This document shows positions 1-64,000 of a DNA stretch of 64,000 nucleotides, in pieces. A program made the translations under genes and the position numbers. Where the stretch lies: contig JAHBVX010000015.1 of the NCBI GenBank assembly GCA_019637295.1, positions 1-64,000 on the forward strand, in the 5' to 3' direction. Each line of letters starts with the position of its first letter. Position 1 is the stretch's first letter. This DNA is from Polyangiaceae bacterium. Its GTDB lineage: Bacteria > Myxococcota_A > Polyangia > Polyangiales > Polyangiaceae. The notes under the pieces are model-generated. The model searched no databases. It saw only the letters and a list, made by a program, of their open reading frames with translations, and was not told the DNA's origin.

Positions 1-60
1 CGCCCGCGCTCGGGCCGAGGTGCGCGTAGCCGAGCCCACCGCCGGCGCTCAGGCACCCGC
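1..60. repeat. Partial copy of a segment at 4747-4806
   Basis: Bases from about 8 to 60 match about 4754-4806 almost perfectly, which is the middle of the small lipoprotein-like gene at 4498-4962. Only this piece of the second copy lies inside the window, and the similarity stops at about position 60. Between 61 and 267 I see no convincing gene. The minus strand there can be read as a Cys-containing stretch, but it is too short to assign. Confidence 0.7.
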
Positions 61-267
61 GGGAGTGGACATGCAAGCGCCGATACCATCGCAGGACTTG
101 GTCACCGCGGAAGCGCCGCTGCACTCGTCGGCGCCGTGGGTTCCAACGATGGCGAAGGGACGGCACTCGCCGCCACATGCCGTCGGCGCTGCACAGATCG
201 CCCGCACTCGTGGGACACGCGTTGCGCGGATCGGTCCAGGCGGGGCGGGTACCCGCGCCCAAGCCGC

Positions 268-2085
268 TCACGTCTGCCGCTTCGTCGCCCGCGCCCCCTT
301 CGAGCGCTTGGCGAACGCCGCCTCGAACTCCGGGCAGGGCGCGCCCGGTAGCACGGTTCCGGCAGATTCCTGCATCCAGGGGTCGAGCCTCCCGAGTTGC
401 TCGGGCGCGCCGCCCAGCACACGGCCGGTGAGCAGCCCGCTGAAAGATCGCGGGGGACGAGCAGCGACGCTCCACCGCGTCCAGGGGTCGCTCGGACTCG
501 GCGGGAGGAGGCTCGAGCACAGGACCTCTTCGATTGCCGCGATCTCGTGCCACCGCTCGAACAACGCGCGAACCTTGGCCCACGCCGGGGGCGCGTCACC
601 CGGGTCGAGCAACACGGCGGCGAGCGGAAGCGTGGGATCCGTGGAGAGCGCGAACTGCGCGAACGAGAGGCGCGCGGATCGCAGTCCCTTGCAGATGGCC
701 TCACCGATCCGCGTCCACGTCGCGCTGTCTGGATGGCTGCGCAGCCAGACGTAGTAGAGCATCGGGCCGGGCGGCGTCTCGACGGGGCCTGCGCCGTAGA
801 AGCGGAAAGGAAACGTCTCTTCTTCCGGGGGCGCGAGGACGCTGACCCCCGCTACGCCGTCTACGAATGCCGTAGCCGGATGGTCGTACGCAAACGCGAT
901 CCGCTCGCGTCCAGCGGCGTCGACGTAGCCCCACTTGCCGTCCTTCTGCATCGCGCGTGGGTAGGCGAGGCGCTCCCCCACCGCCGTGAAGCCCTCGTAG
1001 ACGACGTTGCCGCGGGTGTCGATCAACAGAGGCCGCGCGCCGTCCCACGCCACCGCGACTCCTTCGCAGAACGCGTCGATCCTGGAGTAGCGTGGCTCGA
1101 GCGCCCAGCGACCGGCGGCGTCCAAGAGGCCCCAACGCGCGATCTCCCCGTCGATCTGCCGCGCCGCCGGCGCAACGCCGCCGTGAAACGCCCCGACCGC
1201 AGCGAGCTCGAAAGGGACGACCTCGTTTCCGGCGTGGTCGATCACCGCCCATACCGAGCGCGTGGTGAAGCCGTCACGATCGTAGCGTCCGACGGCGGCT
1301 CGGTCCTCCGTGAAGCGCGTGGCCATCTGGAACTGCGCCGGGATGACCAGTACACCTTCGGCGTCGATGTAGCCGAACATCCCGTCTCGACGAATACATG
1401 CGCGACCGTTTGCGAACGGACCGAAGTCCTCCTCCGCGTGGCTCTTCGGCTCGACGAGCAAGCGACCTTCGCGGTTGACGTAGGTGAAGCCACGCTCGGC
1501 GTGTACGCGCGCGACGCCCTCGCTGAAGACGCGAGCCGAATAGGCGCGTATCGGTCCGATCGCCTGGCGGCCCTCGCGGTCGACGTACGCCCACGTAGCG
1601 AGTCGGTCGCCGTCCAGGCGCACGGCCGCGAGACCCTCGCGAAAATCAGCGGCGTACGCGTAGTCGCACGAACCGACGGGCGCGTCATTCTCGTCGAGGT
1701 ATCCCCAGCGTCCGCCGGTCGGCTCCCAGTTGCCCGTGCCGGTGCCGCCCCGACAGAAGCGCGCTCGCCCGTCGACACGCGCGCCTCGCCACTCGGTGGC
1801 GGGCTTGCCCGCTGGATCGACCACCGTCCAGACGCCACCTTCGCAGACGTGCGCGACGCCGCTCACGAACTCGAAGGCCGCCGAGAAGCGATGCTCGATG
1901 ACCCGCTGTCCGTCCCAGTCGTAGTAGCCCCAGAGACCCTCGAGGCGAGCGGGGAGCCTCCCTTCACCGGGTAAGCCCACGGCATCGAATCGCGGAGGCA
2001 GGACCCAGCGCGCTCCTTCCGCAGCAAAGCCAAAGCGATGGGGCGACGGCGAAGGAGCCTGGCGTCGTGACTTGCGTGCGGCCAT
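268..2085 (-). CDS. WG-repeat protein (605 aa)
   Basis: The protein is built from repeated WG-type units, visible as variations of W-G-Y-x-D-x-x-G-R from about residue 50 to 400 (for example KWGYVDAAGRE and MFGYIDAEGVL). A non-repetitive C-terminal domain of about 200 residues follows. WG repeats form beta-rich arrays found in many bacteria, and their ligands are mostly unknown. There is no obvious signal peptide; the N-terminus is basic (MAARKSRR), so a cytoplasmic location is likely. The gene is alone on its strand and is flanked on both sides by gene debris. Its start at 2085 is the first in-frame ATG. The specific function is unknown. Confidence 0.85.
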   Translation of the reverse strand: MAARKSRRQAPSPSPHRFGFAAEGARWVLPPRFDAVGLPGEGRLPARLEGLWGYYDWDGQRVIEHRFSAAFEFVSGVAHVCEGGVWTVVDPAGKPATEWRGARVDGRARFCRGGTGTGNWEPTGGRWGYLDENDAPVGSCDYAYAADFREGLAAVRLDGDRLATWAYVDREGRQAIGPIRAYSARVFSEGVARVHAERGFTYVNREGRLLVEPKSHAEEDFGPFANGRACIRRDGMFGYIDAEGVLVIPAQFQMATRFTEDRAAVGRYDRDGFTTRSVWAVIDHAGNEVVPFELAAVGAFHGGVAPAARQIDGEIARWGLLDAAGRWALEPRYSRIDAFCEGVAVAWDGARPLLIDTRGNVVYEGFTAVGERLAYPRAMQKDGKWGYVDAAGRERIAFAYDHPATAFVDGVAGVSVLAPPEEETFPFRFYGAGPVETPPGPMLYYVWLRSHPDSATWTRIGEAICKGLRSARLSFAQFALSTDPTLPLAAVLLDPGDAPPAWAKVRALFERWHEIAAIEEVLCSSLLPPSPSDPWTRWSVAARPPRSFSGLLTGRVLGGAPEQLGRLDPWMQESAGTVLPGAPCPEFEAAFAKRSKGARATKRQT

Positions 2086-2212
2086 CGCGCCGAATGGGAT
2101 CGCGTGGCGCGGGTGGCGTCAAGGCCACGAGCGGCGACCCCACCTTTGATCGGTGGTCCCCTGGGGCTTGCTATGATCCGCTGCGAGCCCTCCGGGCGAC
2201 AGGAATCTGCGA

Positions 2213-2782
2213 ATGGAACCCCTCATCGTGCTACTTGGCGTGGCCTCCGCCGGAGCGCTCGCCTGGGCCTGGCGCCACCAACAGCGGGTGACGGCCGAGG
2301 CGGACGCTGCCTGGGCGAGGGCGGCCGCCGAGCTCGGAGGTACCTTCACCCCCGCGGAGAGCCACTGGTTTCGCCCGGAGCCTCGCCGCATCGTCGCCAC
2401 GGTCGAGCGCGTCACCGTGGAGATCGACCACTACGAGACGGGCGGCAAGAACCGCACGATGGTTTGCGCCCGCGCTCCGGCGCGCGCAGCTGGACCTGTC
2501 CATCAAGGGTCACGCGCACCCACGTGCTGAGCGCGCTCGGAGCCGCCCTCGGGTTTCAGGACGTCGAGATCGGCGACCGCGGCTTCGACGAGGCCTACAC
2601 CATCAAGTCCAGTGATCCGGAGGCGGCGCGGGTGTGGCTCAATCGCGCGGTGCGCGCGCGGATCTCGGCGCTCGACGGGTTCCACTTTCGAGTCGACAAG
2701 GGCCGAGTGGTCATGGAAACGGCGATCCTGCTTCGCGATCCTGCGCGGCTCGCGGCGGTGGCGCGGGCCGCCGCGGTCTTTG
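2213..2782 (+). pseudogene. Truncated, frameshifted copy of the gene at 16628
   Basis: From the start codon (MEPLIVLLGVASAG) this copy is almost identical to the intact gene at 16628-17692, and the bases just upstream are also conserved. Around 2460-2506 it carries small indels relative to the intact copy: three bases lost, two lost and one gained. These break the frame. Similarity resumes in another frame to about 2782 and then stops abruptly inside the word for A-A-V-F-A. The last 180 codons of the intact gene are missing. A recent duplication followed by decay is the simplest reading. Confidence 0.88.
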
Positions 2783-3274
2783 CCGGTGGCGGAGAGCGGC
2801 TACGTGGCGCTCGCGTTCTGGGGCTTCGGCGAGCTGAGCGCGCGCTACGCCGAGTTCGCGCGTTGGTCGGGGCCCGTGAGCGGCGCGATCTTGATCGTGC
2901 TGGGCGCGCTGATGGCTCGACGCAAGACGCGAGCGGTGCGCACCGAGGCAAGCGCGTCGTCCGCGCCCGGACACGCCGCGCTTCGGTTCTTGCTGGTGGC
3001 GCTGAACCCGGCCTTTCTGGCGACCTGGAGCTTGCTCGCGTCCGCGTTGGTCTCGGCGCGGCTGATCGAGCCCGCGTCCGGCGCGGCTCCGGCGCTGGCC
3101 GCGGGTGCGTTCTTGGGGATCGTGCTGTGGTTCGCGCTGGTCGCCTCGATCGCCGAGCGACAGCGCGCGCGCTTCGATCCGCGCAAAGTCGAGGTGTGTG
3201 GGTTCGCTGGCTCGGTGTGCTGGTATGATCCTGTTTCGGCACGTGGTTGCTGCTCGCCGCGGGCCTTCGGTGAA
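2783..3274 (+). pseudogene. LysE-family exporter remnant
   Basis: Directly after the break in the preceding pseudogene the reading becomes the C-terminal half of a LysE/RhtB-type amino-acid exporter. Hydrophobic segments appear around GAILIVLGALMARR, FLLVALNPAFLATWSLL and AFLGIVLWFALVASIAER. The N-terminal half is missing. Near 3190-3225 the frame slips twice, and the expected last helix is recovered in other frames (VRWLGVLV, then FGTWLLLAAGLR and a stop at 3274). It cannot make a functional transporter. Confidence 0.75.
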
Positions 3275-4497
3275 GAGCCACTCGGCGATCCGGTCAGCTC
3301 TGGGTACGTCGTCCACGAAGCTGCGCAGGCGGTGCATCTGGTCTGCGCCGAGTCCTTGGCCGATGAACGCGCCGCCTGCGACGAAGGCACGTGCGGCATG
3401 AGCGTCACGACCGGGATGCCGAGCGGCCAGTAGCGGCCGTCGATTGTCGCTGAATGCCCCAGGTCAGCCCGCCAGGCCACAGATCGCCAGCAGCAGGTGC
3501 AGCACGTGAAGGTCGTCCACGTGAGGGTGGGGGCCGATCTTTGCCGCGCAGGCGGGACGCAGGGGGTGGGCTCGGAGCAGGGGCTACCGAGCACCGGTGA
3601 CAGAGCCGTGACTCGGCGTCCGTACGCCCGGCACCAACATACCGGGCTCGAGCTTGCCGACGATGGGGCACTCGGCGCGACCGAGCTCGACACGGAAGGA
3701 CTCGCAGACTCGGTCGGGCTTTCATCCGCACCGAACCGAAGCGCGAATGTAAGCGCGGACCCGACACCGGCACGCTGGGCCGCGCCAGCCGGCTCTTGGG
3801 CGCGTGCCGGAACCCGTAACCCACGCACAGCCGCGGCCCGCGGCCCCCTCTTCGAGCGCCCGCGCCAGGACGCGGTGTACCGCCTCGACCTCCAAAGCGG
3901 CGCACCGGGCGGCTCGTCTCGTTGCTCGAGTATGACCAACCGGCACTCGAACACCTGCTCGGCTTCGGCGACCGGCGGCGGCGGTGCCGAGCCGTCGCGA
4001 GCTGACGACCGCTTCGTCGAGCAAGCAGAACGGGCAGTCTGCCATCTTCTCCGCCGTTGGCACCGGTGCTGCGAGTCGTTTGGGGGTGGCGAAGACTCTC
4101 AGGCGCTCTTCGATGAAGTTGATGCTCGCGCGACCGGAGCGCGCCAAGTTCGCCGCGGTCTTCGACGCGATGGTGATCCTGGTAACAATCGGTGCCCTTC
4201 GTCCCCAGTGATACGGGAAGCACAGCGAAGTGCGGCGCGAGGTTTCCGGCGCGCCGTCCACCGCTCCGAGTGCACAGCAACACGATGGGCTGGGAAGAAC
4301 CCGACGCCTGAAGCGCGGCGCAACGCCCGTCTCCACGAAGGGGGCTCCATCCGCGACCGCGGGCTCTGGGTCCGCTGGTTCGGAAGCCGCGCCCCGCCCC
4401 TCTGCTCGTCCGGCTCTCAGCTGCCTAGTCTACTGCGGGAGCCCGGCGGGCTCGACGTGGATAGCGCAGTCCTGCCGCGCTCCACATCACGCGATCG
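3275..4497. other. Gene-poor stretch with unassigned fragments
   Basis: No open frame here reads like a complete gene. On the minus strand, around 3990-4215, a short stretch (VTRITIASKTAANLARSG and what follows) has the feel of a flavin-reductase or FMN-binding fragment. Another piece near 3480-3530 ends in a hydrophobic tail. Both lack starts and neighbours in frame. The stretch is best viewed as decayed DNA between the two pseudogenes and the ABC operon. Confidence 0.5.
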
Positions 4498-4962
4498 TCA
4501 GCGCCTTGAGTGCCACTGCACCGAGGGACTGAGCGCGAATCGAGCGCGGGCGCTCGAGCGCGGGCCGAGGTCGTCGAGCAGCGCGGCCTCCAGCAGCGGT
4601 CCCGCGGTGACGTACCCAGCGCGGTCCCACCCGCCCCCCTGCCACAACGTCAAGAGCGGCGTGAGCTGGAGCGCGCCACCGTAGCGATTCGGCGCGTCCT
4701 TGCAGAACTGCCCGACGCCCAGGGCGCTGGCCGCCGCCCCGATGCTGTCCGCGCTGGGGCCGAGGTGCGCGTAGCCGAGCCCACCGCCGGCGCTCAGGCA
4801 CCCGCGCTTCTGCTCGTCGGCGCGCAGGCCGCCTCCCGCCTCCGCCGCGAGCAGCAACGCGGCGGTGCGCGTGGTCGGTGGCGTGTTCTTCGGCCATGTG
4901 TCCGTCAGTCCCGCGCTCAGCGAGAGCCTCCCTTCGATGCTCACCGCGCCCCCCGTGTCCAT
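4498..4962 (-). CDS. Hypothetical secreted/lipoprotein-like protein, possibly broken N-terminus
   Basis: The 154-residue protein is Gly/Ala/Leu-rich with two Cys and resembles small outer-surface proteins of myxobacteria; I recognise no family. The ATG at 4962 may not be the true start. In the same frame a lipobox-like LLGC lies just upstream (about 5007-4996), but no start codon precedes it before a stop. A plausible start (GTG at 5065, reading MTRVNRPLALASA) lies in a different frame. A single frameshift would join signal peptide and body, so the gene is either damaged or mis-sequenced. A partial second copy is at 1-60. Confidence 0.5.
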   Translation of the reverse strand: MDTGGAVSIEGRLSLSAGLTDTWPKNTPPTTRTAALLLAAEAGGGLRADEQKRGCLSAGGGLGYAHLGPSADSIGAAASALGVGQFCKDAPNRYGGALQLTPLLTLWQGGGWDRAGYVTAGPLLEAALLDDLGPRSSARARFALSPSVQWHSRR

Positions 4963-5106
4963 GCTCGGGAGGATCGACGCTCCGAGCGACGTCGAGCAGC
5001 CGAGTAGGCGCTGGCCGCGAACACCGCGCGCTCGCGAGGGCGAGGGGCCGATTGACGCGCGTCACCTTGCCCCAGAGGCACCCGGGGCTACCATTCGCCT
5101 CGCGGC

Positions 5107-6231
5107 ATGCTGCGGATCGCCCTGCTCTCCCTTGCCCACGATCGCGGCAAGCTCGTAGCGTCGCTGGCCGGCGTCGCCTTCGCCGCCACCCTGGTGTTCG
5201 CCCAGGTGGGCCTGTACGCCGGCTTCCTCCAGAGCTCGAGCGCCGTCATCCGCCACGTCGGAGGCGACGTGTGGGTGATGGCCAGAGGCACCGCGGTCGT
5301 GGACAACGGCGAGCGTCTCTCGGCGGGCAGCCGCGAGATCGCCTCCGCGCACTCCTGTGTAGAACGCGTGCGCGGGGTGGTGCTCTCCTTCCAGGCGTTG
5401 CGCAAGCCCAACGGCTCGCTGGAGGCAGTGCAGATCGTCGGCTTCGAGCCGAGCCCGAGGTACGTCTTGCCCTGGGCCATGGCGCGGGGGTTGCCGCAGG
5501 ACCTGCACGCGCCGATGCGCGTGGCGGTGGATCGGCTGGACGTGGACAAGCTGGCCATCGAAGGCGATCCGATCGGCGCCGAGCTCGGCATCGGTCGCGA
5601 GTCGGTGCGGGTGGCAGCAGTCACCGACGGCATTCGGGCATTCACCCTGGCGCCCTACGTGTTCGCGGAGCTCGACACCGCGCGGCGCTTGACCATGCTC
5701 GGCGCCGACCAAGTCTACTACTGGGTGCTAGATCTGGCGCGACCGGAGTGCGCGTCGGACGTGATCGCGAGCGTCGGGAGGCACCCGGATCTAGTGGCGC
5801 GCAGCACCGACGAGTTCCGGACGATGACCGAGGAATACTGGGTGGCCGGCTCCGGCGCGGGCACCGCCCTGGGGTTCAGCGCGCTGCTGGGCCTGGTGGT
5901 CGGGGTGGTCATCGTGGGGCAGACGCTGTACGCGGTGACCAAGGAGCACCTGAAGGAGCTCGCCACGTTGAAGGCCATCGGCGCCTCGCCGGTCGAGATC
6001 GTCAGCTTCGTGGCCTGGCAGGCCGCGCTCCTGGCGTTCGTCGGCGGTGGGCTGGGCCTGGTCATGGCCTTCGGCGTGCGCAATTGGGCGGTGGACTACG
6101 GTCTCACCATCGTGCTCTCGGGTCCCGTGCTCGGCGTGGGCTGCACCGCCGTGCTGGCGATGTGTGCGCTCGCGAGCCTGTGGAGCGTGCGAGCAGTGCT
6201 CGCGCTCGAAGCCGCGGAGGTGTTCCGGTGA
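5107..6231 (+). CDS. ABC transporter permease (FtsX/DevC type)
   Basis: The 374-residue membrane protein has one N-terminal helix (about residues 13-35), a large periplasmic domain, and three C-terminal helices (about 255-285, 305-330, 340-365). This is the MacB/FtsX-fold layout; the DevC-like permeases of DevBCA exporters share it. The cytoplasmic loop KEHLKELATLKAIGAS before the third helix is the family's coupling loop. It is the first gene of a tight three-gene operon and its TGA overlaps the GTG of the ATPase gene by four bases. The system probably moves a lipid, peptide or other substrate from the inner membrane outward. The substrate cannot be read from the sequence. Confidence 0.88.
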   Translation: MLRIALLSLAHDRGKLVASLAGVAFAATLVFAQVGLYAGFLQSSSAVIRHVGGDVWVMARGTAVVDNGERLSAGSREIASAHSCVERVRGVVLSFQALRKPNGSLEAVQIVGFEPSPRYVLPWAMARGLPQDLHAPMRVAVDRLDVDKLAIEGDPIGAELGIGRESVRVAAVTDGIRAFTLAPYVFAELDTARRLTMLGADQVYYWVLDLARPECASDVIASVGRHPDLVARSTDEFRTMTEEYWVAGSGAGTALGFSALLGLVVGVVIVGQTLYAVTKEHLKELATLKAIGASPVEIVSFVAWQAALLAFVGGGLGLVMAFGVRNWAVDYGLTIVLSGPVLGVGCTAVLAMCALASLWSVRAVLALEAAEVFR

Positions 6232-6938
6232 CCCGAGTGCTCGTGCGCTCCGAGGCGCTCGAGAAGACCTTCGGTGAAGGCGAGCTCGCGACGCCCGTGC
6301 TGAGGGGCATCAGCATGGACGTCTCCGCGGGCGAGCTGGTGCTCTTGATGGGCCCGTCCGGCTCCGGCAAGACGACGCTGATCTCAATCCTGGCTGGCCT
6401 CTTGCGCCCGACGGCCGGGCAGGTGGAGCTCTGCGGGACGCGCATCTCGGAGCAACGCGAAGCGGACGTGACCCGCGTGAGGAGACGCCACCTGGGTTTC
6501 GTGTTCCAGAGCTACAATCTGTTCCCTGCGCTCACCGCGCTGGACAACATCGCGGAGGTGCTGAAGCTGAAGGGTGTGCCGGCGCGGGAGGCGAAGGAGC
6601 GCGCGAGCCGAGCGCTCGCCGACGTCGGCCTGGGCGCGCGGCTCCACCACCGACCCGGGGAGCTCTCCGGCGGCCAGAAGCAGCGCGTCGCCATCGCGCG
6701 GGCGCTGGCGGGCGATCCGGCGCTGGTGATGGGCGACGAGGTCACCGCCGCGCTCGACACCCAGACCGCGCTCCACGTGCTCGAGATCCTGCGCCAGCAG
6801 GTCAGCTCGGAGCGCGGCATCCTGCTCGTGACCCACGACCGCAGGCTCGAGCAGTTCGCCGACCGCGTGATCGAGATCGAAGACGGCCGGATTTCGCGGA
6901 TCGTCTCCGGCGGGGCCAACGCGGGGGAGGCAGCGTGA
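6228..6938 (+). CDS. ABC transporter ATP-binding protein (LolD/MacB/DevA-like)
   Basis: The 236-residue nucleotide-binding subunit has Walker A GPSGSGKTT at about 42-50, Q-loop VFQSYNLFPALTAL at about 88, signature LSGGQKQRVAIARAL at about 145 and H-loop LLVTHDRR at about 200. The Walker B end reads MGDEVTAALD where the family normally has DEPTAALD, so a Val replaces the usual Pro; the catalytic Glu is kept. The GTG start at 6228 overlaps the permease stop (GTGA), and the gene's own TGA overlaps the next start in the same way, so all three products should be translationally coupled. It powers the permease encoded just upstream. Confidence 0.92.
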   Translation: MTRVLVRSEALEKTFGEGELATPVLRGISMDVSAGELVLLMGPSGSGKTTLISILAGLLRPTAGQVELCGTRISEQREADVTRVRRRHLGFVFQSYNLFPALTALDNIAEVLKLKGVPAREAKERASRALADVGLGARLHHRPGELSGGQKQRVAIARALAGDPALVMGDEVTAALDTQTALHVLEILRQQVSSERGILLVTHDRRLEQFADRVIEIEDGRISRIVSGGANAGEAA

Positions 6939-8152
6939 AGCGTCGCACCGTGTTCGTCGTGGGGACCATGGTGGTCGCGGCGGCGCTCGGGCTCTGGTTG
7001 CACGGCCGCGCCACGGCGGAGACGGCCCCCGTCGAGGCCGGTGAGGTTGGCGAGCGCATCGTGGCGCGCGCGGTGGTCGTGCCGGTGGACGGCATCGCCC
7101 GGATCCGGCCGCGCACCGACGGCCTGGTGGTCAAGGTGTTCGTCCGCGAGGGCCAGAGCGTGAAGGCCGGGGATCTCTTGGCGGAGATCGAGCCCGAGAT
7201 CGTCGAGAGCGAGGTGGCGCGCCGCGAAGCGGAGCTCGACAGCCTGCGGGGCAGCGCCGCCAGCGTGGCTCAGGGCGCTCGCCCCGAAGAGATCTCCGCC
7301 GCCGAGGCCGAGCTGCGCGCCACCCAGGAAGAGCTCGCGCTCGCGGAGACGCGCGCGGTCCGTGAGCAGAAGCTCGCGGACCGCAGGGTGAGCCCGGTGG
7401 CAGCAGCCGACGAGGCGCAGCGTGCGCTCGGGGTGGCGCGTGCTCGGGTCGAGGCGGCGGAGGCGCGCGTGCGCCTGGCCAAGGCCGGCGGCCGCCGGAG
7501 CGAGGTGAGCTCGGCGAACGCCCGCGTGCGCGCGGCCAAGGCGGCGGTCTCTCAGGCCAAGCAGGAGCTGGACAAGACGCGGGTCACCGCGCCCATCGAC
7601 GGCGTGGTGCTCGCGCGGCGGGTGGATCCGGGCGATGTGATCGCCGGTTCGGGCGCGGGCGTCGGCGCGCCGGCCTTCGAGATCGCGGACGCCACGCGCA
7701 TCGAGCTTCAGATGGAGGTCGAGGAGGTGGACTCGTCGCGCCTGGTGCCGGGCCTCGGCGTGAAGGTCTCGGCGCCGGGCAAGCCGGAGCGGCTCGGCAC
7801 TGGTACCGTGACGCGGGTCGGCGCGCAGCTCGAGCGGCGCAGCATCGGTGCGTTCGACGCGCGCGAACGCGGCGAGGGCTGGGTGCGAGTCGCCTGGGTG
7901 GACGTGCGCTGGGAGGCGGGACGGCTGATGCCCCTCGGGCAGCGGGTGGAGGTCGTCGCGGATCTGCCGCCACGCCAGGTCAGCGCGCGCGTGCCGCGCG
8001 CCGCGGTCCGCATCCGAGAGGGTCGCGCTACCGTCGAAGTGGTGACCAGCCTCGGCTTTCGCGAGACCCCCGTCGAGCTCGGCGCTGCAGACGACAGCCA
8101 CGTCGAGGTGCGCGGCTTGCCGGCGGGCGCTCGGGTTCGCACGCGGCGCTGA
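6935..8152 (+). CDS. HlyD/DevB-type periplasmic adaptor subunit
   Basis: The 405-residue adaptor starts with an uncleaved anchor helix (about residues 5-25). A lipoyl-like half-motif follows (DGLVVKVFVREGQSVKAGDLLAEIEP), then a long Ala/Glu/Arg-rich coiled coil (about 85-205). The second lipoyl half is TAPIDGVVLARRVDPGDVI, and beta-barrel and membrane-proximal domains complete the protein. This is the order expected of membrane-fusion proteins that bridge an inner-membrane ABC exporter to an outer-membrane channel. No TolC-like gene is nearby, so the channel is presumably encoded elsewhere. It starts on GTG with a four-base overlap with the ATPase gene. Confidence 0.9.
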   Translation: MKRRTVFVVGTMVVAAALGLWLHGRATAETAPVEAGEVGERIVARAVVVPVDGIARIRPRTDGLVVKVFVREGQSVKAGDLLAEIEPEIVESEVARREAELDSLRGSAASVAQGARPEEISAAEAELRATQEELALAETRAVREQKLADRRVSPVAAADEAQRALGVARARVEAAEARVRLAKAGGRRSEVSSANARVRAAKAAVSQAKQELDKTRVTAPIDGVVLARRVDPGDVIAGSGAGVGAPAFEIADATRIELQMEVEEVDSSRLVPGLGVKVSAPGKPERLGTGTVTRVGAQLERRSIGAFDARERGEGWVRVAWVDVRWEAGRLMPLGQRVEVVADLPPRQVSARVPRAAVRIREGRATVEVVTSLGFRETPVELGAADDSHVEVRGLPAGARVRTRR

Positions 8153-8287
8153 GCCGCAGCGTCGACGGGGCGATCCCGGCGAGGGCGAGCAGGTCCCTCG
8201 CGCACGCGCTCGCGAGACTTCGCTACGCGGACAAGAGCATCACCCTAAACAAGGCTCTCAACTCCCCCGACGTTCCGCTTACTCCGC

Positions 8288-8703
8288 CTACCGCTGGACC
8301 GCGTCGCGCGGGTTGCCCGCGCACAAGATCGCCGTCACGCGCGTGCGCGCCGCGCTCGGCGGGTGACGAACGGTGGCGGTTGCCTCCATCTCGTGTGCCG
8401 CGAGTGCGGGTACCCCTCCCACCGCCGGCGCTGCGGGTGATGGCGCGACGCGACGAATGCCCCAGACGTAGATGTGCTTCTCGTCCAGGCCCCAGATGCC
8501 TTCGGGCGCGAACCCGAGCTCGACTCGCCGGATCAAGCTCCGGTCCGTGCCCATCACGTCGTCGTAGATGTGGACCGCGCCCTGCGAGGCGTCGCAAACG
8601 TAGACCCGCCCGGAAGGCAGCGCGCGCCAGAGCGCGGGCACGATGTTGGGCCAAGGGCCCCAGTACCGGACCTCGTCGTTGGCGACGGCGCAGACGTAGA
8701 AGT
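8288..8703 (-). pseudogene. C-terminal scrap of a propeller-like protein fused to an intron ORF
   Basis: The frame of the reverse-transcriptase fragment at 8704-9036 runs on, without a stop, into an unrelated sequence (GRVYVCDASQGAVHIYDD, later LGFAPEGIWGLDEKHIYVWG) that resembles the last blades of a beta-propeller. It ends at 8288. The junction near 8703 sits in the middle of a protein domain on both sides, so the open frame is an accident of rearrangement and not a designed fusion. Confidence 0.55.
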
Positions 8704-9036
8704 TGACCGGCTGGTGTCGATGGCGACGACACCAATCGGCGATGGCCTGGATTGACCGTCGCAGGCGCGCGTGCCGGGTCTTGCACATCATTGCCCATCG
8801 ACCACTCCGGGCGCGCTCGTAGTGCAGCGTGAACCCGAGGAAGTCGAAGGTGGCCGGACCTTTGCCGCTTGTCTGCGCTGCCGGCGGTCGCCGGAAGGGC
8901 AAGAGGCGGGTCTCGTCCGGGTGAAGGGTCAGTCCGAAGCGCCCCATCCGCTCTCCGAGCACATCCATCACGCGCTCCGCGCCGTCCTGTCGCTCGAAGG
9001 TCATCACGAAGTCGTCCGCATAGCGAACGATGTGCG
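8704..9036 (-). pseudogene. Group II intron reverse transcriptase/maturase fragment
   Basis: The minus strand reads RYADDFVMTF, the catalytic YADD motif of group II intron reverse transcriptases. After it come GLTLHPDETRLL, FDFLGFTLHY and the maturase-region segment KTRHARLRRSIQAIADWC. Everything upstream of the YADD motif is missing (the reading becomes unrelated at about 9037), and the maturase end is cut at about 8703. I saw no domain V hairpin. It is a dead scrap of a retroelement, and the ATG at 9007 is only the first Met in the remnant. Confidence 0.82.
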
Positions 9037-9117
9037 CCGGAGCGCCGGAAGCCGAGCGCGCGTCGCAGCTCTGGAGAGCCTGGGGTTGGTCGAGGACTGA
9101 CGCGGGGAGAGTAGGTC

Positions 9118-9345
9118 CTACGCGGCGCCCTTCTTCGCGAGGTCCACCAGCAGTTGCAGCGCCTCGATCACCTTCTTCTGGCTGCCAAAGTGCTGCCAGA
9201 GCTCGGGATCGAGCTGCACCTCGTGCTTGAAGTCTCCGCGCAGCCGCGCATAGCGGTTCGGCCGGATCGCCTTCGAGAAATCTGCCTCAGGGATCTCGGC
9301 GAGGGACTCTTCGCTGGGTTCCGTCGATTCATTCGTCTTGGTCAT
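9118..9345 (-). CDS. BrnA-like antitoxin
   Basis: The 75-residue protein (MTKTNESTEPSEESLAEIPE) overlaps the end of the toxin gene by 17 bases. Its N-terminal acidic stretch ending in EIPEADFSKA is the typical start of BrnA antitoxins. The C-terminal half (QLDPELWQHFGSQKKVIEAL) should form the short dimerising, DNA-binding part, though it is not a textbook match. BrnA neutralises BrnT and represses the pair. The start was taken at the ATG at 9345 because the longer frame upstream only shadows brnT. Confidence 0.7.
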   Translation of the reverse strand: MTKTNESTEPSEESLAEIPEADFSKAIRPNRYARLRGDFKHEVQLDPELWQHFGSQKKVIEALQLLVDLAKKGAA

Positions 9346-9613
9346 AGGCGCTCGCCTCCGATCGGGTGGCTGTTCGTGCACTGATGATGCGTATGCGCTC
9401 GGCCTTCTCGCAATGCACGACAACCAGAAGCCGTGCGAGCGAAGAGTACCCAAGCGCCAGATATCGATCCGGATGCTTGCCATCGGAAATTAGCACGTAG
9501 TTCAGGTCGGAAAAGACCGACGCTGCCTCTTCGAAGGCGATCCCGTGTTTTTCGAGGTTCCGCCTCGCCTCTTCGTCGTCCCATTCGAAATCGCCAAAGA
9601 TGACGGTGGCCAT
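9329..9613 (-). CDS. brnT: BrnT family toxin
   Basis: The 94-residue protein has the BrnT signature: FEWDDEEARRNLEKHGIAFEEA at the N-terminus (the W-D-x-x-K-x-x-x-N-x-x-K-H-G-I-x-F-E-E-A pattern in a slightly varied form), then GYSSLARLLVVVHCE and the terminal RIRIISARTATRSE. BrnT is a ribonuclease toxin with a RelE-like fold. It is the first gene of a toxin-antitoxin pair read leftward, with the antitoxin overlapping its 3' end. The neighbourhood is full of mobile-element debris, which fits an acquired module. Confidence 0.88.
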   Translation of the reverse strand: MATVIFGDFEWDDEEARRNLEKHGIAFEEAASVFSDLNYVLISDGKHPDRYLALGYSSLARLLVVVHCEKAERIRIISARTATRSEASAYDQDE

Positions 9614-10410
9614 TCACTAGACCATAGCTCCCCGTCCGGATGTTCGCCCCGCCTCGGAGGCAGCCGTGAAGAGAGGAGGTGTGGTAGCGGCGACGCCTGA
9701 CCGAGCAGCTCGGGCGCTCGAGATCGCGGCTCGGGAGTTGTAAGTGCGCGATGACAGAGGAAAATCGCGGGTGCAGGAGTGCCGCGTATCTGCGTCACTG
9801 CGCTCCGCAGGCTTCCCACTGCGACGAGTCGCACGAAAAGGCGAACGGATTCCGCGACGCGAGCCACACGTCACCCGCGCACTGGGCGCTCGCGGTGTCC
9901 ACTTCGTAGCGCCAGCGCGAGCGGCGTCGGGCTGGTGCGTTAGTGGATCACATCCCCGTCCACTCCGGCGTTGGCCAGCAGGTCCACTCGAGGGGGTGGT
10001 CGAGATCGACTTCGACCAAGCGCGTCTCGTTGGCGACTTTGTCGAGCCAGGATGCGTACAGGTGGCGTCCGTGCAGGGACTTCTCACCGAGGAATCCCAG
10101 CCCGCCGGACATCAGACGACAGCGTTGGCCGGTAGCCATGTTGAAGGTGCCCAGTGACGTGGACACGTACTGAAGCGAGCTGAGCGAGTCGGGGTTGGGG
10201 TCCGCACCGTCCGGTGCCTCGCTCCACACCACCCAATCGCCTGCGACGGCGGGGTAGACTTTGCCCCGCGGCGCATCGGGTGATGGTTCCGGAAAATCTG
10301 CGGCAACCCGTTCCGGAAAATCTGCGGCTCCTGGGCGAAAGGAGCAGGCTGCCGAACGGCTGAAGCGAGACAGGCTTCGCTCATTCTGCCTGCCCAGTTG
10401 GAGTCCTGGT
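9614..10410. other. Debris: C-terminal ends of two unidentified minus-strand genes
   Basis: Two minus-strand fragments can be read. At about 9948-10262 a propeller-like tail (LGTFNMATGQRCRLMSGG to the terminal WTCWPTPEWTGM) ends in a stop. At about 9806-9925 a Cys-containing tail (CAGDVWLASRNPFAFSCDS) also ends in a stop. Neither has a start. Between them and the next remnant, a 17-base unit occurs twice (10287-10303 and 10311-10327). I see no intact gene here. Confidence 0.5.
10287..10327. repeat. Two tandem copies of a 17-base unit
   Basis: TTCCGGAAAATCTGCGG occurs at 10287-10303 and again at 10311-10327, with seven unrelated bases between. The unit is AT-richer than the surroundings. Tandem copies like this are seen at ends of some insertion sequences, but no transposase is adjacent, so the origin is open. 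Confidence 0.7.
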
Positions 10411-10414
10411 TGAC

Positions 10415-10790
10415 GTGGGACTCGGGAAGCCCTCGCGCGTGCTGGTTACGCACGCCGGCGGTGTTGAGGATCTGGCAGCGATCGATCTTGCTCTTCGCAT
10501 CGCACGGAGCCCTGGAACGAGCCTGACTCTCCTGCGCGTGGTGTCACCCGACGATGAGGGTCGTTCTCTCTCGGAGCTGAACCTCGCCGTGGGCCCGGCT
10601 CGAGTACGACGAGTCGAGCACGCCCCGCCAACCGATGCGGTGCTCGAGGAGTGTCCAGAACGGCTACGATCTGGTCGTGCTCGGCATGCACGCCAGGTGG
10701 GGGCTTGGAGCAGGAGTGGTCAGCCTGCGCCGGTTGCGAGTGCTGTCGGAGACCCAAGTGTCGCTCCTCGCCGTGCACCCACCGCTCGGC
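10415..10790 (+). pseudogene. Universal stress protein (Usp) domain, frameshifted
   Basis: The first part (PSRVLVTHAGGVEDLAALD-like start, then ARSPGTSLTLLRVVSP) and the last part (NGYDLVVLGMHARWGLGAG, then LSETQVSLLAVHPP) together make one Usp domain of the kind attached to Kef-type antiporters. They lie in different frames, with the shift at about 10600-10640 (TDAVLEECPERL against SVQNGYDLVV). The N-terminal transporter half that usually carries this domain is absent. It is a non-functional remnant. Confidence 0.72.
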
Positions 10791-11212
10791 TCCGCGGCTG
10801 TCGTGCCTGCTCCTCAGCCGGGGTCTCTCCGGTCGGCTCGACCCAAGTTGACCTCATGCGCGCTGCAGTCTGGCGCATGGCACAGGCGCGGGTGGGAGCA
10901 ATCGGACGGGGACGGGTCGCTCAGCGGGTGACAGGCGGCGTACCCGCCACGTCGGTCCGATGCTGCAGCCTTCGGTCGAACCCACGACGATGGTCGCGCC
11001 GCAGTCCTCGCCGAGTGCCTTGCGCAGCGCCGGGATCGCCGTCCGGCGAAGCGCGACGGTTCCGCGTCTGACCGGCACGAAGCGAGCGCGTTGGCAAACC
11101 TTGCCCAGTCTGGCGGCAAGACTTGCCGTCAATCGCGGTCCAGGGCCGGCGAGTGTGGCGCAATGTCCGCGTTGCGCACCCTTGGCACGGGCGCTGCTTG
11201 GTGGCGAGCGGG
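10791..11212. other. No gene recognised
   Basis: The minus strand has an open stretch (about 10854-11132) reading GTVALRRTAIPALRKALGED, but without a recognisable domain or start. The plus strand has only short frames. This is the upstream region of the kinase gene, and I could not pick a convincing promoter by eye. Confidence 0.4.
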
Positions 11213-12601
11213 ATGTCGGAAGCCGAAGAGGTCGCGCCGGTGCGCGAGGGCGAGGTGCTCGCCGGGAAGTATCGGGTCGAGCGGGTGCTCGGCGTCGGGG
11301 GCATGGGGGTCGTGGTGGCGGCGCGCCACGCCCAGCTCGGCACGCGGGTGGCGCTCAAGTTCCTCCTGCCACAGGCGGCCAAGGACGCTGATACGGTGAC
11401 GCGCTTCCTGCGGGAAGCCCACGCCGCCGCGCGCATCACCAGCGAGCACGTCGCGCGCATCATCGACGTGGGTACGCTCGACGGCGGCGCGCCGTACCTC
11501 GTGATGGAGTACCTGCTAGGGCGCGATCTGGATGCGGTGCTCGAGGAGCGCGGTGCGCTGCCCGTGTCCGAGGCCGTCGACTACCTGCTCCAGGCCATGG
11601 AGGCGCTGGCGGAAGCGCACGCGGCGGGCATCGTGCACCGGGATCTGAAGCCCGCGAACCTGTTCCTGGCGGAGCGCGCCGACGGCTCGCCGCTGGTGAA
11701 GGTGCTGGACTTCGGCATCTCGAAGGCCGTGGTCGAGCAGGGCGACGCGCAGCTCACGCAGACCCAAGGCACCATGGGCTCGCCGCTGTACATGTCGCCG
11801 GAGCAAATCCGCAGCGCCAAGCACGTGGACGCACGCTCGGACATCTGGGCGCTCGGGGTGGTGCTGTACGAGCTGCTCGCCGGCAGTCCACCGTTCAAGG
11901 GAGAGAGCATGGGGGGAGTGCTGGCCTCCATCATCGGCGACGCGCCACGCAAGCTGAGCGATGAGCGCCCGGAGGTGCCGCTCGGGCTGGTGACGGTGAT
12001 CGAGCGCTGTCTGGCCAAGGATCGCGACCTGCGGCCCCGCGACGTGGCGGAGCTCGCCAGCGCGCTCGCGCCCTTCGCCTCGACCGCCAGCGCCCCGAGC
12101 GTCGCCCGCATCCAGCGCATCCTGGCGCGCCAGAGTCAGACCGCGCTGCCAGACACCGCAGTGCTGCCCGGCCCTGTTGCGCACGCCGCGACCGTGGGCG
12201 CGTTCACCCAGACCACCGGCTCCGGCGCGAGCGCGGCCTCGCCGAAGCTGCGCTTGCTGCTGCTCGGCGGCTCTGCTGTCGCGCTGCTCGGTGCGCTCGC
12301 GGTCGGGATCTCGCTCGCGGCCAAGCCCGAGCCACCGGCAAGTGTCACCGCGAGCGCGGCGGCGGAGCCGGTGAGCACCCCTGCGCCACCCGAGGCCAGC
12401 GAAGCACCCGCGACGGACGCCGTCGAGTCCGCTCCGGCGACTGTGCCGGACGCCGCGCCGCCGCCGGCGGCCACGAGCGTGAGCGCTGCGGAGCCGAAGC
12501 GACCCACCGCCGGCAAGTCGAGCGCTCCGAAGACCGCGCCGGCGGCCTCGACCACCCAGAAACCCAAGGGCATTCATGATCTCATCGGTGAACGCAAGTA
12601 G
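11213..12601 (+). CDS. Ser/Thr protein kinase with C-terminal membrane anchor
   Basis: This 462-residue Hanks-type kinase has glycine loop LGVGGMGVV, catalytic Lys in VALKFLLP, HRDLKPANLF, DFGISK and SPLYMSPEQ, all intact, within residues 15-290. A single transmembrane helix (LRLLLLGGSAVALLGALAVG) lies at about 347-367. It is followed by an Ala/Pro/Thr-rich tail that would be periplasmic. The start was placed at the ATG at 11213 because the kinase domain begins soon after it. The next gene overlaps by 26 bases, so co-expression is likely. Kinase, partner secretory protein and Gly-rich lipoprotein in a row is a common myxobacterial arrangement. The signal it senses is unknown. Confidence 0.93.
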   Translation: MSEAEEVAPVREGEVLAGKYRVERVLGVGGMGVVVAARHAQLGTRVALKFLLPQAAKDADTVTRFLREAHAAARITSEHVARIIDVGTLDGGAPYLVMEYLLGRDLDAVLEERGALPVSEAVDYLLQAMEALAEAHAAGIVHRDLKPANLFLAERADGSPLVKVLDFGISKAVVEQGDAQLTQTQGTMGSPLYMSPEQIRSAKHVDARSDIWALGVVLYELLAGSPPFKGESMGGVLASIIGDAPRKLSDERPEVPLGLVTVIERCLAKDRDLRPRDVAELASALAPFASTASAPSVARIQRILARQSQTALPDTAVLPGPVAHAATVGAFTQTTGSGASAASPKLRLLLLGGSAVALLGALAVGISLAAKPEPPASVTASAAAEPVSTPAPPEASEAPATDAVESAPATVPDAAPPPAATSVSAAEPKRPTAGKSSAPKTAPAASTTQKPKGIHDLIGERK

Positions 12602-13553
12602 CTCGCGTCGCGCGGTCCGCGCAGCGATCCTGGTGGCCGCGGTGGCGACCATCGCGCCGTCGGCGCTCGCTGGCGACGCCGCGCTGGCCGAGGCGCTCTT
12701 TCGCGAGGGCAGACAGCTGCTCGAGCAGAAGCGCTACGACGATGCCTGCCCGAAGTTGGCGGCGAGCCAGCGCGAAGACCCCGCCACTGGCACGCTGCTC
12801 GCGCTCGCGCTGTGCTACGAGGAAGGCGGCAAGACGGCGAGCGCGTGGGCCGCGTACACCGAGGCCGCCACTCGCGCCAAGCGCGAGGGACAGCTCGAGC
12901 GCGAGTCGGCCGCGCGCGGCCGCGCGGAGCAGCTCGCGGAGCGCCTCTCGCGGCTCACCATCACGCTCGCACCCGAGGCGCAGGGGCTCGCGGGTGTCTC
13001 GGTGACGCGTGAAGGCGCGCCCGTGGCGCGCGCGGCGTGGGGCATGGCCGTGCCCGTGGATCCCGGGACCCATCGCGTCGAGGTCAGCGCACCGGGCCAT
13101 CGGTCGTGGTCCAAGTCGATCGAGATCCGTGAGAAGCAGGACCAGACCGTCACCGTGCCCGCCCTCGCGCCCGAGCCTGCGCACGCGCCGAAGACGGACG
13201 AGCGGGTGCCGCGCGCGGAGCCCAAGTCGTCGTCGCTGCGCACCATCGGGCTGGTGACGGGGGGCGTGGGAGTCGTCGCCGTGGGGCTCGGTAGCTATTT
13301 CGGCTTGCGCGCATCGTCGCTGAACGAGCGCTCCAAGGACGACTGCGACGGCAACGCCTGTGGCCCCGCGGGCAAAGCGGATCGCAACGACGCGCGGTCC
13401 GCCGGCAACGTCTCCACCGTCGCCTTTATCGCGGGTGGCGCGCTGCTCGCGACCGGCGTCACCCTGTTCGTGATCGGCGCGCCGGAGGAGCGAGCGCCCG
13501 GCGTGGCCGTACGGGGTTCGCCGCTCGGCGTGTCGTTGAGAGGAGTGTTCTGA
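12576..13553 (+). CDS. Secreted TPR-like/PEGA-type protein with C-terminal helices
   Basis: The 325-residue protein has a signal peptide (RRAVRAAILVAAVATIAPSALA). A TPR-like helical part follows (ALFREGRQLLEQKRYDDACP, then GTLLALALCYEEGGKTASAW). A PEGA-like beta domain comes next, with the DPGTHRVEVSAPGHRSWSK pattern at about 165-190, and two C-terminal transmembrane segments (about 221-245 and 278-305). This architecture is repeatedly found next to Ser/Thr kinases in myxobacteria and is thought to work at the cell envelope. The gene overlaps the kinase gene upstream, and the next gene starts two bases after its stop. Confidence 0.75.
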   Translation: MISSVNASSSRRAVRAAILVAAVATIAPSALAGDAALAEALFREGRQLLEQKRYDDACPKLAASQREDPATGTLLALALCYEEGGKTASAWAAYTEAATRAKREGQLERESAARGRAEQLAERLSRLTITLAPEAQGLAGVSVTREGAPVARAAWGMAVPVDPGTHRVEVSAPGHRSWSKSIEIREKQDQTVTVPALAPEPAHAPKTDERVPRAEPKSSSLRTIGLVTGGVGVVAVGLGSYFGLRASSLNERSKDDCDGNACGPAGKADRNDARSAGNVSTVAFIAGGALLATGVTLFVIGAPEERAPGVAVRGSPLGVSLRGVF

Positions 13554-13555
13554 GC

Positions 13556-15160
13556 ATGGCTTCGACAGTGCGACTGGTCTGCGCCGCTGCGGCGTTCGTT
13601 GCGGTGGGGGCATGCAACGCCATCCTGGGCATCGAGGAGCCCTTCGACGCGGTCGACGGCGGCGGCCTCGGCGCGACGGGTGGCGCGGACGCGTCCTCGG
13701 GCGGGCAAGCCGCCGGTGGCGCGGGCGGTGGCGGCGGCGGTGGTGTCGGCGGCGGGGGCGCGGGTGCTGGGGGAACCGGAGCCGTGGGCTCCGGCGGTAC
13801 GCCGGGTGACGCGGGTGGCGACGCCGGCGGCGAACCCGCTTGCGATCCGAACCAGTCCCCCGTTGTGGGCGCCGTGTTCGTCAGCCCTGCGGGCAGCGAC
13901 ACCAACAATGGCACTGCCCAGTTCCCGGTGCTCACGCTGGGCGAGGCGCTGTCCAAGGCCAAAGCCGCGCTGGCGACGCGCATCTACCTGGCGGTGGGCG
14001 ACTACAACCTGACCGCCACGCTCCAGCTCGGCGTGGCCGAGCAAGGGATCATCATCGAGGGCGGCTGGCAGAAGAACGGGAGCATCTGGACGCCACACTG
14101 CGTGCCGTCGCGGCGCACCTACACCACCGTGTCCGTCGCGTCGGACGTCGCCGTGCGCGTCACGGACATGGCGCAGGTGGGCGGCCTCCGCCACCTGACG
14201 GTGGCCACGAAGTCGAAGGGCAGCACCACCGCGGGCGCCGCGGGCCAGAGCGTGGTCGGCATCTGGGCGAGCGGCTCGGCGACGGTGTACAACCTGCTCG
14301 ACGTGGACGTCGTCGCGGGCGACGGGGGTGACGGTGGCGAGCCCCCGGCGGCGCCGGCCGCCGCGGGCACGTCCACCTGCAACGGCGTGGCAGGCTGCTG
14401 CACCACCGAGCCCGGCTGCGGCAACACGAACGGACCCGACGCGCCCGCGAAGGCCGCGACCGGCAACGCGGCTCCGCAAGGAACGTTCGTTGCCAGCGGT
14501 TACTCTCCAGGCAACGGCGCGGACGGCAACCCCGGCGCGCTGGGCGTCCACGGCAAGGCGGGCAACAACGGACCGAGCACGGGCAAGACCTGCTACGCCA
14601 CGGGCAACTGCGGCTCGTGCAACGCGGGGCAGTGCACGGGTGGCTCCAGCCTCGGCGGTCCGTCCCCTCAGGTCGGCGCGCCCGGACGCTGCGGCTGCGC
14701 GGGCCTCGGCGGCGGCGGAGGCAAAGGCGGTCGCGGCGGCGGCGCGTCCATCGCCTTGCTCGTCACGCAGGGTGCGACCGTGAGCGCGAGCTATTCGACG
14801 TTCCACGCGGGCAAGGGCGGAGCCGGCGCGGCGGGCGGCGCAGGTGGCCCGGGTGGACAGGGGGCCAACGGCGGCGCGGGACCGGAGACCGGCTGTACCA
14901 CCGGCTGCTACGGTGGCTGCAGCGGAACCTGCAGCGTCTACGACACGGTGTCCGGCGGGCCCGCGGGCACGCGCGGCGGCGTCGGCGGCGAAGGCGGCGA
15001 TGGCGGTGGTGGCTCCGGCGGGCCGTCTTACGCGGTGGTGCAACACGGCGGCGGCAAGCTCAGCGACGGCGGCGACAACGGCTTCATCTGGTCGTCGGGC
15101 GGCGCCGGTGTCGCGGGTGGGGCACCCGGCAGCTCGGGTGGGGTGCACACCGCGCAGTGA
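13556..15160 (+). CDS. Gly-rich surface lipoprotein
   Basis: The 534-residue protein starts with a lipoprotein signal ending in FVAVGAC (residue 20 Cys) and the sequence NAILGIEEPFD that is recurrent in myxobacterial lipoproteins. A Gly/Ala-rich linker (residues 35-95) follows. A domain starting VGAVFVSPAGSDTNNGTAQFP looks like the DUF1565/right-handed beta-helix opening (parallel beta-helix with G-S-D-x-N-x-G-T). The last 250 residues are a Gly- and Cys-rich collagen-like stretch. It forms the third gene of the kinase cluster. The role is probably structural or adhesive at the cell surface; this is inference. Confidence 0.8.
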   Translation: MASTVRLVCAAAAFVAVGACNAILGIEEPFDAVDGGGLGATGGADASSGGQAAGGAGGGGGGGVGGGGAGAGGTGAVGSGGTPGDAGGDAGGEPACDPNQSPVVGAVFVSPAGSDTNNGTAQFPVLTLGEALSKAKAALATRIYLAVGDYNLTATLQLGVAEQGIIIEGGWQKNGSIWTPHCVPSRRTYTTVSVASDVAVRVTDMAQVGGLRHLTVATKSKGSTTAGAAGQSVVGIWASGSATVYNLLDVDVVAGDGGDGGEPPAAPAAAGTSTCNGVAGCCTTEPGCGNTNGPDAPAKAATGNAAPQGTFVASGYSPGNGADGNPGALGVHGKAGNNGPSTGKTCYATGNCGSCNAGQCTGGSSLGGPSPQVGAPGRCGCAGLGGGGGKGGRGGGASIALLVTQGATVSASYSTFHAGKGGAGAAGGAGGPGGQGANGGAGPETGCTTGCYGGCSGTCSVYDTVSGGPAGTRGGVGGEGGDGGGGSGGPSYAVVQHGGGKLSDGGDNGFIWSSGGAGVAGGAPGSSGGVHTAQ

Positions 15161-15187
15161 GCGGGCGTACTCGGTGACCCGGCTCGA

Positions 15188-16369
15188 TCAGGTCGCCGGG
15201 CTCGAGGTCGGCCTTCGTGCCGTGGAGATAGCCCGGTTGCCCAAGGCCATCGGTCCACACTTTGAACGGTTCGGGTGCTGTGTGTTCGAAGGGCGTCCCG
15301 GTCTCCGTCGCCACCACGCCCACGACGCCGCGACGAGCAGCAACCAACCGCCCCCGCGGGAGTGCGCCGCGCGCGGGAGAGCGCAGCCGCCGCCCGACGC
15401 CGCGCTGCCGGACCCCGCGCCGCTCGGGCTCCCGTCCGCCCCCGTGGCGCCCGCGGCGCCGCCGTCGGGGCCGGGCTCCGGGGCATCGAGCTGCGCCCAG
15501 GCGGGAGGCGCCTGCCCGAGCTGCTGGGCGGCGGCTCGCCCGATGTCCTTCACCCACTCGGCGTGCGCGGACAGCCCGGTGTACACCATGTGCTCGCAGG
15601 TGCTGAACGCTCCACGCGACATGACGCCGACGCTCTTGCCGCTGCCGTCCAGCGCGGGACCGCCGGAGTCGCCCGAGCATGGACCGATGGACACCTGGAA
15701 GTCCTCGGGCGCCATCGCCGAGACGCCCGGCGCCGCAGGCTTTGCTCCCACGTGCTCGACCACCGCGTCGTCGCGGCGCCGCCTGCTGCCGGTGCTGGCG
15801 GGGCTGGTGGGATCCGCCGCGCCGAAGCCCACGATGACGAGCGCTTCGCCGACCGTGACCCCGGAGTCCAGTCTGGGGTCGATCACACCGACCGGCGCTG
15901 CGGTGTTCAGCCGAAGCGCCACGATGTCCGCACCACAAACTGGCCGGCTGTCGCCCTGAGGCAGCGACAGGACCTCGGCGACCGGCAGGTACTGTCCGGC
16001 CTGCGTGATGTCGTCGGTCGAGTAGACCAGGATGTCGCCGGTGTCGACGAGATCGGGCAGCGTGCTGCCTGGGCTCGAGTCCGTCGGGCACGAGGGCGCG
16101 AGGCCGATGTTGCTCGCGACACAGTGCCGCGCGGTCAACACGAGGTTCGGCAAGATCAGCGTGCCGGTGCACATCATGCCCGCGCCCTGCTGGTGTCCGG
16201 TGAGCAGCACCGCGTCGAGCGCGGGCTCGAGCTCGCCGTCGATGACGGCCTGTCGCACCGTACCCCGGTGTGGCTCGTGAGACGTAGGATCACCGGGGCC
16301 GCACGCGGCGAGCGACAGGCTCGCCGTGACGAGGACAAGGAGCCAAGGCGCGTGAATCGTCGGCGTCAC
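15188..16369 (-). CDS. Trypsin-like serine protease lipoprotein with C-terminal sorting tail
   Basis: The 393-residue protein has a lipoprotein signal (LLVLVTASLSLAAC) and an activation-like start (QAVIDGELEP). The chymotrypsin-fold triad is visible: His in LVLTARHCVA, Asp in CGADIVALRLN and Ser in CSGDSGGPALDGSG. The tail has a Gly/Ala/Pro linker, a Cys, a hydrophobic run (GGWLLLVAASWAWW) and an RRRPGR cluster, like MYXO-CTERM sorting signals, but then continues about 25 residues further. It is likely exported and processed at the envelope. It lies convergent to the Gly-rich lipoprotein gene with 27 bases between. Confidence 0.88.
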   Translation of the reverse strand: MTPTIHAPWLLVLVTASLSLAACGPGDPTSHEPHRGTVRQAVIDGELEPALDAVLLTGHQQGAGMMCTGTLILPNLVLTARHCVASNIGLAPSCPTDSSPGSTLPDLVDTGDILVYSTDDITQAGQYLPVAEVLSLPQGDSRPVCGADIVALRLNTAAPVGVIDPRLDSGVTVGEALVIVGFGAADPTSPASTGSRRRRDDAVVEHVGAKPAAPGVSAMAPEDFQVSIGPCSGDSGGPALDGSGKSVGVMSRGAFSTCEHMVYTGLSAHAEWVKDIGRAAAQQLGQAPPAWAQLDAPEPGPDGGAAGATGADGSPSGAGSGSAASGGGCALPRAAHSRGGGWLLLVAASWAWWRRRPGRPSNTQHPNRSKCGPMALGNRAISTARRPTSSPAT

Positions 16370-16627
16370 GGCGACACGGTAAGCAAGTTCAGTGCCGCGG
16401 AGAGCTCCCTTGAATCCCCGCGATTCCGCGCCCTGCCGTCAGCTTCGTGACGCGTGCGGGCGCACCCCGTCGAGCACGGACGAGGTCGTCGTCCAGCGTG
16501 ATGGTCGCCCGCGCCAAAGCACCTCCATGGTGATGCGAGGGAGTTGGTCGATCCGACGCGGCCACGTCGTGACCCACCGGCAGCTCCTGGGATCCTCTAT
16601 GATCCCCGCGGCGACAGGAAGCTGCGA

Positions 16628-17692
16628 ATGGAACCCCTCATCGTGCTACTTGGCGTGGCCTCCGCCGGAGCGCTCGCCTGGGCCTGGCGCCACCAACAGC
16701 GGGTGACGGCCGAGGCGGACGCTGCCTGGGCGAGGGCGGCCGCCGAGCTCGGAGGTACCTTCACCCCCGCGGAGAGCCACTGGTTTCGCCCGGAGCCTCG
16801 CCGCATCGTCGCCACGGTCGAGCGCGTCACCGTGGAGATCGACCACTACGAGACGGGCGGCAAGAACCGCACGATATGGACCCGCGCCCGCGCTCCGGCG
16901 CGCGCAGCGCCGGACCTGTCCATCGAGGTCACGCGCACCCACGTGCTGAGCGCGCTCGGAGCCGCCCTCGGGTTTCAGGACGTCGAGATCGGCGACCGCG
17001 GCTTCGACGAGGCCTACACCATCAAGTCCAGTGATCCGGAGGCGGCGCGGGTGTGGCTCAATCGCGCGGTGCGCGCGCGGATCTCGGCGCTCGACGGGTT
17101 CCACTTTCGAGTCGACAAGGGCCGAGTGGTCATGGAAACGGCGATCCTGCTTCGCGATCCTGCGCGGCTCGCGGCGCTGGCGCGGGCCGCCGCGGTCTTC
17201 GCCGACGGGACGCGTCAGCTGCGCCGAACCTGGAGGAGCGTCGCCCGGTCCCTCGGCGGGACCGTCAAGACCAGGGAGGACTGGCCCGCGCTCACGGCCG
17301 ACCTCGACGGTGTGCCCGTCGAGGTCACCGTCGCCGAGCGAGGGGAAGGCTACGCTACGCTGGCCATAGGGCAGCTCGCGGGTCGACGCGTCGCCGAGCT
17401 CGAGCTCACGCGCGAGGCGAAGGCACGCTCTCGCGACATGGAGCCCGCCCCTGGGGTGGGGCTTCCGGAGGGCTACCGGCTCTACGGAAAGTCTCCAGAC
17501 TGGGCCGCCCGCGCCATGACGCGCGAAGTGCTCGAGCTCGTCGATCGGCTCGCGCCGACCTCGGTCCGCGTCGACGCCCAGCGCGTGCGCGTCGTCTGGC
17601 CGGGGATCTGCACCAGCGCGCGCCAGCTCCGCCGCGCCATCGAGCTGTGCGCCGCGCTGGCGAACGGTCCGGGCCGCGACGCGTACCGTTGA
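16628..17692 (+). CDS. Membrane-anchored hypothetical protein (intact copy)
   Basis: The 354-residue protein has an N-terminal anchor helix (LIVLLGVASAGALAWAWR) followed by a soluble region with no family I recognise. Two related halves may exist (residues about 30-200 and 205-350), each with a line like VTVEIDHYETG or VPVEVTVAERG. The start ATG at 16628 is supported by the duplicate at 2213, where the same start and the upstream bases GCGACAGGAA-CTGCGA are conserved. The next gene follows after 33 bases and may be cotranscribed. Function is unknown. Confidence 0.8.
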   Translation: MEPLIVLLGVASAGALAWAWRHQQRVTAEADAAWARAAAELGGTFTPAESHWFRPEPRRIVATVERVTVEIDHYETGGKNRTIWTRARAPARAAPDLSIEVTRTHVLSALGAALGFQDVEIGDRGFDEAYTIKSSDPEAARVWLNRAVRARISALDGFHFRVDKGRVVMETAILLRDPARLAALARAAAVFADGTRQLRRTWRSVARSLGGTVKTREDWPALTADLDGVPVEVTVAERGEGYATLAIGQLAGRRVAELELTREAKARSRDMEPAPGVGLPEGYRLYGKSPDWAARAMTREVLELVDRLAPTSVRVDAQRVRVVWPGICTSARQLRRAIELCAALANGPGRDAYR

Positions 17693-17725
17693 GCAGCTCG
17701 GTCCTACGCGGACGCCGAGTGCGCT

Positions 17726-18760
17726 ATGATGGCGCCCGTGGTCGCTGCGAACGTCTGCCCGTGGTGCGGCGCGCCGGGTCCCGTGACGCCGCCGCTGACG
17801 TGTGGTTACTGCGGGTACCGCTTCAGCCTGGAGGAGGCGCGTGCGGCGCTGGCGGACGGCCTCCCCGCGTTCGCCGCGCAGCCCGTGGAGCAGGTGACCG
17901 AGCGGCTGCGAGCCCACGTGGGGGACTGCCCGTACGTGCTGTTCGACCCCACCATCCCAGCGCGCAAGCTGCGGAACGTGCGCGAGGTACACGCCGCGCA
18001 CCTTCCGGAGCACGAGCCCATCTCGGCCATCTTCGACCACACCGCCTTCGGCAGCGCGAAGGACGGCGTGGTGGTGACGCCCAACCGGCTGTGCTTCAAA
18101 GAGATGTTTCGTCCCCCGCGCATGCTGCCGTGGCGGTCCCTGGAGCCCGAGCAGCTGCGCGAGGTGGACGGCTGCAACCTCGAGCTCTTGGGCGCGCGGC
18201 TCTACACCGGCGGCCAGCGCGGCCTGGCCCCCAAGGTGCTGCGGTTCGTACTGGAGATGGCCCACGCCGCACACCTGGGCGCAGGCGCCGACCGACCGCG
18301 AGACTTCCACGCCGCACGCGACTTCGTGTTCGTCTGGGGCGACGACGCCGTGCTGTCCACGCTGCGCCGCCACGTGGGCTTTGGTAGCGACTACGTCCAC
18401 TATGCGCCGTCCATCCCCCAGCGAATGCTGGAGAGCGTCCGTCGCACGTACGGCGACGCCCTCGCTCCCGACGAGCGCGTGTTGCTACTCGCGGACGCGA
18501 CGGTCATGGGTTCCGGTGTCAATGGGGTGGTCGTCACCGCGCGGGCCATCTATCGCAACGGCATCGGCCAGACCCCGGCCCGGATGGCGTGGCGCGATCT
18601 CGAGCCGAACCAGGTGAAGCTGGATGGCAAGCGGCTGCTCCTCGGCGAGGTGCTGCTGGATGAGCCGAGCGCGGTCATCCCCAAGCTGGCCTGCGCCGTC
18701 GAGGAGCTGCTGCCCCTGCACGCCAACGCGCTCGCCGCGGCACGGCGAGAGCGCTCGTAG
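17726..18760 (+). CDS. Zinc-ribbon protein with two bacterial PH-like domains
   Basis: The 344-residue protein starts with a zinc ribbon (CPWCGAPG then CGYCGYRF). Two similar domains follow, the first at about 75-180 (ISAIFDHTAFGSAKDGVVVT, LPWRSLEPEQL) and the second at about 230-325 (LLLADATVMGSGVNGVVVTA, MAWRDLEPNQV). The repeated G-x-x-G-V-V-V-T and W-R-x-L-E-P words indicate tandem bPH-like domains, which often mediate protein or membrane contacts. It lies 33 bases after the preceding gene. The precise role is unknown. A GTG at 17738 is an alternative start. Confidence 0.72.
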   Translation: MMAPVVAANVCPWCGAPGPVTPPLTCGYCGYRFSLEEARAALADGLPAFAAQPVEQVTERLRAHVGDCPYVLFDPTIPARKLRNVREVHAAHLPEHEPISAIFDHTAFGSAKDGVVVTPNRLCFKEMFRPPRMLPWRSLEPEQLREVDGCNLELLGARLYTGGQRGLAPKVLRFVLEMAHAAHLGAGADRPRDFHAARDFVFVWGDDAVLSTLRRHVGFGSDYVHYAPSIPQRMLESVRRTYGDALAPDERVLLLADATVMGSGVNGVVVTARAIYRNGIGQTPARMAWRDLEPNQVKLDGKRLLLGEVLLDEPSAVIPKLACAVEELLPLHANALAAARRERS

Positions 18761-18875
18761 GGACCGTCGCCGGCGACCTCGGAGCGCTGAACGCGGGCTG
18801 GCCACCGCCGTGGTGCACCCACCGCTTCCGCGACGCATCAACAAAAGTCGTCCCATCCTGGTATATGTCCGGGTG

Positions 18876-20285
18876 ATGGGTCGACCCGGAAGTCCGACGC
18901 TCACCGAGACGGCGCTCGGCGACGACGTGGTCGGGCTCGGCGACGCGACCGCGCTGGCGCCGAGTGGGCCCTATCTCGTCGTGTTCGAGGCGACCCGCAC
19001 GCGGGTGTTCGTGCTGCCGGAGCGCGGCGAGGTCGTCATTGGGCGCGGTGACGACGCGGCGCTCCGGGTGGACGACCGGCGCGCGTCGCGCGCGCATCTT
19101 CGCATCGCGGTGAACGACGACGGCATCACGGCCACGGACCTGGGCAGCCACAACGGCACTCGACTGAATGGCCGCCGGCTGACCGCGGACACGCCGCTCT
19201 GCTCCGGGGACGTGCTCGAGATCGGCAGCACCGCGCTGGCGCTCCACGCGCCGCGCAGGTCGGCCGCCGCCACGGATGGTCCCGGTCCGGCTCCGGAGTA
19301 TCTGAACCTGGGCGACGCTAGCGTGGTGGTGGCGGATCCGGCCATGCTGAGGGCGTACGTGCTCTTGGAGCGCCTGGCTGCCTCCGAGCTGCCCGTGCTC
19401 ATCTACGGGGAGACGGGCACGGGCAAGGAGCTCGCGGCGCGGGCGGTGCACCACTTCTCGCCGCGCAGAGAGCGGCCGCTGCTCACGTTGAACTGCGCCG
19501 CTTTCGCCGAGTCGCTGGTGGAGAGCGAGCTGTTCGGGCACGAGCGAGGCGCGTTCACCGGCGCCACGCAGCAGAAGCCGGGGCTGCTCGAGGCCGCCTC
19601 CGGCGGCACGTTGATCCTCGACGAGATCGCCGAGCTGCCCCAGCCCACGCAGGCCAAGCTGCTGCGCGCGCTGGGCTCGAAGAAGGTGCTTCGGCTCGGC
19701 GACGTGCGCGAGCGGGACATCGACGTGCGCATCGTGGCCTGTACGCACCGCGCGCTGGAGCACGAGGTGCGAGCCGGGCGGTTTCGTCGCGACCTCTACT
19801 TTCGCCTCAACGGCGCGTGCGTGTGGCTGCCGCCGCTCCGGCATCGTCCGGCCGAGCTGCGGCTGCTCGCGCACAGTCTGCTGAGCCGCGCCTGCGAACG
19901 GCTGTCTCGTCCCGGCAAGACGCTCTCGCCGGGCGCTCTCGAGGTGCTCGGCGAGCACGAGTTCCCCGGCAACGTGCGGGAGCTGGAGCACTTGATGGAG
20001 TTCTGCGCGGCGGCCTACGACGACGACCTGATCGAGCCGTGGCACCTGTCGGATCGCCTGTCCGCCGCGGTGGGCCCCGAGGCAACAGAGCTCGCCGACG
20101 AGGCGAAGCGTCCGCCGCTGGCGGAGGAGCTGCGCGGCTTGGAGCGACAACGCATGGTGGACGCCCTCGAGCAGACCGGTGGCAACAAGAAGCGCGCAGC
20201 GGAGCTGCTCGGCATGCCGCTTCGCACGTTCACCCACAAGCTAGGGCAGTACGGCCTCGTCTCGCGCAGCGGCCGCGGGACGTAG
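18876..20285 (+). CDS. FHA-domain sigma54-dependent transcriptional activator
   Basis: The 469-residue regulator has an FHA domain at about 45-125 (VVIGRGDDAALRVDDRRASRAH, then GSHNGTRLNG), which binds phosphothreonine. The AAA+ sigma54-activator domain at about 155-385 carries Walker A GETGTGKE and the sigma54-contact loop GAFTGA. A Fis-type helix-turn-helix at the end reads NKKRAAELLGMPLRTFTHKL. FHA-type activators are usually paired with Ser/Thr kinases, and the kinase at 21619 is a natural candidate. The start was put at ATG 18876 (GTG 18873 possible). A collapsed second copy of this gene's ends lies at 21519-21617. Confidence 0.93.
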   Translation: MGRPGSPTLTETALGDDVVGLGDATALAPSGPYLVVFEATRTRVFVLPERGEVVIGRGDDAALRVDDRRASRAHLRIAVNDDGITATDLGSHNGTRLNGRRLTADTPLCSGDVLEIGSTALALHAPRRSAAATDGPGPAPEYLNLGDASVVVADPAMLRAYVLLERLAASELPVLIYGETGTGKELAARAVHHFSPRRERPLLTLNCAAFAESLVESELFGHERGAFTGATQQKPGLLEAASGGTLILDEIAELPQPTQAKLLRALGSKKVLRLGDVRERDIDVRIVACTHRALEHEVRAGRFRRDLYFRLNGACVWLPPLRHRPAELRLLAHSLLSRACERLSRPGKTLSPGALEVLGEHEFPGNVRELEHLMEFCAAAYDDDLIEPWHLSDRLSAAVGPEATELADEAKRPPLAEELRGLERQRMVDALEQTGGNKKRAAELLGMPLRTFTHKLGQYGLVSRSGRGT

Positions 20286-20496
20286 CCGGAGGATGGCTTC
20301 GAGGCCAAGCAGTGGCATCTCGACTCGACGGCAGCGACTCGGGCGACGTTCTACGACTCCTGGCGGCGCGCCGACCATGGCAGAGCCTCCTCGACGCCCG
20401 CTCAGGAGGACGACATCCAGCGCTGCATCCACTGTTGCCGTTGAGCGAGCGCCGCCGTGTTGCTCGCGGGGCGTTCCGCGAGCTATGCTGCCCGCG

Positions 20497-20688
20497 ATGA
20501 GAACGATTCGCGTCGTTCGAGGTCACGAGGCGGTACAGGAGCTGGACCTCGCCGAGCGGGCTGCCATGACCAAAGAGGAGCGTCTGCGGCTCGGTGCCCA
20601 GCTTCATGCGTTCTGGGTGCGCAACTACTTCCCCAATGCTACCCGACTGGATCGATCTGTGCAGACTGTTCGATGCGCATCACGTTGA
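20497..20688 (+). CDS. Small companion protein of a nucleotidyltransferase
   Basis: The 63-residue protein (MRTIRVVRGHEAVQELDLAE, later LGAQLHAFWVRNYFPNA) overlaps the nucleotidyltransferase gene by 53 bases in another frame. I do not recognise the family. The tight overlap suggests a two-gene module of the toxin-antitoxin or guard type often formed by MNT-fold nucleotidyltransferases with small helical partners; this is inference. Between 20286 and 20496 I see no gene. Confidence 0.6.
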   Translation: MRTIRVVRGHEAVQELDLAERAAMTKEERLRLGAQLHAFWVRNYFPNATRLDRSVQTVRCASR

Positions 20689-21097
20689 CTACCTGCTAGT
20701 CGGCGGGCAGGCAGTGATCGCGCACGGCTACCCGCGTTTGACGAAGGACTTCGATCTCTGGGTCCGTGCCACGGTGGCCAATGGCGCGCGTATTCTGGAT
20801 GCACTGTCCGCGTTTGGGACACCGTTGACCAATCTTTCGGCCGACCAGTTCACGAATCCAAGCACGATCATCATGCTGGGTCGGGACCCGTTTCGTGTGG
20901 ACTTGCTGACCGACATTCCGGGCGTCGACTTCGTGACGGCTTGGTCGCGCCGCACCTCGGTGACCCTCGAGGGGCTCGAAGTGCCGCTCATATCCTTGGA
21001 AGACCTGATCCAGAACAAACGTGCCGTCGGGCGCCTTCAGGACCTGGCAGACGTCGAGGCATTGGAGAAGGTCGCAGCCGCGGGCTCTCGGACCTGA
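20636..21097 (+). CDS. MNT-fold nucleotidyltransferase (DUF6036-like)
   Basis: The 153-residue protein has the minimal nucleotidyltransferase signature YLLVGGQAVIAHGYPRLTKDFDLWV: a GG pair followed about 15 residues later by D-x-D, which binds metal and NTP. The later LISLEDLIQNKRAVGR-QDLADVE is the conserved C-terminal motif of this family (K-x-x-x-x-R-x-x-D-x-x-D). Such proteins belong to AbiEii/DUF6036-type modules, some of which are toxins or tRNA modifiers. The start was set at ATG 20636, just before the conserved helix. A broken relative lies at 25228-25332. Confidence 0.8.
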   Translation: MLPDWIDLCRLFDAHHVDYLLVGGQAVIAHGYPRLTKDFDLWVRATVANGARILDALSAFGTPLTNLSADQFTNPSTIIMLGRDPFRVDLLTDIPGVDFVTAWSRRTSVTLEGLEVPLISLEDLIQNKRAVGRLQDLADVEALEKVAAAGSRT

Positions 21098-21285
21098 GGC
21101 AGCAAGACTCGCCTACGGCCTGCGCGCACAAGGCGCGCTGCAGGACGCCCCGCCGTCGAGGCCGACGCCATGAGACGTGTGCTGAAGGGCCTACGCGCCG
21201 AAGTCCGCCATCGTCACGCCATGAAAGCCGCAGAAGTGATCAATCATCACCCCCCGCCCTGAAGGCGGATGCTCTGCATCAAGAT

Positions 21286-21410
21286 GGGCATCTGAGCGTT
21301 GCGTGATGGTGCGATGGATCGCGAGCAGCGTGAAGACGATGCGGCGCAAGATGGCGGCCACGAGCATTCCCCGCGGGTGCCCGGCGATCCAAGGGTGGTC
21401 ATCCTCGCGA
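21286..21410 (-). pseudogene. ISAs1-type transposase C-terminal fragment
   Basis: The minus strand reads EDDHPWIAGHPRGMLVAAIL then RRIVFTLLAIHRTITQRSD. This is nearly identical, in protein and in DNA, to the piece at about 35730-35853 of the transposon further right. Only about 40 codons are left. It marks an old insertion or recombination event just upstream of the kinase gene. Bases 21098-21285 show no other gene. Confidence 0.85.
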
Positions 21411-21548
21411 CGCGCTGGAGGCGATGTCGGCGCTCGGGGACCGGCCCACGCGGCGGCAGCGCGAGGTCGGAGCCGCCCTGGCAGCTGCGGCACGGCAGGC
21501 CCGCGAGGTGATCGACCATCAACAAAGGCCCGCACGCCCTGGTATACC

Positions 21549-21617
21549 ATGCGGGTGATGGGCCGAGACTGGCAGTACGGCCTCGCCTCGCGCAGCGGCC
21601 GCGGGACGCGAGGGTGA
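21549..21617 (+). CDS. 22-codon leader ORF, collapsed FHA-sigma54 regulator
   Basis: The bases 21519-21560 resemble the start region of the regulator gene (18836-18880: shared CATCAACAAA, CCTGGTATA and GGGTGATGGG). The bases 21571-21608 match its last codons (20245-20282) with one mismatch. Both ends are joined in frame, giving a short ORF (MRVMGRDWQYGLASRSGRG and a few more residues) that stops one base before the kinase GTG. It looks like an internally deleted paralogue. Whether it is translated is unknown; if so, it could couple translation into the kinase gene. Confidence 0.65.
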   Translation: MRVMGRDWQYGLASRSGRGTRG

Positions 21618-21618
21618 C

Positions 21619-24600
21619 GTGGGGCGCTTCGACGTGCTGCAGCGGCTCGGCGCGGGCGCGCACGGAGAGGTGCTCGAGGTGTACGACCGGGAGCTGGACG
21701 CGTCCATCGCGCTCAAGCGCCTGACGCGGCTCGGGCCCGCGGGGCTGGTGCGCCTGAAGCACGAGTTTCGCGCGCTGGCGCGCATCCACCACCCGAGCGT
21801 GGTGGAGCTGTACGACCTGGTGGAGTGGAGCGACGACGGCGCGCCCCCCGAGCCGGCCCTGTGCATGCGCCGGGTGGACGGGCGCGACCTCGTGACGGCG
21901 CTGCTCGGCGGGCGCGCACGCACCGGCGCCGAGCTGCCAACCGCGGATCGGGACGCGGAGGTCGACGAGCAGGCGTCGAGCGGCGCCGCGCCGGACTTCG
22001 AGCGCGTGCGCCGCCTGCTGCGCCAGCTGCTCGACGGCGTGAGCGCCATTCATCGCGCGGGCTTCGTCCACGCGGATCTGAAGCCCTCCAACGTGCTGGT
22101 GGACGCCGACGACGCGGTCACGATCGTGGACTTCGGCATCGCGCGCGCCACAGCGGACGCGGACCCCGCGGCCGACCCTGTGGCGGGCACACCCCTGTAC
22201 ATGGCGCCGGAGCTGCTCGCAGGCCCGCCGAGCACGCAATCCGACGCCTACGCCGTCGGCACCATGCTGTTCGAGGTGCTGACGGGACGGCGACCCTTCG
22301 ACGGCGACGCGCGCGAGGTCTGGCGCAAGAAGCACCACCAGGACGCACCCAGCGTGGCCGTGCTCCGCCCCGAGGCGCCCGACGACCTGGTGGAGCTCTG
22401 CCAGCACCTGCTGCAGCGCGATCCCGCCGTGCGCTGGACCATCGAGCGTGCTCGCGAGCAGCTCGGCGTCCCCGTGGAAGCGAGCGAGGAGCCGCTCGCC
22501 GTCTTCGGCCGCGACGAGCTCGTCGCGGAGCTGTCCGAGGAGTTGACGCGCACCGGCGCGAGCGCCGTCGTCCTCGTCGAGGGCCCGAGCGGCATCGGCA
22601 AGACCACCCTGCTAGACCAGATCGTCGCACGCGTCCGCGAGCGCGGCGCCATGGTGGCGTCGGGTCGCTGTCACCTCAGCGAGTCCCTCGCGTACAAGGG
22701 CTTCGATCCGCTCACCGCCACCATCGCGCGCGAACTGCGCACCCGTGGTTGCGACGAGCGAGACGCGGCCCACGCGGCGCGGCTCTTTCCGGCGCTCGCG
22801 GCGCTGGGCGGGCCGGATCCGGACTTCGGTCGCGGCGCCGCGCTGGACGCGCTCCAGGCTCGCAGCTTGGCGCTCGCGGCGCTGCGCAGATTGATTGAGC
22901 GCCTCGCGGAGGCGTCGAACGTGGTGCTCGTGCTCGACGACGCGCAGTGGAGCGACCTCGACAGCGTGGCGGTGTGGCGCGCGCTGGCCGAGCCCGCCAT
23001 CGCCGGCGTGTCGGTGCTCATCGCGCATCGCCAAGAGGACCGCGACGCGCCCGCGCTCCGCGCGCTGCGCGGCGCCCTTGGCCGAGCGAAGCTCGTCGCG
23101 CTCGAGCCCCTCACCGACGACGCCGCGCGCAGCCTGGTTCAGCAGGCGCTCGGGCAGACCGTGAAGGTAGCGACCGTCGAGCGTATCGTGAGGGAGGGAG
23201 CTGGCCATCCGCTGCTGTTGCGTGAGCTCGCGCGGGGGGCTGCGCCGGGCGCCGTGGGCTCGCTCCCCACGCTGGACGCCGCGCTGCGACCCAGGCTGTC
23301 AGTGCTCGGCGGACGCGAGCGGGAACTGCTCACGCTGGTGAGCGTCGCGGGGCGGCCCTGCGAGCGGCGCCTGCTCGCGCGCGCGTTGGGCGAGGGCGCC
23401 ACGCAGGTGATCTCGGCCGCGCGCGGCTTGATGGACGCGAGCCTGCTGCGTGCGGTGGCAGGGGGCGTCGACGCCGTGGACGTGTACCACGATCGCATCC
23501 GCGAGGTGACCCTCGCGGCGCTCGAGCCCCAGGCGCTGTCCGATGTGCACCGGCGCCTGGCCGACGCGCTGAACGGCCTGGGCAGCGTGGAGTACGAGGC
23601 GCGCTTCACGCATGAGGCCGCGGCCGGCCGTTACCTCGACGCCATCGCCTTTGCGCGCATGGCGGCGCGGGAAGCGTCGGAGCGCTTCGCCTTCGATCAC
23701 GCGGTCAGCCTGCTGCGCGCGGCGCTCGCGCTCGATCTCGGGACTCAGGTGGTGCCAGGACTGCGGCTCGATCTGGCCGCGGCGCTGGTCGCCGCCGGTC
23801 GCGGCGCCGAAGCCGCCGACGAGTATCTGGCCGAGGCGGACGCCACCGAGGGTCTCGAACGCCTGGATCTGCAGCGCCGCGCGACGGAGCAACTCTTCGT
23901 GAGCGGCGCGACCGCGCGCGCGCTCGACGCCGCGAGAGTGGTGCTCGTCGCGGTGGGCCTCACGCTGCCTGCGTCGCGCTTCGGCTCGCTGCTGCTCACG
24001 CTGTGGTTGCGCTTGCTGATCGCCCTCTACGGCTACCGCGTTCACCTGCGCGATGCGTCCGAGCTCGGGCCGATGGAGCTGGTGCGCATCGACCTGTGCG
24101 AGACCCTCGCGGGGGGCCTGGGTTTCGTGGACTCGCTGCGCGGCGCGCCCTTCTCTGCCCGCTACACCTGGCTGGCGCTGAGGGCGGGCGAGCCGCGGCG
24201 CCTCGGCCGCGCGCTCGCCCTCGACGGCGCCTACGCCGGCGCCCAGGGCAACCACCGGGAGGCCGATCGCCGGCTCGCGCTCGCCGGGGGCGTCGCCGAG
24301 GGCATCGGTACGCCCGACTCGCTGGCGCCGGTGGTCGGTCTGCGCGCGCTGAGTCAGACCCTGCGCGGCGAGTTCGCGCGCGCGCGGGGCACATACGAGG
24401 AAGCCTTCGCGCTGTACGGCGCCGAAGGCGGCATGGCGTCGACCACCTCCCACTTCGAGATCGACATGCTGCGGCAGTACTACCTGATAACTCAGGTGTA
24501 CCTGGGCGTGCTGCCCGAGCTGCTCGATGCGCTGCCGCGCTCCCTCGCCAGCGCCGCGGACCGCGGCAACCTCGCGCTGGCAGGCGGGCTGCGCGTCGCG

Positions 24601-25224
24601 GATACGTCGCTGTGCTGGCTCGTCCAGGGGCGCGCGGCCGAGCTGCGCGACGAGATCGCCCACGCCCTCGGCTGGTGGTCCCCCGAGCCTACGGTGCTGC
24701 AGCATCTGCTCGCCACCTGCTCGCTGGCGCAGGCGGATCTCTACGAGGGCCGCGCCGAAGACGCCTTCGCGCGGATGAACGCCTTCTACCCCAAGGCGCG
24801 CCACTCGCTGCTGCTGCGCCTCGAGCGCGTGCGCGTGGTCTTCCACGCGGCGCGCGCCCGCGCTTCGGTCGCGCTGCTCGCTGCCGGAGAGGGCGACGCG
24901 CGTCACGCCCTGAGCGTCGCTCGCGACGCCATCGCGCACATCGAGGCTGTGCGCGCGCCCTGGGCGCACGCCGTCGCGCGCCTGGCGCACGGCGGCCTCG
25001 CGTGCGCGCAGCGCGACGAGGAGCGAGCTCGCTTGGCTTTCGAGCGCGCACACCAGGACTTCGAGGCGAAGGGCATGCGCTTGCTGGCGGCCGCTACCGC
25101 CGAGAGGCTCGGCGGGCTGGTCGGGGGCGACGAAGGCGCCGCGTTGCGCGACTCCGCACGCGCATACTTCGAACAGAGCGGCGTGGTGGACCCCCGAGCG
25201 CTCGTGCGCTGTCAAGCGCCGTAA
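21619..25224 (+). CDS. Ser/Thr kinase - AAA ATPase - TPR fusion protein (1201 aa)
   Basis: The protein has three parts. The N-terminal kinase (about 1-285) has loop GAGAHGEV, Lys in IALKRL, HADLKPSNVLV, VDFGIA and TPLYMAPE. The usual HRD reads HAD, so the Arg is lost while the catalytic Asp stays. An NTPase domain (about 295-640) has Walker A EGPSGIGKTTLLD and a Walker B-like VVLVLDDAQW. A long TPR/helical C-terminus runs from about 650 to 1190. This layout matches large myxobacterial kinases with LuxR/MalT-like signalling ATPase modules. The GTG start at 21619 is close to the kinase domain. Cytoplasmic; the partner may be the FHA regulator upstream. Confidence 0.9.
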   Translation: MGRFDVLQRLGAGAHGEVLEVYDRELDASIALKRLTRLGPAGLVRLKHEFRALARIHHPSVVELYDLVEWSDDGAPPEPALCMRRVDGRDLVTALLGGRARTGAELPTADRDAEVDEQASSGAAPDFERVRRLLRQLLDGVSAIHRAGFVHADLKPSNVLVDADDAVTIVDFGIARATADADPAADPVAGTPLYMAPELLAGPPSTQSDAYAVGTMLFEVLTGRRPFDGDAREVWRKKHHQDAPSVAVLRPEAPDDLVELCQHLLQRDPAVRWTIERAREQLGVPVEASEEPLAVFGRDELVAELSEELTRTGASAVVLVEGPSGIGKTTLLDQIVARVRERGAMVASGRCHLSESLAYKGFDPLTATIARELRTRGCDERDAAHAARLFPALAALGGPDPDFGRGAALDALQARSLALAALRRLIERLAEASNVVLVLDDAQWSDLDSVAVWRALAEPAIAGVSVLIAHRQEDRDAPALRALRGALGRAKLVALEPLTDDAARSLVQQALGQTVKVATVERIVREGAGHPLLLRELARGAAPGAVGSLPTLDAALRPRLSVLGGRERELLTLVSVAGRPCERRLLARALGEGATQVISAARGLMDASLLRAVAGGVDAVDVYHDRIREVTLAALEPQALSDVHRRLADALNGLGSVEYEARFTHEAAAGRYLDAIAFARMAAREASERFAFDHAVSLLRAALALDLGTQVVPGLRLDLAAALVAAGRGAEAADEYLAEADATEGLERLDLQRRATEQLFVSGATARALDAARVVLVAVGLTLPASRFGSLLLTLWLRLLIALYGYRVHLRDASELGPMELVRIDLCETLAGGLGFVDSLRGAPFSARYTWLALRAGEPRRLGRALALDGAYAGAQGNHREADRRLALAGGVAEGIGTPDSLAPVVGLRALSQTLRGEFARARGTYEEAFALYGAEGGMASTTSHFEIDMLRQYYLITQVYLGVLPELLDALPRSLASAADRGNLALAGGLRVADTSLCWLVQGRAAELRDEIAHALGWWSPEPTVLQHLLATCSLAQADLYEGRAEDAFARMNAFYPKARHSLLLRLERVRVVFHAARARASVALLAAGEGDARHALSVARDAIAHIEAVRAPWAHAVARLAHGGLACAQRDEERARLAFERAHQDFEAKGMRLLAAATAERLGGLVGGDEGAALRDSARAYFEQSGVVDPRALVRCQAP

Positions 25225-25227
25225 CGT

Positions 25228-25332
25228 GACGCGCCGGCCGCCATGTAGGAAGGCCGCTACCCCTCCCACGATGATGAACGCGCACCCGGCATCAGCGAGG
25301 AGTTCGAGGAGCTTCAGGTAGTCCTGGGGCAT
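25228..25332 (-). pseudogene. N-terminal scrap of a second nucleotidyltransferase
   Basis: The minus strand reads MPQDYLKLLELLADAG then FIIVGGVAAFLHGGRRVT, the typical start of an MNT-type nucleotidyltransferase (GG motif). The frame then runs into the end of the kinase gene, so the D-x-D motif and everything after it are gone. The break lies about four bases beyond the kinase stop codon. It is a relative of the module at 20497-21097. Confidence 0.75.
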
Positions 25333-25501
25333 CTTCCGGATACTGCGCGACCATGGCAGCTTGCATCGTCGCGAGGCCGGTCGCGGCCGCGGTCAGGTTC
25401 GCGAGACGCTCCACGAAGGTGGCGCTGGTGAGCGGCGCGATGGGGCCGCGGTCGGGCGAGACGCCGGTCCAGTCGGTCTCTCGTGAATCCGTCACCGCCA
25501 T
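25292..25501 (-). CDS. Small protein, companion of the broken nucleotidyltransferase
   Basis: The 69-residue protein (MAVTDSRETDWTGVSPDRG, then TFVERLANLTAAATGLATMQ) overlaps the start of the nucleotidyltransferase scrap by 41 bases. That is the same overlapping layout as at 20497/20636, although the two small proteins are not alike. A longer version starting at GTG 25558 would overlap the stop of the next gene on this strand. With its partner destroyed it is probably an orphan. Function unknown. Confidence 0.5.
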   Translation of the reverse strand: MAVTDSRETDWTGVSPDRGPIAPLTSATFVERLANLTAAATGLATMQAAMVAQYPEDAPGLPEAPRTPR

Positions 25502-25554
25502 AGCTTTGGCGCGAGCTGTGGCGGGATCAAGGGACGGTGCGACCCTTGGTCGAG

Positions 25555-26781
25555 TCACTTCAGCCGCATGCGACGGATGACCGTGCCCGACTCGACGATG
25601 AACAGCGAGCTGGTCTGGGCGTGGTAGTGCACGTCTCGCGGCCGGACGATGCCCGCCGCGCCGTAGAGCCCCACCCCGTGCGGGGCGCCAGGGCTGCCGG
25701 CGAGGAGCGTGACCTGACCGGCTTCGAGCTTGCGGACCGTGTCGTTGTCCGTGTCTGCCACGTACACGGTGGCTCCATCCGACGCCATGCCGCGCAGGCG
25801 GTCCAGCTTCGCGATCCCGAAGGGACCGTCGGCGAAGCCCGAGGTGCTCCCGGCGAAGGTGCTGACCACCGACGCAGCGGCGTCCTTTCCCGGGACCAGC
25901 AGTCGGACGCGAGAGTTCTCCGTGTCGGCGACGAGCACGCCTGCATTGACGCCGTGCACGGCTCGCGGCCCGTCGAACCGCGCGATGGCTCCGTTGCCGT
26001 CCATGGAGCCGCTCTGGCCCACGATGCCCGCCAGCGTAGTGACCTCTTTGTTGAGCACGTCGATGCGGCGCACGACGTGAGCCATGGAATCGGCCACGAA
26101 CAGCGAGCCCGCGTGGAGCGTGAGCCAGCGCGGCTCCTGCAACCTGGCGGTGCTGCCGAAGCCGTCCACCGTGGACTTCTGCCCGGCCACACCCGCCAGC
26201 GTGGTGACCGCGTAGCTACCGAGGTCGAGCTCGCGGATGGTCCCGTTCCCCGAGTCCGACAGCCACAGCTTCTGCCCGTTGGTCACCGCGCCGGCGATGG
26301 AGCCGAAGCGCGCCGCTGCGCCCACGCCGTCCGCGCCGCCCGGCTGCTTGCACACCCCAGCCACCGTCTTTACCGTCGCCGTGTTCACGTCGATCTCGCG
26401 CACGCAAGCGTCGCCGCCGCCCACCCACAGCGTGGTGTTCGTGGATGCGAGCTGGGAGAGTTCGTCGAAGCGCGCCGCGGCTCCGACGCCGTCGACGCTG
26501 CCCGTCTGCCCGATGCTACCGGCGAAGATCCCAACGCAGCCGACGTCCACGATCTTGCAGCCGCTGGCGCCGCCCGCGCCGCCGGCGCCGCTACCGCTCG
26601 CGCCCCCACCGGCGCCCGCCACCCCCGCCGTGCCGCCCGCCGGCGCGCCTGCGCTGCCGCCGCTCGCCGCCGCGCCGCCGCCAATACCGCCCGCGCCTCC
26701 CGCGCCCGGATTCGAGGTGAAGTCGTCGCCGCCGCAACCCAGTGCGAGCCCGGAGATGAAAGCCGCGACGACGTACCGCAA
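25555..26781 (-). CDS. NHL-repeat beta-propeller lipoprotein
   Basis: The 408-residue protein has a lipoprotein signal (YVVAAFISGLALGC) and a Gly/Ala linker (residues 22-75). At least five NHL-type blades follow, marked by repeats of the form F-A-G-S-x-G-x-x-x-G-V-G-A-A-A-R-F and L-W-V-x-D-x-x-x-x-x-V-R-x-I-D. The family forms a six-bladed propeller used for protein or ligand contacts. It is exported and lipid-anchored. It is a stand-alone gene, convergent with the kinase/ATPase/TPR gene, and its start at 26781 gives a short, normal signal peptide. Confidence 0.88.
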   Translation of the reverse strand: MRYVVAAFISGLALGCGGDDFTSNPGAGGAGGIGGGAAASGGSAGAPAGGTAGVAGAGGGASGSGAGGAGGASGCKIVDVGCVGIFAGSIGQTGSVDGVGAAARFDELSQLASTNTTLWVGGGDACVREIDVNTATVKTVAGVCKQPGGADGVGAAARFGSIAGAVTNGQKLWLSDSGNGTIRELDLGSYAVTTLAGVAGQKSTVDGFGSTARLQEPRWLTLHAGSLFVADSMAHVVRRIDVLNKEVTTLAGIVGQSGSMDGNGAIARFDGPRAVHGVNAGVLVADTENSRVRLLVPGKDAAASVVSTFAGSTSGFADGPFGIAKLDRLRGMASDGATVYVADTDNDTVRKLEAGQVTLLAGSPGAPHGVGLYGAAGIVRPRDVHYHAQTSSLFIVESGTVIRRMRLK

Positions 26782-27067
26782 ACGAGATGACTCCCTGCCA
26801 GCCGCAGTGTATCAGGTTCCGCGGTCCAAGCCATCCGCCGCGTTCTTGCTCGCGCGGCCGGGGCCGGCGGGTAGCCAAAGCAGGGACCGGTTTCAAGGTC
26901 CGATCCACGCGCCATGACGGCTCGATCACGGCTGACGCCGCGATCAGGGGTGACCGGCGGTCCCGCGGAGTGATCGCGGGTTCGGCGCGTTGGCGCGCGC
27001 GTTGCTAGCTTGGCCGACGCGCACTCGTGCGCGCTTACTTGAACGAACGACCGAAGGGAGAGAGGGC

Positions 27068-27478
27068 ATGCATCTTCGCTTGGAAGCCGCAGCCGCAGGG
27101 CTGTCGTGTCTGCTCGTGGTGATGGGTTGCGGGGGAAGCTCGGGAGAGTACGAGCCGGGCGGTGGCGCCGCGGGCGAGGGCTCCGGTGCTGGCACCTCGA
27201 GCGGTGGCGCCGCGGGTGCTGGCGCGTCGAGCGGCGGCTCGGGCAGCGGCAACTCCGGCAGCGGCAACGCCGGCAGCGGGAGCGCGGGAAGCGGCAACTC
27301 CGGGAGCGGCGCTGGCGGAGCCGGGAGCGGTCCGGGCAACCCGGGTCTGTGCGCGCCGGGCATCGCCTGCGGCGGTCTCAACGTGTGCTTCGAGGACTGC
27401 TTCGGCCCGAGCTGTTGCCAGCTGAGCTGCTGGTGCGACACGGACGACGAGCTGACATGCAACATGGACTGCACGTGA
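27068..27478 (+). CDS. Small Gly/Ser-rich lipoprotein with Cys-rich tail
   Basis: The 136-residue protein has a lipoprotein signal (LSCLLVVMGCGG). A low-complexity spacer follows, made of repeats of G-S-G-x-S/N (residues 20-95). A 40-residue Cys-rich end (CAPGIACGG, CFEDCFGPSCC, CWCDTDDELTCNMDC) has about ten Cys that could form disulfides. The purine-rich AAGGGAGAGAGG just before the ATG at 27068 is a clear ribosome binding site and fixes the start. It is probably displayed at the cell surface. Role unknown. Confidence 0.75.
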   Translation: MHLRLEAAAAGLSCLLVVMGCGGSSGEYEPGGGAAGEGSGAGTSSGGAAGAGASSGGSGSGNSGSGNAGSGSAGSGNSGSGAGGAGSGPGNPGLCAPGIACGGLNVCFEDCFGPSCCQLSCWCDTDDELTCNMDCT

Positions 27479-27524
27479 CGAGCGGCTAGCGCCGGCGTTG
27501 GCTCGGCCTCACGCGAGTGATAGC

Positions 27525-27986
27525 GTGAGCGTCGTGGACGCTGCACGATGCTTGGGCCTTCTGTACTTGGGGCTCGGGGCGTTGCTCGCGGTTGGCTGCG
27601 CTGGGAGCCAGCGCGCGAGCACCGAGGGCGTGGACCCCGCTCCAGCGCCCGTGCCCGCGCCGTCAGAGCCCACAGCTGACCCATCGTCGCCGGTCGCCGC
27701 TGTGCCGGAGCGGGGCGGCGTTCCGCCGAAGTGGACGCGCTGCGACAGACACGAGCAGTGCGTGCTCGCCCCGCCCGAGACTCCCGAGTGTTGCGGTGGC
27801 TCCACGGCGGTGCACCAAGACTACCTGGACATGCTCATGACGACGCGCGGGCACGCGCCGGGGGCGCCCGCGGCGGCTCCGCCCGCAGCCCCGTGTACGT
27901 CGTCGTGCGCGCCCCAGCAGGCCTGGTGCCATCAGGGCCACTGCGTGGCCGGACGGGCCGGAGCGGATCCGTCCAAGTCACCCTGA
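27525..27986 (+). CDS. Hypothetical lipoprotein
   Basis: The protein of about 153 residues has a signal peptide ending in ALLAVGC (lipobox) and a Pro/Ala-rich linker. A short domain follows with six to seven Cys (WTRCDRHEQCVLAPPETPEC, TSSCAPQQAWCHQGHC). The start is uncertain: GTG 27525, GTG 27534 and TTG 27498 are all in frame; 27525 gives a normal signal length. It is of the myxobacterial small secreted Cys-rich type; no family recognised. Confidence 0.65.
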   Translation: MSVVDAARCLGLLYLGLGALLAVGCAGSQRASTEGVDPAPAPVPAPSEPTADPSSPVAAVPERGGVPPKWTRCDRHEQCVLAPPETPECCGGSTAVHQDYLDMLMTTRGHAPGAPAAAPPAAPCTSSCAPQQAWCHQGHCVAGRAGADPSKSP

Positions 27987-28062
27987 GTGTTCCGTCACTT
28001 GCGCTCGAGAGCGCGCGCAGCTCGCTCTTGGAGCCGTGGGCATGCGCGACGATCACTCGAGC

Positions 28063-28434
28063 CTACGCGCACGCCTTCGCACGCCGGAGCGAACGTAGAT
28101 TCACGACGTGGGCCGCGACGAGGGTCCCGGCCCCGGCCACCGAGAGCGCGACCTCGGCGAGCTCGAGATCGTGCACGAGCCGAGCGCTGGCCAACAGCAG
28201 CAACCCGCCTGCGCCGATCCAGAGTGGAGGCGCCGCTCGGTGCTCGCGGTATCCCGCGCCCAGCGCGATCACGGCGATCAGCACCGCCACGCCGACGAAC
28301 AGCAGTTCGAAGCGTTCGTCCGCGAGGAAACCGCCGGCGACCGCGGCAGTCGAGAGCACGGCCCCCAGCGCGCAGTGGGCCGCGCACAGGCTCGACACCA
28401 CGATTCCGAGCCGATCTACCCTGCCGACGATCAC
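28063..28434 (-). CDS. MerC-domain membrane protein
   Basis: The 123-residue, four-helix membrane protein starts DRLGIVVSSLCAAHCALGAV. The Cys-x-x-x-Cys pair in the first helix is the metal-binding site of MerC-type mercury transporters. The remaining helices (LLFVGVAVLIAVIALGAGY, LWIGAGGLLLLASARL, VALSVAGAGTLVAAHVV) fit the family's length. It is divergent from the metallothionein/ECF sigma pair with 102 bases between, so the three genes probably share a metal-responsive control region. The actual metal is not certain; many MerC-domain proteins occur outside mer operons. Confidence 0.8.
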   Translation of the reverse strand: MIVGRVDRLGIVVSSLCAAHCALGAVLSTAAVAGGFLADERFELLFVGVAVLIAVIALGAGYREHRAAPPLWIGAGGLLLLASARLVHDLELAEVALSVAGAGTLVAAHVVNLRSLRRAKACA

Positions 28435-28536
28435 GCCGGGACCCTAGCCCGAGTGAGCCGCTCGGGCACCCCGAAAGATTCGTGTAATGATCCGACTACC
28501 CGCGCCGTCCACCAAGACGAAAGGACGAATCCTCAC
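28435..28536. promoter_or_regulatory. Divergent control region of the metal cluster
   Basis: These 102 bases separate the start codons of the MerC gene and the metallothionein-like gene. They hold the AT-richest patch nearby (AAAGATTCGTGTAATGATCC) about 40-60 bases before the metallothionein start, and a ribosome binding site AAAGGACG. The sigma factor of the cluster probably acts here, but I could not define its -35 and -10 boxes. Confidence 0.45.
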
Positions 28537-28707
28537 ATGACCGACAACGCTCAGTGCCAATGCGCCAACTGCCCGTCACCGTCTTGCTCCTGCTCGGGCG
28601 GGCCCCCGAAGGACGGAGGCTGCTGCTGCGGGGCGGTCTGCACTTGCGGTCCGGAGTGCCAGTGCCCCCCGGAGTGCGGATGCCCCGGCGCGAAGCCGAG
28701 GTCTTGA
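28537..28707 (+). CDS. Metallothionein-like Cys-rich protein
   Basis: The 56-residue protein has 14 Cys, mostly as C-x-C, C-C-C and C-x-x-x-C (CQCANC, CSCSGG, CCCGAVCTCG, CQCPPECGCPG). This is the composition of metal-chelating metallothioneins, although it is not a textbook SmtA. Its 3' end overlaps the start of the ECF sigma gene by 28 bases, which argues for joint translation of metal buffer and regulator. A good AAAGGACG precedes the ATG at 28537. Expected to bind Cu, Zn or Cd in the cytoplasm. Confidence 0.75.
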   Translation: MTDNAQCQCANCPSPSCSCSGGPPKDGGCCCGAVCTCGPECQCPPECGCPGAKPRS

Positions 28708-29291
28708 GTCAGCGAGTGGCCCGAGACGACGCCTTACCGGCAGAGCAGCGCTCGTTCGTGGTGGCGGCGCTGCAAGCTCACCGCGCCGAGCTCCGCGCCT
28801 TCGCGCGGAGGCGGGTCCCTGCGGCCGACGTCGATGACGTGCTGCAGATCGCCAGCCTCCGCGCGATGGCTAGCGCCGGGAGCCTGCGGAGTCCTGCGAG
28901 CGCGCGGGCCTGGCTGCTGCAGATCCTGCGCAACGTGGCGATCGATCTCGGACGTTCCGCAGCGGCCAGGCCCGTTCAGCAGGTGACCGAGCTGCCCGAG
29001 CTGGCAGCCGCGAGTCAGCCCGAGAGCTGTCGATGCAGCCTGGCACAGGTGAGTCGACTCCAGCCCGAGCACGCGGCCGTGTTGACGCTCGTGGATCTAC
29101 ACGGCGTGTCGCTCGCGGACGCCGCCGTTCGCCTGGGAGTCACGCGCAACAGCGCGACCGTGCGCCTGCATCGCGCTCGCAAGGCGTTGCGCGAGCGGCT
29201 GCGCAAGCACTGTGGCGTCACGAGCTCCCGCGCCTGCCTCGACTGCCGCTGCACGGTCGTTGGGTGCTGCGAGGCGAGCGAGACGGCCTAG
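28680..29291 (+). CDS. ECF sigma factor with Cys-rich C-terminal tail (CorE-like)
   Basis: The 203-residue protein has sigma2 (VAALQAHRAELRAFARRRVP, DDVLQIASLRAM, ARAWLLQILRNVAIDLGRS) and sigma4 (LQPEHAAVLTLVDLHGVSLA, RNSATVRLHRARKALRERL). The C-terminal extension of about 25 residues carries six Cys (HCGVTSSRACLDCRCTVVG followed by CC). Myxococcus CorE-type sigma factors (ECF44) sense copper or cadmium directly through such a Cys-rich tail and need no anti-sigma factor. None is encoded here, consistent with that model. ATG 28680 lies inside the end of the metallothionein gene. The metal specificity is not predictable by eye. Confidence 0.82.
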   Translation: MPRREAEVLSQRVARDDALPAEQRSFVVAALQAHRAELRAFARRRVPAADVDDVLQIASLRAMASAGSLRSPASARAWLLQILRNVAIDLGRSAAARPVQQVTELPELAAASQPESCRCSLAQVSRLQPEHAAVLTLVDLHGVSLADAAVRLGVTRNSATVRLHRARKALRERLRKHCGVTSSRACLDCRCTVVGCCEASETA

Positions 29292-29323
29292 CGGCGACGC
29301 GCCTCGTGCTACGCTGAGCCCGA

Positions 29324-29439
29324 TGTCACGGAGCCTGGCCGGAGTGCTTCGCGCCTGGGTTTGGGCCGGCGCGGTGACGTCACTGCTCGGTTGTGCGTCG
29401 TCATCGACACCTGCACCTGCGCCGGCGAGGCCGCGGTGA
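29324..29439 (+). CDS. Short lipoprotein-like leader peptide
   Basis: The 38-codon frame reads like a lipoprotein signal (LAGVLRAWVWAGAVTSLLGC) followed by only 14 Ser/Ala/Pro-rich residues. Its TGA overlaps the GTG start of the pseudouridine synthase gene (GTGA). It may be a real tiny lipoprotein, as occurs in these bacteria, or a truncated gene whose body was replaced. The lipobox argues for the former only weakly. Confidence 0.45.
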
Positions 29440-30314
29440 TTCCGCGTCGCCTCGACAAGTTCTTGCGTGACTCGACCACCCTGACGGTCGAAGGCGTGCG
29501 GGAGGCGCTGGCAGCTGAGCGCGCGCAGCTCGACGGGGTGCGCGTCGTCGAGCCGTCTCGGCTGGTGTTCGCCGACGACGTGATCACCCTCGATGGGCGC
29601 GCCCTCACTCCGCGCGGCGAGCACGCCCACTTCATGCTCAACAAGCCCCTGGGCGTGACCAGCACGGCGCGGGATCCAGATGGGCGCACGGATCTGAGCG
29701 CGTACCTCGCGCGAATGCCGGCGGGCGTGTTCCCGATCGGGCGGCTCGACCGCATGACCAGCGGCCTGTTGTTGTTCACCACGGACGGCGATCTAGCGCA
29801 CGCGGTGCTGCACCCGGAGCATCACACGCACAAGCTGTACTGGCTGTGGCTCGACGAGCACGTCACTGACGACGATCCGCGGCTGGCGAAGCTGACCGAG
29901 GGCCTGCTGCTGCGGGGCGAGTCGGTGCGCGCGAAGCGGGTCGAGCTGTATCACCGCAGCGAACAGCACACGGAGCTGCACGTCACCTTGACCGAAGGCA
30001 AGAACCGACAGCTCCGCCGGATGGCTCGCGCGCTCGACTTCTACCTCCGCGCGCTGCACCGCAAGGCCGTAGGCCCGCTCCAGTTGGGCGGGCTGCCGCT
30101 CGGCGAGCTGCGCGCGCTCACGGCGGCGGAGGTCGCCGACCTGTGGCGCGCGACGGGCGGGCGGGAGCAGGCCGAGGCGCGCAAGGTCGCGGCGCTCGCG
30201 CGCTTGGCCGAGGCCTGCCGCGCCCAGGGCGCGCCCCAGGTGCGGCTGGAGCGCTGGCTCGCGAATGCGCTGCAACCCGTGTCGAAGTCGGGTACACTCG
30301 CGTCATGCGGGTGA
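29436..30314 (+). CDS. rRNA pseudouridine synthase (RsuA/RluB/E/F family)
   Basis: The 292-residue enzyme isomerises a uridine in rRNA. An N-terminal S4 RNA-binding domain (RRLDKFLRD to VRVVEPSRLVFADDVITLDG) is followed by the catalytic domain with FMLNKPLGVTST. The catalytic motif is PIGRLDRMTSGLLLFTTDGDL, with Asp in GRLDR, and ends at GKNRQLRRMARAL. A C-terminal extension of about 60 residues is rich in Ala/Arg/Glu. The GTG start at 29436 begins right at the S4 domain; the longer frame upstream belongs to another reading. Which rRNA position it modifies cannot be told. Confidence 0.9.
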   Translation: MIPRRLDKFLRDSTTLTVEGVREALAAERAQLDGVRVVEPSRLVFADDVITLDGRALTPRGEHAHFMLNKPLGVTSTARDPDGRTDLSAYLARMPAGVFPIGRLDRMTSGLLLFTTDGDLAHAVLHPEHHTHKLYWLWLDEHVTDDDPRLAKLTEGLLLRGESVRAKRVELYHRSEQHTELHVTLTEGKNRQLRRMARALDFYLRALHRKAVGPLQLGGLPLGELRALTAAEVADLWRATGGREQAEARKVAALARLAEACRAQGAPQVRLERWLANALQPVSKSGTLASCG

Positions 30315-30406
30315 GGACGTCCTCGGGGCTCTTGGGTTCGGCGCCCTCGGTCACTCCGCCCGCGGGATTTCCGCCGACCATCCTGGCGCTGCCCTGAGCT
30401 CGGTCG

Positions 30407-31927
30407 TCAGGGTCGCGCGGGGTCGGCGGCGCGGCGCACGTTCGTGAGGCGCCGGCGCGCGTCGTCGATGCGAAACGTGCAGTGCCGGGCGCGCCCCTCG
30501 CCGCCGAGGCCCGCTTCACACAGCGCGGCCGCGCGATCGCTCAGGTTGGCGAGGGCGACGCAGCGGCAGGCCGCGTCGGGCGGAGCGGCGGCGCAGTCGG
30601 TGCCGGCCGTCGAGTCCACCGCGTAGCTCGCTCGCTCCAGAGCCCGTTCGAGCTCCGGCGCCAGGAGGTTGGTCGCGCGCAGCGCCGCGAGCCGCGCGAC
30701 GTCCGCCGTCAGGAAGCCGCGGGTCGCGCGCGGCGCGGCGAAGTAGCGCCGAAAGCGCGCGAGCAGCGCCTCTTGCGCGCAGCTCTCCCCCGCCGGCAGC
30801 GAGCCCAGGCAGGCGCGCAGGACGTCGCGGCACGCGCCGGGCGCGCGAAAGTCCCCGAGGGACTCGCCCGCGCACTGCGCCTTGCCGGCGAGCGCGATCG
30901 CGGCGAGCGCCTCCGCGTCGTTCTTGTCGCGCTTCAGGCGTGCGCAGGCCGTCGGCACGGCGTGCTCTGGCGTCGTGCCGGCCAGCAGCGCGAGCGCGCG
31001 GGACGCCGCGAGGCTCGGTGGCGCTCCCGCCTCGCCGAGCCTCGCGGTCTCGAGCTCGAGCAGGCGCGCGCCTAGGGCCGCGTGCTGACGACCGAGCTCC
31101 GCGTCGCGCGCGATGAGCTCGGTCGCGCGCAGCACCACGCCTGCCCCGGCTTCTCGCCGCCCCAGGGCCGCGCGCAACGCCGCGAGCGCCGCCTGTTGCG
31201 CCGCGGGCGACACCCTGTCGAAGCGACTGAGCCAAGCGTCGCGCTCGGTTGGTTGGGACGTCGCGGTGATCGTCGGCCGCATGGTCACGACCTTCGGCAA
31301 GAGCGCCTCGACCGCCGCGAGGCCCGCGCGTCGCTCGAGCTCGTCGAACAGGCGCGCAGCATCCACGGCATGCTCCTTGTCGTCGCGCAGCAGGAGCTGC
31401 ACAGCGACGGCGTCGAGGTCCGGCACGCGGCTCCAGCCGATCTTGCCGGCGGGGTTGAGGAAGGGCGGCGGCTCGGCGCCGCGCGTCGTGCGCGTCGCCT
31501 CTCGCCACTCGACGTGTCGATACGCGACGTCGACCGCGTCTTGCGGACCCGGAACGATGTACACGATGGTCCACGGGCTCGCCGCCGCGCAGCGGTACGC
31601 GAACCGCTCTTGCTCCGGCGCCACGCTCACGTCCAGGCGGGTGGGCGTGCAGGTGGGCAGGTGTCGCGCCGGTGGCGTCGTCGCGAGCCGCAGCTCGAGC
31701 CGCTCTACGCTGCTCAGTACTCCCTTGCTCGCCGGTCCGCCGCCGAGGGGCGACAGGTTGGGGCCGGTGGTCTTCACCTTCACCAGCTCGACCTTCACGC
31801 CGCCCTCCACGTCACCTAGGAGCTCGCCTCGCTTCTGCGTGCGCGTCATGCAGCCCAGCAGCGCGAGCACCACCAGCGCCAAGCCCAGCAGCTCACCGCT
31901 GCGTCCGTGTTCGTGTCGGCCGGTCAC
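30407..31927 (-). CDS. Large hypothetical lipoprotein
   Basis: The 506-residue protein has a lipoprotein signal (LLGLALVVLALLGC) and an N-terminal beta-rich domain (about 45-170). A long Ala/Leu/Arg/Glu-rich helical region follows (about 190-400; ALLPKVVTMRPTITATSQ, AALAALRAALGRREAG) and could be a solenoid of HEAT-like repeats. The C-terminal part has several Cys (CAGES, CRDVLRACLGSLPAGESC). No known family. Convergent with the pseudouridine synthase gene and divergent from the next kinase. Confidence 0.7.
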   Translation of the reverse strand: MTGRHEHGRSGELLGLALVVLALLGCMTRTQKRGELLGDVEGGVKVELVKVKTTGPNLSPLGGGPASKGVLSSVERLELRLATTPPARHLPTCTPTRLDVSVAPEQERFAYRCAAASPWTIVYIVPGPQDAVDVAYRHVEWREATRTTRGAEPPPFLNPAGKIGWSRVPDLDAVAVQLLLRDDKEHAVDAARLFDELERRAGLAAVEALLPKVVTMRPTITATSQPTERDAWLSRFDRVSPAAQQAALAALRAALGRREAGAGVVLRATELIARDAELGRQHAALGARLLELETARLGEAGAPPSLAASRALALLAGTTPEHAVPTACARLKRDKNDAEALAAIALAGKAQCAGESLGDFRAPGACRDVLRACLGSLPAGESCAQEALLARFRRYFAAPRATRGFLTADVARLAALRATNLLAPELERALERASYAVDSTAGTDCAAAPPDAACRCVALANLSDRAAALCEAGLGGEGRARHCTFRIDDARRRLTNVRRAADPARP

Positions 31928-32163
31928 GGCTCACCGCTCTCGCAGGGATTGGCGCGGGTCGCAAGGGGAGAGGGAGAACGCGTCACTGACGAACGCCTGC
32001 ACGATGGGGGGTCCGCCGCGGATTCTGGCATGCACCTGCATCTCAGCTGCATGCCAGGACTGGCTCGAGACCCCGCAATCGCGCCAGCGAACGCGAGCGC
32101 GAAACGCCCGTCCAACAGCGGTGGCCAGCGCTGCGACACTTGGCTACCCTCGACCAGGGCTTC

Positions 32164-33777
<1,614 letters not shown>

Positions 33778-33871
33778 GCCGCCGCTCGTTGGCCCGACGC
33801 GGAAGCGGCAGGGCGCGCAGAGAGTCGAGTTCGCGTCGGCTACCGCGGCGGTCAAGACGGTCACGTCTTGC

Positions 33872-34021
33872 TCACGCAGCCACTACCCCGACGCCGTAGC
33901 GCCCGAACACCGCGTCGCGCGTCATGATGGCGTGACCCGACTCGAGCGCCTGGCCAATCAGCAACCGAGCGAACGGATCACGGTGATGCCAGGGTGACGC
34001 GCGTACGCGGAGCGGCAAGTA
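33872..34021 (-). pseudogene. VapC/PIN-domain toxin C-terminal fragment
   Basis: The minus strand reads WHHRDPFARLLIGQALESG then IMTRDAVFGRYGVGVV. This is the C-terminal signature of PIN toxins (H-R-D-P-F-D-R-x-L-I-A-Q-A, T-R-D), ending in TGA at 33872. The first two-thirds of the domain, with the first acidic residues, is missing and no antitoxin is present. A remnant only. Confidence 0.78.
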
Positions 34022-34285
34022 CGCCTCGTTGTCCGCGCACTCCGGCGGCTGGCCGCTCGTGTCATCACTGATTGGTGATGCCCACCGGCCGGGCCTGGAA
34101 TCCTCAAAGGGTTCGATCGCTTGTGGGTTCGACGCGGGCTCGGCAGTCGTGCGCGCAAATTCGCAAGGCGTGGTCGAGTGCAAGGGGCAGAGGTAGGGGT
34201 AGTGGGGCCGGGTCGGGGGTGGCGGGCGAGGGGTGAGGGTTGAGCTGGCTCGGCTGCTTTGAGTCTGCCCGGGTGCTCGCCCGCG
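34022..34285. other. Intergenic, no gene
   Basis: No coding frame is convincing here. The stretch includes a G-rich run (about 34187-34245). Confidence 0.4.
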
Positions 34286-34365
34286 TCGAGGGTCCTTCGC
34301 TCGCTTCGCGAGCTCGGCCCGCTTCGCGGCGCCTTCGGCGCCAAGGACTCGGGCTGCGACTCCCG
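34286..34365 (+). promoter_or_regulatory. Hairpin-rich upstream element of the S23 gene
   Basis: An outer stem GTCGAG..GTCCTT pairs with AAGGACTCG..GCGAC, enclosing two small hairpins: GCTTCGCGAGC and the strong GGCGCCTTCGGCGCC. Such folded upstream blocks fit S23-type four-helix-bundle genes, which are known from intervening sequences of 23S rRNA. Whether it acts as an RNA, a recombination site or a regulatory leader is not known. Confidence 0.5.
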
Positions 34366-34406
34366 GGCCTGTCACGAGCAGGCTTTCGCCAGAAAGGAAC
34401 ACCCCA

Positions 34407-34610
34407 TGCTCCGCATCTATCCTGTCGTGCTTCGCACCATCGAGGGGCTACGTCGCACCCTCGGCATCCTCGACCACAAGGACCGCGACCTGTCTCGTCA
34501 GCTGAGGCGCTGCAGTGCTAGCTGCGCGCTCAACCTGGGGGAGGGGCAGTATTCGCGCGGCAAGAACAGGGCCGCCAAGTATCACATCGCTCTCGGCTCC
34601 GCGCGCGCCC
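34407..34610 (+). pseudogene. Four-helix-bundle (S23/IVS) protein, cut by a transposon
   Basis: The frame reads MLRIYPVVLRTIEGLRRTLG then RQLRRCSASCALNLGEGQYS and KYHIALGSAR. This is the first half of an S23-type four-helix-bundle protein: the conserved R-x-x-x-S-x-x-x-N-x-x-E-G word is present. After GSAR the similarity ends and the transposon sequence begins, so at least 40 C-terminal residues are missing. The open frame then happens to run on into the transposase. Confidence 0.82.
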
Positions 34611-35985
34611 GTCGCGCTCGACTTTGTCTGCTGAATCGAGCGTTTGTAGCGAGCGACACGCGGCGCTGCCGCGAAGACCACGGAGGACACACGATGGACA
34701 CACGGCAAACTCGACGACTGGCAGGTCTGCTCAGCTCCCGCTTGCCAGACGCTCGGCTCGACCGACTCGAGGACCCACGTCACTCACGGGGGCGACGCTG
34801 GTCACTTCCTATGCTGTTGTCCGGCGTGCTGTGCTGCATGGCCTCCGGCGCTACCAGCCTGGCCGACGTTGAGCGACTCTCGGGTCAACTCTCACCGGCC
34901 ATGCGTAAGCAGTTGGGGTCCGCCGGCGTATCCCGGACACCACTCTGCGCGACGTGCTCTGCCAACTCGACCCGCAGCAAGTGACCGCGGCGCTCCACTC
35001 GACGGTGCGTGCAGCCCACCGGCGAAAGTCCCTGCGCTCGGATGCCTTGCCCTTCGCCGTGGTCTCGCTCGATGGCAAATCAACGGCAATCTCGTCCTGC
35101 GATGACGGTATCGCGCAGCGCCAAACCGGTGAGGATCCGAGCGCGTTGGTCGGTGCGGTGCGCACCATCACAAGCACCCTGATCAGCAACTCCGCCAAGC
35201 CCTGCATCGACGTCTTTCCCGTGCCGGCTCGCACCAACGAGATGGGGGCATTCTCCGCAGCGCTCGACCAACTGATGACGACCTATCCCGCGCTCGATAT
35301 TCGTCTCGTCTCCTACGACGCCGGCGCCGTTTCACTCGCTAACGCCAGCGCCGTGGTCGAGCGGCACTTGCACTACCTCTTCTGTCTGCGCGCGACTCAG
35401 CCCACCCTGCATGATGCCGCACGGTCATGGCTCGGAACTCGTGCCGACACCAGTTGCGACTTCAGGGACGAGCGGCGCGAAGGTGGCTGTACCGTCACCC
35501 GGTTGCTCTTCATCGGTCGGGCGCAGGAGGGACCCGAAGGCTGGGAGCATCTGCGCACCATCCTTCGCGTCAAGACCATCACCGTCCGTTCCAACGGATG
35601 CACCACGACCGATGAGCGCTATCTCATGTCCAGCTTGGCCTCCGACCGGCTCTCCCCGCGCCAGTGGCAGACCATCATTCGCTTGCGCTGGGGCGTCGAG
35701 ACCTGTCACCAGATCTTGGACACCGCCCTGAGCGAAGACGACCACCCTTGGATCACCGGGCACCCGCGGGGAATGCTCGTCGTCGCCATCTTGCGCCGCA
35801 TCGTCTTCACCCTGCTCGCGATCTATCGCGCCATCACGCAACGCTCGGATGAGCGACGCCAGATGCCGTGGAAGCTCCTGCTCGAGGAGATATGGACCGT
35901 GCTCATCACTGCGTCACCCGAAGCGTTGCTTGGGCTTCGACATCGCCCGCTCGCGCCTTCGGGATGAGCGCCATGGCTGACTCCA
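34611..35985 (+). mobile_element. ISAs1-family insertion sequence
   Basis: The element interrupts the S23 gene at about 34611 and carries one transposase gene split by a frameshift. Exact ends and target duplication could not be fixed by eye; the right end is probably within 50 bases of the transposase stop. A fragment of a close relative lies at 21286-21410. Confidence 0.7.
34694..35967 (+). pseudogene. ISAs1-type DDE transposase with a frameshift
   Basis: The N-terminal part (MDTRQTRRLAGLLSSRLPDA, LEDPRHSRGRRWSLPMLLSG) and the C-terminal 337 residues together give a typical ISAs1 (H-repeat) transposase of about 420 residues. The catalytic Asp lies in VVSLDGKS, a second Asp in VSYDAGA, and the Glu in RWGVETCHQILD. 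The frame changes by one base near 34924, at a GGGG run (TTGGGGTCC). A lost G is likeliest; programmed slippage is possible but no adjacent stimulator was seen. Confidence 0.85.
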
Positions 35986-36775
35986 AACAGGGCTGACGCC
36001 CACACCATCATCCACATACCGGCGTCCTGGCCCCTGGCCGACCGTCCCCGTCTCCCGCACGCCAAGTAGCGGGAGACGCCTTCGCTCGCCCTGATGCCAG
36101 CCGCCTCCGCTGAGCGGACCCCCTTCGGCTCCTCCGAACGGTCACCCAAACTCGCCCTAGGAGACCGCCGATCAACGGTGCCGCTCGTGTCGGAGCCCTT
36201 GGCCTGAGCGAACGCGTGGTACTCGCTCTGGCGCGCGAGCGCGACGACGACGACCCACCTTGGGTCGCGAGCGAGCGAGAACGCGACGACGACGCCCCAC
36301 GTTGGGTCGCGAGCGAGCGAGAACGCGACGACGCCTGACGGCAAGTGACAGCACCAGCAAGCGTGGTGCTCTCGCCGCTCGAGCCGAAGCTCCTGCGCGC
36401 AAGAGAGACGCGCGATGCCGCCGACCCCGTCCGAGCCGTGAACCGCCAGCAAGCTGCCCGGCACCCAGGCTCGCGACTGAGGGCTGCTGAAAGACGTACG
36501 GCGGGATCGGCGGCGCCGTTCACGTTCTGCCGCGCGAGCACGCGGCCGGCGCCCGGCGTACGAGCGCGCCGCGCCAGCCGCCGACAAGAAGGGCTTGGGC
36601 AGCGCGCCCAGGCCGCTGGCGCCGCCGGCGTGGTGATGCCCGGCACGTCCGCCGCGGTGCGAGCGACGACCGAGCCCGCGCCGACCATCACCAGGTCCTG
36701 GGTGCCGTCGGCGTTGACGCTGGGTGTCGCTGAGCGCGCCGTCCGGCTACGCGCTGGCCTGAAGTCCAGGGCGCC
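35968..36775. other. Gene-poor region with a short tandem repeat and a fragment
   Basis: No complete gene is visible. It contains a 42-base tandem repeat (listed separately). On the minus strand at about 36600-36745 there is a short FG-GAP-like scrap (NADGTQDLVMVGAGSVVART). It separates the insertion sequence from the helicase gene end. Confidence 0.5.
36236..36340. repeat. 42-base tandem repeat, about 2.5 copies
   Basis: The unit contains GAGCGAGCGAGAACGCGACG then ACGCCCCAC and TTGGGTCGC. One full copy (about 36271-36312) is flanked by a partial copy on each side, with only a few substitutions. No coding role is evident. Confidence 0.7.
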
Positions 36776-39700
36776 TCAGGCTTGCAGCAGCGCCTCGAGA
36801 TCGCGGCGCGTCAGCTTCTCGGCCAGCTCGCTGCCGTCACCGAGCACGGCCGCGACGAGCTGTCGCTTCTTGTCTTGCAGCTCCGCCACTCGCTCCTCGA
36901 CGGTTCCGCGGCAGATCAACCTATAGGCGACCACGGGGCGCGACTGTCCGATGCGGTGGGTGCGGTCGATGGCCTGCGCTTCGGCGGCGGGGTTCCACCA
37001 CGGGTCGAGCAGGAAGACGTAGTCCGCGGCGGTGAGATTGAGCCCCACGCCGCCCGCCTTCAGGCTGATCAAGAACACGCTCGGACCATCGTCACTCTGA
37101 AAGTGGGCGACGCGCGCGGCGCGATCCCGAGTGGCGCCGTCCAGGTAATCGAACTCGATGCTCTCGGCCTCGAGGCGGTCGCGCACGATGGCCAGCAAGC
37201 TCGTGAACTGCGAGAACACCAGCGCCTTGTGTCCCTCGTCCGTGAGCTGGCGCAGCTGCTCGATCAGGAGCTCGACCTTGGAGCCCGACTCGCCGGCGCG
37301 CTCCGAGTCGAGTAGACCGGGGTGACACGCGGCCTGCCGCAGCCGCAGCAGGGCGGCGAGCACGTGCGGTGTCAGTTCGCCATCGGCGGTGGCGCCCTTC
37401 GCCTCGATGGCGGCCTGCAGGTAGCGGTGGACCTCCTCGTACTCGCGACGTTCGTTGCGGTCGAGCTCGACCCACAGGGTCTGCTCGGTGCGTGCCGGCA
37501 GATCCCGCGCGACCTGAGCCTTGGTGCGGCGCAGGGTGAAGGGTCGCACGGCCGCGCGCACCAGCTCCTTGCCGCGAGGATCGAGGGCAGCGCGACCGCT
37601 GAACATCCCCCGGGCCCACTCGGCGCGGTCGAACAGCCCTGGGTTCAGGAACTCGAACAACGAGCGCAGCTCACCCAAATGGTTCTCGATCGGTGTTCCG
37701 CTCATGGCGATGCGATGCGGAGCGTTCAGCTTGCGCGCCGCCTTCGCGGTGGCCGAGGCTGCGTTCTTGATGGCCTGCGCCTCGTCGAGCACGACGCTGT
37801 CGAAGGTGAGGGTCGCGAGGTCGTGGATGTCTCGCGCCATCGTGCCGTAGGTGGTCAGCACCACGTCGTGGTCCAGGAGCCCCGCTACCTTGCCCCGACC
37901 GCCGCCGTGGTGGACGTGAACCCGGAGCTTGGGGGCAAAGCGCTCGAACTCCGTGCACCAGTTGTGAATCAGCGAACGCGGTACGACCACCAGCGCGGGG
38001 GGACGACGCTTCGCACCATCTTCCGCGCGTCGAGCGCGCCGGTGCACGAGCAGCGCGATGACCTGCACGGTCTTGCCGAGCCCCATGTCGTCCGCGAGGC
38101 ATGCGCCAAAGCCGAGCTGCTCGTGGAACGCGAGCCAGTCGAGCCCCTCCTTCTGGTACGACCGCAGCGTGCCCAGAAAGCCGCGGGGCTTGCGCACGGC
38201 GGGGATGCCATCGAAGTCCCGCAACGCGCTGCGTAGCTTGGCGAACGCCGGGTCGACGGAGCTCTCCGTGGCCGCGTCGAGCAGCGTATCGAGCAGGCCA
38301 AGGTGAACGCGTCCGAGCCGCATGGGACCCGCCGCGTCGCCGCGCGCGAGCATGGAAGCGGCTCCCCATCGCTCCAGCCACTGCGCCGGTAGCAGACCCA
38401 TGGACCCGTCGCCCAGGCGGACGAAGCGCTGCTTCGCGCGCACTGCCGCGAGCAGATCGGGCAGGGGTAGCTCGACCCCACCGAAGGACGCGCCGCCCTC
38501 CAGCCCGAACCAGTCGATGCCGCTGGTCACCGTCACACGCGAGCTCGTCGGGCGTCGGACGACGAGGTTCTCGGCGAGGACCTCGACGCCCTGCTCCAGG
38601 AGGGTCGCGATAGCGGTCTCGAGCAACTCGCTCGGGAGCGCGAGCATGCCGCGTCGCTCCTCGAAGCCCGCGGCGAGCACGAGGTCGGTCGCAGCGCGCT
38701 CGGCGTCCCGATCCCGGTGCACGATCCGCCCGGAGCCAGTGAGGTGCCGCGCGGCGAAGGCGTGCGGCGGGATGCGGGAGCCAGCGTAGTCGAACATCAG
38801 CTTCGCGCCCAAGCGCTTGCTCCGTCCGGGGGCATCGATGGTCAGGACGGGCACGGGCAAAGCCTCCACGCGGGTGATGCCGGCGCTCTCGGGCAGCACC
38901 AGCTCCACGCTGTCGGACGCCACCAACAAGCGCTGTACGACCTCTCGCAGTCGTGGACCCTCGATCTGGGGAGCCGCGTGCGTGCGTAGCGTGGTGAGCC
39001 AAGCGGACACGCCGTCCGCGTCGAGCTGGGCGAGCCGGCCGTCCAACAGCAGGAGCCCCGGCGTGACCTGCATGCCGCTGCTGAGCTCGCGCCGTTCGCC
39101 GTCCCGCGCCAGCGCGGCGCGCACCTCGAAGTGCGGACCAGCGGGGACGAACTCGAGCTGCACTCGCCACGGAGGGCCGTCGTCCCACTCGAGGACCGGG
39201 AGCTCGAGCAGCGACTGCAGCTCCCCCTCCGTTTCGCGCGCGTGACGCGACACAGCGAGATCGAGAGCGTGGAGCTGCGCGTCGCGCAGCGGGCCGGGAT
39301 CGTCCACGTAGTGCAGCCGTCCGGTACGGGCCAACAGCTCGAGCAGCCGCGGCGCAAGGGCGTCGGGTGGCAAGACGCCGGGCATCCAGCCGCCTCCCCG
39401 GCGCTCGGACCGCAGCAGGAGCAGCGCCCAGCGATCCGCCTCGTCGCGGAGGGCGGTCAGGGGAATGTCTTGGACAGGACCGCCGCTCAGCTGTCCGCGT
39501 GCCCCGACCAGCCCCACGTGCACTTGGATGCGCCCGGTGCGCACGGCTTGGCGCGGGTCGAGGAAGTAGCGCGGCGCGACCGGTCGCCAGGCGTGAACCC
39601 GGTTGGTGACGTGCAGCAGGCTGTCGAGATCCAAACGGCGAATCGCCGTCGCGCCACTGGCTGCCGCTCCCGAGCGCAGCGGAGGAGCCGAGAGCTCGTC

Positions 39701-40075
39701 GTCGAACTCATCGAACTCGTCGTCGTCCTCCCAATCGTCGATCCCGAACATGTGGAAGCGCCACTCGCCGCGGAACCGGCGCCAGCTGGCGTGCTCGGTC
39801 AGCGCGGCGAGCAGCGTCGCGATCGCGTGCGCGCAGGGCTCCTCGAGCTCGAGGGCCTCCTGGCAGTCGCAGCACCAGCGCACCTTGCCGTCGGCCGCCA
39901 ACATCTCCACGTCGTGCGCGGGGAGCACCGTGGCCTGCGCCCAGTCGTCCTTGACTTGCAGCCCGCGGACCTGGCGACTCAAGAAGCACGCCACGCCCCG
40001 TGTCCAGGTGTCGAGCTCGGGTCTCGGTACGATCAGGTGGGAATGCTGCGACAGGGGAGCGATCGACGTTGCCAC
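36776..40075 (-). CDS. SWI2/SNF2 helicase with SWIM zinc finger
   Basis: The 1099-residue protein has a SWIM domain at about 65-90 (CDC, then CAHA: C-x-C-x(n)-C-x-H). A long helicase-associated region follows (about 100-600), and then the SNF2 motor. Motif I is DDMGLGKTVQVIALL at about 660, motif II VVLDEAQAIKN at about 765, motif III MSGTPIENHLGEL. The helicase-C part holds ALVFSQFTSLLAIV and the terminal IDRTHRIGQSRPV. This is the standard bacterial HepA/RapA-distant SNF2 class (DEAD/DEAH box in databases). Such proteins remodel protein-DNA or RNA polymerase complexes and some act in defence islands. It is monocistronic, divergent from the recombinase gene. Confidence 0.93.
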   Translation of the reverse strand: MATSIAPLSQHSHLIVPRPELDTWTRGVACFLSRQVRGLQVKDDWAQATVLPAHDVEMLAADGKVRWCCDCQEALELEEPCAHAIATLLAALTEHASWRRFRGEWRFHMFGIDDWEDDDEFDEFDDELSAPPLRSGAAASGATAIRRLDLDSLLHVTNRVHAWRPVAPRYFLDPRQAVRTGRIQVHVGLVGARGQLSGGPVQDIPLTALRDEADRWALLLLRSERRGGGWMPGVLPPDALAPRLLELLARTGRLHYVDDPGPLRDAQLHALDLAVSRHARETEGELQSLLELPVLEWDDGPPWRVQLEFVPAGPHFEVRAALARDGERRELSSGMQVTPGLLLLDGRLAQLDADGVSAWLTTLRTHAAPQIEGPRLREVVQRLLVASDSVELVLPESAGITRVEALPVPVLTIDAPGRSKRLGAKLMFDYAGSRIPPHAFAARHLTGSGRIVHRDRDAERAATDLVLAAGFEERRGMLALPSELLETAIATLLEQGVEVLAENLVVRRPTSSRVTVTSGIDWFGLEGGASFGGVELPLPDLLAAVRAKQRFVRLGDGSMGLLPAQWLERWGAASMLARGDAAGPMRLGRVHLGLLDTLLDAATESSVDPAFAKLRSALRDFDGIPAVRKPRGFLGTLRSYQKEGLDWLAFHEQLGFGACLADDMGLGKTVQVIALLVHRRARRAEDGAKRRPPALVVVPRSLIHNWCTEFERFAPKLRVHVHHGGGRGKVAGLLDHDVVLTTYGTMARDIHDLATLTFDSVVLDEAQAIKNAASATAKAARKLNAPHRIAMSGTPIENHLGELRSLFEFLNPGLFDRAEWARGMFSGRAALDPRGKELVRAAVRPFTLRRTKAQVARDLPARTEQTLWVELDRNERREYEEVHRYLQAAIEAKGATADGELTPHVLAALLRLRQAACHPGLLDSERAGESGSKVELLIEQLRQLTDEGHKALVFSQFTSLLAIVRDRLEAESIEFDYLDGATRDRAARVAHFQSDDGPSVFLISLKAGGVGLNLTAADYVFLLDPWWNPAAEAQAIDRTHRIGQSRPVVAYRLICRGTVEERVAELQDKKRQLVAAVLGDGSELAEKLTRRDLEALLQA

Positions 40076-40240
40076 GCGAAAAAGTCGATAGAGGCGCCCG
40101 GTGAGGGAGTAAAGAGGCTCGGGCGGCGACGATCACCCCTTGGCAATCCCCCGCACTGATCGTAGTGTCCGTCCTCGAAGGGCCGCTCGCGTGCGATCGT
40201 CCCCCCCCCGATCCTGCGGGCGGCTCTTCGCTTCTCACTG

Positions 40241-41308
40241 GTGGTCGCGGCGACGGAGGACTTCGAGAGACTTCGCGCGTTGCTCGCGCGGGCGAAGCTG
40301 ATCCTCGCCGAGATGGACAACGTGGTCGCGACGCCAACCCGCGTGGCCAGTGTGGGCGCGGTGCCCGTCGAGTCCTTCGAGCAGTGGGCCGAGTGTTGGT
40401 TCGAGCGTCGCGGTGCCGTCGGGGTCGAGCGCGAGCGTCGAGCCTTCGAGCGATGGATCGCCCCCTACCTGGGCGCGATCGGGGTCGCGGCGCTCGCGCG
40501 CGGGGACGTGGAGCGGTGGGTCGAGCAGCTGGATCGTGCCGTGTCCTCGAGGCGACTCCGTTGGTCGACTGCCTGGCGCGTCTGGATCGTGCTGCGGACG
40601 ATGCTTCGTGACCTGTCGCGCTCGAAGCACCTCGACCTCCGACTTCGCGCTGACCTGTCCGTCCACGGGGTACGCGGTCCGGACCGAGGGAGCACCCGCT
40701 CGAGCACTTTTCTCTACCCGAGCGAGTTCAGTCAGCTGATGGCCGCTCAGGTCGTGCCGCTGGGTCGGCGTCGGGTCTACGCGCTCGCGACCTACCTGGC
40801 CCTGAGGGCCTCGGAGCTTGTGGCGCTGCGCTGGGCCGACCTCGATCTGAAGCGACGCCAGGTCTGCGTCTCTCAGTCCCGGGATCGGAGCACGGGACGC
40901 GTGCGCGCTACCAAGTCCGGGCAGGCGCGCCAGGACGTGCTGCCCGCGGAGCTGCTCCCACTGCTTCGCCAGATGCAGCGGAGCGCGACCTTGGAGACGG
41001 TGGTCTCTGGCCGCATTCCTCCGTCCCTCGCGCGCGAGCTGCGCGCCGACTTGCTGGCTGCCGGGTGCGACCGCAGCGCGCTTCATGCGTCGACCGACAC
41101 GGAGCGTCCGCTCACCTTCCACGACCTGCGCGCGACCGGCATCACCTGGATGGCGATGCGCGGAGACTCGGTGACGGAGATCATGGAGCGCGCCGGCCAT
41201 GCGCAGCTCGCGACCACGCAAGGCTATCTCCGTCGGGGCCGCCTGCTCGCCGTCGCACGCGGCGAACGGCCCTTCCCCAGGCTCCCCCGCTGCCTGCTCC
41301 ACCCGTGA
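40241..41308 (+). CDS. Tyrosine recombinase / phage-type integrase
   Basis: The 355-residue enzyme has a SAM-like N-terminal DNA-binding part (about 45-145: ESFEQWAECWFERRG, STAWRVWIVLRTMLRDL). The catalytic domain has Arg in LRASELVALRW (about 188), His-x-x-Arg in FHDLRATGITW (about 294-297), GH in RAGHAQLATTQGY (about 317) and the nucleophile Tyr in QGYLR. All residues required for strand exchange are there. The GTG start at 40241 follows a run of C bases. The stop codon lies 14 bases before the first CRISPR repeat, at the trailer end of the array. No attachment site could be recognised. Confidence 0.88.
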   Translation: MVAATEDFERLRALLARAKLILAEMDNVVATPTRVASVGAVPVESFEQWAECWFERRGAVGVERERRAFERWIAPYLGAIGVAALARGDVERWVEQLDRAVSSRRLRWSTAWRVWIVLRTMLRDLSRSKHLDLRLRADLSVHGVRGPDRGSTRSSTFLYPSEFSQLMAAQVVPLGRRRVYALATYLALRASELVALRWADLDLKRRQVCVSQSRDRSTGRVRATKSGQARQDVLPAELLPLLRQMQRSATLETVVSGRIPPSLARELRADLLAAGCDRSALHASTDTERPLTFHDLRATGITWMAMRGDSVTEIMERAGHAQLATTQGYLRRGRLLAVARGERPFPRLPRCLLHP

Positions 41309-41321
41309 CGCCCCTGCGACG

Positions 41322-44300
41322 GCTTCAATGGGGCCGTCGCGCGAACGCGACGGAGAGGCCTTGGGCGGGAAGCTAAACTCAAGGCACCGGCCACGCTTCA
41401 ATGGGGCCGTCGCGCGAACGCGACGGAGAGGCGTGGACTTATCCGATGCGCGCCCGACACTACGGTGCTTCAATGGGGCCGTCGCGCGAACGCGACGGAG
41501 AGATAGCCCCAAGTGGTCGGAGCGACGGGAGGCACATAGGGCTTCAATGGGGCCGTCGCGCGAACGCGACGGAGAGATAAGCTTCAACGCCGCATGACGC
41601 CGAAAGCCGGCCAGCTTCAATGGGGCCGTCGCGCGAACGCGACGGAGAGGCGCGCTCGCGAACGTGCTGCAGATCCGCTCGCCGTCGCTTCAATGGGGCC
41701 GTCGCGCGAACGCGACGGAGAGGTACGGTGGGCGGTAGCGGTCGATGCGGCGCGACAGGCTTCAATGGGGCCGTCGCGCGAACGCGACGGAGAGATCTCC
41801 GCAGCGGCGCGCGCGCTGCGACCGGGAGCGCTTCAATGGGGCCGTCGCGCGAACGCGACGGAGAGTACGATCCAGAGTACGGCCTGGCCCTGTCACGGTT
41901 CGGCTTCAATGGGGCCGTCGCGCGAACGCGACGGAGAGGTCGTCCACCGCGTCGGCTGCGTCGACGCGGGCGAGCGCTTCAATGGGGCCGTCGCGCGAAC
42001 GCGACGGAGAGCGCGGCTCGACGGGCTGACCCGTCGCGTGGTCGAGCTGCTTCAATGGGGCCGTCGCGCGAACGCGACGGAGAGGCGATCGACGCGCTCC
42101 GCGCCGAGCGCGCTGCGCGAAGCTTCAATGGGGCCGTCGCGCGAACGCGACGGAGAGCCGCGGGCGAGCGAGCGAGGGAGCCCTCGGCGCGCCGCTTCAA
42201 TGGGGCCGTCGCGCGAACGCGACGGAGAGCACGGCAGGGCTGCGCGTGCACCTGCACCGCGCCGAGCTTCAATGGGGCCGTCGCGCGAACGCGACGGAGA
42301 GAAGACCTGGCGAAACGCGCGTGCACAAGCGCTCAGGGCTTCAATGGGGCCGTCGCGCGAACGCGACGGAGAGTCAGGTCGCGCTCGAGCGCGTCGCGCC
42401 ACGGCTCATGCTTCAATGGGGCCGTCGCGCGAACGCGACGGAGAGGAGACCGTCGCTCGGCCGCCCGCGCGTCGGCAGCCAGCTTCAATGGGGCCGTCGC
42501 GCGAACGCGACGGAGAGATACTCTTGGGGTGGCCGGCCCCAACCTTCCGGCCTCAGCTTCAATGGGGCCGTCGCGCGAACGCGACGGAGAGGTGGGATGT
42601 ACTCGACCGCATTCGGCGGAAGGACGAGCTTCAATGGGGCCGTCGCGCGAACGCGACGGAGAGCAGCCACTTAGCGATCGCGTGGTGCCCGCCGATCGGC
42701 TTCAATGGGGCCGTCGCGCGAACGCGACGGAGAGCCCATGCGCCGCGCTGAAGCCGAGGAAGGCAATGCGCCGCTTCAATGGGGCCGTCGCGCGAACGCG
42801 ACGGAGAGCAAAGCCGTTCCCACCGTGCGCTTGCGAGCGCCGCAGCTTCAATGGGGCCGTCGCGCGAACGCGACGGAGAGCTTCCACCACGTCCGCTACC
42901 CCGGACATGATGCGCGGCTTCAATGGGGCCGTCGCGCGAACGCGACGGAGAGGAGCTGCGCGCGATCGCTGAGCGCGTGTCGACGCTCGCTTCAATGGGG
43001 CCGTCGCGCGAACGCGACGGAGAGCCCCGCACGTCGCCTGTATCGGGCAGCGCTGACGGAGCTTCAATGGGGCCGTCGCGCGAACGCGACGGAGAGCCGC
43101 GGTGGGCGCAGTCCCGGGCGGCCCAGTTGCCGCTTCAATGGGGCCGTCGCGCGAACGCGACGGAGAGTGGACGCTCGTGGGCACATCGCCCAACTCCGAA
43201 CTCGCTTCAATGGGGCCGTCGCGCGAACGCGACGGAGAGGCGTGCGACGCCCTCCCGCACCACACGCACGGTCGGGGCTTCAATGGGGCCGTCGCGCGAA
43301 CGCGACGGAGAGGCGTCATGGTCGACCGGGCCAACGTGATGACCAGCACGCTTCAATGGGGCCGTCGCGCGAACGCGACGGAGAGACGTGGCAGCGCTCG
43401 ACGAACCTAAACTGGCGGGTGCTTCAATGGGGCCGTCGCGCGAACGCGACGGAGAGAGGGCATGTTAGTACCAACCTCACGTTCGGCCGTTTCCGCTTCA
43501 ATGGGGCCGTCGCGCGAACGCGACGGAGAGCGCCGCGCGCGCCCAGGTGGCCCATCTCGCCGGCAGCGCTTCAATGGGGCCGTCGCGCGAACGCGACGGA
43601 GAGACGCGAGCGCGCTCGGCTTCATCGACTGCGGCGTGTAGCTTCAATGGGGCCGTCGCGCGAACGCGACGGAGAGCCGCGCGCGTGGCTACAGCCGCAG
43701 CGGGCGACATCGCGCTTCAATGGGGCCGTCGCGCGAACGCGACGGAGAGCGCGCTGCAGGCCGCGCGCGAGCAGGGCGACGAGTGGGCTTCAATGGGGCC
43801 GTCGCGCGAACGCGACGGAGAGGGAGCGCGACGACGCGCGCGCATCGTCGGCGGCGCGCTTCAATGGGGCCGTCGCGCGAACGCGACGGAGAGCAGGTGC
43901 GGTCGCAGCGCCTCGCCGCGCCGCCCCCGCTTCAATGGGGCCGTCGCGCGAACGCGACGGAGAGAGCTAAGCCCTCCGATGACCGACTACCAAAAGGCGC
44001 GGCTTCAATGGGGCCGTCGCGCGAACGCGACGGAGAGGTCCCAGCGCGCGGCGTCGTAGCCCTCCCAGCGCCCGCTTCAATGGGGCCGTCGCGCGAACGC
44101 GACGGAGAGCGGTGAGCGTCGTCGACTCAGCGTGCCCCGCCTCGTGTGCTTCAATGGGGCCGTCGCGCGAACGCGACGGAGAGCACCCGTGGATCGTGCA
44201 GGACGAGGGTGCGCCCGAGGCTTCAATGGGGCCGTCGCGCGAACGCGACGGAGAGGCCGGTGCCGACTCCGTTCAAGTACCATTCGAGCGTGCTTCAATG

Positions 44301-47300
44301 GGGCCGTCGCGCGAACGCGACGGAGAGACCAGGCGCGCGTCTCTGCTCGCGCGAGCGCATCGGGCTTCAATGGGGCCGTCGCGCGAACGCGACGGAGAGC
44401 TGAACCAGGGGCTTGGGCGCGCGAACCGCGTGATCTTGCTTCAATGGGGCCGTCGCGCGAACGCGACGGAGAGGATGCTCCGGAGCGCTCTCTCGCCTCC
44501 CCCGGGTCTCGCTTCAATGGGGCCGTCGCGCGAACGCGACGGAGAGCACCACTGGTGGCACGTCGTGGGTGCCTAACAATCGGCTTCAATGGGGCCGTCG
44601 CGCGAACGCGACGGAGAGTCGCTGCGGGCGGCGTACTAGCCTGGCGAAACGCCGCGCTTCAATGGGGCCGTCGCGCGAACGCGACGGAGAGGTGGCACGG
44701 CCAGACACCCAACTATTGGGTGCCGCCGGCTTCAATGGGGCCGTCGCGCGAACGCGACGGAGAGGCGTACCCGCCGACGGGTGGACGGTCGAGGGGTGGG
44801 GCTTCAATGGGGCCGTCGCGCGAACGCGACGGAGAGTGCGCGGCATGCGCCGCCGGAGACGCTTGCGAGTCTCGCTTCAATGGGGCCGTCGCGCGAACGC
44901 GACGGAGAGATGGGACCCCGCCGCTCACCGGACCGCTCCCTGCGCGCTTCAATGGGGCCGTCGCGCGAACGCGACGGAGAGATGCGGACCTTCCGCATGT
45001 TCAATCCTCATCGTCCTCGCTTCAATGGGGCCGTCGCGCGAACGCGACGGAGAGGGGCAGCCCAGGTGAACGGCGCCTGGGCTTCGCCCGCTTCAATGGG
45101 GCCGTCGCGCGAACGCGACGGAGAGGGGACCGAGCCGGAAAACTTCGCGCGAATGACCCGGGCTTCAATGGGGCCGTCGCGCGAACGCGACGGAGAGCCT
45201 TCCTTCCCCCGATCAGGAAGGAAGGACGGTTCAGGCTTCAATGGGGCCGTCGCGCGAACGCGACGGAGAGGACACGGTCACTGGCGTGTACACGCTGGGT
45301 GAGTTTGGCTTCAATGGGGCCGTCGCGCGAACGCGACGGAGAGGCGATACCGCCAAGCTGCGGCGCATCGCCAAGCAGGTGCTTCAATGGGGCCGTCGCG
45401 CGAACGCGACGGAGAGGTGCGGCTGTAGAGCGGGCACGCTGGCTCACCGTCGCGCTTCAATGGGGCCGTCGCGCGAACGCGACGGAGAGGAACCGGCACC
45501 GCCGGGCCACGGGTGTGTGTGGTTGGCTTCAATGGGGCCGTCGCGCGAACGCGACGGAGAGGAAGGATGCGGCCGACAAGGAAATCGAGGCGCTCATGCT
45601 TCAATGGGGCCGTCGCGCGAACGCGACGGAGAGACGATGCCACCGACAAGCACGGCGAGCAGAAGGACGGGCTTCAATGGGGCCGTCGCGCGAACGCGAC
45701 GGAGAGGGCGAAGAGCAAGATTTCCGAGTTCATCGGCATCGGGTCGCTTCAATGGGGCCGTCGCGCGAACGCGACGGAGAGCTCGGCTATCTCGTGGGCG
45801 ACGAGCTCGGGTGGTGGTGCTTCAATGGGGCCGTCGCGCGAACGCGACGGAGAGGCCACGGCAGCAACGGGAGCGGGGGCTTCTCCGGTGCTTCAATGGG
45901 GCCGTCGCGCGAACGCGACGGAGAGATGGGCTTCGCGCGGCAGCTCGGCGCGACTGGGTTGATGCTTCAATGGGGCCGTCGCGCGAACGCGACGGAGAGC
46001 CGAGCCCGCTGTACCCGGCGGACTGGGAGCCGGCCATGCTTCAATGGGGCCGTCGCGCGAACGCGACGGAGAGAGCAGAGCCCCGCGTGGTCCCGCCACC
46101 GGTGGATGCGCTTCAATGGGGCCGTCGCGCGAACGCGACGGAGAGGACACGAGGAACTGAGGAGGGACCCCCGATGACGATGCTTCAATGGGGCCGTCGC
46201 GCGAACGCGACGGAGAGCGGTCCGCGGGGTGGCGCACGCACTCGCGCACTCCGCCGCTTCAATGGGGCCGTCGCGCGAACGCGACGGAGAGCGCCATGGC
46301 GCGCCGTAGCTCGGGTCCCGCGTAGCGGCTTCAATGGGGCCGTCGCGCGAACGCGACGGAGAGCCCCAGTGCCCCCACGCCCACGCCGTCGTTACGGTTT
46401 GCTTCAATGGGGCCGTCGCGCGAACGCGACGGAGAGCTGCCACCACCACACCGGCCAACACGGCGCCGCCTCCGCTTCAATGGGGCCGTCGCGCGAACGC
46501 GACGGAGAGCGCTATCTGCGCAGCCGCCCGCACAGCAACCTTGTTGGCTTCAATGGGGCCGTCGCGCGAACGCGACGGAGAGTAAAGTCTTGGCACTCCT
46601 CGGGTTGGCGCCCGAGAAGCTTCAATGGGGCCGTCGCGCGAACGCGACGGAGAGCACGCGCGCCCAGACGGCGCGGTATGCTGGGTCCTTGCTTCAATGG
46701 GGCCGTCGCGCGAACGCGACGGAGAGCCTGGGATGGCAGTAGCACATGGCGCCCTCGCCGCAGCTTCAATGGGGCCGTCGCGCGAACGCGACGGAGAGGT
46801 ACTTGATGCCCGGGGTACCGATGGCGCCGCCGGCCTGGCTTCAATGGGGCCGTCGCGCGAACGCGACGGAGAGCGCTATGACGTTCGGCGACTCCTCGCT
46901 CGAGATGCGGCTTCAATGGGGCCGTCGCGCGAACGCGACGGAGAGATCCCACATGACCGCGGTCTCGCCTGCGGCTGCGAGGCTTCAATGGGGCCGTCGC
47001 GCGAACGCGACGGAGAGGTGCCCGAACGTCCACGCCGTCGTTACGGTTTCGATGGGCTTCAATGGGGCCGTCGCGCGAACGCGACGGAGAGCCCAAGACC
47101 CTCTTGGAAGAGGCCTTGGCTCCGGCAGCTTCAATGGGGCCGTCGCGCGAACGCGACGGAGAGCCCAGGTCGTCGGCCTCGACGGTCGGCACGCCGTGGC
47201 TTCAATGGGGCCGTCGCGCGAACGCGACGGAGAGCGCTGCTCGCTCCGGCCCCCGCCGTCACTCTCAGGCGCTTCAATGGGGCCGTCGCGCGAACGCGAC

Positions 47301-47599
47301 GGAGAGCAGTAAGGCGAACGTCGCGGAGTCGAAGCGCAAGGCGCTTCAATGGGGCCGTCGCGCGAACGCGACGGAGAGGAGAGGAGCGCGCAATCCGCAT
47401 CGGCACGCAAAGGTCGCTTCAATGGGGCCGTCGCGCGAACGCGACGGAGAGGCGGCGGGGCCCGCAAGGAGATCCTCGACGAGGGCTCGCTTCAATGGGG
47501 CCGTCGCGCGAACGCGACGGAGAGCACCTGTCCCGGTGCGAGCTAGGCCCAGACGACTGGGCCGCTTCAATGGGGCCGTCGCGCGAACGCGACGGAGAG
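41322..47599 (-). CRISPR. Type I-G CRISPR array: 87 repeats, 86 spacers
   Basis: Counting every unit gives 87 copies of a 36-base repeat (plus-strand reading starts GCTTCAATGGGGCC and ends CGCGACGGAGAG). I saw no variation among them. Start-to-start distances are 71-75 bases, so spacers are 35-39 bases. Read on the minus strand the repeat ends in ATTGAAGC, like the 8-base 5' handle of mature crRNAs. It contains a perfect 8-bp stem CCGTCGCG/CGCGACGG closed by a TTCG loop. The array is therefore taken as transcribed leftward, with its leader at 47600-47876 and its oldest spacers near 41322. Open frames running through the array are artefacts. Confidence 0.98.
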
Positions 47600-47876
47600 G
47601 GACTTGGCAGGAGGCGTGGGATGTCGGGGGGGTGGGGAGTGGGTTGCGAGCGGTGGGGTGGGTGAGGGGATGATGGGTGAGCTTGCGACCGTGGGCTCTC
47701 CGGGCTCGCGGCGCAAGCTTTCGATTTCAATGAGCTTGGCGCGCTGCGAGCGGTGCCCGCTCGTTTCGCGCCGCCGGACCGCTCGACTCTACCAGCGCGC
47801 CTGTGCGGATTCCAGCCGCAGAGCGAGCCCTGAGCGCCCTCGAGCTCGGCGCAGCAGGACGCCGGTAGTTGGGGGC
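47600..47876 (-). promoter_or_regulatory. Probable CRISPR leader
   Basis: The 277 bases between the last repeat and cas2 contain no gene. On the transcribed (minus) strand the array-proximal 90 bases are C-rich (CACCC and CCCAC runs). Further out is an AT-richer patch with CTCATTGAAATCG (47723-47735), which resembles the repeat's ATTGAAGC end. The position at the repeat end facing the adaptation genes fits a leader carrying the array promoter and the integration signals. No promoter boxes were assigned. Confidence 0.7.
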
Positions 47877-50229
<2,353 letters not shown>

Positions 50230-50348
50230 GGGGGAGTGTCAATGGAGGTCATGGGGCGCGCGCCCTGCCCAGGGCGTCGGAACGCGTGCCCAGGTTGAGC
50301 GGAATGCGCACTCGAGGCGAAGCCTCGCGGCCACGCTGAAGTGGTCAG

Positions 50349-50785
50349 CCGTCGAGTGGGTCGAGGTTGTCGACGAGGCGACCGAAGGCGAGCGCGGTGA
50401 TGTCCCCCGAGAGGGGGAAGGTGTGCTCCCCCGCGTGGACCACGTACAAGTGATCGAGGCTTAGCGATTCACGCGCGGCGTGCATCGAAACCTTCCCACG
50501 ACGCGCCGATCTTGGGATGGCGCTCGAGGTCCTCGCGCGTCTCGATTCCGAGGAGCGTGTGAAGAAGGCCCGGGTCCGCCACGTAGACCTTGGGCGCCTT
50601 TACCTGGCGCTTGGAGAGGTTCTCGTGCCACGGCGGGAGCTGTCGCAGCACCAGCGCGTCGGTGAGCAGGTCGAGGTAACGACGGACCGTGCTCGCCGAC
50701 ACACCGAATGCGCGGGCGAGCTCGGCCGCGTTCCAGGTTTGCGCGTGGTAGTGTGCGATCATCGACGATGCGCTCTGGCCGCGGC
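50349..50785 (-). pseudogene. Decayed AAA ATPase (DUF4143 type) inside the cas locus
   Basis: Immediately after the csb2 stop the minus strand reads [60 protein letters not shown] and GASWEGF. This is the middle of the DUF4143 domain of AAA_14-type ATPases. A stop follows at about 50469. After about 10 bases the very end of the same family appears (LDHLYVVHAGEHTFPLSGDI, to about 50349). The N-terminal ATPase half and a central piece are missing. It separates csb2 from cas4-cas1 by 560 bases. Confidence 0.82.
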
Positions 50786-50788
50786 GAA

Positions 50789-52417
50789 CTACGCCATTGT
50801 CTCGTGCAGACTTCGATCCACCTGAAACAACCCCAGCCCAAAGTGCGACCCGTACCCGAGGCACAGTGGACCTCTGACGGGCTCGGGGAACACGAGCCGG
50901 AGCGCGTGTCCCGCATCGACGGGGGGCGGCTTTGCCGGACGCCTTCGCACGCGCACCGCGTGCCGCATCCGCAGGGTCTCGCCGTCCCATGGCAGCACTT
51001 CAACGGTTGCTTCCGGGAGGCCGCGAGACTCGAGCTCCGCGTTGACTTGGCCCTCCAGCGTGTTGGCGCCACGGCGTTTGACGTGTCGAGGGGCGACGAA
51101 GGGCGTTACAGTGCGCCAGACGCGGGCGCCAACTCCAGCGCGCGCTCCTCCGAGAATCGCCGATACCCCGTCGCCGAGCGGCGGATTCAACGCGAGCAAA
51201 TCATCGAGATCTCCTGCGCCAGCGACCGCGAGCTGGAGATCCCCGACGCCGCGCTTCGTCCAGGTCCGGCGCAGCGACCGAATCGCGCGCTGGGCCTCGC
51301 TTCCGAGTCCCATCGGCGCGTGCACGATGAAGTGATCGATGTGACCGTCGCCGTCTAGGTCGACCGCCAAGACGTGCGCGTGACGGTGTCCCTCCAGCGG
51401 GCGTCCGTCCTCGTCCTTCCCCGTCAGCTCCGGGCAGTGCACGCGCTCGCCGTTCGCTGCCCGCGCGATCAACGCACGGTGAAGGAGCTCGGCTTGCGGC
51501 AGCGCGCGACTGAGCGGCGGCAGCGCGGACAGGCTGCCGCTCGGCGTGGTGAGGGCGAGAAGGATGGAGTGTACGGGAGCGTTCCGCATATGGCGTGCCG
51601 GGAACGCGGCACCTGCGCTGATGACCTCTCTCGGTCGCCAGTACAGCGCTTGCCGCGAGCCGGGCGCTCGGCTCCAGCCGTGAGACTTCCACCAAGCCGT
51701 GTCCAACTGGAGGCACTCGAGCAGGTCTTTGGGGTAAGGGGCCTCCGCGGTAGCACGCTTCTTCAGGAGCCCAGCGGGAGCACGTCTGCCGTTCGGAAGC
51801 GGTAGCGCCCGAAGCGCTTCCGTCACTGCATTCTGGCGCCAGCGCGCGAACTCGGTGGGTACCTCCGCGGCTGTCAGCACCACTTGTTCGTACTCTCGTC
51901 CTGCTCGCTCGCCCTCCCCGCACGGATACACATCGAATCCAGGGGGAAGCTCCGTCGCCTCAGGCAGGACTTCAGCGAGCACCCAGCTCTCGCTCCGCCC
52001 CACGTATCCGAGATGTGCGACGAGCACGCCGAGCAAGCGCTCGGCGTCGGGGTCCAAGTCGCAGTCCCATTGGACGACGACGTGCCCTCGGCCGACGTCT
52101 GCCCAAGCATCGAACACCAACGTGGTCTTCTCTCGGCCCTTGTCCAGCGTGCCTAGCGGCATGTAGTGCCGGCTATGAGCCAAACTCGCCCGAGTGACAC
52201 GATACCGCGGCAGCGTACTCGCGAGTTGCTCCATCAGTTGCCGACCGGCTGCCGGCACCGTGGTCCAACGCTGTGTAGAGTATCCGCACGCGATCAAGGC
52301 GCGAAGTAGCCTCCACGGACTCGGTGGCCACTCCACCAAGCCCTCGTTCACGTGGTGCCCGTGGGGCGTCGCGTGGAAACGCCCGCCGGGGAATTGCAGT
52401 AGCAGCGTAGCCGGCAT
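50789..52417 (-). CDS. csb2: Csb2: Cas5-Cas6 fusion of type I-G Cascade
   Basis: The 542-residue protein is the GSU0054/Csb2 type found only in type I-G (I-U). The start [20 protein letters not shown] then [15 protein letters not shown] is the characteristic N-terminus of this family. The N-terminal half corresponds to Cas5 (caps the crRNA 5' end); the C-terminal half ([39 protein letters not shown] with a Gly-rich loop) to Cas6, which cuts the repeat in pre-crRNA. It starts at ATG 52417, two bases after the csb1 stop. Confidence 0.93.
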
Positions 52418-52419
52418 GC

Positions 52420-53448
52420 TCAGTCCTCGTTCTCGTCCTCGCCGTCTTCCGCCTCGTCCCCGTCCTTGCTCTCCGCCTGCTTCGATTCTTTGGCGTTCTT
52501 CAGCTCTGCCTCGAACGTCACGGTCTGATGCGTCATGGAATCGCGACACTTGGCGATCGCAGCTCCCACTGCTCCTTCGATGTCGACCAGCGGCGGAAGC
52601 TCGAAGTTCTCCGGACGCGTTGCGCGCACGGGCCCCTGGTGCAGACGCTCCAAGTCGCACGCCGTGCGCAGGCGCAGATCTCCGTCCAGGAGCTTCCTCA
52701 ACTTGTAGAGCGCGAGCAGCACCAAGAGCTGCTCGGCGTCGCTTCCGAGGGCGTACCCGCGAATCTGCCCGAGGTCGAGATTGGCATGCAGCAGGATCTG
52801 GTCCGCGGTGAACTCGTCTCGGGCGAACGGTACGTTGCCGAATCCGTCCTTGGCGTCGCCCGACGGGTTGACGTGGTCGTTCTTGACTCCGCCCGAGGCC
52901 GCCACTCGCACCCCAGTCGCTTCGATGAACGCGGACAGGGCGCGCGCCACTCGCAGACGACCTCCTGCGAGCTCCTTCTTCGCAATGAACACCCCATGGA
53001 TCAGGCTGCCGATGTCGTATCGGAGGAGGACTTCGGCAAGCTGCTTTCGGTCGATGGGCCCCTTCTCGAGTGCACCCAATTCTTGACTCAGCTTGTTGTG
53101 GAAGCTCGGATCCAACTTGTTCTCGAGAATGTACGGGCTGTTCAAGCGATGGGCTTCCAGGATGGTGTCCGTGAGGAACTTCCCCTTACGCGTGACGGTG
53201 ACGTGCGAGATGCCCTCTAGCGCAGGCGCGGGAGCGTTCCTGGCCAGGTCCCAGCATGTGAGCTCCAGGCGATTTGCCATGCTCTGGGCGCTCTCCACGA
53301 GCAGCTTCGATTCACCGCCAGCTTGATAGGTCGCAGCCCCGAGACTTGGGAACCCTGTTGGCTGAAAGCGATCGGTCTGGATCGGTCGAAGCTCGACGCT
53401 GAAAAGCAGTCGGTTGGTTCTCTCGAGTACAGTCAGGTCGATGCTCAT
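52420..53448 (-). CDS. csb1: Csb1: Cas7-type backbone subunit of type I-G Cascade
   Basis: The 342-residue protein is the GSU0053/Csb1 type. Recognisable parts are FQPTGFPSLGAATYQ, LVESAQSMANRLE, SHVTVTRKGKFLTDTILEAH, and SLIHGVFIAKKELAGGRLRV. It coats the spacer part of crRNA in multiple copies. The C-terminal 20 residues are a strongly acidic and Lys-rich tail (KQAESKDGDEAEDGEDENED), unusual for a nucleic-acid binding subunit. Start ATG 53448 overlaps the csx17 stop as ATGA, which indicates translational coupling. Confidence 0.94.
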   Translation of the reverse strand: MSIDLTVLERTNRLLFSVELRPIQTDRFQPTGFPSLGAATYQAGGESKLLVESAQSMANRLELTCWDLARNAPAPALEGISHVTVTRKGKFLTDTILEAHRLNSPYILENKLDPSFHNKLSQELGALEKGPIDRKQLAEVLLRYDIGSLIHGVFIAKKELAGGRLRVARALSAFIEATGVRVAASGGVKNDHVNPSGDAKDGFGNVPFARDEFTADQILLHANLDLGQIRGYALGSDAEQLLVLLALYKLRKLLDGDLRLRTACDLERLHQGPVRATRPENFELPPLVDIEGAVGAAIAKCRDSMTHQTVTFEAELKNAKESKQAESKDGDEAEDGEDENED

Positions 53449-55703
53449 CGGATCTCCTTCTCGGTTTCTGGCTCGAAGCGACGCGCGAGCCGGCGCGCCG
53501 TGGTCCTGTTGATGGGGAATGCTAGCGACGCTGCCCAGCGTCGCGCAGTGCCGGCGTCTGCCATCGCGCAACGAATGGGTGGTCTCAACCCCGCTGAGCG
53601 CAGCCGGCGCAGCGCGATCTCAGCGGCACCAATGGCGTCTCCAGACTGCAACCGCCGAAGCATGGTGGCGTCCAGCGGGACCGTACGCTCCCCGTCCAGC
53701 GGCCAGGGCAGAGCGGCGAGGCGAATCGAGACCCACCCTTCATCCAGGGCGGCAGGGCCGAAGGCGTCGGTTCGCGGGCTCGACCCGCGGACGGCTCTCC
53801 ACTGGACTGCCATGAGCGCGCAGGCCAGTACCGTGACGATGTCCAGTCGAACCCGGCCCGCGACCAACTCGGCCAAGTCGTGCGTGCTGGCTTCCCACCC
53901 CGGCGCGGCGACCAGCGGGAGGGATCTTTGCCCCCGCTGCGACGACTCGATCACGCGGCGTTGTACTAGGGCTGCGAGGTCACTGATGGGATCGCGTCCG
54001 GCCATGACGACACGGACATCCTTGGCGAGTCGGCGATCCGTCTCGGAAAAGCGACGTGCGCCCGGACCGAGTGGAAGCCAATGGTGACGGACCGGATCGA
54101 GCGGTCCCCTTCGCTGGTCATACTCCGCCGCCGCGCTGCCCAGTGCGCAGGCTAGTCGCCACTCGATGGAGCCATCATCCGCCGCTTTGAGCCACTCTGG
54201 CGACAATGGAGGAATAGGGCCAGCCTTGTATCCGGTCCCGCTCGCCAGGATGGTTTCCGTTTGCGCAGCTTCGCGGAGGACTGACTGCCACAGCGAGGGC
54301 TGGTCGTCGTGAGTCAGCGCCGAGAAGACCGCGTCGGAGAGCCGTCGCTCCGCATGGATGAGACGGGCGGGAGCTGACTTGTCGCGTGCCTCCCGTTGGA
54401 GCCGCTGTAGCCAGGGTGCCAGGTCGTCGATCAACCGTGCGCGCGGTCTGTGGAGCACTGGGAGCCTGCCAAGCGGCACTGCCAAATTGGACTGGCCGTT
54501 TCGTTCAAGGAATCCATAGCGAAGAAACGAGCGCAGACCCCTCGCTACTCCGAGCCTCGCCAGCGCCCGGGCGACGTCCACCGGGCGATATGCCAACTGT
54601 TGTCCGAGTTGGACCCGTGCTTCCCCCAGCAAGTCGCGAAGTTCACTGAGACCGCAAGGTCGTTCCCACACCGGCATCCATTGCTCCCCACGCGCCGCCT
54701 TCTCGTCGCCCCGGCTACCGTAACCGACCGGATGCGCTCGCACAGCGAATGGGGCGCTTGCGCTCGCGGTGGCGTTCGGATCCAGCCGTCGAGTGGATCG
54801 CGCACTGAAAAGCACCGATCCCTCCAGCATCATCACGAAGTCCCACGGATTGACGAAAGCATCCCCGCTGGGACCGCTCGTGGAGTTCGCCCCGCCGGCA
54901 CTCCCCGGCAGGAACTGGCCGATCGCCCCGCTGGGAGTGCCGCTCGCCGGTTCGGACCACAGTGCGTCGCAGAGCAGCCTGTGCGCACGCTCGTTTGGGG
55001 CGCCGCTCCCGTTGACGTCGAACAGCCTCGCGATGTGTTGCATCGCGTTGTTCGTGAAGTCGATGCGTCCGTCGTTGCCGCCGGTACCCAGAAGCGACGG
55101 AAAGGCCGGGTTGCCCGACTCAGGGAGGACCAAAGCCGCGTCCATCCACTCCCGGTGGGCTCCCCTCCACGTCCGCGCACACGGGCTGAACAAGTCGGCC
55201 TTCAGTCGCTTGAACTCGCGCTCAGCGGCTGCTAGCTCGCTCTTGTACTCGGAGTCGTCCCTGAGCGACCGCGCACTCGCAGCCTCAGCCGCGCTCATCC
55301 CGCTCCTCTTCTTCGTGCGGTCCTTTAGTGCTCGCACAGCGTGGTCGGCCCGCGCAAGCTCGGCGAGCGGAACTCGGGCGTCAGCAATGCCAAGACGAAA
55401 CTGCTTTAGCCGTTCCGCACTGGACCGCTCGATTGGTCCGAGTGCCGGATCATTGATCGCGAAGAAGCCCGAACCCTTGTTCCACGGCGAAAGGAAGGGC
55501 GTAGGCGCGTACTCCTCGAGAAAGAACGTCTCGAGCGCCTCGCGGGTCAGCTCGGTCATCAAGCAGAAGTGCTCGTCTTGCCACCAGCCGCGAGCTGCTG
55601 GGTCCTTCTGCTCGGAGACGAGCCGCAGGATTCCGAGCGCCTTCAGATAGTGGGCTAGCGGAACTGGCGAGCAGCCTGTCAGGTGATGAACGTGTAGCGT
55701 CAT
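53445..55703 (-). CDS. csx17: Csx17 (Cas8-type large subunit) of type I-G Cascade
   Basis: The 752-residue protein begins LHVHHLTGCSPVPLAHYLKA-LGILRLVSEQ. This is the signature of Csx17/Cas8u2, the large subunit thought to recognise the PAM and recruit Cas3. Other conserved words are GSGFFAINDPA, NPAFPSLLGTGGNDGRIDF, and NPWDFVMMLEGSVLFSARS. The start ATG at 55703 overlaps the cas3 stop by four bases (ATGA), and its own stop overlaps csb1 the same way. The length is close to other family members. It lacks any Cys cluster or enzyme motif, as expected for a structural subunit. Confidence 0.95.
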   Translation of the reverse strand: MTLHVHHLTGCSPVPLAHYLKALGILRLVSEQKDPAARGWWQDEHFCLMTELTREALETFFLEEYAPTPFLSPWNKGSGFFAINDPALGPIERSSAERLKQFRLGIADARVPLAELARADHAVRALKDRTKKRSGMSAAEAASARSLRDDSEYKSELAAAEREFKRLKADLFSPCARTWRGAHREWMDAALVLPESGNPAFPSLLGTGGNDGRIDFTNNAMQHIARLFDVNGSGAPNERAHRLLCDALWSEPASGTPSGAIGQFLPGSAGGANSTSGPSGDAFVNPWDFVMMLEGSVLFSARSTRRLDPNATASASAPFAVRAHPVGYGSRGDEKAARGEQWMPVWERPCGLSELRDLLGEARVQLGQQLAYRPVDVARALARLGVARGLRSFLRYGFLERNGQSNLAVPLGRLPVLHRPRARLIDDLAPWLQRLQREARDKSAPARLIHAERRLSDAVFSALTHDDQPSLWQSVLREAAQTETILASGTGYKAGPIPPLSPEWLKAADDGSIEWRLACALGSAAAEYDQRRGPLDPVRHHWLPLGPGARRFSETDRRLAKDVRVVMAGRDPISDLAALVQRRVIESSQRGQRSLPLVAAPGWEASTHDLAELVAGRVRLDIVTVLACALMAVQWRAVRGSSPRTDAFGPAALDEGWVSIRLAALPWPLDGERTVPLDATMLRRLQSGDAIGAAEIALRRLRSAGLRPPIRCAMADAGTARRWAASLAFPINRTTARRLARRFEPETEKEIR

Positions 55704-58498
55704 CGTGCACCTGGAGCGAGTTCGGGGTCCGGGGTCGTCAGGCGTGACGCTCGGCGGTCTGCCGCGATGAGCAGCGCCTCGAGCCAAGCCAGCCCGGCGG
55801 GCCCGAAGCGCTGTTGGAGTTCGCTCGTGCGTTCGCGCCAGCTCCGGCCAGTGACTGGTGACAGGCCCAGGTTGGCTGGCTCCAGGCTCAAGGTCAGCTC
55901 GGGCAGCGCGGGGGCGCTGGCGTCGAGACGCACGGACGGAAGCGCGTCGCCCTCGCGAACCCCGCGAATCGGCAGACCGCGTCCGTCGCGGTCTCGGTAG
56001 TCTTGGTCTTGGGGGGCGGCGTGTAGCGCAACACGCACCTTGCCGTGGTGTGAGGCGACGAGGTAAACGAGCAAGTCGAATTCTTGCTCTGAACACGCCA
56101 GGATCGCCTGCTCGCAAGGCGTGGGCGGCTTGCCTACGGGTTCGGTGGCGGTCGAAGTACCCGCGAGTGCGAGAGCCTCGCGCCAACGCCCGATCAGCGC
56201 GGGATGACCGGGAGCATGCCGCTGCAACACCGAAAAGAGTGCGAGCGCGCTGGCCAACTCATGTCGCAGCCCGGGGCGCACGTCTCTCCCATCCAACGTC
56301 CGATACTCCCTGCGCCACGCCACCTTCGGAGCCTTCGCCAGATCTGGACGGTCGGGCCGAGTATCACCTCGGATTAATCCCTGGAAGGCCGGATGCGCCT
56401 TGCCCAGATCATGCCAGCGGCCCGCCAGGCCGAGCAGTTTGCGTACATCATCGGGGAGAGCCACCGCTTCCGCGATGCGGAGAGCATGTTCTTCGACCTC
56501 GCCGCAGTGACAGGCGATCGTCTTCCACTCCGATGCGCTCAAGTCTTCACTATCCTGCGACTCGTCGGCCTCGACCTCCGCTAGCTGCTGGCTGCTCAGC
56601 TCCGGCGGACCCACGACGGGAACGGCCTCCCGGCTCTGGTCGTCGAAACCTCGTTCGAGTCGATAGCCGCCGCATTCGGCCGCTACACAGACGATCCTTC
56701 CGGGGACGAGCTGCTTGCGCTCTGCCGTGACCCAGCGCCCCTCTATCCAATCCCAGGTCCATGCTCGGAACGCGGCCTTCAGGCGTGGCTTGCGACTGCT
56801 CTTCGTCTCGCTCCCACACAGCCAGTCTCGCGCGAGCAGGAAGGGAACGTTGCACAGTTCCTCTCTGCCCGGACGGCGCCGCCGGTCCGGCTCGGCAGTT
56901 TGTCCCTTCGGTACGCGCGGAACATCCAGCCAGAACACCTGCAAGTCTCGCTCATCGCCCGAGCGGATGAACCGACTGATGTCCAGATCGGCTCCGGTCA
57001 GGTCGGGAGTGGTGTCGAACAGTTCGTCTAGCTCCCGCCTCAGTAGAAGGTGTTGCGGGACATACGGGTAGAGGCGACCTCGGTCACTCTCGCTGAGCGA
57101 CTCCTCGAACTCCTCTAGACTCGCCGTGCCGACATCCCCCGAACCGCTCGCGAGCCGTCCGAGAGCAAACAGCGCCGCCTCGAGATCGTCGGTGGTGTAC
57201 GGGAGCGCAGTCTTGTCGTCCCGTCCCCGGTCGACCACCAGGACGGTTCCGCTGCCGCCATACCGAGCACATCGACCAAAGCGCTGTACCAGACTCGGCC
57301 ACGGCGCCAACTCGGACACCACGCAACCCGCCGAAACGTCCACGCCTGCCTCGACCACCTGGGTGGCCACAATGATTCGGTCAGTGCCGCGGCTGCATGC
57401 GGCGCGGCTGAGAAAGGAATCTCGCCAGGCAGCGCGCTCCGACGGCCGGAATCGGCTGTGAGCGAGCCTCACTTCCTGGCTGGGCCTAGCCGCCAACAGT
57501 GCGTCGTAGGTTCGACATGCACGATCGACCGTGTTGCAGATCACGAGGGTGATTCGGCCATTCTCGCCGTCGTGCACAGCGTCATGCTCGTGCAGAACGC
57601 GCTCGGCGAACTGGGCAACTTGATCCGCAGTCACCTCGACGACGGACACGGACTTCGCTACGCCTCCAAGGCCCATCGCACGTTGCTCCGGAGCCACCGT
57701 GCAGGGCGCATGGCTCCACGCATCGTGTTGAGACGCCGTGTCCACCGAGCGAAGCCACTGCGGCTGAAGCGTAGCGCTCATCCACCAACTCGTCCGCGAA
57801 CGATGCCCCTTGGCAACATCTTGGTCGTGAAACGCCTGGAGCTGAGCGCTTGTTGCCAGACCTACGTCCATGAGCTGCACTTCGTCCAGGATCCACAGTG
57901 CGTCGTGGTTGAGCAGTCCGAATTCCAGCGGCCACCGCGCTCGTGCACTGGCGTAGCCCCGGTTGAGCGCTCGGGACAGCAGCATGTCCTGGGTTCCGAT
58001 GAGGACGGCGCACTCTTCAGGGAAGAGATGCCAGTCGCCGCCAGGATCCGCGCCACCCATGAGAACGTGAACCCCAACCTTGCCCGGGTGATCGCCCCGG
58101 CCAGGCCACAAGCGGTGCACACGGTCCAGCGCCTGGCGGACGACCGCTTCGGTCTGCTCCACCAGAACCCGCATCGGCAAGCACCAAACGAGTCGGCGAG
58201 GCCAGTTTGACTGTCCCAGTGCTACTCGGTGCCACGACCAGGCCGCCAAGACCCCAAGGGTCTTGCCCATTCCTGTTGGAATGCGAATGAGCCTGCTGCG
58301 CGGCGTGCCCTCGATGGCGAGCTCCCGTTGCCATGGGTGGGGTGTCGCGCCCTCGCCGGCCAGTCGGGTGAACCACTGCGCAAACCCCAAGTCACCTTCA
58401 ACTGGTTGAGGCGTCACCAGAGGACCGGCCTGTGGCCCCGGGGCGGCATGGCCCAAGTCATTCTCATCAAACCCCCAATCCACCGGCGGTTTCGTCAT
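55700..58498 (-). CDS. cas3: Cas3 helicase-nuclease, HD domain at the C-terminus
   Basis: The 932-residue protein has the SF2 helicase first: Walker A IPTGMGKT at about 74-80, DEVQ at about 205-208, MSATL, IVATQVVEAGVDVSAGCVVSE, and the motif VI word LVQRFGRCARYG. The HD nuclease comes last: GRWHDLGKAHPAFQ at about 690-705, and later ASHHGKVR. Type I-G Cas3 has this reversed order, whereas most other Cas3 proteins have HD first. It degrades target DNA after Cascade binds. It is the first core cas gene; its stop overlaps csx17. Gene start ATG 58498, 64 bases after the preceding gene on the strand. Confidence 0.95.
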   Translation of the reverse strand: MTKPPVDWGFDENDLGHAAPGPQAGPLVTPQPVEGDLGFAQWFTRLAGEGATPHPWQRELAIEGTPRSRLIRIPTGMGKTLGVLAAWSWHRVALGQSNWPRRLVWCLPMRVLVEQTEAVVRQALDRVHRLWPGRGDHPGKVGVHVLMGGADPGGDWHLFPEECAVLIGTQDMLLSRALNRGYASARARWPLEFGLLNHDALWILDEVQLMDVGLATSAQLQAFHDQDVAKGHRSRTSWWMSATLQPQWLRSVDTASQHDAWSHAPCTVAPEQRAMGLGGVAKSVSVVEVTADQVAQFAERVLHEHDAVHDGENGRITLVICNTVDRACRTYDALLAARPSQEVRLAHSRFRPSERAAWRDSFLSRAACSRGTDRIIVATQVVEAGVDVSAGCVVSELAPWPSLVQRFGRCARYGGSGTVLVVDRGRDDKTALPYTTDDLEAALFALGRLASGSGDVGTASLEEFEESLSESDRGRLYPYVPQHLLLRRELDELFDTTPDLTGADLDISRFIRSGDERDLQVFWLDVPRVPKGQTAEPDRRRRPGREELCNVPFLLARDWLCGSETKSSRKPRLKAAFRAWTWDWIEGRWVTAERKQLVPGRIVCVAAECGGYRLERGFDDQSREAVPVVGPPELSSQQLAEVEADESQDSEDLSASEWKTIACHCGEVEEHALRIAEAVALPDDVRKLLGLAGRWHDLGKAHPAFQGLIRGDTRPDRPDLAKAPKVAWRREYRTLDGRDVRPGLRHELASALALFSVLQRHAPGHPALIGRWREALALAGTSTATEPVGKPPTPCEQAILACSEQEFDLLVYLVASHHGKVRVALHAAPQDQDYRDRDGRGLPIRGVREGDALPSVRLDASAPALPELTLSLEPANLGLSPVTGRSWRERTSELQQRFGPAGLAWLEALLIAADRRASRLTTPDPELAPGAR

Positions 58499-58562
58499 GA
58501 CTCACCGCCTCTCGAACGACGCCCGGCCGATCGCACGACGGAGTGCGCGCTCCCCACCCCCA

Positions 58563-59060
58563 TCACCCCTCCACCAAGTACTTCGAGAGCTTCACGGATT
58601 GCTTGAGCTGCCGGCGCGTGCGGTCGCCTGCGCGGCAGATCACGACGTCGATGTCGAAGCGCTCCAACCCGTATCGCTTGATGATACGGCGGCGAAGAGT
58701 GCCTACCGTGGCGTGGGGCGCGATGGGCCGCGGCGGTCGCGGCGCGCTAGCTGCTGATGGGGCGACCCCTGCTTCGTCCAGCGCCGACCAGTCCACGTCG
58801 CTCCGGTCCTCGAGCTCCTCGTCGGTCTGCGATGCGTCCGTTGGTGGAATCACCGAGGGCGGCGCGTCCGTCGGTTCGAAGTCGTCCTCGTCGGCGCTCT
58901 CCACGTCGTCGGCGCTCGCCGTCGGCGTGGGCTGCGCCAGCGCGACGGGGGCGCTCGCGAGAGCGGCGCGGTAGCCGAGCTCGTACGCCTGCTGAACCGC
59001 CTTGCGCAGCGCGGGTGTGGCTTCGGAGAGCAAGGTGTCGAGCGTGTCGTCGATCGTCAT
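58563..59060 (-). CDS. Small protein with acidic linker, partner of DGQHR protein
   Basis: The 165-residue protein has three parts: an N-terminal helix pair (TLDTLLSEATPALRKAVQQA, YELGYRAALAS), an Asp/Glu/Ser/Pro-rich linker (about 45-115), and a compact basic C-terminal part (TVGTLRRRIIKRYGLERFDI, then CRAGDRTRRQLKQSVKLSKY). I do not recognise the family. Its ATG overlaps the stop of the DGQHR gene (ATGA), so both are made together. It lies 64 bases upstream of cas3 and is probably in the same transcript. The basic end might bind nucleic acid; this is inference. Confidence 0.7.
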   Translation of the reverse strand: MTIDDTLDTLLSEATPALRKAVQQAYELGYRAALASAPVALAQPTPTASADDVESADEDDFEPTDAPPSVIPPTDASQTDEELEDRSDVDWSALDEAGVAPSAASAPRPPRPIAPHATVGTLRRRIIKRYGLERFDIDVVICRAGDRTRRQLKQSVKLSKYLVEG

Positions 59061-60214
59061 TGGGGGTCCGCCAGGTTGTCGATGAGCTCTCGCGCCAGGC
59101 GTCGAGTGCTCTCCTTTCCCCCGCCTGCAGCCTTGGCGCGCCAGGCGCCTGCGGTCTCGAAGCGCGCGGAGCCGAGCGCCGTACCCCAGGGCTCCATGAG
59201 CTCTCGCAGCGCCGCGGGTGGGCTGCTCCCGAGCTCGAACGCGCGCGGAAAGACGACCTGCGACGCCTGGATGAAGGCGCGCAGCGCGATGAGCGACTGG
59301 ATCGAGTGGCGCTTGCTGTTCCACGCCTCGGGGAAGAGCGTCGCGACGTGGCGGAAGTAGTTGAGGTAGACCTTCTCGAGGTTCTGCATGAACCCCGGGA
59401 ACCACGCAGCATTGGCGTGGCTGGCCTCGATGTCGCCCAGCGCTGCGCGGAGCTCTTGCGCGAGGCCGGCCTGCGCCACCTTGCCGGGCCCGACGCCCAG
59501 CATCTTGATCTGTCCCTTCAGCGGCGAGCCCTCGGCGTCGTTCAGCTTGCGAATCACGTCGTGAATCCTCGCGTCCCGGGGGTCGGAGTAGAGCTGGCGC
59601 CCCTTCAGGCTGAACAGCAGCGAGGGGTTGAGCCGCGTGTGCTTGGAGTTGATCGTCACGAACATCTCGACGATGGTCGGCGATGGCAGCTCCGGGAACA
59701 GGATGGCGGGCACCTGTAGCGTGCGGGCCGCGGCGCGCTCCGCCGGATCGAAGTCCGGCGAGTGGAGCAAGGCTGCGAGCGCGAGCAGGCGATGCTGTCC
59801 GTCGAGCACCCGCAGCACATCCGAGTCGGCCGGAAGCTGCACGAGCCCCACGAAAGGGTTGCCTTGGGCCTGGAAGTTCACGGGTTGGTCCGTGGTCAGC
59901 AGCACCGCGCCGGGGATCGCGGGCATCGCCCCGTCGTCCCGGCACTGCAGGTAGTAGCGCGCGATCTCCTCGATCTTCTTGCGCAGGATCGGGCGCTGAT
60001 ACGCCTTCTCGGAGGTCTGCACCTTGCGCTCGATCTGCTCCCAGTTCACGGCGGAGGCGCGGGCCTTGCGCTTGCCAGTCTTGCCCTGCAGCCCCTCCGC
60101 GCCCAGGACCTCGAAGCGGACCATGCGCTCCACGTCCTGGGCCGCGAGGTTCAGCATGAAGAACTCCTGCCCGTACTGCTGCACCTTCAGCGCCGGCAAC
60201 GTCAGTACCGCCAA
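59057..60214 (-). CDS. DGQHR-domain protein (DndB-like)
   Basis: The 385-residue protein carries VLRVLDGQHRLLALAALLH at about 135-153, the defining DGQHR motif. This family includes DndB, the regulator of DNA phosphorothioation, and many uncharacterised proteins in mobile islands and defence loci. Other conserved words are FFMLNLAAQDVERMVRF and IVEMFVTINSKHTRLNPSLL. No dndCDE genes are visible in the window, so the Dnd role cannot simply be transferred. The partner gene overlaps by four bases and the cas operon follows, suggesting a regulatory or accessory role near CRISPR-Cas. Confidence 0.82.
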   Translation of the reverse strand: MAVLTLPALKVQQYGQEFFMLNLAAQDVERMVRFEVLGAEGLQGKTGKRKARASAVNWEQIERKVQTSEKAYQRPILRKKIEEIARYYLQCRDDGAMPAIPGAVLLTTDQPVNFQAQGNPFVGLVQLPADSDVLRVLDGQHRLLALAALLHSPDFDPAERAAARTLQVPAILFPELPSPTIVEMFVTINSKHTRLNPSLLFSLKGRQLYSDPRDARIHDVIRKLNDAEGSPLKGQIKMLGVGPGKVAQAGLAQELRAALGDIEASHANAAWFPGFMQNLEKVYLNYFRHVATLFPEAWNSKRHSIQSLIALRAFIQASQVVFPRAFELGSSPPAALRELMEPWGTALGSARFETAGAWRAKAAGGGKESTRRLARELIDNLADPQ

Positions 60215-60523
60215 ATTCCCTCGCTCTCGTCACCCTGTTCGCGCCACACATCCGTCCCCTCCCCAGTGCCACGGCGCTGTGTCATCCGAGGACAAAGCGC
60301 CTCCGGGGCGTCGGTTTCGGTTCCCGGGTTGCGGGCTGCTTCGCCCCTGAACCGCGCCCCGTGGGCTCCCTCCCGAAGTCGACTCATCCCATGCCCTCGA
60401 GTAACAGCCCTCGTCATATCGAGCGCAGGTGTGCTGCACAATGCTGAATGTTCGTTCCTGTGGACAAGCTGATCGGATTCCTACAAAAACTACACCGTGG
60501 GATCGCGCGATCGCGACGACGCG
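60215..60523. promoter_or_regulatory. Divergent control region, DGQHR operon / acidic protein gene
   Basis: The 309 bases between the two divergent start codons contain no gene. They become AT-richer towards the right (60420-60500). A 21-base site at 60440-60460 is nearly repeated in front of the WYL regulator gene. Immediately after it TGGACA (60461-60466) and a later TACAAA could be promoter boxes for the rightward gene, but the spacing (about 15 bases) is short. Confidence 0.5.
60440..60460. promoter_or_regulatory. Putative operator, copy 1
   Basis: The site reads AATGCTGAATGTTCGTTCC followed by TG. It matches 19 of 21 bases of the site at 62275-62295. Inside it GAATG and CGTTC form an imperfect inverted repeat around two bases. 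It lies 64 bases upstream of the acidic protein start codon and 226 bases upstream of the DGQHR gene. Likely target of the WYL regulator; this is inference. Confidence 0.6.
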
Positions 60524-61141
60524 ATGAGCGACGAGCACGACAGCGGCAGCGAGATGGACGACGAGCACGACAGTAGCGGCGACAGCGCCCCCGAGGACGA
60601 CGGCGATGGCGACAGCGAGGACGACGGCGAGGACAGCGAAGAGGGCATCGACGTCACGCCGCTGATGACCTCGCTCTGCGCGCTGCGCGGACAGTCGCTC
60701 GAGGAGCTGCTCGGCGATCTCGGGCGTTTCTCCGGGGAGGAGGAGGAGGCTCCGGAGGACCGCCCTCCGATGCGATGGGTGGACGCCGCGCGCCAGCTCG
60801 GTGCGCTGGAGTCCGCGGACGAGGTCATCGATCACGGTGTGTCGGTGTGGGCTCGCATCGAGGCGCAGGCCGGCATGGTGCTCCACGCGTTCAGCTGCGA
60901 GCCGCTCGAGGGCGTGTCGGGGGCGCTGATGTTCTTGGGAGTGCACTGCTTCCCGGGCGAACCCATGGATCCGACGCGGAAGCGGGCGCAGATCTTGTTG
61001 GATGTCCAAGGAGGCGCCTACGTCCTGGAGGCGGAGCTGTACTTGGACGCTTTCGACGAGCGCACCCCCGAGAAGCAGATCTACTTGCTCAACGCCTGCA
61101 AGGTCCGGGTCGCCGTAGCGCGCGGCGTGGGCGAGGCCTGA
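60524..61141 (+). CDS. Hypothetical protein with acidic N-terminus
   Basis: The 205-residue protein starts with about 45 residues of nearly pure Asp/Glu/Ser/Gly (MSDEHDSGSEMDDEHDSSGD). A folded part of about 150 residues follows (LCALRGQSLEELLGDLGRF, later LFLDVQGGAYVLEA-like strands and IYLLNACKVRVAVARG). I recognise no family. The acidic tail could mimic DNA or bind basic partners. It is divergent from the DGQHR operon and is followed 32 bases later by the convergent WYL gene. The start at 60524 was preferred over GTG 60497. Confidence 0.65.
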   Translation: MSDEHDSGSEMDDEHDSSGDSAPEDDGDGDSEDDGEDSEEGIDVTPLMTSLCALRGQSLEELLGDLGRFSGEEEEAPEDRPPMRWVDAARQLGALESADEVIDHGVSVWARIEAQAGMVLHAFSCEPLEGVSGALMFLGVHCFPGEPMDPTRKRAQILLDVQGGAYVLEAELYLDAFDERTPEKQIYLLNACKVRVAVARGVGEA

Positions 61142-61173
61142 CCCCTCGATCGAGACGGCTCACGCCCGACGGC

Positions 61174-62232
61174 TCACGCCTCGAGCTCCGCGCGGGAGCT
61201 CGCGCACGACGCCTCGAGCCCGGCGCGGTGCAGCTCGCGCACGGCGTCGCGTAGCTCGGGCGGCGCGAGCACTCGGACCTTGCCGCCGAAGCCCGCGAGC
61301 CACGCGGCGATCTCCGGCAGCCCCGCGGCCTCGAAGGTGAGCTTGCATCCCCCGCTCGCCAGCGGCGTGACCTGCTGCGTCGGGTGAAAGCGACGTTCGC
61401 GCGGGAGGTGCGCCACCTCCGGCGCCAGCTGGAGCTCCACGCGCCAGACGTCGCCCTGGTACACGCCGAAGCTCTGGGCCGCGAACGCCTCCAGATCGAA
61501 GCCGGGGTCGCGCTCGAACGCCTCGTCCAGCGGCTCGGCGTGTTCGATGCGCGCCACCGCGAAGGTGCGCAGCTCGCCGGCGGAGCGGCAGTGCGAGATG
61601 AGGTAGGCGCGCCCCGCCACGTACCACAGCGCGTAGGGCTCCACGTCGCGCGACTTGGGCGCGCTGCCCGGCGAGGTGTGCACGATGCGGAGGACATGCT
61701 CGCGCTGCAGCGCCTCCTCGAGCGCGTCGAACACGGCCCGCTTGTCGTCGTACAGCGCCGGGGCGGGCAGCTTCGCGCGGGCGGTCTGGGTCAGGTCGCG
61801 GCTGAGCGCCCGCGCCTTGGGGCTGAGCCCGGCCACGACCTTCGCGCGCGCTCGAGCCAGGGGTCCCGCGAGCCAGGCGTGACGCAGGGGAGCGAGCAGC
61901 TCTTCCGCGAGGCCAAGGGCCAGCGCCTCGTCCACGGTGAAGGGTGGCTGGCTGCGGCGCGGATGCACGACCCGCCACACGCCGTCTTTGTTCACGAGCG
62001 GTGCGCCGATGAGCTGCAGGTGCTCCAAGTCGCGGTACAGCGTGCGTCGCGAGCAGGGCTCGTCCACCGCGCTTGCGAGCTGCTCGAGGGTCAGCCCGCC
62101 CGGCGCCGCGTTCAGCGCGAAGTGCAGCTTCAGCAGGCGCGTCGCCTGGCGCCCCCGGTGGATGGGCTTGGCGCGCCCTCCGTTCGTGTGAGCCGTGCTG
62201 GCCTTCGGGGGCTGCGCTCGCGGTTGTCCCAT
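61174..62232 (-). CDS. WYL-domain transcriptional regulator
   Basis: The 352-residue protein has an N-terminal winged helix-turn-helix of DeoR/HTH_11 type (LLKLHFALNAAPGGLTLEQL, RRTLYRDLEHLQLIGAPLV). The central WYL domain reads LRIVHTSPGS, VEPYALWYVAGRAYLISHCR, FAVARIEHAEPLDEAFERDP; the W-Y-L triplet appears as LWYVAG. A C-terminal WCX-like region follows (RVELQLAPEVAHLPRERRFH, IAAWLAGFGGKVRVLAPPEL). WYL proteins sense nucleic-acid-like or nucleotide ligands and are enriched beside CRISPR-Cas and other defence loci. A putative operator sits 43 bases upstream of its start, so it may control itself. Confidence 0.88.
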   Translation of the reverse strand: MGQPRAQPPKASTAHTNGGRAKPIHRGRQATRLLKLHFALNAAPGGLTLEQLASAVDEPCSRRTLYRDLEHLQLIGAPLVNKDGVWRVVHPRRSQPPFTVDEALALGLAEELLAPLRHAWLAGPLARARAKVVAGLSPKARALSRDLTQTARAKLPAPALYDDKRAVFDALEEALQREHVLRIVHTSPGSAPKSRDVEPYALWYVAGRAYLISHCRSAGELRTFAVARIEHAEPLDEAFERDPGFDLEAFAAQSFGVYQGDVWRVELQLAPEVAHLPRERRFHPTQQVTPLASGGCKLTFEAAGLPEIAAWLAGFGGKVRVLAPPELRDAVRELHRAGLEASCASSRAELEA

Positions 62233-62274
62233 GCCGATGCAGACTCCGGTCTATCGGTGCAGAGCGGCGACCTC

Positions 62275-62295
62275 AATGCTGAATGTCCGTTCCCG
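62275..62295. promoter_or_regulatory. Putative operator, copy 2
   Basis: The site reads AATGCTGAATGTCCGTTCC followed by CG and sits 43-63 bases before the WYL gene start, in the opposite orientation relative to the gene from copy 1. Two of 21 bases differ from copy 1. Confidence 0.6.
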
Positions 62296-62309
62296 CGCCG
62301 CGCCGACCT

Positions 62310-63113
62310 TCAGCGCAGCGCGGTGGAACACCGCCTGCGGCGCAGCAATCCCAAGCACGCGAGCAGCGGGAGCCCGAGCCAACCCACCAGTGAGCGTGTC
62401 GAGCTCACCGAGCAGCCTCTCCGGCAGCCGCCCTCGCCCTCGCCCACCGGCGCATCCAGGGCAGGGCTCGCCGTGCTTCGCGGGCTCGGTAGGTCGCTCG
62501 TCGCTCCGCCGCTGGCGGCTTCCTGGGTGTCGGGTGGCGTCGCGAACTCTGCCGTGTCACCGCTGGGCGCGGGTGGTGTTCCCGCGGCGTCGCTCGTGAC
62601 GATCGTCGCGCCGGACTTGCCGGCGGCGCTCGGTGGATAGCAGTGCGCTACGGGTCGGCACTCGGCGGGAGCCTTGCAGGGACCGTCTTGCCCGCAGATG
62701 CCCAGACTGACCCAAGCCTTCTTGGGGGGCCCTTCGGGTTGCGGCCGTGGCGGGCCGCCGAGCAAGTTGTCCCGCGGCACCGGCCGCTGCGCGCCCCAGC
62801 CCCAACCAGTCCAGTGCAGCTCGCGAAACTCCTGACAGGTCTCGACCAGGAGGCAGCGTCGCCCGTCGTCGCATTGCTCGTCCGATGAGCACGGCGCGAG
62901 CACACACTTTCCGCCGAGCGCTCCCCGGTAGCCGGGCGCGCAGTTCTTGGGTGCTGCCAGCACACATCGGGGGCCACCGTGATCCGTGACGCCGACCTGC
63001 CCCGGGGGGCAGCTCTTCGGTGGTGGAGGCACGGCGTCCGCGTGCGCCGTGCTGCTCGCGCCGAGCCCCAGGGTCACGATCACCAGCGCGAGGGCCTTCC
63101 GTGGTTGTCTCAT
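62310..63113 (-). CDS. Secreted Cys-rich protein with MYXO-CTERM-like tail
   Basis: The 267-residue protein has a signal peptide (KALALVIVTLGLGASSTAHA). A Cys-rich stretch resembling myxobacterial Cys-rich repeats follows (CPPGQVGVTDHGGPRC, CAPGYRGALGGKC, CSSDEQCDDGRRCLLVETC), with further Cys at about 135-160 and a Pro/Ser/Thr/Ala linker. It ends with a Cys pair, a hydrophobic run (LVGWLGLPLLACLGLL) and RRRR, the sorting signal of MYXO-CTERM proteins. It is probably surface-exposed or released. Start ATG 63113 gives a normal signal length. Confidence 0.8.
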   Translation of the reverse strand: MRQPRKALALVIVTLGLGASSTAHADAVPPPPKSCPPGQVGVTDHGGPRCVLAAPKNCAPGYRGALGGKCVLAPCSSDEQCDDGRRCLLVETCQEFRELHWTGWGWGAQRPVPRDNLLGGPPRPQPEGPPKKAWVSLGICGQDGPCKAPAECRPVAHCYPPSAAGKSGATIVTSDAAGTPPAPSGDTAEFATPPDTQEAASGGATSDLPSPRSTASPALDAPVGEGEGGCRRGCSVSSTRSLVGWLGLPLLACLGLLRRRRCSTALR

Positions 63114-63233
63114 GGTGCCAGTATACGACCAACGGAGCGCGAGCTGCTCGGCCAGTGGAAAGTGGCAGCCTCCTGACAAAGCGCAGCTTCCGAGTTGTCG
63201 AGAGTGGGCGGTTGGGGGACGCTAGCGCGACGC

Positions 63234-64000
63234 GTGCCACCACCACGCCCGGACCCCTACCGGGAGCTCTTCGAGCGCTCGGCTGACGCCATTCTCATCA
63301 TCGAGGACGGGCGCTTCGTGGAGTGCAACCAGGCGACGGTGGAGATGCTCGGCTACGAGCGCAAGGAAGACCTGCTCCGCGCCCACCCTGCGGAGCTGTC
63401 GCCGCCGACGCAACCCGATGGTCGCAGCTCCTTCGAGAAGGCGGACGAGATGATGGCCCTCGCCTTCGAGCGAGGCAGCCACCGATTCGAGTGGGACCAC
63501 CTGCGCGTGCATGGCGAGGTGTTTCCCGTCGAGGTCTTGCTCACCGCGGTCCAACATGACGAAAAGCGCGTGCTGCACGTCGTGTGGCGGGACATCACCG
63601 ACCGCAAGCGGCTCGAGGCGCAGCTCAGGCACTCTCAGAAGATGGAGGTCATCGGGCGTCTCGCCGGAGGTGTCGCGCACGACTTCAACAACCTGCTGGT
63701 CGCCATCCTGGGCAACGGCGAGCTGCTGCGCGCCAAGCTGCAGGACAGAGCCGACTTGACCGAGTTCGTGGACGAGATGCTCAGGGCCGGCCACCGGGGC
63801 GCCGAGCTGGTCCGGCAGCTGCTGTTCTTCAGCCGCAGCCACGAGACGCCCTGCGAGGTCATCGATCTGGTCCCGGTGTTGCGCGACGTACAGCGGATGC
63901 TCGAGCGGCTGATCGGCGAGGGCGTCCGGTTGGCCGTGCACGCAGGCGCCCATCCGCTCCCCATTCGGAGCACGCGCTGCCAGGCCGAGCAGATCATCGT
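63234..64000 (+). CDS. PAS-domain sensor histidine kinase (5' part only)
   Basis: The frame runs off the window end, so only about 255 codons are visible. A PAS domain (ELFERSADAILIIEDGRFVE, LGYERKEDLL) is followed by a PAC-like end (LHVVWRDITDRKRLEAQL) and the HisKA region with the phospho-acceptor His in GGVAHDFNNLLVAIL. The latter F-N-N-L-L form is typical of hybrid kinases. The start GTG at 63234 precedes the PAS domain by about 12 residues. The ATPase domain and any receiver lie beyond the window. Confidence 0.85.
   Translation, partial: MPPPRPDPYRELFERSADAILIIEDGRFVECNQATVEMLGYERKEDLLRAHPAELSPPTQPDGRSSFEKADEMMALAFERGSHRFEWDHLRVHGEVFPVEVLLTAVQHDEKRVLHVVWRDITDRKRLEAQLRHSQKMEVIGRLAGGVAHDFNNLLVAILGNGELLRAKLQDRADLTEFVDEMLRAGHRGAELVRQLLFFSRSHETPCEVIDLVPVLRDVQRMLERLIGEGVRLAVHAGAHPLPIRSTRCQAEQII

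Follow-up and report, generated by a model that had tools for sequence, protein, structure and literature searches.

In the 64-kb window (the whole stretch of DNA analysed here), a metallothionein-like (MT) gene and the gene of a CorE-like ECF sigma factor probably constitute an autoregulated, metal-sensing homeostat operon. This reading is drawn from the sequence and its comparison with other genomes. The pair lies behind a promoter-like site and next to a divergent gene for a MerC-family membrane protein. The MT–sigma pair and its site are conserved beyond the window, relatives of the MerC gene lie near such sigma genes in several loci, and the sigma factor falls into a group that contains neither CorE nor CorE2.

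Organization of the locus

Table 1. Features of the MerC–MT–sigma locus, in window positions
Feature	Position	Strand	Basis
MerC-family membrane protein gene, 123 aa, GTG start	28063-28434	-	PF03203 match and translation
Divergent merC/MT gap, exactly 102 bases	28435-28536		Sequence
Inverted repeat GCCCGAGTGAGCCGCTCGGGC in the merC/MT gap	28447-28467		9-bp hairpin fold
Promoter-like site TGTAAT-N17-CGTC, starting 54 bases 5′ of the MT ATG	28483-28509	+	
Metallothionein-like (MT) gene, 56 aa, ATG to TGA	28537-28707	+	
TTGA, presumed sigma start overlapping the MT stop	28704-28707	+	Sequence
CorE-like ECF sigma gene, 195 aa from TTG 28704	28704-29291	+	PF04542, PF08281
Sigma linker CXC motif, Cys109-Arg-Cys111	29028-29036	+	
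Sigma Cys-rich tail, Cys170-x7-Cys178-x2-Cys181-x-Cys183-x4-Cys188-Cys189	29211-29288	+	

An earlier note on this DNA had described a Cys-rich MT-like gene overlapping an ECF sigma gene with six cysteines in its tail. Both genes and the six cysteines (170, 178, 181, 183, 188 and 189) are present, and so is the TTGA overlap, given the presumed start codon. The TTG at 28704 was chosen as the start because it overlaps the MT stop; a later start, for example the GTG at 28716, would remove the overlap. The sigma protein contains regions 2 and 4, with scores of 41.4 bits for PF04542 (cut-off 24, 1.2e-10) and 40 bits for PF08281 (cut-off 25.7, 3.1e-10). Its AlphaFold model has a mean pLDDT of 81.9 and a pTM of 0.51. 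In the linker and the tail the pLDDT is only about 46-58, and for this reason no geometry of the Cys sites was derived. A search of viral contigs with the sigma protein found no relative.

The divergent MerC gene and the 102-base gap were likewise described correctly, but the shared control region that the gap was said to hold was not recovered, as the sigma-type site faces the MT–sigma pair only. On the merC-facing side the best sigma-type site has three mismatches, so that control of merC by the window sigma factor is at most a possibility. RNA folding of the gap was not significant (z -1.87, with 9 of 200 shuffles folding equally well).

Relation of the sigma factor to CorE and CorE2

CorE (former group ECF44) responds to copper and CorE2 to Cd and Zn; both are proteins of Myxococcus xanthus. 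CorE-like ECF sigma factors (former ECF44) are characterised, among other things, by the lack of an anti-sigma factor and a need for metal in DNA binding. As the CorE reference we used locus L300 of Myxococcus xanthus AM003, obtained from the scan of named genomes, with cysteines at positions 120, 122, 181, 184, 189, 192, 194 and 206, numbered from the Met of MSDMN. The six tail cysteines of this protein match those mutated in CorE in the accessible text of PMC3107203. The sole other strong CorE-like match in the M. xanthus AM003 genome is L314, with tail cysteines 169, 173, 174, 178, 181 and 183; it was taken as CorE2 because its tail fits the CorE2 motif quoted in the available part of PMC9023288. 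According to excerpts of PMC8999054, the linker CXC and the Cys tail are both required for the activity of CorE-type sigma factors, and CorE itself is now unclassified in the current ECF classification. Within their group, according to the available portion of PMC8103513, experiments have been done on CorE and CorE2 alone.

The assignment of the window protein as a CorE-like sigma factor is supported by its sequence: over 176 aligned residues it is 39% identical to CorE of M. xanthus, and it has a linker CXC and a Cys tail. The protein has counterparts of the CorE residues Cys181, 189, 192 and 194, but carries a Thr at the Cys184 position, has no counterpart of Cys206 and possesses an extra CC near its end. 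Three of the four tail cysteines given as invariant among 21 proteins in the text seen of PMC3107203 (CorE 181, 184, 192 and 194) are found in it. CorE2 also lacks a cysteine in the Cys184 register, and it shares with the window protein the linker CXC and the CxxCxC end of the tail, but its Cys173-Cys174 pair is absent from the window protein. As described in the accessible parts of the respective papers, the C184A variant of CorE leads to expression without copper, with a plateau in place of the peak (PMC3107203), and the specificity of CorE2 is set by the Cys173-Cys174 pair, Cys174 in particular (PMC9023288). Since Cys184 and Cys173/174 are absent, neither the metal of CorE nor that of CorE2 can be assigned to the window sigma factor. 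The gene neighbourhoods also differ: an MT gene adjoins the window sigma gene, whereas genes for a multicopper oxidase and an HMA-domain protein adjoin corE (PMC3107203, as far as available), and the ORF beside L314 was read by eye as a CDF-type transporter rather than an MT.

Two further systems bear comparison, within the available text of the papers cited. OrbS of Burkholderia cenocepacia, an on-board iron sensor, is likewise an ECF sigma factor controlled by its own Cys tail, but it is inhibited by iron and has another Cys spacing (PMC9023288). The RicR–MymT system of Mycobacterium tuberculosis also has a metal-responsive regulator that controls a metallothionein and itself; RicR is, however, a CsoR-type regulator with a five-operon regulon (PMC10141476) and not a sigma factor with a gene overlapping that of the metallothionein.

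The metallothionein-like protein

Searches of Pfam and NCBIfam with the window MT protein gave no match up to E 10. No Pfam match was obtained for seven of its relatives, nor a PDB match for the MT profile up to E 0.1. With 56 aa it fits the pattern of small size and dense CxC/CC motifs, and it passes the 14% Cys limit used in the survey below. The alignment of 21 MT proteins shows nine invariant cysteines, arranged roughly as CxC..C..CxC, a spacer, and CCCGxxCxCGPxCxCPPxCxC. Within 59 relatives, the MT profile has eight matches in seven genomes. Five of these lie beside CorE-like sigma genes; the three that do not were counted against the homeostat reading. Solitary matches are L324, which has a near-consensus TGTAAA-N17-CGTC, and L328.

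A weak match to the MT profile was also seen in L329 (G050:C25, about 15722), in a short protein that begins like a signal peptide and ends in a Cys-rich stretch. The ORF directly after it was read as a different ECF sigma gene.

Several MT units have metal-related genes nearby. In L120 (G019:C213) the MT–sigma unit is directly preceded by genes for a copper storage protein of the Csp3 type (PDB 5fig, 8e-12) and a MerR regulator; genes for an outer-membrane efflux protein and for a CusB-like subunit lie further on. A Cad-family transporter is found near the MT unit of L147, and RND pump proteins near those of L150 and L171.

Distribution of the MT–sigma pair in Myxococcota

CorE-like sigma genes were sought with a linker-to-tail profile (A2). 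At E up to 1e-10 they were detected in 83 of the 183 genomes surveyed in the order; a draw from the whole phylum, which partly coincides with the order, gave them in 60 of 377 genomes at E up to 1e-12. For comparison 139 loci were used: 100 of the 108 places of the order, the five weakest and three others being omitted, and all 39 listed outside the order. An ORF was regarded as MT-like when it had 25-100 aa, at least 14% Cys and at least four CxC/CC motifs, and as an upstream MT when it ended within about 830 bases 5′ of the sigma gene. By this rule an upstream MT-like ORF is present in 24 of the 100 loci of the order, or in 27 with the relaxed cases L120, L150 and L167, which miss the rule, and in 14 of the 39 loci outside it under the fixed rule. 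The total, relaxed cases included, is 41 MT–sigma units in 39 genomes, and the pair recurs across other genera, families and classes. Elsewhere around the sigma genes of the order, an MT-like ORF occurs downstream in one locus and on the opposite strand in three of the 100, and all four resemble real MT genes.

The background of the rule is low. In the 64-kb window the MT gene is the only ORF on either strand that passes, and 27 other loci gave one match besides the window's own gene. Among 80 named loci, sought with a Cys184-type profile, there are two upstream, four opposite-strand and two downstream matches; of the two upstream ones, L259 is identical with L196, and L305 does not resemble an MT. 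Opposite-strand MT-like genes were seen upstream of Cys184-type sigma genes in L097, L130, L132, L240, L245 and L257.

The coupling of the MT to the sigma factor through a tight gene junction, as the earlier note had suggested, is supported by the sequences: the junction is TTGA in the window, and an NTGA overlap occurs in 6 of the 27 MT units of the order, the other 21 being without an exact one. Among the matches listed in searches of the open-access literature, including the ECF238 papers, no description of an MT–sigma operon was found, which does not by itself prove its absence.

A separate group of sigma factors

A quick maximum-likelihood tree without bootstrap was calculated for 141 rows (the 139 loci, CorE and CorE2) with the tails excluded. 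The window sigma factor falls into a group of 47 rows (SH-aLRT 96), with CorE and CorE2 outside. In this group 35 of the 47 members have an MT directly upstream, compared with 6 of the 92 other loci. A quick tree of the order only gave a similar split into 32 and 68 rows (SH-aLRT 96); both trees contain many weak inner branches. The Cys184 position is missing in 44 of the 47 group rows versus 2 of the 92 others, both of which have odd or absent tails. The tail spacing of the window protein, which is that of neither CorE nor CorE2 and in this respect failed the comparison with the characterised proteins, is thus kept within its own group. An extra Cys four residues after the CxC is found in 18 of the 47 rows, the window protein among them.

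The association of Cys184 loss with the MT was strong in the Fisher test, both in the order (14/26 vs 6/68) and outside it (11/13 vs 1/23), with six and three irregular-tail rows omitted, respectively. The tie is essentially that of one clade and reflects mainly one old event rather than repeated ones. Because the trees show one clade and the informative independent pairs are too few, repeated co-evolution is not claimed. By the rule, twelve of the 47 members lack an MT next to the sigma gene, which was counted against the homeostat reading; five of these twelve, together with one MT unit, form a subgroup whose proteins end in GCC or RCC. Also counted against it was a genome of the same genus (G001) that has only a Cys184-type sigma factor, with two MT genes. 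The MT-paired sigma factors look like a third, undescribed branch of CorE-type sensors.

The tandem MT-like genes of G001 (L008 917-1205, also L117) precede the CorE-like sigma gene, each behind its own TGTAAT-N16-CGTC.

Promoter-like sites

The sequence supports a promoter-like site belonging to the window MT–sigma pair itself. Its sequence, TGTAAT-N17-CGTC, has no other match in the 64-kb window, while 13 of 100 shuffles have one. In the 7.65-Mb genome the exact TGTAAT form has three matches, against none in the reversed control, and the MT site is the only plausible one. The L037 match of this form was rejected by eye, as it is followed by a hairpin-like GC repeat; the one in L039 was rejected in the same way, being read as lying inside a coding stretch.

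Upstream of the 27 MT units of the order, TGTAA[TCG]-N16/17 followed by CGTC is found in 18 cases, and in 23 when [CT]GTC is allowed. The MT units of L190 and L191 have a CGTAAG form; no promoter-like site was found upstream of those of L189 and L193. Outside the order, 9 of 14 MT units are preceded by such a site. The density of TGTAA[TG]-N16/17-CGTC is about 9-fold higher upstream of the sigma genes (26 in 65 kb) than in the rest of these loci (48 in 1.09 Mb of strand). Within the order, the spacing is 16 in all 11 sites of the other group, whereas the window's group has 12 sites with a spacing of 17 and 7 with one of 16. The window's genome contains a second MT–sigma unit at G000:C1:247419-248239 (L034, about 7420-8240), with a Cys184-type sigma factor, its own MT and a TGTAAG-N16-CGTC site. 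A similar site, TGTAAG-N16-CGTC, starts about 75 bases before the HMA-domain gene that adjoins corE in L300. By its domain and place this gene is taken to be MXAN_3427, the expression of which is CorE-dependent and the CorE site of which is described, in the available text of PMC3107203, through AAC in the -35 region.

For the exact TGTAAT form no plausible site besides that of the MT was found in the window's genome. The whole-genome counts of the related forms are below those of the reversed controls (TGTAAC, 4 vs 7; TGTAAG, 5 vs 11), and these nine matches include the site of the second MT unit and one divergent pair. This TGTAA[GC]-N16-CGTC pair, at G000:C2:178175-178293 (L336 8176-8294), lies between genes for a P1B ATPase and a lipoprotein-like protein without a family. 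The ATPase is of the copper type, with 587 bits for TIGR01511 (copper, cut-off 397) compared with 395 for TIGR01512 (Cd, cut-off 313.5). We regard the two sites as a lead and as possible targets of a CorE-like sigma factor.

Linkage of MerC to the sigma genes

The window MerC protein scores 81.9 bits for PF03203, above the Pfam gathering score of 27.6, and only 18.2 of 170 and 15.4 of 140 bits for the NCBIfam equivalogs of the organomercurial transporter MerC. The association of MerC with the sigma factor, as suggested earlier, recurs: of the 139 loci, 8 have a MerC relative within 3 kb of the sigma gene, and every one of these belongs to the window sigma factor's group. The gene is divergent in the window and in L184 (50% identity), and downstream of the sigma gene in L178, L180, L181 and L225; in L222 and L224 it precedes the sigma gene in the same orientation, the L224 match being weak (best E 4e-5). 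The genes of the window, L184 and L178 were confirmed as MerC by Pfam. In L178 the sigma and merC genes can also share TTGA. That three different arrangements occur speaks for a functional connection between MerC and the sigma factor. L224 has a MerC but no MT by the rule, which was counted against the homeostat reading. Of the 59 relatives, 17 carry a MerC gene, mostly distant from such sigma genes.

Proposed mechanism and alternative readings

We propose that no anti-sigma factor is involved and that the linker CXC and Cys tail of the CorE-like sigma factor would themselves detect a thiophilic metal. The metal-bound protein would recognise TGTAAT-N17-CGTC and transcribe the MT-like gene together with its own gene, the translation of the two being probably coupled through the TTGA overlap. 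Uptake of the metal by the MT would then end the signal, placing negative feedback around positive autoregulation. Membrane transport of this metal would probably fall to the MerC-family protein of the divergent gene. What we infer from the arrangement of the genes and motifs is that metal is bound, that it activates the sigma factor, that the sigma factor regulates its own gene, that the MT provides feedback and that MerC acts in transport. Besides the points already counted against this reading, the missing specificity cysteines of CorE and CorE2, the single-clade nature of the tie between MT and Cys184 loss, the merC side without a sigma-type site, the 21 MT units without an exact NTGA overlap and the low model confidence in linker and tail also weigh against it.

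The locus might instead hold an ordinary functional equivalent of CorE or CorE2, responding to copper or to Cd and Zn, that stands beside an MT and whose tail differences are immaterial. The identity of 39% to CorE, the four CorE tail cysteines and the linker CXC that are kept, the similar promoter site near corE and the copper-storage gene of the Csp3 type adjoining the MT unit of L120 would fit such a protein. We nevertheless consider it unlikely, as both Cys184 and the Cys173/174 pair of CorE2 are missing, the group of the window sigma factor includes neither CorE nor CorE2, and the linkage to an MT is recurrent.

The role of the MT could also be the reverse of the one proposed, namely that of a metal donor (metallochaperone) needed for activation of the sigma factor and not its antagonist. 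The common operon, the tight junctions and the similar gene order across the units agree with this. An adjacent MT is absent, however, in 12 of the 47 group members and in 86 of the 92 other loci, so sigma factors of this kind need no MT beside them, and we hold the donor role to be somewhat less probable still than equivalence to CorE or CorE2. The least probable reading, to which we give very little credence, is that thiol oxidation or electrophiles, and not a metal, are what the Cys tail and the Cys-rich protein respond to. It has in its favour that the candidate ligands are all cysteines; against it, the characterised relatives CorE and CorE2 both respond to metals according to the parts available of PMC8999054, PMC3107203 and PMC9023288, and metal genes lie near several MT units.

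The metal-sensing homeostat, which we prefer, may be extended to a more tentative view, which we think somewhat less likely to be right than wrong. Functionally, the group would form a third class of CorE-type sigma factors, in which Cys184, the off-switch of CorE, was lost and the MT of the same operon ends the signal, giving a one-promoter homeostat with its own metal preference. Where two such sigma factors share a cell, as here, the 16- and 17-base spacings may separate the circuits; this insulation is speculation. As far as the available text of PMC3107203 and PMC9023288 goes, metal choice and shut-off in CorE and CorE2 hinge on single cysteines, and the group of the window sigma factor is without both determinants and tied to an unnamed metallothionein family. 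It thereby offers many natural variants for studying how the spacing of the cysteines specifies the metal and the end of the signal. If the mechanism is true, the locus would be a very small natural one-promoter feedback circuit, useful for biosensors.

Just upstream of merC, the ORF list of the window contains two small ORFs (27069-27478 and 27498-27986) with lipoprotein-like starts and Cys-containing ends, one of which has a Gly/Ser/Ala-rich repeat.
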